Source of the DNA: Lachnospiraceae bacterium
Lineage (GTDB): Bacteria > Bacillota > Clostridia > Lachnospirales > Lachnospiraceae
Assembly (NCBI GenBank): GCA_021199475.1
Contig: JAJQHZ010000003.1
Coordinates: 1 to 34,631 of the forward strand
DNA: 34,631 nucleotides
Direction: 5' to 3'
Below the pieces are notes generated by a model, which ran no database searches, was not told the DNA's origin, and worked only from the letters and a program-made list of their open reading frames with translations. Below are positions 1 through 34,631 of this stretch, one piece after another. Both the position numbers and the translations under genes were made by a program. How positions within the stretch are numbered: position 1 is the first letter of the stretch; each line of letters begins with the position of its first letter.

Positions 1-55
1 ATCCATTCATGGACTTCTTTAATTTAGCGTAATTTTTCTGATAGTATTCATGCAT
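1..55 (-). CDS. Possible start of a gene running off the left edge
   Basis: On the minus strand an ATG at 55-53 opens a frame that stays open to the window edge and begins MHEYYQKNYAKLKKSMNG. A GGGGAG stretch lies about 12 bases upstream, which is a rather long spacing. It would be the next gene downstream of the methyltransferase at 119-937 and could belong to the same operon. Eighteen codons are too few to assign a family, and the frame could be chance. Confidence 0.3.
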   Translation of the reverse strand, partial: MHEYYQKNYAKLKKSMNG

Positions 56-118
56 GGCTCTGTAATTCTCCCCACAACATATTCTCTGTAAAGAACAAAA
101 ACCTTGTCTTTCTCTTGC

Positions 119-937
119 TTATTTTCTTCCCACCAGCATACGGGAATTGCCAAGCATCATCATATTAGCGCGGCTTTCCGAGCCGAACACAAGCTCCGAC
201 ATATTCACAAGACGCACCTCCTGATAGCCCATGTCCCTCAGCTTTTGGGCGAAGGCTTCCATATCGCCGTACATCTTTGGTTTCATGCAATCGTTGATGG
301 CGAATACACCGCCCTTTTTCAAAACACGCAGGCTCTCCAAAATCAGCTCATGCACATCTGACCCCATAACGTTATGGTACACATAATTGCTGATTAAGGC
401 GTCAAAGGTTTCGTCCGCAAAATCGAGTTTGTTGGCGTCTCCCTTTTGGAAAGTACACTGCGAAGCGACGCCCTCAGACGCGGCATTTTTCTCGCACAAC
501 TGCTTGCTGTAATCCCACATGGTACCCCAGTAATCAATTCCGATTACCTTTGTCTGCGGCCATGTCAGGGCGGCACGAATGCTCAGCGGGCCGGAACCGC
601 AGCCAACCTCCAGCAGCGTTCCGTTTCCGTCATAGTCCAATAGCGAGAGCATGGTCTGATGCCCCTTCTCCATCATTCCGCCGCCGCCAAAAGCATACTG
701 CCTGCGTATCCATTCCATCCAGCCGATAAAGGCCATTAGCACTATCAGCGCAATTATAAATACGATGCCAAGCGCGGTAATGTGGAAAACCGTAAACGAC
801 AAAACGGCAAGGATCAATGCCGCAAGCGCAAAGCCGCCCATCATGTAAAATACGGGATGCGACATCCACGTTCCGTAATTCTCTCCGTGGGTGCCGAGGT
901 GGATAGTGGACTGTAAAACCTTCTTCTGACGCTCCAT
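119..937 (-). CDS. Membrane-anchored class I SAM-dependent methyltransferase
   Basis: This 272-residue protein has two hydrophobic segments near its N terminus (about residues 30-75), followed by a class I methyltransferase domain. Motif I reads LLEVGCGSGPL, followed by a motif II-like VIGIDYWG and a post-motif ALISNYVYHNV. The SAM-binding Rossmann core is therefore intact. The membrane segments suggest that it acts at the inner face of the membrane, on a lipid or membrane-bound substrate, but the substrate cannot be read from sequence. The ATG at 937 has a good GGAGA ribosome binding site. It is the last complete gene of the minus-strand operon starting near 5033. The 118-bp gap to the preceding gene contains a one-mismatch copy of the operon's operator motif. 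The family call is firm; the substrate is unknown. Confidence 0.85.
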   Translation of the reverse strand: MERQKKVLQSTIHLGTHGENYGTWMSHPVFYMMGGFALAALILAVLSFTVFHITALGIVFIIALIVLMAFIGWMEWIRRQYAFGGGGMMEKGHQTMLSLLDYDGNGTLLEVGCGSGPLSIRAALTWPQTKVIGIDYWGTMWDYSKQLCEKNAASEGVASQCTFQKGDANKLDFADETFDALISNYVYHNVMGSDVHELILESLRVLKKGGVFAINDCMKPKMYGDMEAFAQKLRDMGYQEVRLVNMSELVFGSESRANMMMLGNSRMLVGRK

Positions 938-964
938 TGTTTTCTGTCTCCTTTTCTCAAAATA

Positions 965-980
965 GTTTGTTTTAGCTAAC
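965..980. promoter_or_regulatory. Weak copy of the GTTAG-N6-CTAAC operator
   Basis: The plus strand reads GTTTGTTTTAGCTAAC, matching nine of the ten defined positions of the inverted repeat found at 5020, 5288 and 8522. It lies just upstream of the membrane methyltransferase start. I see no convincing -10 box at the usual distance, so it may be an accessory site or chance. Confidence 0.25.
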
Positions 981-1055
981 CGCCGTGCAAGATTGCTTTG
1001 GATGAGGCGATGTTCTTGCCTGATTCACTTAGGAATACTAATCAGTTCTTCCCAC

Positions 1056-1694
1056 TTATCTTCGCTTCACACATTCCGCATAGGCCAGCGTGATACGGGC
1101 GGACCTTTCCTCCAGCATCACTACATTCCAGCCGTTGGCTTCAAGAAACGCCCGGTATTCCGCCGTACTCCACTGATGTTCCAATTTGACGCCTGCAATG
1201 CGGATGATTTTCGACCATATGGCGCTGACGGCTCCTTTTTGATGGTTCACAAAGTTCGGTGCGATCAGCAGCCCGGCATCTTTCAGAACCCGGTCTATTT
1301 CCCGCAGCGCTTTCTCCGGGTTCAGAACAATGTGCAGGGCGTTGGCGATGATCACCGCGTCAAAGGAATTGTCCGCATAGGGAAGATGTTCTGCATCTGC
1401 CACCTCGAAGGTAAGATTATCAGGACAGCTGCCCTTCTTTGCTTCCCTTATCATCCCATCCGAGTAATCCGTGGCAATCATTTTCTTTGCGGCATGGGCG
1501 ACATGCTTCGCCAGCAGGCCGGGGCCGGTGGCGACCTCCAGCACGTCCATTCCCCGAATGACCTGTGGGATACGCTCATACATCAGGCCGTATGCCTTGC
1601 AGTCGCCCCGCATGGCCCTTTCATAAATCGGGGCGTAGATGTCCCATATCTTTTTATTCATCTCTGTAATCTCTCTCCATTTCATGTCCGCCAT
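1056..1694 (-). CDS. UbiE-like class I SAM-dependent methyltransferase
   Basis: This 212-residue soluble protein has a canonical methyltransferase domain. Motif I is VLEVATGPGLLAKHV, followed by MIATDYSDGMI, an acidic segment VADAEHLPYADNSFDAVI and ALHIVLNPEKALREIDRVLK. The order and spacing match the Methyltransf_11 / UbiE-type fold, which transfers a methyl group from S-adenosylmethionine to a small molecule. The start is uncertain: ATGs occur at 1694, 1685 and 1661. The last gives the typical MNKKIWDIYAPIYERAM beginning of this family and has a GGAGAG about 13 bases upstream. It is the second of three methyltransferases in the operon, lying 84 bp after the acetyltransferase gene. The substrate is unknown. 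Confidence 0.85.
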   Translation of the reverse strand: MADMKWREITEMNKKIWDIYAPIYERAMRGDCKAYGLMYERIPQVIRGMDVLEVATGPGLLAKHVAHAAKKMIATDYSDGMIREAKKGSCPDNLTFEVADAEHLPYADNSFDAVIIANALHIVLNPEKALREIDRVLKDAGLLIAPNFVNHQKGAVSAIWSKIIRIAGVKLEHQWSTAEYRAFLEANGWNVVMLEERSARITLAYAECVKRR

Positions 1695-1778
1695 TGCTTT
1701 CTATGTCGGACGAAGGCAATGTCCCGATTTTCAACGGAAATCGAGGACGGTACCGCGCCATCGCCTACAAGGCGATTC

Positions 1779-2375
1779 TCATGCGCGGCTTTCCATTGTG
1801 TACATCGTTCCGCCACCCTTTATCGGCGTTTCCGCCGTTTTCTTCATGCCGCAGGAGACGTACTTTTTCACTTTCAGCTCTGTGTCTGTGTCCAGGACAC
1901 AGGGGATATTTCGCTCCCGGGCGATGCGAAACGGTTCTTCCAGCAACACACGCAAATATCCCTGCCCCTGAAATTCCCGTCGGACAGCGACCATGGAAAT
2001 GATCACATAGTCCGGCTCTTTCTGATATATCTTCTCATACGGATTTTTCATCAGCGGAAGCAGCTTTTTCAGCGACCCAAAGGGAATCTCCCGCAGGAAC
2101 CGCCATGCCATATGGAGGGACACTCGCACCATTTTCATGCCCCATTCCTTCGCTTCGCCCTTTCTCCAGTAGGCAAGATAGCCCTCCTGCTGTTCGGAGG
2201 TCGCATAGAGAACACCGAGACGATAGTAGCACTCCGTCATGATCTCCAAAGCTGTTATTGCATCCTCACGGTCAAGGCGTGTAAATAAGCCTTCACCCTC
2301 ATCATAGAACGCCCCGCCAATGCGCCTGCCGATTGTTTTTAATTCTTCGTCGGTGAGGTTTTTCAGTCGAATCAT
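1779..2375 (-). CDS. GNAT-family N-acetyltransferase
   Basis: This 198-residue protein has the GNAT acetyl-CoA-binding motif A. The strand MVAVRREFQGQGYLRVLLE carries the Q-x-x-G-x-G type pyrophosphate loop, and a later strand, NIPCVLDTDTE, ends the fold. The N-terminal half, with ECYYRLGVLYATSEQQEGYL, resembles GNAT proteins of unknown substrate common in Clostridia. Such enzymes acetylate amines on small molecules or proteins in the cytoplasm. Its ATG lies about 10 bp downstream of the ATC hydrolase gene, which points to translational coupling in the operon. It may modify the same compound as the neighbouring methyltransferases, but that is inference. Confidence 0.8.
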   Translation of the reverse strand: MIRLKNLTDEELKTIGRRIGGAFYDEGEGLFTRLDREDAITALEIMTECYYRLGVLYATSEQQEGYLAYWRKGEAKEWGMKMVRVSLHMAWRFLREIPFGSLKKLLPLMKNPYEKIYQKEPDYVIISMVAVRREFQGQGYLRVLLEEPFRIARERNIPCVLDTDTELKVKKYVSCGMKKTAETPIKGGGTMYTMESRA

Positions 2376-2385
2376 AGTACCTCCT

Positions 2386-3030
2386 CTACGTTTGTTCCTG
2401 CTCCTGATCTCCTACAAACCAGTAGTCGCAAATAGTCCCACCACCTGCCAACGTCTGCTCACGATAGAGCCTGGCATGGTACATCCCCGCCAGCAGATAA
2501 TCCATCTCGCACATCACCGGCAGGATTTCCAGATAACCGTAGGCTCTCGCGTAATCGTTTAACGGGCATCTCGTGAAATGATAGTATATGCCGGACTTGT
2601 GAAGCGTGACGTCAAAATGAAAATCCCAGGTTTTATCTCGGTACTCCGGATGTCCTTCCGCCCACTCTGCGCATTTATGGAATTTCCCTCTCAGTTTGTC
2701 CATATCTCCTGGCTTGTTGACATTCAGGCCGCCGCCCATGACCGTTCGGACGATTTTCATATCCAACAGCTCCCTGGCCATGCCCCGCATATCATCCGGC
2801 GTAATGGCTCCGTCAGCGACTTTCCAAATAGCCATGAACACAAAAGACATATAAACGTTGTGCGCCATGGGATTTTTTGCACCGATGTCCTCCGCCCGGG
2901 CCAGCATTTGCCGGTAGATGGCCTTTGCTTTCTTTATGTATTCTCTTGCGGCCTTTCGCCCATACTTTTTCGCCAACAGTCTTTTCATAAAGGGAGCAAT
3001 CATAATCCAGTATTGCCCTGTGTATTTCAT
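2386..3030 (-). CDS. L-2-amino-thiazoline-4-carboxylic acid hydrolase-family protein
   Basis: This 214-residue protein matches the ATC hydrolase family. The best evidence is the C-terminal half, with FHFTRCPLNDYARAYGYLE, then an acidic/aromatic stretch with CEMDYLLAGM, and a terminal segment with TLAGGGTICDYWF. Conserved Cys, Asp and Glu residues in these stretches are typical of the family. The founding enzyme opens a thiazoline ring to yield S-carbamoyl-cysteine. Most clostridial members are uncharacterised and sit near methyltransferases and ABC transporters, as here. The ATG at 3030 has a clear AAGGAAGGAA site. It is the fourth gene of the operon. A second, divergent member lies at 5670-6311 under a promoter with the same operator, suggesting a shared job. 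Confidence 0.75.
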   Translation of the reverse strand: MKYTGQYWIMIAPFMKRLLAKKYGRKAAREYIKKAKAIYRQMLARAEDIGAKNPMAHNVYMSFVFMAIWKVADGAITPDDMRGMARELLDMKIVRTVMGGGLNVNKPGDMDKLRGKFHKCAEWAEGHPEYRDKTWDFHFDVTLHKSGIYYHFTRCPLNDYARAYGYLEILPVMCEMDYLLAGMYHARLYREQTLAGGGTICDYWFVGDQEQEQT

Positions 3031-3106
3031 GCCGATGTTCCTTCCTTGCAGGTATTTTGAAAAAAGCTCATGTTTCGCCCTCCCCGTAATTGACCCACGC
3101 TATAAG

Positions 3107-3781
3107 TTATTTGCTGTTTCGGTGCAGATACAGCCACATCAATATACTCCCGAACCATAAAACCATGCTCTCACTCATCAGGCCGTTGGTAAAAGCCAGA
3201 CGAAACGCACTGTCCGGTATAAGCAGGGTTAGCAGCTTCAACACAAGATAGAAAATCAGCGGATTGGACAAAACCACCTGCCGGGGCAGGACGCTTTGTC
3301 CACGCAATACCAGCCAGCCCCAATAGAGGTAGGGCGGCAGCATCAGCACCTCGCTCACCAGAAGGAGCCAGGAAAAATGGGAAAAGACCGCCTCTGAAAT
3401 CGGAAGGGCAGCGGAGGCGTACTCGTTCCCGCTCATCCAGGCGAAGCCATATAAAATCATGATGTAAAACAGATGCAGGCAAAGCCACGGGGTCAGGCTG
3501 AATGCAGTCAGATAGTGATAAATTCTCTGCTTTCTCTCTCCCAGAATCAAATTCCCAAGTGCAAACAGCGCAATCCCGTACAGAATAATGCCGGGGAAGG
3601 CCAGCGCCATGGCCAAATTGTTGCGCCAGGGAGCGATTTGCGCCGTCCCTGTTGTTAGCCAGGAAATTGCCCCGGAATAGGCCGTGTCGCCGTAGATCAT
3701 AAGCCAATCCCCAACGCCAAAGCACACACAGCCCAGTAGCCCGCAGAAAAGGGCGAGGGTGATCTTTTTATAGTGTGACAT
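3107..3781 (-). CDS. Multi-pass membrane protein, possibly DUF6796-like
   Basis: This 224-residue, strongly hydrophobic protein has about six or seven predicted membrane helices spread over its whole length. The N terminus reads as a signal-anchor (ALFCGLLGCVCFGVGDWLMIYG). I do not see catalytic motifs. From memory it resembles the DUF6796 group of clostridial membrane proteins, but I cannot confirm that without a search. It sits third in the operon, 26 bp after another membrane protein gene and upstream of the ATC hydrolase. A role as a transporter, sensor or membrane platform for the methyltransferases would be speculation. Confidence 0.65.
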   Translation of the reverse strand: MSHYKKITLALFCGLLGCVCFGVGDWLMIYGDTAYSGAISWLTTGTAQIAPWRNNLAMALAFPGIILYGIALFALGNLILGERKQRIYHYLTAFSLTPWLCLHLFYIMILYGFAWMSGNEYASAALPISEAVFSHFSWLLLVSEVLMLPPYLYWGWLVLRGQSVLPRQVVLSNPLIFYLVLKLLTLLIPDSAFRLAFTNGLMSESMVLWFGSILMWLYLHRNSK

Positions 3782-3806
3782 TCTTCATTCCTCTTTTCCC
3801 GTCGTT

Positions 3807-4304
3807 TTACCAAATCCAGGTCATAATCAAAGAAATAAGCAGTCCTCCCACGGCAAACACCGGCAGCATGGGCAGCATAACCTTCACATGGAACCATTTC
3901 TGGTGATACTCTCGGTCCATATGCTCCGTCCCCGGCAGGCGCACCCGTTTGATGTTGGCAAACAGCACCCAGTCGAGAAAGCAGGTGTCAAACGCGGCCA
4001 GAACAATCATGTAGCCGTACACCAGCAGAAGCCCATCTACGAAGGTTTCCGCTCCCGCCTGATGCGCCATCCACGCAAACAGGAACAGAAATGCGATGAT
4101 ACCGATGACTTTTCGGAGGATCGTGAGGAATGTCATCTTTTCCTTTGCCGCTTCCTTGTGTTGGGAAGAATAATATTGCGCCTGAATTTCCGGAGGATAA
4201 TCGCCAATGAAGGACACAGGATTGACCAGCAGCATCCCGAAAACGGACACGCCGAACACGGCGCACATCACAATGCACTCAAGAACATAGACGGAAACGC
4301 TCAT
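3807..4304 (-). CDS. Four-helix membrane protein of unknown function
   Basis: This 165-residue protein has about four hydrophobic helices: near residues 5-30, 60-80, 90-110 and 140-163. Between helices 3 and 4 lies a basic/polar loop containing RVRLPGTEHMDREYHQKW. No family is recognised with confidence. The ATG at 4304 overlaps the stop codon of the upstream methyltransferase gene in an ATGA arrangement, so translation of the two is almost certainly coupled. It and the next gene give the operon two consecutive integral membrane proteins. Confidence 0.7.
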   Translation of the reverse strand: MSVSVYVLECIVMCAVFGVSVFGMLLVNPVSFIGDYPPEIQAQYYSSQHKEAAKEKMTFLTILRKVIGIIAFLFLFAWMAHQAGAETFVDGLLLVYGYMIVLAAFDTCFLDWVLFANIKRVRLPGTEHMDREYHQKWFHVKVMLPMLPVFAVGGLLISLIMTWIW

Positions 4305-4996
4305 TGGTTATACGTCCCTTTCCGGCAAGTGAAACAAGCCACGGATTTCACAGTGCTAAACTCTACTGCCTCATACTGCCGCTCCAGCCGCTGTTTCAGA
4401 CTGTCCGCTGTTTCATAGGGTGGAGTGAAGAACCCCTTCGGCTCATAGAGATGCCGGATAAACCAATCTGTCCGGGCAGTTTCCCCGGCAACGTAAAAAC
4501 AACCGCAGAAACAGCCGCCGGGCTTTAAGACTCGAAATACCTCCCGATAAGCCGCTTCTTTATCGGGAAAAGCATGAAATCCATTGAGAGAAAGTACGAT
4601 GTCAAAGCTGCCATCCGGGAAGGGCAAATTCCCCACATCCCCTTGATGAAAGCGGACATGGGTCAGCCCGTCCCGTTTCGCCCTTTTTTGCGCACGGGAC
4701 ATCATGTCCTCAGAATAGTCCAGGCAAGTGATGTTCGCATCAGGGAGTTTTTGATAAACCGGCATGGTCAGCACGCCGGTACCCACCGGCACCTCCAGCA
4801 GCGAACCGGAGAAATCCTCCGGAATACCGGAAAGCGCACGGGACAGATATTCAACGTTTTCCGTCTGTCCCATATCCCACACCAGTCTGCACACGGCTTT
4901 GCCCAGCAGGGTAGAACAGGTAATCATACCATCATAAATAGTTGCTTCTTTACCCAATGCGCGATATGCGGATTTGATTTCCTCGTGTTTGCTCAT
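4301..4996 (-). CDS. Class I SAM-dependent methyltransferase, first gene of the operon
   Basis: This 231-residue soluble protein has the methyltransferase core. Motif I is SLLEVPVGTGVLTMPVYQ, followed by ITCLDYSEDMMSRAQ, a motif with FHQGDVGNLPFPDGSFDIV, and FRVLKPGGCFCG. A C-terminal extension contains several cysteines (CGCFYVAG, VACFTCRKG). It is the first gene after the promoter at 5040-5068, with a leader of only about 35 bases, and its stop overlaps the next start by four bases. The VPVGTG form of motif I, instead of the usual GxGxG, is common among uncharacterised clostridial homologues. The substrate is unknown. Confidence 0.87.
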   Translation of the reverse strand: MSKHEEIKSAYRALGKEATIYDGMITCSTLLGKAVCRLVWDMGQTENVEYLSRALSGIPEDFSGSLLEVPVGTGVLTMPVYQKLPDANITCLDYSEDMMSRAQKRAKRDGLTHVRFHQGDVGNLPFPDGSFDIVLSLNGFHAFPDKEAAYREVFRVLKPGGCFCGCFYVAGETARTDWFIRHLYEPKGFFTPPYETADSLKQRLERQYEAVEFSTVKSVACFTCRKGTYNQ

Positions 4997-5019
4997 AACG
5001 TTCCCTCCATCTACCTTTT

Positions 5020-5068
5020 GTTAGTGATTACTAACTCGCATTGTAACAGATATCAATGGAGAAATCAA
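5020..5068 (-). promoter_or_regulatory. Promoter and operator of the methyltransferase operon
   Basis: Read on the minus strand: a -35 box TTGATT (5063-5068), a 17-bp spacer and a -10 box TACAAT (5040-5045). Four bases later comes the inverted repeat GTTAGTAATCACTAAC (5020-5035), i.e. GTTAG-N6-CTAAC. The repeat covers the expected transcription start, so a bound protein would block initiation. The same boxes, spacing and repeat occur at 8522-8570. Confidence 0.75.
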
Positions 5069-5249
5069 TACAGAACCTGAGCGATTGCAGACCAAAGCAG
5101 AGACCACCGAACCATAATATACCACAAAAAAACGGAGCAAATGCACGGGCAGCATTCGCCCCGCACTAGCTCCACAAAAATCTGGGGAGATACCGGCGGG
5201 CCATCCTGTGAAACTCATTGTCAAATGGAGCATTTTTACTCATTGAGAG

Positions 5250-5303
5250 TTGGAGAAGAATCTGCGCATTGATATAATAGGGATGAGGTTAGCTATGTCT
5301 AAC
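5250..5303 (+). promoter_or_regulatory. Plus-strand promoter and operator before the ABC transporter stub
   Basis: TTGGAG (5250-5255), a 17-bp spacer and TATAAT (5273-5278) form a good sigma-A promoter. The inverted repeat GTTAGCTATGTCTAAC (5288-5303) follows nine bases later. It has the same GTTAG-N6-CTAAC pattern as the two minus-strand promoters at 5020 and 8522. It drives what is now only a gene remnant. Confidence 0.7.
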
Positions 5304-5333
5304 CATCTTTTGAGGAAAGCGAGGGAAATCTCT

Positions 5334-5526
5334 ATGGCAAAAAAAGAAAGCCAGGAAATCAAGCCGAAAAAGGGCCTGCCCCGCCTTATGGAGTTGGCCA
5401 TGACACAAAAAGCGCCTGATTGCTTCTGTCTGCGACAGTGTGATCCATATCGAGGATGGACGTGTACAGGAACAATATCTTTTGGAAGAAGCTGGAATTG
5501 TAAAATTGCGGGATTTTTTCTCCTGA
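5334..5526 (+). pseudogene. Internally deleted ABC transporter gene remnant
   Basis: An ATG at 5334 with a GAGGGA ribosome binding site opens a frame beginning MAKKESQEIKPKKGLPRLME, which reads like the N terminus of a clostridial ABC exporter (membrane plus ATPase domains). After about 26 codons the coding sense passes to the +1 frame. There the sequence CDSVIHIEDGRVQEQ looks like the end of an ABC ATPase domain (the D-x-V-I-x-I-x-D-G-R-V pattern after the H-loop), closing at the TGA 5524-5526. The total is 193 nt, against roughly 1700 or more for a full exporter. The simplest reading is one large internal deletion that also shifted the frame. The promoter and operator upstream are intact. 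The family call rests on two short segments. Confidence 0.5.
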
Positions 5527-5669
5527 AACAAATTACTGCCAGAAACTGCCTGAAAAGCGACTTACATCGTTTAAAATAATTACAGGCAGCTCCCGGCAGA
5601 ATAATCCGGCATGTTTCCTTCCGTTTCTTAGGGAATAAACGAAACGGTGATAAGGAAAGAACACTATCT

Positions 5670-6311
5670 CTACCCCTTCCCAGGTCTCAGAGAACAGCTT
5701 CCGTTTAACGCATACCGGCAGTCGCAGCAGTCATCCCCGTACCCCAGCGTTTTTGTCCGGTGAAATCCATTTTTCATGTAATAAGCAACGATGTAATCCA
5801 CCGCACAGATTCCCGGCAGGATGCCCTTTGCGTCAAACTTCTCCGCATAGGCGATGAATCCGCATTTCCTGATATTGATCATGAATTCATTCTCGTTAAT
5901 ATCCCTGTATTCGATTTCCCAGTCAAAGGGATGCAGCTTTCCGCTTTCCTGTCGGAGCATATGCTGCTTCGCTTTTTTCCTGAAACTGTTCAGATATGTC
6001 TTCCCGACCATGTGCAGCAGCGGCTTCGGAACGGTCAGCAGCATTTTCTCATTCATGTGCCACATAAGCTCATCCGCCTGCTTCTGATCCATCCCCAATT
6101 CCATCATCGCCTTGTACCAAGCAACATAAGATGGCGCATAAGCGTAATTGAAGGAAAATATGCTTTCCCCGATATCGGGAGTTTCTTTCTGAACTCTCCT
6201 GAACCAGGAATCGGATCTCTTTTTAAATTGTACATAAAAGTTCTTTCCATACATCTGTATAATCATTTTCCTGCTTCTTGTCATCGTCAGATGATAAATA
6301 AATTTCATCAT
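5670..6311 (-). CDS. Second ATC hydrolase-like protein
   Basis: This 213-residue protein is a distant relative of the one at 2386-3030. It shares the overall layout: a basic N terminus, an aromatic-rich middle and a C-terminal block with GICAVDYIVAYYMKNGF followed by TLGYGDDCCDCRY. The family-typical Cys and Asp residues cluster in GDDCCDCRY. The start is an ATGATG pair (6311/6308) with a TGGAGGGG site. It follows the alpha/beta hydrolase gene by 72 bp, and hairpins in that gap may lower or tune its expression. By analogy to ATC hydrolase it may open a ring or hydrolyse a C-N or C-S bond, but the actual substrate is unknown. Confidence 0.7.
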   Translation of the reverse strand: MMKFIYHLTMTRSRKMIIQMYGKNFYVQFKKRSDSWFRRVQKETPDIGESIFSFNYAYAPSYVAWYKAMMELGMDQKQADELMWHMNEKMLLTVPKPLLHMVGKTYLNSFRKKAKQHMLRQESGKLHPFDWEIEYRDINENEFMINIRKCGFIAYAEKFDAKGILPGICAVDYIVAYYMKNGFHRTKTLGYGDDCCDCRYALNGSCSLRPGKG

Positions 6312-6334
6312 TGTGCCAGCCCCTCCAGCAATTG

Positions 6335-6382
6335 TCCCGAGCCCCGCTCGGGATATAGGCCTGCCCTATGGCCGAAGGCCAT
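6335..6382. other. Two intergenic hairpins between hydrolase and ATC hydrolase genes
   Basis: TCCCGAG (6335-6341) pairs with CTCGGGA (6347-6353). A second perfect repeat is ATGGCC (6368-6373) with GGCCAT (6377-6382). The second directly follows the hydrolase stop codon on the minus strand. Neither has a minus-strand T-run, so they look like mRNA-stability or processing structures, not terminators. Confidence 0.45.
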
Positions 6383-6383
6383 T

Positions 6384-7565
6384 TTAAATGGGCAGGCTCT
6401 CCAACCAGCCGCAGATCGTATCAAGAGCCAGCTTTCCGTTGCCCACATTGCAATGGTTTTCTGCTTCTTCTTTTTCCGTAAAAAGGCGGAAGGTAAGACT
6501 TCTCACATTCGTAAACATATCAATTTCCCTGCCGATCATGTGGTAGTCGATAAAGTGATCCCTGCTCGCTCCAAGTATCAGAAGATCCTGGGTGACCTTA
6601 TCCGCGATCGGCTCCAGACTGTAATCTGCCAGCTTTCTTGCATATCCATATGCGCTGTCCGCTTCATAATCATACATCCCGTGCTTTAAGCCCCAATCGA
6701 TCATTGGCTCCTTTTTGGCTTTCGCGTTAAAAATCAGATTGACCAGTCCCTTTGCATGAAGCTTCATAAGAAGATAAAAAATCTTCCGCAAAGCCGGAGG
6801 CTGTCCGCCGATAATGACATCCAAAAATGACGGAAATACGGACCATGCCACTACCTTTGTGATACGCTTGTCAAATGCGGCCGCCCTCGGCGCAAGATAG
6901 CCGCCTAATGATACGCCGATGATTGTCACATCGGAGAGATTGAAAAAATCAAGAACTGTTTTCACAGGCTTTTCCCATTCATGTGTGAAGTGCATTCCCT
7001 GCGTGCGGATCACACCGCCCTGCCCCGGTCCCTCAAATAAATATACTTCGAAACCTTTTTCCTGCAAATACAGCAGGGAGAACAAAAATTCCTCAAAATA
7101 GCTGTCATTTCCGCCATGAAGGAGCAGCGTCCCTCTGCTTTCCCCTTCCGGCTCCACATGCATAACGGGCAGCTTCACTCCCTCATACGGCACTTCCAGC
7201 CTACTGATACGTAGATTTTCTCCTTCGAAATAATCCGCATAATACTCGTAAAAAAGAGCAGTGGCTTTCTCGTAGTACTTTTTCTTGTCAGGATCGCCGT
7301 CGTACATAAAGAACTCGCTCATACGGTAGTAAGCGATAGCATTCCCGATCCGTTCCTCCTCCATCGCCTCATCTCCGAGCGCGATCAGCTCACGCTTCCA
7401 GTCGGCGCTGTTTTTTATTCTCCCGCCGATTTTCTGAATATCCTCCAGACGCCCGCCGTCCCAATTGATGACGCGGTTGAGCTGATAATTAAAGTTCGCA
7501 TCGCCATTCAGCTTATACACGCCTTTTTTCAGAGCTAATGGCTGCGAAATATCATATTTTTTCAT
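6384..7565 (-). CDS. Alpha/beta hydrolase with helical N-terminal domain
   Basis: This 393-residue protein has a helical N-terminal cap (about 1-120) and an alpha/beta hydrolase domain. The oxyanion-loop HGG is at 150-152, the nucleophile elbow GVSLGG puts Ser at about 219, the acid is probably Asp336 in ASRDHF, and the catalytic His is at about 371 in ENHCN. The architecture resembles FrsA/DUF1100-like or 2,6-dihydropseudooxynicotine-hydrolase-type enzymes that cleave esters, C-C bonds or C-N bonds. The start was set at 7565 because it has a perfect AAGGAGG at the right distance; a longer frame begins at 7604. The gene lies 195 bp downstream of the AraC regulator and upstream of the ATC hydrolase-like gene. 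The fold is firm, the reaction unknown. Confidence 0.85.
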   Translation of the reverse strand: MKKYDISQPLALKKGVYKLNGDANFNYQLNRVINWDGGRLEDIQKIGGRIKNSADWKRELIALGDEAMEEERIGNAIAYYRMSEFFMYDGDPDKKKYYEKATALFYEYYADYFEGENLRISRLEVPYEGVKLPVMHVEPEGESRGTLLLHGGNDSYFEEFLFSLLYLQEKGFEVYLFEGPGQGGVIRTQGMHFTHEWEKPVKTVLDFFNLSDVTIIGVSLGGYLAPRAAAFDKRITKVVAWSVFPSFLDVIIGGQPPALRKIFYLLMKLHAKGLVNLIFNAKAKKEPMIDWGLKHGMYDYEADSAYGYARKLADYSLEPIADKVTQDLLILGASRDHFIDYHMIGREIDMFTNVRSLTFRLFTEKEEAENHCNVGNGKLALDTICGWLESLPI

Positions 7566-7573
7566 AAATAAAA

Positions 7574-7610
7574 GCCTCCTTGTTGATACCTTTTTATCAT
7601 ACAAGGAAGC
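7574..7610 (-). promoter_or_regulatory. Hairpin burying the hydrolase ribosome binding site
   Basis: On the minus strand GCTTCCTTGT (7610-7601) can pair at nine of ten positions with ACAAGGAGGC (7583-7574), with a 17-nt loop. The second arm contains the whole AAGGAGG Shine-Dalgarno of the hydrolase gene. In a transcript reading through from araC the site would be closed. A possible promoter (TTGAAA-N16-TATGAT) overlaps the first arm and would yield a transcript lacking it. Confidence 0.4.
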
Positions 7611-7760
7611 TCTCCGCTTTCAATTACACGCTAACACGCTATATATTTTCATACTGCCTTTACAGCAGGCGCAAAGACCTGTGCCGAATAGTCACGCCAA
7701 CTTTTCATGAAACGGTTCTGAACAGCGCGGACCAGCGGCCTGCTATTCTGAATAGCCGCA

Positions 7761-8477
7761 CTAACTTTTCAGGAAATCGCTCAGGGAGATTCCGAACATT
7801 CTCTTGCAGGTCGCAGCCAGATGGGACGGAGAGTCGAAACCTGCCATCATTGCGGCATCCGTAATATTCCCCGATTTCAACAGATGAATATAGCTCTTTC
7901 TTATTTTTTCCAGTGCCAGATATCGGCGCAGGGCGATTCCCACATTTTCCTTAAACAGATGGGAAAAACGGCTGACAGAAATCCCGGCTTCCGCCGCCAG
8001 CTTGCTTATCGTATCAGTCTCAACACTCTCATGGCTTTTTAACGTCTCAAGAGCATTCTGTATCCGCTCGTCCATGGAAAGAGAGAAATCTCCTATCCCC
8101 AGCATATTGGTGATTGCCTCGTCCACAGCCAGCAGCGAGCGGGTATTAAGCCATGCGTTTCTTATTATCTGTACTGTCTCCCCATCCAGAACAGCATAAT
8201 TCTGCCCCTTCAGATAACGACGGGAAAGTTCATTGGCGAATAAAGAAGTTTTATCGAACAGGCAGATGAGCAGTTCCCCCTTTTCCACGCAGGCTGTATG
8301 CAGAACGTCGGAATCAATGCATACTCCCTCTGCTTCAAATTCATACTGATTCACACTGCACCTGATTTTATGGGAAACTCCTATTATGATATGTGACAGT
8401 AAATGCCTGTGTTTTTCCGGTTCATGATAAGCCGCATTCAGATACAGCCTGTCGTATTGAAAAAAGCATTCCGTCAC
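7761..8477 (-). CDS. AraC-family transcriptional regulator
   Basis: This 238-residue protein has a C-terminal double helix-turn-helix typical of AraC/XylS proteins. The first recognition region is ISKLAAEAGISVSRFSHLFK and the second contains ITDAAMMAGFDSPSHLAATC, with the conserved G-F-x-S-x-S-x-x-x-x-x-x-F-K spacing. The N-terminal 130 residues would hold a cupin-like ligand-sensing domain. Translation starts at a GTG (8477) with an AAGGGGGA site. Its promoter at 8542-8570 carries the same inverted repeat as the methyltransferase operon promoter. It may control itself and both neighbouring units, although a perfect palindrome is more typical of TetR or MarR dimers than of AraC proteins. The family call is firm; the target assignment is inferred from proximity. 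Confidence 0.9.
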   Translation of the reverse strand: MTECFFQYDRLYLNAAYHEPEKHRHLLSHIIIGVSHKIRCSVNQYEFEAEGVCIDSDVLHTACVEKGELLICLFDKTSLFANELSRRYLKGQNYAVLDGETVQIIRNAWLNTRSLLAVDEAITNMLGIGDFSLSMDERIQNALETLKSHESVETDTISKLAAEAGISVSRFSHLFKENVGIALRRYLALEKIRKSYIHLLKSGNITDAAMMAGFDSPSHLAATCKRMFGISLSDFLKS

Positions 8478-8521
8478 AGTACTATCCCCCTTTTCATCCG
8501 CCTTCTAAAAATTCTTACATC

Positions 8522-8570
8522 ATTAGTTTCATCTAACTCTCATTGTAACAGATACAAGAAGATGATTCAA
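8522..8570 (-). promoter_or_regulatory. Promoter and operator of the araC-hydrolase unit
   Basis: On the minus strand: TTGAAT (8565-8570), a 17-bp spacer, TACAAT (8542-8547), then after four bases GTTAGATGAAACTAAT (8522-8537), a GTTAG-N6-CTAAY inverted repeat. Flanking bases also match the 5020-5068 promoter (TCTGTTACAATG, AGGTTCTG), so the two look like duplicated control regions. Confidence 0.75.
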
Positions 8571-8665
8571 TGCAGAACCTAAACCATTATCATTTTTAAA
8601 ATCCAGCATATAAATTGTCGAAACGTGATTCTTCCGATTTTTTTCGCCATTTTTTTCGCTTCTGC

Positions 8666-8694
8666 TTGCAATGAAAAAGAGATAGTGGTAAATT
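8666..8694 (+). promoter_or_regulatory. Probable pta promoter
   Basis: TTGCAA (8666-8671), a 17-bp spacer and TAAATT (8689-8694) form a plausible sigma-A promoter about 60 bases before the pta start codon. The boxes are off consensus by two positions each. Confidence 0.5.
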
Positions 8695-8753
8695 GTAGGG
8701 GAATCACTACAAATAACCGATCATACAATCGGACGATTATGGAGGCAAAAACG

Positions 8754-9734
8754 ATGGATTTTTTTGAAACCCTGGTGGAGACACTGAAAAAGAGCCCGAA
8801 GAAAATTGTATTTACAGAGGGTACGGATGCGCGTATTCTTTCTGCTACGGACCGTCTGGTAAAGGGCGGCGACTTCCTGCAGCCGGTGCTGGTAGGCAAT
8901 GTCGACGAAGTAAAAGCTGCCGCTGAAAAGGGCGGCTTCTGCATTGACGGTGTTCAGATTCTCGACCCGCTGACCTACGAAGGCATGGAGGAAATGGTTG
9001 CAAAGATGGTCGAGCTGCGTAAGGGCAAAATGACCGAGGAGCAGTGCCGTGAGAACCTGAAGAAGGGAAATTATTTCGGCACCATGCTTGTTAAGATGGG
9101 CGTAGCGGATGCCCTGCTCGGCGGTGCTACCTATTCCACAGCAGACACGGTTCGTCCGGCTCTGCAGCTGATTAAGACGAAGCCGGGCAACAAGAGTGTC
9201 AGCTCCAGCTTCATTCTGATTCGTGAAAAAGACGGCGTAGAAGAACGCATCGCGATGGGCGACTGCGCAATCCAGATTGCACCGGATGAGGACGCGCTGG
9301 TAGAGACCGCTGTCGAGACCGCGAAGACTGCTTCTTATTTTGGAATCGACCCGAAAGTGGCGATGCTGAGCTTCTCTACAAAGGGCTCCGGCAAGGGTGA
9401 CGATGTGACGAAGGTAGCGAATGCGACCGCAAAGATCAAAGCGGCTTATCCGGATATGAAGGTAGACGGCGAGATGCAGTTTGACGCCGCTGTTTCACCG
9501 GAGGTCGGCCAGCTGAAATTCCCGGGTTCCCCGGTTGCCGGTCAGGCAAATACCTTTATTTTCCCGGAGATTCAGTCCGGCAACATCGGCTACAAGATCG
9601 CACAGCGGCTTGGCGGCTTTGATGCGTTCGGTCCGATCCTTCAGGGTCTGAATGCACCGATCAACGACCTCTCCCGCGGCTGTAACGCAGACGAGGTATA
9701 CAAGATGGCGCTGATTACGGCTGTGATGGCTTAA
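8754..9734 (+). CDS. pta: Phosphate acetyltransferase (phosphotransacetylase)
   Basis: This 326-residue protein matches the short clostridial/Bacillus-type Pta, which interconverts acetyl-CoA plus phosphate and acetyl phosphate plus CoA in the cytoplasm; with acetate kinase it makes ATP and acetate. Recognisable blocks are KIVFTEGTDARILSATDRL at the N terminus, GGATYSTADTVRPALQ near 130, MLSFSTKGSGKGDDV near 205, and a C-terminal stretch with FPEIQSGNIGYKIAQRLGG and LSRGCNADEVYKMALITA. The start at 8754 has a GGAGG nine bases upstream; a longer frame from 8625 lacks one. The usual partner ackA is not adjacent, and the gene is monocistronic with a strong terminator behind it. Confidence 0.96.
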   Translation: MDFFETLVETLKKSPKKIVFTEGTDARILSATDRLVKGGDFLQPVLVGNVDEVKAAAEKGGFCIDGVQILDPLTYEGMEEMVAKMVELRKGKMTEEQCRENLKKGNYFGTMLVKMGVADALLGGATYSTADTVRPALQLIKTKPGNKSVSSSFILIREKDGVEERIAMGDCAIQIAPDEDALVETAVETAKTASYFGIDPKVAMLSFSTKGSGKGDDVTKVANATAKIKAAYPDMKVDGEMQFDAAVSPEVGQLKFPGSPVAGQANTFIFPEIQSGNIGYKIAQRLGGFDAFGPILQGLNAPINDLSRGCNADEVYKMALITAVMA

Positions 9735-9820
9735 AGTCAGTCTCCAGTCACTGGAAATGCGAGCGTAAATCTTTATAGCTCTGGCTTCATGGCTCGCTGC
9801 TTCGCAGAAATAAGCAAGCG

Positions 9821-9876
9821 AAAACCGCCCCGGCAGACAGCAGCAAACGCTGTATCTGCCCGTTGGGAGGTTTTTT
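9821..9876. terminator. Bidirectional Rho-independent terminator between pta and dnaK
   Basis: A long stem pairs GGCAGA/TCTGCC and CAGC/GCTG, extended by an outer AACC-type stem. It has an A-run on the left and TTTTTT at 9871-9876. It can stop pta on the plus strand and dnaK from the other side. Confidence 0.8.
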
Positions 9877-9991
9877 ACTTTTACTGCATTCGTTATCCGC
9901 AGGCATGAAGAAATTACCCCGAACCGCGAAATTTTATTGCTTTTATTCTATATTCATTTCTGCTACGCTTTCGAGCGGGCTGCTAACGTAC

Positions 9992-11755
9992 TCATATCCC
10001 CAGATACTGTGAACTCGACTGCTCCAGCGCCGCCTTCGCGGTTTTGACATTTTCCAGATCCTGATCGGTCATCTTATCCAGGCGGAATCTGGAAAGTTCT
10101 TTCTGCAGTGCATTCAGATCATTTTTTATCTGTTTGGACGCAGTCTTGTCCAGCTCTTTTTTGCGCTCCTTATATGCCTGATTCGCTTTCGCGAGCAGGC
10201 TCTGCGCCTCATTTGTGATATCAATCGCCTCGCGGCGCTGCACATCCTGTCCCGCGTAGGCCTGTGCTTCATAAATGGCCTTCTGAATCTCGGATTCAGA
10301 CATCCGGTCATCGGCTGTGATTGTGATGGACTGCTCCTTTTGCGTATCCAGATCCTTTGCGGATACCTTCAGAATTCCGTTCGCATCAATATCAAACGTG
10401 ACCTCAATCTGCGGCACGCCGGCCGGTGCACGGCGGATGCCTTTCAGGCGGAATTTCCCGATGGATTTATTGTCCCTGGCCATGGTGCGTTCGCCCTGCA
10501 GTACATTAATCTCCACATCACGCTGATAAGCTGCAGCCGTTGAAAAGACACGGGAGTAACGCGTCGGAACGGTCGTATTGCGCTCCACCAGCCGCGTCGC
10601 GACGCCGCCAACAGTCTCAATGGAAAGGCTTAATGGTGTGACGTCCATCAAAAGCAGATCCATCCCGGTGTCCGCTGCCATCAGAGAATTCCCCTGCAGC
10701 GTGCTGCCCAGAATAGCCGCACCCTGCGCCACACACTCATCCGGGTTGATGTTTTTAGATGGTTCCTTGCCGGTCAGCTGGACCACCTTCTGCTGGACAG
10801 CCGGAATCCGCGTCGAGCCGCCGACCAGAAGCACACGTCCCAGCTGCGCGGCAGTAATTCCGGCATCCGACAGCGCCGTATGCACCGGCACCTCCGTGCG
10901 GCGAACCAGATCTGCCGTCAGCTCATTAAACTTATTTCTCGTCAATGTGCGCTCCAGATGTACCGGCTCTCCTTTGATCTGTGTCAGATAAGGAAGCACG
11001 ATGTTCGTGCTCTCCGACGTTGACAGTTCTTTTTTGGCCTGCTCCGCGGCCTCCCGGATTCGCTGCATCGCCGCAAAATCCCTTGAAATGTCCGTTCGGT
11101 GCTCCGCTTTAAACTCAGCGACCAGCCAGTCCGACACGCGGGCGTCAAAATCATCCCCGCCCAGATGGTTATCTCCGGAGGTCGAGAGCACTTCAATCAG
11201 CCCCTCTCCGATCTCGATGATCGACACATCGAATGTGCCTCCGCCCAGGTCATAAACCATTACCTTCTGCGCCTCTCCATGATCCAGCCCATAGGAAAGC
11301 GCCGCACTCGTCGGCTCATTGATGATTCGTTTTACATCCAGACCCGCGATTCGCCCGGCGTCCTTCGTCGCCTGACGCTGAATATCGTTAAAATAAGCGG
11401 GAACCGTAATGACCGCTTCCGTCACCGGTTCGCCAAGGAAATCCTCTGCATCCTTTTTCAGCTGCATCAGGATCATCGCGCTGATTGTCTGAGGCTTGTA
11501 CTCTTTTCCGTCAATCCGGATATCCCAGTCCGTCCCCATATGACGCTTCACAGATGTAATCGTCCGGCCTGCGTTCGTCACCGCCTGCCGTCTCGCCGCA
11601 TCACCAACCAACCGCTCCCCGTTTCTCGTAAAAGCCACCACACTCGGCGTCGTGCGGCCGCCAGTCGGGTTCGGAATGATGACCGGCTGATCATTTTCCA
11701 CTACAGATACACAACTGTTTGTCGTTCCAAGATCAATTCCTATTACTTTGCCCAC
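9992..11755 (-). CDS. dnaK: Hsp70 chaperone DnaK, stand-alone copy
   Basis: This 587-residue protein is a clear Hsp70. The nucleotide-binding domain starts [13 protein letters not shown] and contains [17 protein letters not shown], the phosphate-binding [12 protein letters not shown] and [14 protein letters not shown]. The substrate-binding domain has [13 protein letters not shown] and [20 protein letters not shown] (written here as part of a longer match). ATP-driven refolding with DnaJ and GrpE is the family role. It is shorter than the usual 610-640 residues: the lid is present but the acidic, glycine-rich tail with the EEVD-like end is missing. There is no grpE, dnaJ or hrcA beside it and no CIRCE palindrome upstream. 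It is therefore probably a second copy, distinct from the heat-shock operon gene. The start at 11755 has GGAGGA eight to twelve bases upstream. Confidence 0.93.
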
Positions 11756-12281
11756 TTTGCGTCCTCCTGCATTTATACTTATGTTAAATAAAATCGTTTT
11801 ACGTTAAGATAACTGCTTCCTCAAAACTCTGCTTCCACCCTCTGCTGATTCCAAACAACTTCAGATGGCTGATTCAGCAGCGATTCGATGAATCCCACAT
11901 GGAAGTATAGCGTTCAGCAAACAGAAAATCAACCCGTCGAAAATTATATTGTTACATTTTTATAGCATTTGTTCATTAATTTTTTCTAATTTTTATAAAC
12001 TCGAAGTAAACGACTGAATATTCCACTCTTCTAAACCGAAAATCCGAGTATGTTGTTTGCCCAAACCAGGCATCCGGCAAAAAATGTGGTCTGTGTTACA
12101 TACTCATGTACTTTGACAGTTTCTTCGCAAATAGAACACAAAATGTGCACATATTTTTCGTAAGGTATAAAAATAAAGCAGGACACAACGTTAAAAGTAA
12201 CACTCGACAAACTGCTATGAAACAGGCGAACGGATGCGTCGCCCGAAAAAATCACAAATAATACTAAGGGAGAGGACAGGC
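11756..12281. other. Intergenic region between dnaK and the FKBP gene
   Basis: These 526 bases between divergent genes contain no coding sequence that I would defend. A-T-rich stretches near 11780-11800 and 11950-12000 may hold the dnaK promoter, but no box pair is convincing. A near-palindrome AAAATGTGCACATATTTT lies around 12138-12156, ahead of a TATAAA (about 12165), and could be a regulatory site for the FKBP gene. No CIRCE element or riboswitch was seen. Confidence 0.4.
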
Positions 12282-12788
12282 ATGAAAAAAGAAAACAAAA
12301 AACAGGCTCAGCAAAGACGCGCGGAAGAACGGCATAAAAAAGAGCAGCGTGCAAAGGTTAAGAAATACCTTTCAATCGGAATCCCGGCTGCCCTGATCGC
12401 AATTCTGATTATCGTCATTCTCGTTGACACATTCAAGCCATTCAGCCAGACCGATGATACGGAGGAAGCTGCAACAGAAAGCGTGGAAACCGAAGCGACC
12501 TATTCCACTGACACTTCGCTGACCGTTGCGGACGGTGATACCGTAAACATTGATTATGTTGGTTCGATTGATGGCGTAGAGTTCTCAGGCGGCAGCACAA
12601 ATGGAGCCGGTACGGATCTGGTCATCGGTTCCGGCAGCTACATTGATGACTTCGAAGATCAGCTGATTGGCGCGCACCCGGGCGACACGGTGGATGTCAC
12701 TGTAACCTTCCCGGAGGACTATGGAGTAGACGATCTCAACGGACAGGAAGCACTGTTTGAAGTAACCATCAACGGAATTTACGAATAA
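12282..12788 (+). CDS. Membrane-anchored FKBP-type peptidyl-prolyl isomerase
   Basis: This 168-residue protein starts with a very basic stretch (about 1-28), then one membrane helix (about 29-49, [18 protein letters not shown]), a Glu/Thr-rich linker and an FKBP-like domain from about 75. In the domain, [20 protein letters not shown] and [20 protein letters not shown] are the typical FKBP/trigger-factor-PPIase segments. The topology puts the isomerase outside the membrane, where it would help secreted proteins fold. The start at 12282 follows AAGGGAGAGG. A TetR-like gene begins 14 bp downstream and is probably co-transcribed. The F-P-x-x-Y core is present; some FKBP active-site aromatics are hard to confirm by eye. 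Confidence 0.85.
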
Positions 12789-12802
12789 AAAGGATTGATT
12801 TT

Positions 12803-13312
12803 ATGGCACAGAACAAAGAAGTAACAAAGGATTGTATTTTCACCGCTCTGGTTCTTCTGATGGAGCAGAAAGAATATAAGTATATAACCGTCACCGACAT
12901 TTCGCGGAAATCCGGGATATCCCGCATGACCTACTACCGCACTTATTCTTCCAAAGAAGATATTCTGGTCCAGCATTTCCGGAAAATTGCGCAGTCAATG
13001 GTCGATCAGGCGGACGGGCAGGCGGACGAGGCGCTGTACAGCTTTTACTCCTATTTTCTGGAGCACAAAAAAATGACCGAGCTGCTGAAGCAGGCGGAGC
13101 TGATGAATCTGGTCATCGACAGCTTTTCTTCTCTCACAGATTTTCTGCATCGCACCATTCATCCGGAAAATCTGAAAAGAGACACAAACAATTACGCTGC
13201 GCATTTTGAAGCAGGCGGTCTCTTCTCTATTCTGACATACTGGCTGGCGAGCGAAGTACTGGAAAGCCCGGAGGAAATGGCAAAAATCACACTGGAGATT
13301 ATGAAGAAGTGA
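12803..13312 (+). CDS. TetR/AcrR-family transcriptional regulator
   Basis: This 169-residue protein has an N-terminal TetR helix-turn-helix, ITVTDISRKSGISRMTYYRT, followed by SSKEDILVQHF, and a helical C-terminal ligand/dimer domain (TetR_C type common in Firmicutes). It starts at an ATG 14 bp after the FKBP gene, with an AAAGGA site, so both are likely one mRNA. The terminator at 13308-13335 overlaps its stop codon. It may regulate its own operon or the divergent dnaK; a GTTAG-N6-CTAAC type palindrome, which would suit a TetR dimer, is not present upstream of it. Confidence 0.88.
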   Translation: MAQNKEVTKDCIFTALVLLMEQKEYKYITVTDISRKSGISRMTYYRTYSSKEDILVQHFRKIAQSMVDQADGQADEALYSFYSYFLEHKKMTELLKQAELMNLVIDSFSSLTDFLHRTIHPENLKRDTNNYAAHFEAGGLFSILTYWLASEVLESPEEMAKITLEIMKK

Positions 13313-13335
13313 GCGCATTGGGCGCTCACTTTTTT
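13308..13335 (+). terminator. Rho-independent terminator after the TetR-like gene
   Basis: GTGAGCGC (13309-13316) pairs perfectly with GCGCTCAC (13322-13329) around a five-base loop and is followed by TTTTTT (13330-13335). The TGA stop of the upstream gene lies inside the stem. Confidence 0.9.
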
Positions 13336-13397
13336 CAAGCCCAAAATGTTCAGGCTTCCATATAAGATAACAATCATGCGCTTCCCGCACACCCGCG

Positions 13398-14939
13398 TTA
13401 CTGGTATCTCTCCCAAATGTTTTCCTGATAGCCCGCAACGCCTTTTTCAAAAAGCAGATTTGCGGCCATTTTCAGCTCCGGATCCGTAACACGCTCCAGC
13501 ATTTTCAACCGTTTATCCGAAATCCGTTCGTCAGACAGGCTCGCTCTGCAGTCCTCCGCAGACATATGCCAAAAATGCAGGGATCTTCCGTTTTTCTTCG
13601 CATAATACAGCTTTACCTTCTGTGCAATCAGAAGCCCTTCCGGATCGAAATCCCCGGCGTAATACACCTCAGCATCCGCTTTTGCCAGCAAGTCCAGCAT
13701 CAGCACTGCACTGAGACGAGGCTGTCCGTTCATGCACATACAGGCTCGCGTTCCCTTCCATCGCTGGCAGAGCAATGCGTAAATTGACGGATTTTCCACA
13801 ATGTAAATCCGATTATCCGGACACTCGACCCGTTCCCAACCCGCGATTACCGAAAGGGGCACCTGCACCGGCTCTCCTTCGGTTCGGAAGCCTTCCATGC
13901 CCGTATGCCAGCTACCATCCTTTTTCTGCGCACGGACTCCGGAAAGCATAGCATAGTTGGACATATCATCCCGCAAAATGCCCGCAGCCAGATACTGCCG
14001 CTGTTTTCTCAATGCAGGAAAGATCATCTCGTCCATCGAGTCCGGGTTCTGTCCTTCCAGTTCCCAGAGAATGGTAAGTGAAAGCAGCTGGCCGCCCTCG
14101 CCCCCATCGTCAAACGCGTGCGGATTTCCGGTCAGTCGGGCAGCAAATACCGCGAGGTATTCGGTTTCCCCCTTTCGGCAGGGAAATGCATTCAGAATGG
14201 CACTTCCCATGTCCAGATCCTGTTCCAGCACTTCCGGGTTCCGACCGCCCTCCCGATAACGGTTCATAAGCCAGTACCAGATTCTTCCAGGTGCGCTGCC
14301 GGCGGATTGGCTCCTTTTAGCAGTTTCAAAATCACCCGGATCAGCTTCTCTGACATTTCGCACTTTATCCGCACACAATTCCCGAATCCAGGATCCTGCG
14401 GGCGTACCCGCATACTTCTTTTGCATCCGGTCAAAGACCGCATCGAAAGCCTCCCGTTCCGCCAGCCGCCTTTCTTTTTTCCCGATCAGCTCTTCTCCAA
14501 AATACCGGCGAAGCAGCGCCTCCGGTGAAATCCCTCCAAAACGGCTCTCTGACAGTGACTTTCTAAACTGTGCCGCTGATATCGAAGCGGATTTTTTCCC
14601 ATGGTAGTTTTTCCCAAGGAATCCCTCCAGAACATCACGGTCCTCCTCTTTCAGATTTCGCAAAATCACGGAACCGGAAAAGCTCCCATAAGACAGATAT
14701 TTTTCCCGAAATCCCTTCAAAAGTCGGTTAAGAACCGGTTGTTCCCGAAAATATTGCGCGCATTCGGCTGTCATTTTCTCCGTATATGCGTCCGAGTATG
14801 GAACATTTCTCTCATTTTTTGCTTCCGACAAATCCATCGGTGACACCCCGTCGGCGGCAGAATCCCATTGTTTTCGGCACTCCTTCCCTGCCAGGCCTCT
14901 GTCTGACGAATCCGTTTGTTCACCCCATCTGCCGCTCAT
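13398..14939 (-). CDS. jetD: Wadjet JetD, TOPRIM-domain nuclease subunit
   Basis: This 513-residue protein is the last gene of the jet operon. The middle and N-terminal part contains blocks like FGGISPEALLRRYFGE, fitting the DUF3323/TIGR02679-type N-terminal domain of type II JetD. The C-terminal half is a DUF2399-like TOPRIM domain: the conserved Glu lies in YIVENPS (about E382) and the D-x-D pair in GDFDPEG (about D430 and D432). In studied Wadjet systems JetD is the nuclease that cuts plasmid DNA reeled in by the SMC complex. Its ATG at 14939 overlaps the end of jetC by 20 bp. The first 45 residues are poor in recognisable sequence; an internal ATG (residue 35 or so) could be an alternative start. 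Confidence 0.85.
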   Translation of the reverse strand: MSGRWGEQTDSSDRGLAGKECRKQWDSAADGVSPMDLSEAKNERNVPYSDAYTEKMTAECAQYFREQPVLNRLLKGFREKYLSYGSFSGSVILRNLKEEDRDVLEGFLGKNYHGKKSASISAAQFRKSLSESRFGGISPEALLRRYFGEELIGKKERRLAEREAFDAVFDRMQKKYAGTPAGSWIRELCADKVRNVREADPGDFETAKRSQSAGSAPGRIWYWLMNRYREGGRNPEVLEQDLDMGSAILNAFPCRKGETEYLAVFAARLTGNPHAFDDGGEGGQLLSLTILWELEGQNPDSMDEMIFPALRKQRQYLAAGILRDDMSNYAMLSGVRAQKKDGSWHTGMEGFRTEGEPVQVPLSVIAGWERVECPDNRIYIVENPSIYALLCQRWKGTRACMCMNGQPRLSAVLMLDLLAKADAEVYYAGDFDPEGLLIAQKVKLYYAKKNGRSLHFWHMSAEDCRASLSDERISDKRLKMLERVTDPELKMAANLLFEKGVAGYQENIWERYQ

Positions 14940-17900
14940 CCTCTACCATCTCCCTGGATTTTCCATTCCACAGATACGCCATGACCGTCACAAATTTCGC
15001 GTTCTGCGGCCGGTGGAGCTGATAGATTGCCAGAGCATCCAGCGTATCGCAGTCTCCCCAGAGTACCTGAGAATTGATAATAAAATCAAACTCAAACTCC
15101 GACATAAGACGGAACATATCACGAATGTTGCGGCTATCAACCCCGGCGAAGGCCTCATCGAGCGAAATAATGCGCGGCGCATCCGCCCGTCCGCCCTGAT
15201 ATTTCGCCACCACAGCTGAAAACAGAGGCACATACATCGACATTGCCTTCTCTCCTCCGCTGAAAGTGCCAAACACACTGTTTGTCAGCTCCTTCTGCCG
15301 TTCTCCTGTCTTCTGGGAATAGAGCTGGAATTCAAACCATTTCCGGTAATCCAGTGCGTCCTTCATGACCTGATAAAAGGAAACTGTTCCCTGGCCATCC
15401 CTCGTACGCTTCCGCGCTTCCTCTACCTTAGAGCGGAAATGAAGAGACAGCTTTGCTGCTTCCTCCTCCCGCATAAGGCGGTAATCCTTCTTCAGAAGCT
15501 CTACCAGCTCTCTGGTATCCAGCTGATCCTCCTGCTCCGCGGTCCGGCTTCTCCAGCGAAGATTCAGCTTCAGACCGCTGGACGTGTTCATAGAATCCAT
15601 CAGCTCGTTCATTTTCTCCACCCACGCCATTGAACCATTGATTTTCCCGCGGATCTTACGGCTCACCGTATTGGACAGGATATCCTCAAACAGCTCCCGG
15701 TCTCCATCCCGGATGAGCTCCTGCAGTTCCTCGATGTCCGCATCCAGACGCTCCAGAAGCTTCTGGAAGGAAATTCTTACACCCTTGTATCTGGCCTGAA
15801 TGTCAAGCCGCTTTGCGATGGGATCGCCTTTTTCCGCCTGCTGATCTAGTTCTTCAAACAGATTCGTCTGCGTTGGCTGATAGTCTGTAAGCATTCCTCG
15901 ATTTTCAAAAAAGACCTGGTTCAGATCCGAGATAATCTTCTCCTTCTGAAGCTCCTGTGTATCCGGCGCCAGATAGGCGCGAACCTTCGCAGCGGTTATA
16001 CCCGGCATCATTTCTTCCGGCAGCGCCACATAGCCCAGCGCCAGCTCAGCCCCATAGCAGCGCTCCAGATGCGCGCCCTTCCGTCTGTACTCCGCCAGCT
16101 GTTCCTCGTCTTTTTTCAGCTGTTCCTTCAGGAAATCCGCACGGTTTCTGCTGGTCGTCTGTTCCTTCACACAGGATTCTATTTTGTCCGGATAAAGATT
16201 CAGCCACTTCACACAGGCGTCCAGACGCTCACGGATTTCCTCATAATCCGTCAGCTTGAGCTGCTCACGGATGGAATCTCGCTCCGCCGCCTCACGCTTG
16301 CGCGCGCGGTCTGTATTTCCCATATCATAGCGAATCTGATCCATGTCCGCATCCAGATTTTCCATCCGCTCCTGCAATTCCTTCACATGAGAGAGGATCT
16401 GCAGATAAACCTCGTGTCCGGATTTCAGCTGATAAAAGTTCCGCTGGTAGGAACGCGCCGCCTCCGCCGCCCGCAGAAATGTCTCATAGTTGCAGGCCAG
16501 ATACAACTTCTCCGCAATCTGACTCGCTTCCTTATGCAGCTCCTGCTGTTTCGCCGTCGTCTCCCGCAGCTTCTCTTCCATGCGGATGGCTTCCTTCCGG
16601 AGCCGCTCACACTCCCGAACCGCATCCGACAGCATTCGTGCAGACAGACGCAGATCCTCATCCCCCGGAAACGAGAGGTACTCCTGATTCAACCGCCCGA
16701 TTCTTGTCTGCAGTTCTTCGATCGTTCGATTGTGTTCCTGAAGCTCCTGCTCCAGCGCTGCAATCGTTTCCTGGCACTCCGCAATTTTGGCCAGCCGGTT
16801 CCGCTCTCGCGCTCTGGTACCGAGAAAGCCTGCTTTATGTTCTCCTGTCACCGTTCCGGAAAGCACGCCCATCTGATAGCTTCCGTCCCGCGAGATTGAT
16901 GTAATGCCATCACTGTCATATGCAATGCTGGACAAAATACCGGTAATTCTCTGATTGAAAAAAATATTATTTACAGCGTCATTCAGATCCAGCACGTCGA
17001 GAATGCTTTTATCTGCCCGCTCCTGCTTTGCAAACAGATAGCGGTCGCAGCACCCCGGATCCATGGCCAGCACACGCTCCCGGTCCTCCTCATCCACCAC
17101 AAGCGCATCCAGAATTCCCATCTGCAGCAGGGCCTCCTCCAGCCGGTCACACGCCGTCTCATCCAGATCCTGCCCAAACTCAATGACCTTGTAAAACTCC
17201 AGATAAGAAATTCCAAGTGCCTTTAATCGCTCCCGGTTTTTCAATACGGCTTCGCTCCGCTCCGGCTCCGGTTCTCTGTGATTCTCCCACTCACTCAGTT
17301 CCCGTTTCCGCTCTTCAATCTGTTCCCGAAGTTCCTGAACCTCCCTCTCTTGCTGCTGCACGCTGCCATCCAGAACACCCTTCACTGCCATCCTCTGGTC
17401 AGCAACCCTCTGCTTAACTTCCGCAAAATCCGAAGTTTCCTCATACGTATCGGCAAAGTCGGACATTGTTTTCAGAATCCCCTTATCAAGCGACAGTTCC
17501 CGGTTGGCGCCATTCCATGCGTAGAGCTTTTCCTTCCACTCGTTTTTCACTTCCGTCATCTGCGTTTCCAGCTTGAACACTTCCCGCTGCGCCGCATCAG
17601 TCTCCTTATGATGCTTCTCCAGACTCTGAAGCTGCTCATCCGCCTGCCTTCTGCACGTATCCTCTCTGCGCAAAACCTCCACGCCCCGGTCAATCCCCTG
17701 AACCGTCCGGTTCATCTGGGTCTCATGTGAATGAAAGCTGTAGGCTTCCTGAAAATGCTCCTTTAACTCGCTGCCAAAAAAGCCATGCTCCTCAAATGCC
17801 CTCTCTTCCGCATCCGCATCCATTTCCTCCAGAAATCCCTGCAGCTCCTGTTCCTTTTCGTATTGCCGGTCCAGCTCTCTGCTCTGGGCTGCCTCCTGCT

Positions 17901-18999
17901 CGATCCGCTGGTCATGCTTCTGATTCAGCCGGACATTCTGTTCCTGAAGCTGTACCTCCTTTTCCTGAATCAGGCGATTCAGCTCCTCTTCTCTTGTTTT
18001 CAGCGCTACTGCATCGCTTTTGCTCAGGGAGTCCCGCTCTTTTTCCATGGCGTCCTTCTGTGCGTCCAGTTCAACACGTTCTTCCAAAAGCTCCGCAATG
18101 CGGGTCTCACAGGCTCCCAGATCCGCTTCCCGCGCCTTTTTTTCACGCTCCAGCGCCGTATTCTGTTTCTGATTCTGCTCGAGCCGGTCGGCCTTCTCAA
18201 AAAGAATCAGCCGGTTGTACTTATCCAGCACACGGTTAATTTTTTCCGCCGCCCCTCTCCCCTCCTGCCTGCTCTTCAGGTTCAGATTCATCGTATCCAT
18301 ATTTTCAATGGCCTCTGACATGGGACGCAAATCCTCATCCGATAATGGCTGCAGCGAATCACTTAAAATATCATTGATCACAGAAGGCTTGAAGTCCTTG
18401 GACAGCTTTGGGGTGCGCAGCTGAATCAGAAGATCCAACATTTCCTTATACTCATCCACCGTCTCGAACCCGAATATCTGGCGGTTTACATACTCCATGT
18501 ATTCTGACTGCCGGTCAAACAGCACGCCTCCGGGAAGAAGGCGGTTCTCAAACTCCTTTTTCGACAAAGGCACCCGCTCATCTGTCTCTTTGTACAGGAA
18601 AAAGTCCCGCCCGATCCGTCTTCCGTCCGTCAGTCCAAAATACCATTTGTCCAGCGGTTTCCCCTTTCTGGCGCGCAGTCCGATCCCGATGGTCAGATAC
18701 GTCTCACTCTCTATCCGTTTCCATTCCAGGTAAAGATAGCCTGTCCGTTCTTCCCGGTCGTCATCCTCCTCCAGGAGATAACCGCTCATCTTCCGATCCT
18801 TCGTCCCAAATGGATCCAGACGCTCCGGGCTCATGTTTCCGTCCAGAAGAAGCGGCACGGCGCTTTGCATCGTCACAGATTTACCTGAACCATTCGCGCC
18901 GCGCAGCAGCATCCTTCCGTTTGCAAACGGAAACTCCTGCTCATCATAATACCAGAAATTAAGAAAACCGATTTTATTTGCCTGCCATCTGCTGTTCAC
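14920..18999 (-). CDS. jetC: Wadjet JetC, SMC/MukB-like ATPase
   Basis: This 1359-residue protein has split ATPase halves around long coiled coils. The N terminus contains FANGRMLLRGANGSGKSVTM, with the Walker A at about 34-41. The C terminus contains the ABC signature GTFSGGEKAMSMY (about 1245-1257) and the Walker B IISLDEAFAGVD (about 1277-1288). The middle is heptad-rich, Glu/Gln/Leu/Arg-dense coiled coil interrupted by a hinge-like segment around residues 590-720. The size and the beginning and end motifs fit the TIGR02680 family of type II Wadjet. Such ATPases extrude DNA loops and sense small circular DNA. The start is a GTG at 18999 with a perfect AGGAGG seven bases upstream. Confidence 0.92.
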   Translation of the reverse strand: MNSRWQANKIGFLNFWYYDEQEFPFANGRMLLRGANGSGKSVTMQSAVPLLLDGNMSPERLDPFGTKDRKMSGYLLEEDDDREERTGYLYLEWKRIESETYLTIGIGLRARKGKPLDKWYFGLTDGRRIGRDFFLYKETDERVPLSKKEFENRLLPGGVLFDRQSEYMEYVNRQIFGFETVDEYKEMLDLLIQLRTPKLSKDFKPSVINDILSDSLQPLSDEDLRPMSEAIENMDTMNLNLKSRQEGRGAAEKINRVLDKYNRLILFEKADRLEQNQKQNTALEREKKAREADLGACETRIAELLEERVELDAQKDAMEKERDSLSKSDAVALKTREEELNRLIQEKEVQLQEQNVRLNQKHDQRIEQEAAQSRELDRQYEKEQELQGFLEEMDADAEERAFEEHGFFGSELKEHFQEAYSFHSHETQMNRTVQGIDRGVEVLRREDTCRRQADEQLQSLEKHHKETDAAQREVFKLETQMTEVKNEWKEKLYAWNGANRELSLDKGILKTMSDFADTYEETSDFAEVKQRVADQRMAVKGVLDGSVQQQEREVQELREQIEERKRELSEWENHREPEPERSEAVLKNRERLKALGISYLEFYKVIEFGQDLDETACDRLEEALLQMGILDALVVDEEDRERVLAMDPGCCDRYLFAKQERADKSILDVLDLNDAVNNIFFNQRITGILSSIAYDSDGITSISRDGSYQMGVLSGTVTGEHKAGFLGTRARERNRLAKIAECQETIAALEQELQEHNRTIEELQTRIGRLNQEYLSFPGDEDLRLSARMLSDAVRECERLRKEAIRMEEKLRETTAKQQELHKEASQIAEKLYLACNYETFLRAAEAARSYQRNFYQLKSGHEVYLQILSHVKELQERMENLDADMDQIRYDMGNTDRARKREAAERDSIREQLKLTDYEEIRERLDACVKWLNLYPDKIESCVKEQTTSRNRADFLKEQLKKDEEQLAEYRRKGAHLERCYGAELALGYVALPEEMMPGITAAKVRAYLAPDTQELQKEKIISDLNQVFFENRGMLTDYQPTQTNLFEELDQQAEKGDPIAKRLDIQARYKGVRISFQKLLERLDADIEELQELIRDGDRELFEDILSNTVSRKIRGKINGSMAWVEKMNELMDSMNTSSGLKLNLRWRSRTAEQEDQLDTRELVELLKKDYRLMREEEAAKLSLHFRSKVEEARKRTRDGQGTVSFYQVMKDALDYRKWFEFQLYSQKTGERQKELTNSVFGTFSGGEKAMSMYVPLFSAVVAKYQGGRADAPRIISLDEAFAGVDSRNIRDMFRLMSEFEFDFIINSQVLWGDCDTLDALAIYQLHRPQNAKFVTVMAYLWNGKSREMVEDERQMG

Positions 19000-19065
19000 C
19001 GCAGTTTCCTCCTAAGTGTATTCGAATATCTGCTCCAATCGTTCAAATCGATTCTTACATTGCTC

Positions 19066-20292
19066 TCAGCCGAAATCATCCGGATATTTCCCCGCCAGCT
19101 TACCGGCCGCCGGCCAGATGATGACCTGATGGGTCCGCTCCTCACGGGAGAGGAACATCCATTTCTCCATAGCATCCATGACTTCCCGTACAAATTCTCC
19201 TTCCGGCATCTCCCTGTAATTCTTGGGAAAACCAGCTCCATGCTTTGCCTTCAGAGACTTCAGCATACGCTCAAACTCCGTCTGATCCACAAGGATCGCT
19301 TCATTCGCCGTTATCTCCCAGCCATTCTTTGTGCTTTCGGAGTTCTCTTCCTCCGGCGCGTCACGATCCTCACGTCTGGCAAGCCCTGCATATACCTTTT
19401 CCCGTATTTCGGAAAAGCACAAAAGCAAAATATCCGAGAGCGCATTGTTTCCCGGAAACGCTTTTCCCATCCGGCACTCCTCGCCCATCAATAAAAATGC
19501 ACTGCTTCTGTGAATGTGCACCCGGCAGTCAAACGTCTGCTCAAGATCGTCAGCCAGGCGTCTTCCATAATATTTCAAATACTCAAAATCTTCCTCCGAA
19601 CAGTGCTCCCGATACATGCCCGGAGTGAAAATCAGCCGTTTATAGACACGATGGCGCCGGGCAAGTCCGCGGTCTTCATCCACCTCGAACCATTCACTCT
19701 TTTCAAAATCCTCCGGTCTTCTATAATCCGCAATATCGCGGGAAAAATTCCTCATAAAATAGCGGGATGCTCCTGTATTCTCATAAAGGACTTCCCCTGC
19801 AGGATTGTCCATAAAAGAATCATCACTTCCGTCTGTCACCCGAAGCAGTCCCTGAGCCACCGCATAGCGCAATACCCGAATCAGACGTCGGCGTGTGGTA
19901 TAGATCGTCCAGTCAACTCCGGGCGAGGCAGACTGTGAATCATTTCTTTCTCCACCTCCTCCGCCCGGCATATTTGCTGACAGGTAGTCTGTCAATTGAG
20001 AAAGGATAAACTGCTCCTGGGCATCCCGATCTTCCAGAAACATCAGCAGAACGCAGAAAAACGCATATTCTTCTTTCGAGGTAAACTCCTCAATTCCCAT
20101 AAAATTCTCCGGTGATGCCGGGATTTTTTCCAGTTTTACCAACAGAGAATTCTCAATAATCTGGCACCCCAGCTTATCAGAAGCAAAGTGTCGAAGCTCC
20201 CCGATGGAATCCCGCACACGATAGTAAGCTTCCTTATCCTCTGACTTCAATATCCACCGCCGGTTCAGCAAAAGCTCTAATTCGTCTCTCAC
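19066..20292 (-). CDS. jetB: Wadjet JetB, MukE-like subunit
   Basis: This 408-residue protein fits the DUF2398/TIGR02678 family. Typical features are a start MRDELELLLNRRWILKSED, an early block KLGCQIIENSLLVKLEKIP, a segment VDWTIYTTRRRLIRVLRYA and the pair VLYENTGASRYFMRNF. It is the KITE-type (winged-helix) partner that bridges JetA and JetC. The start is a GTG at 20292 that directly abuts the TAG stop of jetA, with GGGGAGG inside the end of jetA, so the two are translationally coupled. The gap to jetC is 66 bp. The C-terminal third is more variable. Confidence 0.85.
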   Translation of the reverse strand: MRDELELLLNRRWILKSEDKEAYYRVRDSIGELRHFASDKLGCQIIENSLLVKLEKIPASPENFMGIEEFTSKEEYAFFCVLLMFLEDRDAQEQFILSQLTDYLSANMPGGGGGERNDSQSASPGVDWTIYTTRRRLIRVLRYAVAQGLLRVTDGSDDSFMDNPAGEVLYENTGASRYFMRNFSRDIADYRRPEDFEKSEWFEVDEDRGLARRHRVYKRLIFTPGMYREHCSEEDFEYLKYYGRRLADDLEQTFDCRVHIHRSSAFLLMGEECRMGKAFPGNNALSDILLLCFSEIREKVYAGLARREDRDAPEEENSESTKNGWEITANEAILVDQTEFERMLKSLKAKHGAGFPKNYREMPEGEFVREVMDAMEKWMFLSREERTHQVIIWPAAGKLAGKYPDDFG

Positions 20293-21777
20293 CTATGCTT
20301 CCTCCCCAAAGACGATGCGCAGATGCGGCATCGAAAAGCACCCATCCGGGCAGCGCACCACGCACCGTTCGTCAGCCCGCTCCAGATCCAGAGTAAACAG
20401 CCTCCCCTCCTCCGTTCTGGCCGTATATTCGTTATCCTCCAGCGCATCCGAAAGCCACTTCAGCAAAATCTCGCGAACTCTTGGTTCAATGACTGGCAAA
20501 GCTGCAAAATCAATTGCGCCATCCTGCTCCAGACGTGCAACCTCCTCCTGATCCTTTTGCATTTCCAACAGCAGCCGCTCCTTCTCCCTCGCCTTTTCCT
20601 CCCGCGTATCCCGAATAGCACTGCGGTTCGTTTTTTCGCGGTAGTTCCGGATTCTTGGTTTCAGCAGAAATTCGTCTGCGGGCTCTTCATAGACGCCAAC
20701 GTTCATGCTGTCAGTTTCCCGCTCTCCCTCACCTCTTAAATGAAACGGCCTCTCCAGTCCAAACACCATTGCGGACATGCGATGTGCCTCCTGAAGATCC
20801 TGGCATTTCATAAAAATCTCCGCCACATGGCGATATTCTTCCTTCCGGTTGGCGCCCATTGCATTTTTTTCACTGAGCTGCGCCGCATAGCGGGTAATCC
20901 GGCGGATAATATCATTCGTCGCATCGAACAGCTTTCCAGCCTCATTTTCCGCTCCGCCCTCCGACACAAACCAGTCCCGGATGCTCTGATACCGTCCTCT
21001 GGCTTTTTCCAGCAAAAGCGCTTCGGAGCGCTCCACATCCATCCGCGGGATGGATATCTCATATGCAACCACCTTCCCCAGCACCGTCTCCAGTACTGAC
21101 GGATCCAGCATTCGGAGATATTCCTCTATGACTCCCACGTTTCGTTGAAGGCCGGCGATAAAGCTCCGCAGATACTCCACCAGCTTGTCCTTAAAAACCA
21201 GGAACTCTCTGGTCCGCATCATCTCTTCCGCCTTCACACTGTTCAAATCACGAATATAATCCTGATAATTCTGATTCAGACGGATAAAATCATTGTTCAA
21301 ATCGTTCCACCAGGTGTAAACGGTTTCCGGTTTTTCGCTTTCCATCTGCGAAAAACGCTCCAATGCCAGGCGAATCCGTTCCAGAAGCGTCGGTTCAAGG
21401 GAAGCCCCCTCAATCAAAAGATTTTCCAGACGCAGTACCAGCCGCTCAATCTCCACACTATATTCCGACATCTGATAACGAAACTTTTTATTCCGGAATT
21501 CCTCAAGAGAGGAGACCTTGCGCGTGTCCTGAATCGTGATCAGATTCTTCCACTCCGTCAGCGCTGTCAGATCCTGCTGGCACTGCTCCATCCGATACTC
21601 CGCAAAATACGGATCCTGAATCATCTGGGCATAGACATCCTCCTGATACATCCAGTAGCGCAGCTTCTCATAATTCTCATAAAAGATACGCATAATACAC
21701 CGGTAACGATCCACATTATCCGCATTTAAATATTTCGCTTCCGTCAAAGGCCGGATGAGCTTCTCTGTCACCTGCAT
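20293..21777 (-). CDS. jetA: Wadjet JetA, kleisin-like MukF subunit
   Basis: This 494-residue, helix-rich protein is the first gene of the operon and fits DUF2397/TIGR02677 in size and position. The N-terminal region has YRCIMRIFYENYEKLRYWMY and CQQDLTALTEWKNLITIQDT, and then a block around SSLEEFRNKKFRYQMSEYS. In Wadjet complexes JetA is the kleisin that joins the two ATPase heads. I set the start at the ATG 21777 because GGAGGG lies six bases upstream. A TTG nine codons further up (21804) opens the same frame but has no good site. The C terminus is followed immediately by jetB. Confidence 0.85.
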   Translation of the reverse strand: MQVTEKLIRPLTEAKYLNADNVDRYRCIMRIFYENYEKLRYWMYQEDVYAQMIQDPYFAEYRMEQCQQDLTALTEWKNLITIQDTRKVSSLEEFRNKKFRYQMSEYSVEIERLVLRLENLLIEGASLEPTLLERIRLALERFSQMESEKPETVYTWWNDLNNDFIRLNQNYQDYIRDLNSVKAEEMMRTREFLVFKDKLVEYLRSFIAGLQRNVGVIEEYLRMLDPSVLETVLGKVVAYEISIPRMDVERSEALLLEKARGRYQSIRDWFVSEGGAENEAGKLFDATNDIIRRITRYAAQLSEKNAMGANRKEEYRHVAEIFMKCQDLQEAHRMSAMVFGLERPFHLRGEGERETDSMNVGVYEEPADEFLLKPRIRNYREKTNRSAIRDTREEKAREKERLLLEMQKDQEEVARLEQDGAIDFAALPVIEPRVREILLKWLSDALEDNEYTARTEEGRLFTLDLERADERCVVRCPDGCFSMPHLRIVFGEEA

Positions 21778-21892
21778 GTAACTGCCCTCCAAGTGTGTTT
21801 CCAATCATTGCCGATACCATATGTCATCTTAAGCAATCGTCCGGAATTATACTCCGTATGGAATGCTTGATCTTTTTATTTTTCCTATTACA

Positions 21893-21921
21893 AGTATAGT
21901 ATCGCGATTGATTTTTATCAA
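21893..21921 (-). promoter_or_regulatory. Promoter of the jetABCD operon
   Basis: On the minus strand TTGATA (21916-21921), a 17-bp spacer and TATACT (21893-21898) form a good sigma-A promoter. It leaves a leader of about 110 bases before jetA. No clear operator is seen, which fits constitutive low-level expression. Confidence 0.7.
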
Positions 21922-21963
21922 TACTCTATCCTATTTTCTTTTGTATTTTCTTTTGTATTTTCC

Positions 21964-22872
21964 TCAGTTTTTAAATTTCACAGCAGCTTTCTCATACTGC
22001 GGCATGGGTACTCCATATTCCTTTCCCATCCGGACTACCTGATAAATAAGACCGTCAATCTCCGATTGTTTTCCCGCCATAATATCCCGCTGCATGGAGG
22101 TAGTCGCTTCTGGAGCAAGGTCTGAGAGAATCTGCAGATTCGTCTCCACCAGATCTCGTTCAAAATGAATCCCCATCGCCTCTGCAAGCGTCACGATTTC
22201 CCGAATCATACTCTTGAACATCTCCCTGGGCTCGCCTTCCTCCTGCACAGCGCCCGCTGCGCAATTATAATAAAGGCCAACCGCGCCGATGGGCGACACA
22301 TAGGAAAACTTCTGCAGCGCATCTCTTCGAATGTTATCCGATAGAATGCCGCGAATCCCGCACTCTTCAAAATCTATGGCAATCTCCTTCAGCACCGGCC
22401 TGTACTCACTTTCATTGCGCACCCCGAATACAACGCGGCAGATTTCACCATGCTGCCTCAGGACACCGGGAGCTTCCATGTTCGCGGAAACATAGATGCA
22501 TCCGTCCGTCACCAGAATACCTGCGAGCTCTTCCTGCATCCTGCCGCCGGTCCCGTAAATATTCAAAATAGGAATCACCACTGTTTCCGGCCCAGCCACC
22601 CTTCGAATCAGCGGGTAGACACTCTCCAGCGAATATCCCTTCACACAGATCAGAATCACATCCGGCTGCTCCTCGTATTCCTCCTCCGAGACCGCTTTCA
22701 CAGGCAAAGCCACCGTCTGTCCATTCCATACCTGATGTACGGTAAGTCCCTTCGTTTTCATGGCATTCAGATGAGCGCCTCTGGCAATAAGCGTCACATC
22801 CCTTCCGCCTTCCGTAAGCTTGTATCCCAATATGCCGCCGGTCCCGCCGGCGCCGATAATCATGTATTTCAT
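21964..22872 (-). CDS. Ketopantoate reductase-like (ApbA/PanE family) oxidoreductase
   Basis: This 302-residue protein begins with a Rossmann NADPH-binding fold, MIIGAGGTGGILGYKL, typical of ApbA/PanE. A second block is VILICVKGYSLESVYPLI, and the C-terminal domain has an ATTSMQRDIMAGKQSEID segment, the region holding the catalytic and substrate contacts of 2-dehydropantoate 2-reductases. The family reduces ketopantoate to pantoate for coenzyme A synthesis, but many clostridial paralogues are of unknown substrate, so I leave the symbol empty. The start at 22872 has GGGGGA upstream, inside the end of the Nudix gene five bases away; the two are co-transcribed. A longer frame beginning at 23007 has no support. 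Confidence 0.85.
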   Translation of the reverse strand: MKYMIIGAGGTGGILGYKLTEGGRDVTLIARGAHLNAMKTKGLTVHQVWNGQTVALPVKAVSEEEYEEQPDVILICVKGYSLESVYPLIRRVAGPETVVIPILNIYGTGGRMQEELAGILVTDGCIYVSANMEAPGVLRQHGEICRVVFGVRNESEYRPVLKEIAIDFEECGIRGILSDNIRRDALQKFSYVSPIGAVGLYYNCAAGAVQEEGEPREMFKSMIREIVTLAEAMGIHFERDLVETNLQILSDLAPEATTSMQRDIMAGKQSEIDGLIYQVVRMGKEYGVPMPQYEKAAVKFKN

Positions 22873-22877
22873 GTCTT

Positions 22878-23309
22878 TTATCCCCCTGTTTCCGTAAAAA
22901 ATCGGTCCGTTAATCGAGTGCTCCGCAAAGCCGTTTGAATCCTCTCGATCAGCTCCAGATCTGCCGGCAGCCATTCCACACTGTACAGTTCTTCCTTTGA
23001 TAGCCATCTGGCCGCCTCATGCTCCTTTAACACCAGATCGCCCGAGACGACCTCCGCCCAAAAGCAATCCATCGACAAATGAAATGCCGGATAATCATAC
23101 TCTACCCGCGCAATCCGTTCCCTCACGGAAATCACCGTATCCAGCTCCTCACGTATTTCCCGCACAAGTGCTTCCTGCGCTGTCTCCCCCGGCTCCACCT
23201 TGCCGCCGGGGAATTCCCAGCCGTCCTTGAATTCACCGTAACCGCGCTGGGTAGCAAAAATTTTGTTCTCATGCCGGATCACGGCGGCTACTACATTTAC
23301 TGTTTTCAT
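22878..23309 (-). CDS. MutT-like Nudix hydrolase (8-oxo-dGTP diphosphatase type)
   Basis: This 143-residue protein contains a Nudix box, [20 protein letters not shown] followed by EL, which gives the Mg-binding Glu cluster. The start [20 protein letters not shown] and the WEFPGGK sequence are characteristic of MutT, which removes oxidised dGTP from the nucleotide pool. The box's final Gly position is Asp. Its 3' end is five bases before the ketopantoate reductase-like gene. Pairing with a pantothenate-type gene is not a known pathway link and is probably simple co-transcription. Confidence 0.9.
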
Positions 23310-23400
23310 AAATTATATAACTCCATCCGTAGCGCAATTCAGAGTTAGTATGACTCGTTTTAACTCTTTTACATTGTTTTTCTGCGCCGCATTGCGTAGT

Positions 23401-24030
23401 TCATTTGCCTTCCTCTTCCATCAGCGTTTTCAGCCGCTCCAACACATGCCCCAGCACGTAATAGGTCGTCTCATAGCGCAAAAAATCCATTGTATTTTCA
23501 TCCCACATAAACTTCAGATTCGCCGGGAATTCATCGTCCGACTCCCAGAACTGTAACATCAAAGGGAGAAAAGGAAACGGATGCAGCAGATATGATACAT
23601 CTCCAATCTTCTGTTTTTCTCCTCCCAGAGCCTCGCAAGCCCTTCTGAGCTCCGGCAGCTTTCCATCAAAGTATTCCGCGTATTTTCCATACAGGTCATT
23701 TCCCAGACCTGAAGAGCGAACCGTCCCCTTCAATTCATTAACCTTCACAAACTGTCCGGACAGGCGGCAGTCTTCCTTCGAGTCACAGAGCACATCACAG
23801 ATGGCAAGCACCTCATTAAAGCCCGCATGCTCTACATGAGTGAATCCATCTGCTGTCCATTCGGTTCGGCCGGTACTTCGGTCGATGCGATAGTCCCGCC
23901 CCACAAACTCAATGTACAGATATTGTTCATCATGTCTCAGGTGAAATCGATCGATCATGTTCTCCTGATCATAGTTCAGGAACCGCCGCTCCGCATTGTC
24001 TCTTGTGATGTCATAATTCGATGATGCCAT
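23401..24030 (-). CDS. DUF3786-family protein
   Basis: This 209-residue protein (from the ATG at 24030) begins MASSNYDITRDNAERRFLN and contains YLYIEFVGRDYRIDRSTG and, near the end, FPFLPLMLQFWESDDEFPA followed by FMWDENTMDFLRYETTYYVL. These blocks are characteristic of DUF3786, a family of unknown biochemical role found mainly in anaerobes and sometimes near iron-sulphur or corrinoid proteins. The start was chosen because other members begin just before NYDITRD and because GGAGAGAGG lies upstream; an in-frame ATG at 24105 adds 25 basic residues with a weaker site. It is monocistronic, 91 bp upstream of the Nudix gene. Confidence 0.75.
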   Translation of the reverse strand: MASSNYDITRDNAERRFLNYDQENMIDRFHLRHDEQYLYIEFVGRDYRIDRSTGRTEWTADGFTHVEHAGFNEVLAICDVLCDSKEDCRLSGQFVKVNELKGTVRSSGLGNDLYGKYAEYFDGKLPELRRACEALGGEKQKIGDVSYLLHPFPFLPLMLQFWESDDEFPANLKFMWDENTMDFLRYETTYYVLGHVLERLKTLMEEEGK

Positions 24031-24215
24031 GTTCTTCAGCCTCTCTCCAGGCGCGCCAGCCTTTTGTTTCTGCCTCTTATTTCCAACTTTTTCATCTGCT
24101 ACCATTTTACCTTCTCATAATCTCTGTTGCAACAATTTTACAGATTCACATTTTTTATTTATCGTCTTCCCTTTATCTCGCACACTGCCTTCGTCTGCTT
24201 CAGAAAGATGATCCT

Positions 24216-24524
24216 CTACAGAAATTGCTGTAATACTTCCTTATCTCTCAGTGCGCTTTCCAAAATCCTGGAAAGTACAGATGTATATCCTTTTCCCAAA
24301 GATTTTGCCGTATTTAACGCCTGCGGAGACAGCCGCAGCGTAACCGTCTGTTTTCTGCGCTCTTCTCTCCGTTTTTCGGAAACGCGGTAAAACTGTGCAA
24401 GTTCTTCATCCGTTAGCTCCGGACAATCTTCGTCAAATTCAATCGGGCGTTTAGCAGCTTCAAGCAGCATCTTCTCCTGTTCTTCGGTTAATTCCGTTTC
24501 CGGTTTTAATTCATAATTTACCAT
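24216..24524 (-). CDS. brnA: BrnA-like antitoxin
   Basis: This 102-residue protein has an N-terminal linker with RPIEFDEDCPELTDEELAQF, the usual BrnA lead-in, and a C-terminal ribbon-helix-helix DNA-binding domain, VTLRLSPQALNTAKSLGKGY followed by TSVLSRILESALRD. BrnA dimers bind and neutralise the BrnT ribonuclease and repress the operon. The start codon lies inside the 3' end of the brnT remnant (overlap of 14 bases). The antitoxin gene is intact, although its toxin is not. It may now act only as a repressor of its own promoter or of related toxins elsewhere. Confidence 0.8.
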   Translation of the reverse strand: MVNYELKPETELTEEQEKMLLEAAKRPIEFDEDCPELTDEELAQFYRVSEKRREERRKQTVTLRLSPQALNTAKSLGKGYTSVLSRILESALRDKEVLQQFL

Positions 24525-24637
24525 CCTGATATAGCCTCCTTTCCTTTTTCGTCGCCTGTCTGGCAGATATCACTCTTAACGTATCCCTGCGCTCAGTATA
24601 AACAAGAGTAATCAGAATCATCCCACTCAAACTTCAT
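24511..24637 (-). pseudogene. brnT: brnT toxin remnant with internal deletion
   Basis: An ATG at 24637 with GGAGAAG upstream begins MKFEWDD, the standard BrnT N terminus. Immediately after it, in another frame, comes the standard BrnT C terminus, ITLVYTERRDTLRVISARQA followed by TKKERRLYQ, ending with a TGA at 24513-24511 that overlaps brnA. The distance is 127 nt, against roughly 280 for an intact brnT, and is not a multiple of three. About 50 codons in the middle, holding the ribonuclease core, are therefore missing. Confidence 0.75.
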
Positions 24638-24654
24638 TTTCTTCTCCATTCATT

Positions 24655-24682
24655 ATTGTAACGCTTTTAAAATAAATTGCAA
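24655..24682 (-). promoter_or_regulatory. Promoter of the brnTA operon
   Basis: On the minus strand TTGCAA (24677-24682), a 16-bp spacer and TACAAT (24655-24660). The partial repeats AGTGTTGCAA and AGCGTTACAA, spaced about two helical turns apart, may be binding sites for the BrnA repressor. Confidence 0.55.
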
Positions 24683-24778
24683 CACTTTTTGTATTACCTT
24701 TCTTGTGCTAATGTTTCATTTATCATCTGTTTTTCAAATCAGACCTGCAATACAATTATTATCTTCTTCCCTTATCCT

Positions 24779-25447
24779 TCAGGCTGCCTTCGCCTGCTTC
24801 AGAAATCGATAAATCTTCGTCCCATCGGTTCTCCCAAACCGCTTCAACGAACCAAGATACAGATCCTTCGGCTTTTTCTCCGCTTCTGTCAGTTCAAAAA
24901 TCTTCGCGACCTCACCCTCATACTCCGTATTTGCAAAAAGTGTCTCGATTTTCTTTTTCAAACGCTTCCTCTCCTGATATTTCGCATACTCTTTCTCAAT
25001 ACTGATCTGAGAAATTCCGGCAGAAATCAATTTCCGCCGGATGCTGTTCTCATTCGATGCAAGAATGCCATCCTTTACAGTGGCCTTCAGTAAAATACGA
25101 TCACTCGAAATCCCGTGGCTCATCCAGTAATCTTTCATCGCTGCATATCCCTTATCTTTGCTGACAACAACTACTTTTCCCGTAAAGCCTGCTCCAAACA
25201 GCGCGCCGACCATGGAGACGATATAAAAATCCAGCGCATTCTTTCCCGTCCTCTTTAGCCGGACAGCCTGAAAGCTGCAGCCGGAATGCAGAATGAAATC
25301 CATAGATTTTTGGGATATCTTCTCACAGACAGCACTATAAAAAATCGTAATCACATCCGTATTGTAAAGATATTCTGCACCATCCAGCCCCGCCTCGCGC
25401 ACATTTTCGTAATCAATCAGAAACTGCAGCTCATCCTTTTTTCCCAT
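24779..25447 (-). CDS. PIN-like domain ribonuclease-fold protein
   Basis: This 222-residue protein has a PIN-like domain over about residues 8-130. The conserved acidic residues lie in FLIDYENV (near 10-13), in NALDFYIVSMVG and in VVVSKDKGYAAM, the last matching the central strand that carries the metal-binding Asp in PIN/NYN nucleases. The C-terminal 90 residues are basic and helical (YAKYQERKRLKKKIETLF), perhaps for RNA binding. This layout is seen in uncharacterised Firmicute PIN proteins, not in classical VapC toxins, which are about 130 residues. It is preceded by a 51-codon gene three bases upstream, and its ribosome binding site lies inside that gene. Confidence 0.8.
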   Translation of the reverse strand: MGKKDELQFLIDYENVREAGLDGAEYLYNTDVITIFYSAVCEKISQKSMDFILHSGCSFQAVRLKRTGKNALDFYIVSMVGALFGAGFTGKVVVVSKDKGYAAMKDYWMSHGISSDRILLKATVKDGILASNENSIRRKLISAGISQISIEKEYAKYQERKRLKKKIETLFANTEYEGEVAKIFELTEAEKKPKDLYLGSLKRFGRTDGTKIYRFLKQAKAA

Positions 25448-25450
25448 ACG

Positions 25451-25606
25451 TCAAAGCCCATCCTCTCCTGAGCAGTTTTCTTCTTCCTGCTGTTCCTTGT
25501 ACAAATCGTCCATGATTGCCAGTATCTTCTGTTCAGCATCCCATGCGATTTCTTCCGCTGATCCGTCTTCCATATTCAGTCCTATTACAAAGAGATTCTC
25601 GTCCAT
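25451..25606 (-). CDS. Small acidic protein upstream of the PIN-like nuclease
   Basis: A 51-codon gene starts at the ATG 25606 with a GGAGGG site eight bases upstream. The protein is acidic (Asp/Glu-rich, ending QQEEENCSGEDGL) and begins MDENLFVIGLNMEDGSAEEI. It has no recognised family. It lies first after a strong promoter and ends three bases before the PIN-like gene, so it could be its antitoxin, inhibitor or a leader peptide for coupling. A translated product is supported by a good start, good spacing and codon use similar to its neighbour. Confidence 0.65.
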   Translation of the reverse strand: MDENLFVIGLNMEDGSAEEIAWDAEQKILAIMDDLYKEQQEEENCSGEDGL

Positions 25607-25637
25607 CTGTCAATCCCTCCTTCGTCATGATGTATGT

Positions 25638-25666
25638 ATTATATAGTATTGGTATACTTATTTCAA
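25638..25666 (-). promoter_or_regulatory. Strong promoter of the small gene and PIN-like gene
   Basis: On the minus strand TTGAAA (25661-25666), a 17-bp spacer and TATAAT (25638-25643), close to consensus and about 30 bases before the first start codon. Confidence 0.75.
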
Positions 25667-25792
25667 GATATTCCAGCCATTTATTTTGTAAACAATAGCT
25701 GCTATCGTTCCTTGCTTGCAAAGCCTATTGTTGTTTTCCGGATGATTACGGTTGAATTATCATCTGTTCAGTTCCATTTATCAAAAAACATT

Positions 25793-25820
25793 TGAGACGT
25801 TTTTGCGGTCTTATCCGTCT
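25793..25820 (+). promoter_or_regulatory. Likely self-recognised ECF promoter
   Basis: TGAGAC (25793-25798) and CGTCT (25816-25820) are separated by 17 bp. They resemble the TGAAAC / CGTA-type boxes recognised by ECF sigma factors, and lie just ahead of the ECF sigma gene, as in autoregulated systems. Confidence 0.55.
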
Positions 25821-25843
25821 AATATATAAAAGGGGGAATGAAC

Positions 25844-26353
25844 ATGGAAGAATTAGCTGAACTGGCCGAAAAGGCAGCCGGACAGGATGCTGACGCATTT
25901 ACAGCATTGATGCAATCGCAGATGCAGAATATGTATAAGACGGCACGCGCAATTTTATCGAATGAATCAGACATAGCCGATGCGATTTCCGAGACAATTC
26001 TCACCTGTTGGGAAAAGCTGGAGCAACTGAACGATCCAGCCTGGTTCCGCACATGGATGACTCGGATTCTGGTCAACAAATGCAAGGATCTGATCCGGCA
26101 GGAAAAAAATCTATGTTTGCCGGGAGATATGCCGGAGATGTCTGCTGCGGATTCCGGTTTCACAAATGCCGAATGGAATGAAGCGCTGAACATGCTGGAT
26201 GAAAAATACCGTCTGGTACTGATGCTGTATTATGTGGAAGGCTATAAAACCAGTGAAATCAGCGCAATTCTGGAGGTAACCGAAAGTACGGTACGCACAC
26301 AGCTGGCAAGAGGACGTGAAAAGCTGGCTCAGGCGGTTACAGGTAAAAAATAA
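25844..26353 (+). CDS. ECF-family RNA polymerase sigma factor
   Basis: This 169-residue protein has the two ECF regions. Region 2 includes ADAFTALMQSQMQNMYKTAR and later WFRTWMTRILVNKCKDLIR; region 4 contains LDEKYRLVLMLYYVEGYKTS followed by EISAILEVTESTVRTQLARG, the -35-binding helix-turn-helix. The start was placed at 25844, six to ten bases after GGGGG; an ATG at 25838 is too close to that site. The gene is followed closely by a DUF4179 protein, the standard partner of this ECF group. Transcription probably starts from the ECF promoter at 25793-25820, so it would amplify itself once released. Confidence 0.92.
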   Translation: MEELAELAEKAAGQDADAFTALMQSQMQNMYKTARAILSNESDIADAISETILTCWEKLEQLNDPAWFRTWMTRILVNKCKDLIRQEKNLCLPGDMPEMSAADSGFTNAEWNEALNMLDEKYRLVLMLYYVEGYKTSEISAILEVTESTVRTQLARGREKLAQAVTGKK

Positions 26354-26369
26354 GGAGGCGGATGTGCTT

Positions 26370-27896
26370 ATGAAAGAAATAAAGACCGAGCATTGGCAGA
26401 CGGAGGAGAGCCAAAACGATTCGAAGAAAGCCATCAGGAAGGAATTGGAACCCGGAGAAGTGATCGAAGTACTGCGGGAAGACATTGAGATTCCGGAAGC
26501 CGTAAAACAGAAGGCGAATGAGGCGTTTTCCAAAATACATCGGGAAGTGAAAGCAACTGCAAATGAGGCGTTTTCCAAAACACATTGGGAATCGAAAACA
26601 ACTGCACATTCCGAGAGCCCGGAGAAAGAAGTCATATATAAGAAAAAAGCCGTGTATGAGAAAGCTCACATGCATGAAAAACACAAAAAAGATGGAGGCT
26701 CTTTGGCAGGGAACACATTAAGCAGAAACATAGCCGCCAAGGAGACAGACAGCCAGCCACAAGGCAACAGCAGACATCCTGGAGCAGGAAATAGAGGCAC
26801 CCGCACCCGCAAACGCGCGCTGACCGTCGGAATCGCGGCAGCATGCGCAGTGATGGTCTGCGGTGTGGGAGTAGCAGCCGCGTACCGGCAATGGAGCTGC
26901 TCTGTAGAGAAAGGAATGCAGGCGGATGAAGATCAGCTTGCCGACCTTGAAGCCGAGCAAATGCTGTCCGTATCCGAGACATCCGTGTCAGACCAGGGCG
27001 TGACGATTACAACCGAAGAAACCATTGTAGACAGCCATTATGCTTATCTTGTATTTAAGGTAGAAGGCTACACGCCGGAAGAAGGGGCACAGCCGGAATT
27101 CACAAATGTGGATGTGAGTGCATCAGACGGAAAAGATCTGTATCTGGAAGGAAGCGGAGCTACCGGCTGCAATTTCTATAACGGTCTAATTGTCGGCGAA
27201 AACGGAAAGGTTGTAAACGCAGATGGAAGTTCGATAAAAGAAGATGAAGATGGCAACTGGCTGGTGCAGTATGTACAGGACGACGGGAGTCTGGAATACT
27301 GTATTACCCTTTATTCCACAGTAGAGAGCGCCTTTATCGGAAGGGATTTGCACATCGAATTCCAGGGGCTGGGTTCGTATGTAGAAAATACGGAGGAAGA
27401 AATCAGAACAGACATTGACGGTACATGGGATTTTGATCTGACTCTGTCCGGCTCCCCAAACACGACAACCTATGATCTGGATGCGGTGCTTGGAAACAGC
27501 GGAGCAACTGTTATTCAGGCAATCCTCTCTCCGCTTTCCGCAACGATATATTATGAATTCCCTTATTCCGAATACACGGTCGAAGCCGAGGATGAAGACG
27601 GAATGACACGAATCACCACGCTTTTTGATGAAGCGCCGGCATTTATCGGCTTCCGTATGAAAGACGGCACAGATATTCGTTATCTGACCGGCGGAGGCTC
27701 AAACGGCTATGATAACGACAGGAACGATATTGAAAACGGGGAAATGCTCATTTATCGTGTAATACAGGGCTATGGCCGCGTCATTGATGTGGATGAAATC
27801 GAGAGTCTTCTGTTCCTGAAATCCGTTCCAGAAGAAACAGAAGATGGTGAAACAGTGCTCTCTGATGAGAATCTGTATATTGTACCGCTGCAGTAA
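26370..27896 (+). CDS. DUF4179 anti-sigma-like membrane protein
   Basis: This 508-residue protein has an N-terminal cytoplasmic domain (1-148), one membrane helix at about 150-172 (RALTVGIAAACAVMVCGVGV) and a long outer domain. The early segment IPEAVKQKANEAFSKIHREV is the usual sigma-binding start of this group. The DUF4179 portion begins soon after the helix (QGVTITTEETIVDSHYAYLV). Such proteins hold the ECF sigma factor at the membrane until a surface signal releases it. Two 45-bp tandem repeats enlarge the cytoplasmic part. Two starts compete: a GTG at 26364 is better spaced from AGGAGG, while the ATG at 26370 is the more usual codon. No DUF5643 domain was clearly identified. Confidence 0.85.
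   Translation: MKEIKTEHWQTEESQNDSKKAIRKELEPGEVIEVLREDIEIPEAVKQKANEAFSKIHREVKATANEAFSKTHWESKTTAHSESPEKEVIYKKKAVYEKAHMHEKHKKDGGSLAGNTLSRNIAAKETDSQPQGNSRHPGAGNRGTRTRKRALTVGIAAACAVMVCGVGVAAAYRQWSCSVEKGMQADEDQLADLEAEQMLSVSETSVSDQGVTITTEETIVDSHYAYLVFKVEGYTPEEGAQPEFTNVDVSASDGKDLYLEGSGATGCNFYNGLIVGENGKVVNADGSSIKEDEDGNWLVQYVQDDGSLEYCITLYSTVESAFIGRDLHIEFQGLGSYVENTEEEIRTDIDGTWDFDLTLSGSPNTTTYDLDAVLGNSGATVIQAILSPLSATIYYEFPYSEYTVEAEDEDGMTRITTLFDEAPAFIGFRMKDGTDIRYLTGGGSNGYDNDRNDIENGEMLIYRVIQGYGRVIDVDEIESLLFLKSVPEETEDGETVLSDENLYIVPLQ
26514..26603 (+). repeat. Two 45-bp tandem repeats in the anti-sigma gene
   Basis: Units 26514-26558 and 26559-26603 each encode 15 residues (ANEAFSKIHREVKAT and ANEAFSKTHWESKTT). 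The duplication is in frame and lies in the cytoplasmic domain, immediately after the sigma-binding start. The first bases of a third unit follow (GCACATTCC). Confidence 0.8.
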
Positions 27897-27975
27897 TACG
27901 ATATGCAAAAATCGAAAAGATGTATTTGGAGGCGGATATTTATAACCGTTACCGTATTTTAAATCCTATAATGAG

Positions 27976-28007
27976 AGCAGTCTGCAAGTCATCTGCAGGC
28001 TGCTTTT
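27976..28007 (+). terminator. Rho-independent terminator after the DUF4179 gene
   Basis: AGCAG-T-CTGCA (27976-27986) pairs with TGCAG-G-CTGCT (27994-28004) around a seven-base loop, with one G-U pair, followed by TTTT. Confidence 0.75.
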
Positions 28008-28086
28008 CCCTCGAACTCTGTTTTTACTATTTCGCCATTATTCCAAAGTTCATCACAGGATAAATCCAGATCAACATAAATGAGTA

Positions 28087-29847
28087 TTATTTTCCTCTCA
28101 TCCCATATCTTCTAAGCTCCTGATGAAACGCTCTTCTGCGCGAATACTTTGCGCGATACTGTTCCATCACTCTCTGCTTGCCTCCAGACTCTCCGGCAGA
28201 CTCTTTCACTTCTCCCAGCGCGGCTACGTAAGCTGCACACTCATCGTAATAGTTTCTTCTGTTTGCCGACATAATTCCTTCTACCCTTCGGTCAGTCAAG
28301 TCCTCCATGTATGTCAGCCAGAAGCTTTTTTGTTCTGAAGAAACGCACACTGTTTTCTTCCAGAGTAAAAACAGCTTCCAGAACTCACCTGCCACATCCT
28401 GCCCGTCTCCCATTTTGTCTGAATGATCAAACTGTAAATTTCCTGCATACTCGATTACGATCCCGCACATTTTCCTCGCACCAATCGTTAGAGTATCTGA
28501 ATCCAGCAGTAAAAGAAGAAATGCCGCCAACCCACACTTCATAAAAGTAGAGCTCCACCCCAACGCCTCAGTTGTATTCATTCCCTTCTTAAGGACGGTA
28601 TCGAAATCCCCATTCAGAAACGCAAGCATGTAAGCCGTATTGCTGCTAATCTCATTTTTCGTCTGTTCCCCATTATCATATGCCTGGTAAAGTCTGCCAT
28701 CCTTCTTATAAAAGCCCTTGCAGATTCCAGTAATTTCCATTTCATATTTTGAATAATCATGGCTTGTCAGTCGGATTCTCATATAATTTGCAAGAGTCGA
28801 ATCGGAACGGAACGCCTCCACCATACATTGGTCTTCTTCGCTCACCCAGCCCAGATTTTCTGCAATCTCCATATTCAGTAAAGCAATTCTGCTTCGCACA
28901 GTATAGCTTGTATCAATCACATCCAACGCTTCCTGTCCGATTGCATAAAGCCTTTCCATTGCGTCCCTCGAGGTCGTAATCGCCACATCAGTGCTTTGAT
29001 TCACCATGTACTTTTCATACAGGCCCGGATGTGTTTCCACATACTTACGTGCGCTTTCCAGAAGAATGTCCTCATCATCTGACAACTCCACCGCCTCACT
29101 TAGCAGCTTTTGTGCAAGCCTGTCTGTCCTTCCGCCAAGCCAGGAAATCCAGTCACGCAGAAACTCCTGAAAATCAGGCAGTTCGTCTCCATACTGCATC
29201 AGCTGTTCCAAGGTCAGGCCATACCGAGCATAATCTGAAAAGATAAAATAAAGTGACTCTGGTCTCTCTTCCTTTTCAGATGCAAAATACTCCAGATACA
29301 GCGCGCACATCAGAGTTTTGTTCATGTCAAAGCTGGCAAGTCCATAATCGGTCATTTCTTCCAGCGACAGAGATTCCCCTACACACTCATTGTATTCACC
29401 ATGATCAAATATTTCCAGATTCAGCAATGACTCGGCAACCTGAGCCCCCGGAACATATTCTTCACAATCCACACAGTCATTTAAAAAAGCACATGCTGTC
29501 TCAATAATCCGACCTATCCCCTGCGGATCTGAAAAAACAAACTCTTCCTCGTCATCATGATACCAGTCATCGTAATCTTCATTCAGTTCACTTTCAAGCA
29601 TCAACTCCGCATTCTCAATTTTCATCAGATCCACAATAATCTCGTCACATCTCTCCTGAGAGCTTTTGCCCGTGTCATTCGCCATCAGCTGCCAAGAAGT
29701 ATCAGATGTTCTTAAATCCTCCAGAAAGGCTTTTCGCTTTTCCGATGGCAGTCTCCTTGCCGCTTCATGGACAAAATGCGCCAGTTCCTCTCTGCTTTTC
29801 CTTGTACATATCTCATCAACCTGTTTTAAAAATCCGGATAAATTCAT
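28087..29847 (-). CDS. Unassigned 586-residue helical-repeat-like protein
   Basis: I do not recognise a family with confidence. The protein is soluble, acidic in its first 150 residues (a run of Asp/Glu near 85-105, including DDWYHDDEEEF) and predicted to be almost all helical, with leucine-rich pairs of helices throughout that suggest a TPR/HEAT-like solenoid. The C terminus is strongly basic, with MEQYRAKYSRRRAFHQELRR, a tail I associate with helical proteins accompanying SWIM zinc-finger proteins, though I cannot confirm that. It is monocistronic: a TATAAT lies about 75 bases upstream, and the start has GGGAGG. It could be a scaffold. No catalytic motif is visible. Confidence 0.7.
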   Translation of the reverse strand: MNLSGFLKQVDEICTRKSREELAHFVHEAARRLPSEKRKAFLEDLRTSDTSWQLMANDTGKSSQERCDEIIVDLMKIENAELMLESELNEDYDDWYHDDEEEFVFSDPQGIGRIIETACAFLNDCVDCEEYVPGAQVAESLLNLEIFDHGEYNECVGESLSLEEMTDYGLASFDMNKTLMCALYLEYFASEKEERPESLYFIFSDYARYGLTLEQLMQYGDELPDFQEFLRDWISWLGGRTDRLAQKLLSEAVELSDDEDILLESARKYVETHPGLYEKYMVNQSTDVAITTSRDAMERLYAIGQEALDVIDTSYTVRSRIALLNMEIAENLGWVSEEDQCMVEAFRSDSTLANYMRIRLTSHDYSKYEMEITGICKGFYKKDGRLYQAYDNGEQTKNEISSNTAYMLAFLNGDFDTVLKKGMNTTEALGWSSTFMKCGLAAFLLLLLDSDTLTIGARKMCGIVIEYAGNLQFDHSDKMGDGQDVAGEFWKLFLLWKKTVCVSSEQKSFWLTYMEDLTDRRVEGIMSANRRNYYDECAAYVAALGEVKESAGESGGKQRVMEQYRAKYSRRRAFHQELRRYGMRGK

Positions 29848-30005
29848 TCCTTGTTCCTCCCGGTGCCTTGATGTAGTTAAATCCTGTTGCCTTTGCTGAC
29901 TATTTCTCCCACAGTTCTTGATGACGTTATTATAGCAGTTCGATTCTGTTTTATCTACATTTATTCAAAAATTTCAAAACATTTCGCAATCGTCAACTCA
30001 AAGAA

Positions 30006-30085
30006 TTAATGATAAACATTAAAAAAGCATTGACAAACATTGTTGCCAAGTATATACTACTGTATAAATTAACGATAAACATTAA
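30006..30085 (+). promoter_or_regulatory. Promoter bracketed by two palindromic operators
   Basis: TTGACA (30030-30035), a 17-bp spacer and TATACT (30053-30058) form a near-consensus promoter. A palindrome TTAATGATAAACATTAA (30006-30022) lies upstream and an almost identical TTAACGATAAACATTAA (30069-30085) downstream, with 63-bp centre spacing. Two such sites permit cooperative or looped repression, plausibly by the small HTH protein at 30644-30859 in the same operon. Confidence 0.75.
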
Positions 30086-30112
30086 TTTTTTAACGAAAAG
30101 GAGTTATATGTC

Positions 30113-30628
30113 ATGAACGCGAATGCAGAGTGTATAAACAACGAACTGGAAAAAATGAAAAAATGGGGACGAGCACTGGACAAAATAACTCAAATCGCCG
30201 GCAAGATCGTGTATGTGCTTTGTATCCTTACAGGAGTACTGTTTTTCGTAAACATGCTTGGCATTTTGGATACTATGGGGCTAACGGTAGACCTGACCTG
30301 CTTTGGCAAAACCATTGATTTTCAGGAGCTCTCACATCCTTTGCAAATAACGGTGAGTTTATTATTGATTGCAATGCTGGTCATAACATGTATCATGGTC
30401 AGAGCATTGGTTAAGGCGTTGAGAAGCGTATTTCAATCAATAGCAAACGGCAGACCCTTTGAGGATAGCACTGTTAAAGGGTTTCGCAGCGCAGCTCTTT
30501 GGATTGCAATTCTTGGAGTTGGCAATGGAGAAATCTTTGGACTTATTATTGCCGCGCTGTGTCTGTTTCTCTCATACGTATTTCATTACGGAATGCTTTT
30601 GCAGCAGGAATCAGATGAGACGTTATAA
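30113..30628 (+). CDS. DUF2975 membrane protein
   Basis: This 171-residue protein has four membrane helices (about 30-50, 75-98, 120-140 and 145-165). The second-third loop carries the family-typical segment FQSIANGRPFEDSTVKGFRS. DUF2975 proteins have no settled function but are nearly always followed by a small Cro/C1-type HTH gene, as here. The ATG at 30113 has AAGGAG upstream. A role as a membrane sensor or a resistance-type protein is inferred only from the context. Confidence 0.85.
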   Translation: MNANAECINNELEKMKKWGRALDKITQIAGKIVYVLCILTGVLFFVNMLGILDTMGLTVDLTCFGKTIDFQELSHPLQITVSLLLIAMLVITCIMVRALVKALRSVFQSIANGRPFEDSTVKGFRSAALWIAILGVGNGEIFGLIIAALCLFLSYVFHYGMLLQQESDETL

Positions 30629-30643
30629 GGAGATGGTTTACAC

Positions 30644-30859
30644 ATGGGAAAGATAATATTACGGCTGGACCGCGTTATGGCGGACAGAAAAATGTCACTA
30701 AAGGAATTATCATCTATCGTCGGGGTGTCAAATGTGAACTTATCCAAGATAAAAACAGGTAAAATCAGTGCGATACGATTTTCGACATTAGTAGCTATTT
30801 GTGATGCGTTAGACTGCCAGCCGGGAGATATTCTGGAATATAAGAAAGACGAGGAATAG
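30644..30859 (+). CDS. Small Cro/C1-type HTH regulator (YozG-like)
   Basis: This 71-residue protein is one helix-turn-helix domain: MSLKELSSIVGVSNVNLSKI is the recognition region, and IRFSTLVAICDALDCQPGDI followed by LEY is the typical end. It is close to the YozG group that accompanies DUF2975 genes. It lies 15 bp downstream of the DUF2975 gene and six bp upstream of the protease gene. It is the best candidate for binding the two palindromes at 30006 and 30069. Confidence 0.9.
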   Translation: MGKIILRLDRVMADRKMSLKELSSIVGVSNVNLSKIKTGKISAIRFSTLVAICDALDCQPGDILEYKKDEE

Positions 30860-30865
30860 TAGGAG

Positions 30866-31708
30866 ATGAAACGATTTTTAAAAATAGTGTTGCAGATTCT
30901 GGCAATTCTATTATTTGTGATACTCTGTCAATTACCAGGCGGCATTTGGGTAGACTCATGGGAGATCAATAAGATTGCTCTTCCGCTGCACTACTTTATC
31001 GCTTCAATCGTATATTTTGTATTGTTCTTCTTTGGTTTTAAATATATCAGGAATCGCTTTTTCAAAGATATTGAAATATATGGGCTGAATGAAGTGAAAA
31101 TACACAGGAGCTATCTGCTATACGGTATAAGTGAATTAATTTTATTCTATGCAGGTGCCATGATCATTGGAGGACACTTTGTTTTCCCTGAAATGGACAA
31201 TTACCAGTTCGCGCAAAATGCGGCGAGTTTTCCTGGGACATTTTTAGTTGCTCCAATCATAGAAGAACTGGTTTTCAGAGGTCTGATTCAGGGTATTATT
31301 TCAAAAAATTATAACAGATACGCGGGAGTTATCGTATCTTCTCTTATTTTTGGAGCAGTGCATCTCATGAATGGAAGTTTGGGTCTTATCAGTGCCTTTC
31401 AGCTTATTATCAGCGGAGCCCTTGTTGGTATCATGTTCAGCTGTATCTATTTGTCAACCGGTTCCATTTGGGCAAGTATTACCGTTCATGCGTTATATAA
31501 TGGCATTGGGACACTTGTTCCAGTGAATATCACAAGCACAAACGACTGGCCGGTCGTGTTCGTCTTAAATAGCAAAAATCAGCTACTGACCGGTGGGGAT
31601 TATGGATTTGACTGTGCGCTTACGACCGTTGTCGGATTTATTATAATAACGATTTTCATTCTATATCGTAATATGCGACTGGATGATTGCGCCATCAAGA
31701 GGCGCTGA
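30866..31708 (+). CDS. CPBP-family intramembrane glutamic endopeptidase
   Basis: This 280-residue protein has about seven or eight membrane helices and the CPBP (formerly CAAX/Abi) motifs: EELVFRG (motif 1, EExxxR), FGAVH (motif 2, FxxxH) and HALYNG (motif 3, HxxxN). These are metal-independent or metal-linked membrane proteases that cut within or near the membrane; some act in bacteriocin immunity. AGGAG abuts the ATG at 30866 directly, but GAGG further upstream may serve as the real site. It is the last gene of the three-gene operon and is followed, after 172 bp, by a strong terminator. Confidence 0.88.
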   Translation: MKRFLKIVLQILAILLFVILCQLPGGIWVDSWEINKIALPLHYFIASIVYFVLFFFGFKYIRNRFFKDIEIYGLNEVKIHRSYLLYGISELILFYAGAMIIGGHFVFPEMDNYQFAQNAASFPGTFLVAPIIEELVFRGLIQGIISKNYNRYAGVIVSSLIFGAVHLMNGSLGLISAFQLIISGALVGIMFSCIYLSTGSIWASITVHALYNGIGTLVPVNITSTNDWPVVFVLNSKNQLLTGGDYGFDCALTTVVGFIIITIFILYRNMRLDDCAIKRR

Positions 31709-31880
31709 GTGCCGATGGCACTCGCTTAACCCTCGCCTGGTTATGACCCAATCTTTGATTTTGGGGTGCGGGCATTCCGCATTTTATGCGAGATATTCGC
31801 CGACCGAATCGATAGCGGAGGAGCAGACCTTCCGGCGGATTTCTTATGACTCCGGTTACCTGGCTCGTCTCTTTGTGGGG
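31709..31880. other. GC-rich structured stretch after the CPBP gene
   Basis: This 172-bp segment is visibly more GC-rich than the DNA on either side. It contains several short hairpins: GAGTGCC/GGCACTC (about 31707-31723), GTGCGG/CCGCAT (around 31770), and ATTCG/CGAAT (around 31795). No open frame with a start site is convincing. The stretch 31709-32152 holds no gene I can support; 31921-32152 is AT-rich and featureless except for a short direct repeat TGTAGACAA near 32100. Confidence 0.4.
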
Positions 31881-31920
31881 ACAAAATATCGGGAGAAAAT
31901 AGTCTCCCGATATTTTGTTT
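31881..31920 (+). terminator. Strong Rho-independent terminator
   Basis: ACAAAATATCGGGAG (31881-31895) pairs perfectly with CTCCCGATATTTTGT (31904-31918), giving a 15-bp stem around an eight-base loop. A T-rich tail follows. It is symmetric enough to act in both directions. Confidence 0.85.
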
Positions 31921-32152
31921 TATCAAAATTCTATTATTGCATTCGTTAGTTATTGCGTTGTTTATAAACGATTATACATTACAAATTTATTCAAACTCGA
32001 TGATGCAGTCTGTATTTTGTGTTTTCCTATTTTATTTTCTACTATATCTGGTATGCTTTTTCTTAGTATTCCACGTTATTTTTTGTTTTACAGATGGTTT
32101 TGTAGACAAAATGTAGACAACTACTCACTGTAACTTTGATATTCCAGGCTGT

Positions 32153-32401
32153 TTATTCCGCATTGATAAATTCATACATTGCTGTTTTGCCCTGTTCTAA
32201 TTCAAGAATACAGGCTTTGCATAAATACTGATCCGGTTCCAGATACAAACCCGTCCCGATATCATTCAGACGTTCAAAAAAATCTGTTCCTGCCAGTTTT
32301 TTATAGGCTTCTTCATGTGAGATAGAAAAATATTCCATCAAATATTTTGTTATCGCCACAACCGAAAGTCCCACTGCGAGCTGCGCCTTTTCTTCTGTCA
32401 T
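32153..32401 (-). CDS. Small helical protein, DUF3791-like or companion gene
   Basis: This 82-residue protein contains ITKYLMEYFSISHEEAYKKL followed by FFERLNDIGTGLY, resembling the short helical DUF3791 pattern (a helix, then a turn with S-x-x-E-A-Y). The start is an ATG at 32401, six bases after the stop of the DUF3990 gene, so they are one operon. In related loci a small gene of this type follows the ART-like DUF3990 gene. The family call is tentative. Confidence 0.6.
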   Translation of the reverse strand: MTEEKAQLAVGLSVVAITKYLMEYFSISHEEAYKKLAGTDFFERLNDIGTGLYLEPDQYLCKACILELEQGKTAMYEFINAE

Positions 32402-32407
32402 ACATCA

Positions 32408-32968
32408 TCACCGCCAATCAATTTCTCGAATACTTTTAATGACTGCATCCGCGACCTCCTGCTTTCCAATATAATATTGGATACCCAGGTTTTCAACTTC
32501 CAGATTATTTAGCAAAATGTTCTACGCCTGATCACTGCTTTTTTCTCCATAGGCGCCTTCTTCATACACTTTCAGGCACAACGCTGTGTCGTTATCGGCA
32601 GTCACTCCAATCACCATATCATAATCGTGCGGCATACCGCCTTTGTTTCTACACATCAGAACGAAATCTAACTATTCAATATCTGCATTCTGAAAAATCT
32701 TAATATTCAAATTGTCCAGGATCTGAGGAACCAGTTCTATCTCATATAGATGTTCCTGAAACGAAACATTTTTCTTATTAGCATTACGCCTGATTGCTTC
32801 CCGATATTTTTTATGCATCATGCCGATCGCCTGTTTTTTCGTGACAGCCATGTAAAAACCTTTTCCGAAATCCTTCCTGCTTCTTCCGGCATTTACGTCT
32901 ACTGCCACTATTTCAGAAATTGTGCCATGATAAAGCGTTGTCTTTATATTACGAAACATATTGATCAA
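32408..32968 (-). pseudogene. DUF3990 gene with two in-frame amber stops
   Basis: The first 98 codons carry the DUF3990 start: TLYHGTISEIVAVDVNAGRS followed by RKDFGKGFYMAVTKKQA, a pattern linked to the ADP-ribosyltransferase fold. A TAG at 32674-32672 stops the frame, but the same frame continues with protein-like sequence (LDFVLMCRNKGGMPHDYDMV, then IGVTADNDTALCLKVYEEGA) up to a second TAG at 32524-32522 and on to a TGA at 32410-32408. A full-length gene would be 186 codons, normal for the family. TAG where TGG would fit (after ADIE) suggests point mutation. Translation as it stands would give a 98-residue truncated protein. Upstream it overlaps the DUF3791 gene by 20 bp. Confidence 0.75.
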
Positions 32969-33155
32969 CCTCCTCTACCATCTCACTCTCCGTCATGCTA
33001 TCAAATATATCAGGGCATTCTGAAACATAGTTCAATATAGCATATTTTTTATCTAGATCCAAAAACTCTCTTGCAGTAATGCTGTGTGCTTTACAATAAT
33101 TACTGGTTACAAGAAACATCAAAAATATCGTATTATTTAATCTTTTTTCAGACAC
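32949..33155 (-). CDS. DUF3791-family protein
   Basis: This 68-residue helical protein (FLMFLVTSNYCKAHSITARE, then LDKKYAILNYVSECPDIFDS) fits DUF3791, small proteins encoded immediately upstream of DUF3990 genes and believed to act with them, probably as antitoxins. It ends inside the DUF3990 gene, a typical overlapped toxin-antitoxin pairing. It appears intact while the partner is interrupted. Confidence 0.75.
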   Translation of the reverse strand: MSEKRLNNTIFLMFLVTSNYCKAHSITAREFLDLDKKYAILNYVSECPDIFDSMTESEMVEEVDQYVS

Positions 33156-33634
33156 ATATTCACCCCTTTTCGCAGTAAATGCTTAATAAATATTTATTCG
33201 AACTCGGCGTGTCCATCGCTATTCTTAACTTTATTTGTTTAAGTTTTATGCGATTTTACACTGGTTTTTACTTCAATTACATCTACTATTTTGACTTACT
33301 GATTTCCTGTTGCCAAAGTGTTGCCACGACATCGCCATATATTCATTCAACGTCTTCATCTTTCTTCGCCTCATTCTCTACAATCTGCTTTGCCATTTCG
33401 ACATATACCTTCTTGATTGGTTCATGCTTCTTGAACTACTAATGTTCAAGAAGATATCCCATTTTGCTATCTGGAATTCCTGTCTTCATTATATGTGGTG
33501 TCGCATTTGGCGTCAATTAAAAAACAAAACTCTTTCTAATTTTTATCCAGAACAGGAAAGGATATAGCAACTAACGCCTTGAATAATACTTAAGTCGTCA
33601 GTTGCCGAATATTCATTCTTCCATTATCTCTTTA
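33156..33634. other. Stretch without an intact gene; decayed coding remnants
   Basis: No open frame here deserves a gene call. On the minus strand 33435-33343 reads FKKHEPIKKVYVEMAKQIVE followed by NEAKKDEDVE and a TGA, which looks like a real protein C terminus. Immediately upstream the same frame has two TAGs and then IPDSKMGYLLEH. Another frame holds KALVAISFPVLDKN before a TAG. It appears to be a badly eroded gene from a mobile or accessory element. Confidence 0.4.
33428..33452. repeat. Perfect 9-bp inverted repeat
   Basis: TTCTTGAAC (33428-33436) and GTTCAAGAA (33444-33452) flank TACTAAT. It lies in the eroded stretch and overlaps the remnant ending at 33343. No T-run follows, so it is not a clear terminator. 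Confidence 0.5.
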
Positions 33635-33772
33635 TCATGAATAAAAAACCTCTACCGCCTTTCCCATATATGCAGTCGCACCATCTCCATAGGTAGCGTC
33701 CTGTGCTATCGGCATATAAAACTCTTTATATTTTTTTTCTTAAAAATCAAAGACCATCTCCCAATCCTCCAT
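33635..33772 (-). pseudogene. Small ORF broken by one TAA
   Basis: From an ATG at 33772 with GGAGG nearby, the frame reads MEDWEMVFDF, then a TAA at 33742-33740, then EKKYKEFYMPIAQDATYGDG followed by ATAYMGKAVEVFYS and a TGA. Both sides of the stop are protein-like and stay in frame, so it was probably a 45-codon gene. Family unknown. Confidence 0.5.
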
Positions 33773-33800
33773 AAGACTGATATTTCAAATTGCTATCCCT

Positions 33801-34217
33801 TTAAGTATCAAAAATACTTCTTGCCCTGTTAGTCAACATCTCATTTCGCTCCGACTTGTCATTGAAAATATTCAGGCATTCTTGTTTTAACTTCTCTACA
33901 TTTTCTTCTGTAACATCAACCCCCGCATTTTCCAATGCAATCACAAGATCCTCGTCAGTCCAAACTTCTTCGTACCAGTATGAGTTTTCCATATCGTCCT
34001 GTTCTTCACAGAGTTGGGAGGCTATCGAGATTTCTTTTTCTTCCCACACATTCTGTAAGCAATCCATCAGGTTCAAAATTCCTTCCGGAAGAACCCCCGC
34101 CTCAGCACCATACCATCTCTCCAGATGGCATTGTTGAGAATACAACCATTCCTTTTGCTTCAAAAACAACCCCCAGTCTATTTGTTCCATTACATTTTTC
34201 ATCTGATTCATTTTCAT
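33801..34217 (-). CDS. Hypothetical protein typical of accessory elements
   Basis: This 138-residue acidic protein begins MKMNQMKNVMEQIDWGLFLK and has a middle rich in Glu/Cys/Trp and a conserved-looking tail (VWTDEDLVIALENAGVDVTE, then ECLNIFNDKSERNEMLTNRA). I recognise the style from small proteins of clostridial mobile elements but not a named family. The ribosome binding site is weak (GGGAAAG). It is intact, between the broken small ORF and the methyltransferase fragment. No function can be assigned. Confidence 0.6.
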   Translation of the reverse strand: MKMNQMKNVMEQIDWGLFLKQKEWLYSQQCHLERWYGAEAGVLPEGILNLMDCLQNVWEEKEISIASQLCEEQDDMENSYWYEEVWTDEDLVIALENAGVDVTEENVEKLKQECLNIFNDKSERNEMLTNRARSIFDT

Positions 34218-34244
34218 AATAATCTATCGCTTTCCCAGAATAGT

Positions 34245-34580
34245 TTACCCCATAACTGTCTGAAACCATATCTTCCCCTCTAACCGCTGCTTGATTTTCT
34301 CAACATTCTCTTTCAATATCTCAATCAGAATACAGCTTCGCTTCATCATCAATGCAGCTTCTCCCACAACACCGCTTCCAGCAAAAGAATCCAGCACAAC
34401 TTCTCCTTCATAGGTAACATAGTCCAGAATCTGCTCACAAAGAGAAATCGGCATCTCACTTTGGTGTATCCGTTCTTTCTTTGATACGATCTGCACATCA
34501 AAAGCTGTTGGAAGCATTCCCTTGCATCCGCTCATATAGCATTTCTCACCAGTTTCATCGGATTTTTTCTTGTCATAGTG
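34245..34580 (-). pseudogene. C-terminal part of a DNA (adenine/cytosine-N4) methyltransferase
   Basis: The frame carries HQSEMPISLCEQILDYVTYE followed by VVLDSFAGSGVVGEAALMMK, i.e. the H-x-x-E-K/M-P lead-in and the D-x-F-x-G-S-G SAM-binding motif of beta-class DNA methyltransferases, then RSCILIEI. Only the last 110 codons or so are here. Protein-like sequence (HYDKKKSDETGEKCY) extends upstream of the first ATG (34535) to a TGA at 34583-34581, and another stop follows upstream, so the N-terminal catalytic part (with DPPY) is missing or out of frame. It is either a truncated gene or one shifted near the window edge. Confidence 0.6.
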
Positions 34581-34631
34581 TCAATTTCCCGCGCTTTTTA
34601 ACTCTCAAAAGCGTGATTCAGCCCTCTTCCT

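Follow-up and report, generated by a model that had tools for sequence, protein, structure and literature searches.

Three promoters in a 34,631-nucleotide stretch of a Lachnospiraceae contig (the window, by which we mean the whole stretch analysed) share the palindrome GTTAG-N6-CTAAC, and this raises the question of which regulator reads it and whether the promoters form a circuit of their own. All three are sigma-70-like, have 17-bp spacers, as had been predicted, and stand just 5' of the operator. Promoter 1 (5040..5068, minus strand; TTGATT at 5068-5063, TACAAT at 5045-5040) reads into a methyltransferase operon, and its operator (5020..5035, minus strand; GTTAGTGATTACTAAC, read on the minus strand as GTTAGTAATCACTAAC) lies 4 bp 3' of the -10 box and 23 bp 5' of the first gene, MT1. 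Promoter 2 (5250..5278, plus strand; TTGGAG at 5250-5255, TATAAT at 5273-5278) is followed, 9 bases 3' of its -10 box, by operator 2 (5288..5303, plus strand; GTTAGCTATGTCTAAC). Promoter 3 (8542..8570, minus strand; TTGAAT at 8570-8565, TACAAT at 8547-8542) has its operator (8522..8537, minus strand; ATTAGTTTCATCTAAC, minus-strand reading GTTAGATGAAACTAAT) 4 bases 3' of the -10 box and 44 bp upstream of an araC-type gene. The original prediction placed the palindrome after each -10 box; operators 1 and 2 indeed match exactly, whereas operator 3 carries one mismatch that had gone unmentioned. It also described promoters 1 and 3 as near-copies with the same TACAAT box and 4-base gap, and this is borne out: they are identical at 38 of 48 positions and are therefore copies of one module rather than independent occurrences. 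A possible fourth operator, a weaker copy with one mismatch (965..980, minus strand; GTTAGCTAAAACAAAC), lies 27 bp upstream of the methyltransferase gene at 119-937; a clear promoter was not seen at this site.

The window contains two exact motif copies and four with at most one mismatch, compared with means of 0.005 and 0.38 in shuffles, and neither count was attained in any of 400 dinucleotide shuffles; at up to two mismatches there is no excess in the window (6 vs 7.42 expected). Since loci fetched by the motif would make the argument circular, conservation of the MT1 promoter was re-examined on loci fetched by protein search alone. Among the five relatives obtained in this way, operator 1 is exact and in the same place in three of 95-96% identity, and absent 5' of MT1 in the two more distant ones (70% and 51%). 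The promoter 1 sequence is the same in the window and three relatives. At promoter 2, the -10 box is shared by the window and two relatives, in which the -35 box reads TTGGCG. The half-sites of operator 2 are exact and the N6 different in two loci, one fetched without the motif (L093) and one by it (L191), and L095/G030 has an exact counterpart of operator 3 in the corresponding position.

The idea that these promoters define a local regulon did not survive a scan of the genome. The own assembly holds seven exact copies, five of them outside the window, and three of these five are found at feoA-feoB, where the operator sits between the -35 and -10 boxes, and at a DUF2325-DUF3793-flavodoxin locus. 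Targets could be assigned at five of the seven exact sites, the other two being on contigs C122 and C164. With the same operator also at many iron genes of the genus, a regulon confined to this locus was rejected. Raw counts were likewise rejected as support: matches with at most one mismatch in the own genome (20) are fewer than those of a reversed control (73), and across the genus an unrelated palindrome, GATTGN6CAATC, is no less abundant than the motif (196 vs 178), so that it is the location of the sites, not their number, that is informative. Among the sites with at most one mismatch, those on C34 (a CIRCE-like match), C26 and C42 were set aside by eye.

The motif is present in 55 of 60 genomes. 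Of 178 exact sites counted in the genus, we read 163 distinct ones, the rest being unfetched (mostly in G032, G034 and G035) or identical in context; because many promoters hold two sites, they do not represent independent events. According to tblastn, 35 of the 163 sites lie upstream of feo and 25 upstream of dtxR (41 for the two combined), 46 upstream of DUF2325/DUF3793, and 81 upstream of any of these; these direct counts are used here instead of the 51 feo/dtxR and 79 core sites of a cluster-based tally. Any of 17 reference genes (including transporters, MT1, enolase and a NifH-like gene) is found downstream of 109 sites and none downstream of 54, compared with 0 of 30 sites of a control palindrome. 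The iron-uptake genes among them (feo at 35 sites, FecB at 4, FecCD at 2, ABC1-like at 9) are also missing from all 30 controls. A sigma-70-like score of at least 10 was obtained at 46% of 161 sites, but at 4% of shuffles and 3% of the 30 control sites. In the 74 sites that score as promoters, the -10 box starts 6-20 bp before the site in 43 and 5-9 bp inside it in 24. Outside the genus, a feo, DUF2325 or flavodoxin gene adjoins the site in 5 of the 14 loci examined. A separate candidate, an iron-regulated small RNA at C164:8683, where a strong promoter and an operator are followed by no visible gene, was dropped, since its matches beyond the own genome are few (3 of 60 genomes) and short (31 to 58 bases).

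In many relatives, the DtxR-family gene and feoA have the operator in common. Among 30 dtxR loci located independently of the motif, an exact copy occurs within 500 bp upstream in 10 of 11 with the recognition helix class 'KK' and in none of the 19 others (counted by hand; for L063, just 58 bp of sequence upstream were available), which shows linkage rather than specificity, because genomes with other dtxR helices also carry the motif elsewhere. For the same reason, a proposed match between recognition-helix type and operator sequence was abandoned, and a Fisher test (13/14 vs 0/18) was not used, as it mixed in loci fetched by the motif. One genome (G035) has three exact sites and no DtxR match, while three (G001, G023 and G024) have a DtxR match and no exact site. 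The feo-linked 'KK' dtxR was not found in the own assembly; the only paralogs there, on C131 (42%) and C65 (29%), are unlinked to the operator, the former having no motif within 500 bp upstream and the latter a one-mismatch site.

The DtxR/IdeR iron box of Actinobacteria has the same TTAG-N6-CTAA geometry, promoter location and iron-uptake targets as our operator, and in many of the relatives a DtxR-family gene adjoins the operator. Its 19-mer TTAGGTTAGSCTAACCTAA contains TTAG-N6-CTAA at positions 1 and 6, with the same half-site spacing. It is reported that one dimer occupies repeats 1 and 3 of this box and another repeats 2 and 4; a single dimer is also described as binding, with the consensus TTAGGNNNNCCTAA (PMC8464063). 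There are differences as well. The box comprises two overlapping dimer sites, whereas GTTAG-N6-CTAAC offers one, and no second conserved TTAG/CTAA pair occurs within 10 bp of the genus sites. Unlike in the DtxR/IdeR box, the outer G/C pair is conserved and the inner pair of the IdeR consensus (TTAGG...CCTAA) is missing, with G accounting for 3% at that position in the genus sites; because of this absence, we regard the motif as a variant operator and not as a canonical IdeR box. The position of IdeR Gln43 is occupied by Val or Ile in 27 of the 30 DtxR proteins from the surveyed loci. The DtxR-family proteins P0001 and P0002 possess both DtxR Pfam domains, but are about 130 residues long, compared with 226-233 for DtxR/IdeR chains. 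In length and domain, P0001 resembles MntR, a short manganese regulator of the DtxR family, and its best PDB sequence match is 1on1 (residues 9-117, E 1.2e-14). However, both proteins have a Cys-x2-Glu-His stretch, which we take to be metal ligands, as in IdeR and not as in MntR, and the targets of the operator are iron genes.

The motif with its promoters, the linkage, the partial conservation and the geometry make it quite likely that GTTAG-N6-CTAAC serves as the operator for a single dimer of a DtxR-family repressor that depends on iron, and that it marks a genome-wide iron-starvation regulon of this genus, probably of Lachnospirales; the binder, the iron signal and repression are what we infer from these features. 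This would be a known kind of iron response rather than a private AraC circuit, because the operator is common to iron-uptake genes elsewhere in the genome. With ample iron, a dimer carrying Fe2+ would most likely occupy the 16-bp palindrome, cover the start site or the -10 box and thereby block RNA polymerase. When iron is short, it would leave the operator, and feoAB, DUF2325/DUF3793/flavodoxin, siderophore-type importers and the accessory operons of the window would be expressed jointly. The three or four sites of the window would then be local members of the genome-wide regulon, operator-bearing promoter modules appear to have been copied among iron-acquisition gene blocks, and the AraC gene would be a target at a second level of control, its product perhaps a local activator. 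From the initial proposal of coordinate repression by one dimer, the shared operator and coordinate control are retained and dimeric repression is probable, but the local regulon and AraC as its regulator are not.

It is improbable that the operator is read by a metalloregulator of the Fur family instead of DtxR. Fur is reported to be the iron regulator of C. difficile, and its regulon there is likewise a clostridial iron response, but one run by a different regulator family (PMC6311696). The own genome encodes one FUR-family protein, and G033 has two operators 45-67 bp upstream of an ORF that is Fur-like by eye. Against this, the own FUR protein adjoins an ORF that looks rubrerythrin-like, which is a PerR-like context, and the known Fur box, TGATAATNATTATCA, is unlike GTTAG-N6-CTAAC, whereas DtxR geometry fits the operator. 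Moreover, dtxR is a recurrent neighbour of the operator: a tally for this gene gave 25 of 163 sites. Somewhat less probable still is a TetR- or MarR-type repressor encoded elsewhere and sensing a small molecule, as also suggested originally. The palindrome and its position at the promoter would suit such a dimer, and in L047 and L048 the site and ABC genes have neighbouring ORFs that are TetR-like by eye. However, linkage gives little support to this type of regulator and more to the DtxR family, none was recognized by eye among the cluster representatives listed, many targets are iron genes, and the TetR-family protein of the window (12803-13312; TetR_C_8) has no site with at most two mismatches within 5 kb.

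The chances are slimmer again that the AraC-family protein of the window (7761..8477, minus strand; PF12833/PF00165) binds the palindrome and governs a local regulon. Its gene does lie inside the cluster, with operator 3 directly upstream, but its ortholog is found in 7 of 60 genomes, far fewer than have the motif, and the operator occurs at DUF2325 and at feo, the latter also in genomes lacking this AraC. In addition, the operator precedes araC in 2 of 11 aligned loci (window included), and AraC-family sites are usually direct repeats. As the binder AraC is thus largely refuted; its gene looks like a target of the operator. Finally, it is very improbable that the motif plays no regulatory role and is just a repeat associated with promoters or a piece of duplicated DNA: the near-copy promoters 1 and 3 and the near identity of the whole MT1 promoter in three close relatives, because of which operator conservation at MT1 says little alone, would agree with this, but half-sites persist at the ABC promoter while N6 varies, including one locus (L093) retrieved independently of the motif, and the gene-content bias is strong against 0 of 30 controls.

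On the minus strand of the window, MT1 (4301..4996; class I SAM methyltransferase, Methyltransf_25) is the first gene 3' of operator 1, and further along lie H165, a 165-residue protein without a Pfam match (3807..4304), a DUF6796 protein (3107..3781; PF20599), ATC-hydrolase family protein 1 (2386..3030; PF14196), a weakly matching GNAT-like acetyltransferase (1779..2375; PF00583, 20.9 bits vs a cut-off of 20.7) and two further class I SAM methyltransferases, MT2 (1056..1694; Methyltransf_11) and MT3 (119..937; Methyltransf_31 among others). On the same strand, the AraC gene lies downstream of operator 3, and beyond it are the alpha/beta hydrolase ABH (6384..7568; PF12697/PF00561) and ATC-hydrolase family protein 2 (5670..6311; PF14196). 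Relatives of MT3, H165, ABH and AraC are preceded by an exact operator at about 23-52 bp, all in motif-fetched loci except for AraC, where it is seen also in L095. The distance is about 25 bp for an MT3 homolog in G012 (L225, 61% over residues 1-150), 23-24 bp for two 90% relatives of H165 (a third, at 33%, has no operator upstream) and about 52 bp for the ABH relative in L189, 15 other rows for ABH having none within 500 bp. For a DUF6796 relative in L198, likewise a motif-fetched locus, the exact operator is about 205 bp upstream. In this survey, L168 repeats L098 and L171 repeats L092.

A broader and distinctly tentative extension of the DtxR reading is that the iron-starvation regulon of the order uses a single-dimer operator, RGTTAG-N6-CTAACY, that has shed the inner G/C pair, which Gln43 reads in IdeR, while the regulators have lost that residue. 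Beyond uptake, the box might switch the cell to sparing iron (through flavodoxin, pyruvate formate-lyase, enolase and NifH-like/FecBCD modules) and control mobile cassettes, among them the methyltransferase/ATC-hydrolase/AraC block of the window. The cassettes may process thiazoline-type metallophores taken from other bacteria via YbtPQ-like importers. Little seems to have been described of iron control in Lachnospiraceae, a dominant family of the gut; among the literature matches listed, none reports a DtxR-type iron regulon in this family in its title or the start of its abstract. A 16-bp box marking iron-regulated genes would make it possible to tie uncharacterized gut genes (DUF2325, DUF3793, ATC hydrolases and several methyltransferases) to iron acquisition, and the prediction is open to testing in culturable relatives.

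Promoter 2 is followed by an ABC transporter stub (5334..5600, plus strand), which begins as a YbtP-like half-transporter (to about 5417) and continues as the 3' end of an ECF-type ATPase region. Window positions 5201-5417 align to 10056-9841 of L191 and 20563-20348 of L093, and positions 5417-5600 to 1896-1713 and 14651-14463, respectively; between the two matches lie 7,944 bases in L191 and 5,696 in L093. Judging from these alignments, the stub is what remains, after a 6-8 kb deletion, of an operon for a YbtPQ-like importer and an ECF-type transporter, and the promoter and operator of the lost operon are still present in the window. An intact half-transporter pair is not encountered in the window, which has kept the 5' end only and differs in this from the siderophore importers YbtPQ/IrtAB. 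Both half-transporter genes are long in L191, while L093 has the first at full length and a shorter ORF for the second. Among the matches listed for the L191 half-transporters, eukaryotic full-length ABC proteins outscore the YbtP/YbtQ chains, and among the single half-transporter chains listed the best are YbtP (6p6i_A, 1.2e-99) and YbtQ (6p6i_B, 2.8e-92).

The inverted repeat GTTAG-N6-CTAAC is a real operator common to several promoters. In the window, two exact copies (5020 and 5288) and four copies with at most one mismatch were found, numbers that none of 400 dinucleotide shuffles reached (shuffle means 0.005 and 0.38, respectively); at two mismatches there was no surplus in the window. 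The boxes and spacers of the three promoters proved to be as originally described. The repeat that they were said to share is exact in the first two but carries one mismatch in the third (8522), and an extra one-mismatch copy lies at 965. Promoters 1 and 3 are indeed near-copies and, since 38 of 48 positions are identical, they should be regarded as copies of one module rather than as independent cases.

The original prediction of a local regulon does not hold: the regulon extends across the genome, is for the most part iron-related and is presumably iron-dependent. A scan of the organism's own genome (a 3.8-Mb draft of 165 contigs, the window being contig C51) found seven exact places of the motif, two of which fall within the window. 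One copy sits between the -35 and -10 boxes of feoA-feoB (C49), two are at a DUF2325-DUF3793-flavodoxin locus (C39; names from Pfam and NCBIfam), and the remaining two, on C122 and C164, have no clear target. At the C164 site (C164:8683-8698, minus strand; L019 5684), a strong promoter with an exact operator has no gene seen downstream and points at the 3' end of an ORF resembling MATE; a small RNA was considered there but is not supported, as the stretch is not conserved in relatives. The exact motif is present in 55 of 60 relatives and, within the genus, in 33 of 36 genomes, with a total of 178 versus 34 for the reversed control. Such raw numbers are nonetheless weak evidence, because another palindrome, GATTGN6CAATC, occurs 196 times when summed over the same 36 genomes and because, with up to one mismatch allowed, 20 motif places in the own genome stand against 73 for the reversed control.

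The genes adjoining the sites are more telling. With 17 reference proteins (tblastn) we searched the surroundings of 163 distinct exact copies from across the genus, counting a gene if it started no more than 500 bp downstream in either direction. Sites upstream of feo genes numbered 35 and those upstream of dtxR 25 (41 in union), while 46 preceded DUF2325 or DUF3793; the four together account for 81 sites, and any reference gene for 109, although these are non-independent events, many promoters carrying two sites. Other targets were ABC1-like (9), enolase (8), MT1 (6), ABC2-like (4), FecB (4), FecCD (2), NifH-like (2) and PF04072 methyltransferase (1) genes. None of the 30 control-palindrome sites had a reference gene. 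Of 161 sites, 46% scored 10 or more for a sigma-70-like promoter; the corresponding figure was 4% among shuffles and 3% among control sites. In 5 of 14 loci from the order's other families (L032, L035, L037, L040 and L044), the site is next to a gene for Feo, DUF2325 or flavodoxin.

As to the regulator, the AraC protein encoded in the window (7761-8477) had been proposed, but its orthologs occur in 7 of 60 genomes versus 55 for the motif. Its most similar proteins (81-97%) come from MAG contigs labelled Clostridiales, Lachnospiraceae, Ruminococcus and Oscillospiraceae; the organism probably belongs to the Lachnospirales. The operator before araC is present in the window and in one relative (L095/G030) and missing in nine other aligned loci, in some of which (such as L093, L094 and L097) araC follows other genes and an operator lies further upstream. 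In the comparison of upstream distances given below for the window genes, 1 of 14 rows for AraC, one of them a duplicate, has an exact operator.

Most likely, the regulator belongs to the DtxR family, a member of which would bind the operator. Among 30 dtxR loci found via protein similarity alone, the exact motif lies within 500 bp upstream in 10 of the 11 with a KK[S/P]SVSIAM recognition helix and in 0 of the 19 with other helices (classes recounted by hand from table rows). Both DtxR Pfam domains are present in the paralog on C131 and in the feo-linked type of relatives, and the former has matches to structures of both MntR and IdeR. Of 36 aligned proteins, 35 retain the Cys-x2-Glu-His stretch of IdeR, whose residues we take to be metal ligands. 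PMC8464063 reports that on the 19-mer IdeR box one dimer takes repeats 1 and 3 and a second takes 2 and 4, and that a single dimer can also bind. Both the 19-mer and the single-dimer form hold TTAG-N6-CTAA and thus have the same half-site spacing as our motif; since our motif lacks the inner G/C of the IdeR box, we consider it a variant operator. At the position of IdeR Gln43, 27 of 30 DtxR proteins have Val or Ile (register from the alignment), so it is tempting to link the missing G/C to the lost Gln43. This link is no more than suggestive, because according to the abstract of PMC8464063 IdeR recognition does not depend on base contacts. Three observations count against this overall reading of an iron regulon under a DtxR-family regulator: the feo-linked dtxR was not found in the own assembly; dtxR and motif agree imperfectly, with motif sites but no DtxR match in G035 and the reverse, for exact sites, in G001, G023 and G024; and for 54 of the 163 sites none of the reference genes lies downstream. 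On C65 (L023 2290-4695), a gene for a DtxR-like protein whose ligand pattern is altered adjoins an ORF resembling, by eye, a heavy-metal P-type ATPase; upstream of the DtxR-like gene is a site with one mismatch, and inverted repeats lie close to the promoter of this gene.

Several further genes have operators upstream. NifH-like genes have one with one mismatch in L095 (5223-12029) and L094 (7654) and two exact ones in L232 (1440-1473); in L095 the gene is Fer4_NifH, followed by ORFs resembling (by eye) a FecBCD-type transporter, apparently a nitrogenase-like module inside the iron regulon. Enolase ORFs are preceded by an exact operator in five loci (L092 12184, L093 12841, L095 12089, L099 4148, L091 12900), the identity having been checked at the Pfam level for L092 only; the distance is about 66 bp except at L091 12900, where the operator is directly upstream of a longer ORF call. 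One-mismatch operators precede pyruvate formate-lyase type ORFs (L090 11770, L091 14452, L092 18533, L168 5877; Pfam support for L168 alone), which would suit a metabolic switch that avoids iron-rich pyruvate oxidation; such a gene follows none of the 163 exact sites.

For the window genes themselves, five relatives of methyltransferase MT1 were found by protein search without the motif. The exact operator lies 23 bp upstream in all three of 95-96% identity, and no operator is upstream in the two of 70% and 51%; since those three hardly differ over the entire promoter, this conservation by itself is modest evidence. Exact operators also lie about 23-52 bp upstream in relatives of methyltransferase MT3, the 165-aa protein, the alpha/beta hydrolase and AraC, and 80 bp upstream of a GNAT relative of 33% identity; distances are longer for DUF6796 (205 bp), ATC-hydrolase family protein 1 (411 bp) and methyltransferase MT2 (452 bp). 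Several of these loci were picked by motif, so the distances carry weight and the frequencies do not; for the alpha/beta hydrolase, 1 of 16 rows (two duplicates) has the operator.

The ABC transporter stub matches the 5' end of an operon in relatives (L191), including promoter and operator, at 5201-5417 and its 3' end at 5417-5600. It reads as a deletion remnant of longer copies found in relatives, since 7,944 bases (L191) or 5,696 bases (L093) separate the two matches there. The promoter keeps its half-sites constant while the six central bases vary; one of the loci showing this, L093, had been retrieved independently of the motif. The L191 operon encodes two ABC half-transporters, an AraC-like protein and, for an ECF-type transporter, Trep_Strep, CbiQ and ABC ATPase. 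Among single half-transporter chains, YbtP, IrtA and YbtQ match the half-transporters best; full-length ABC proteins of eukaryotes have higher scores because they match twice. Two ATC-hydrolase (PF14196) paralogs, at 2386-3030 and 5670-6311, lie in operator-controlled gene blocks and, as a guess from the family name, might open thiazoline rings of metallophores.
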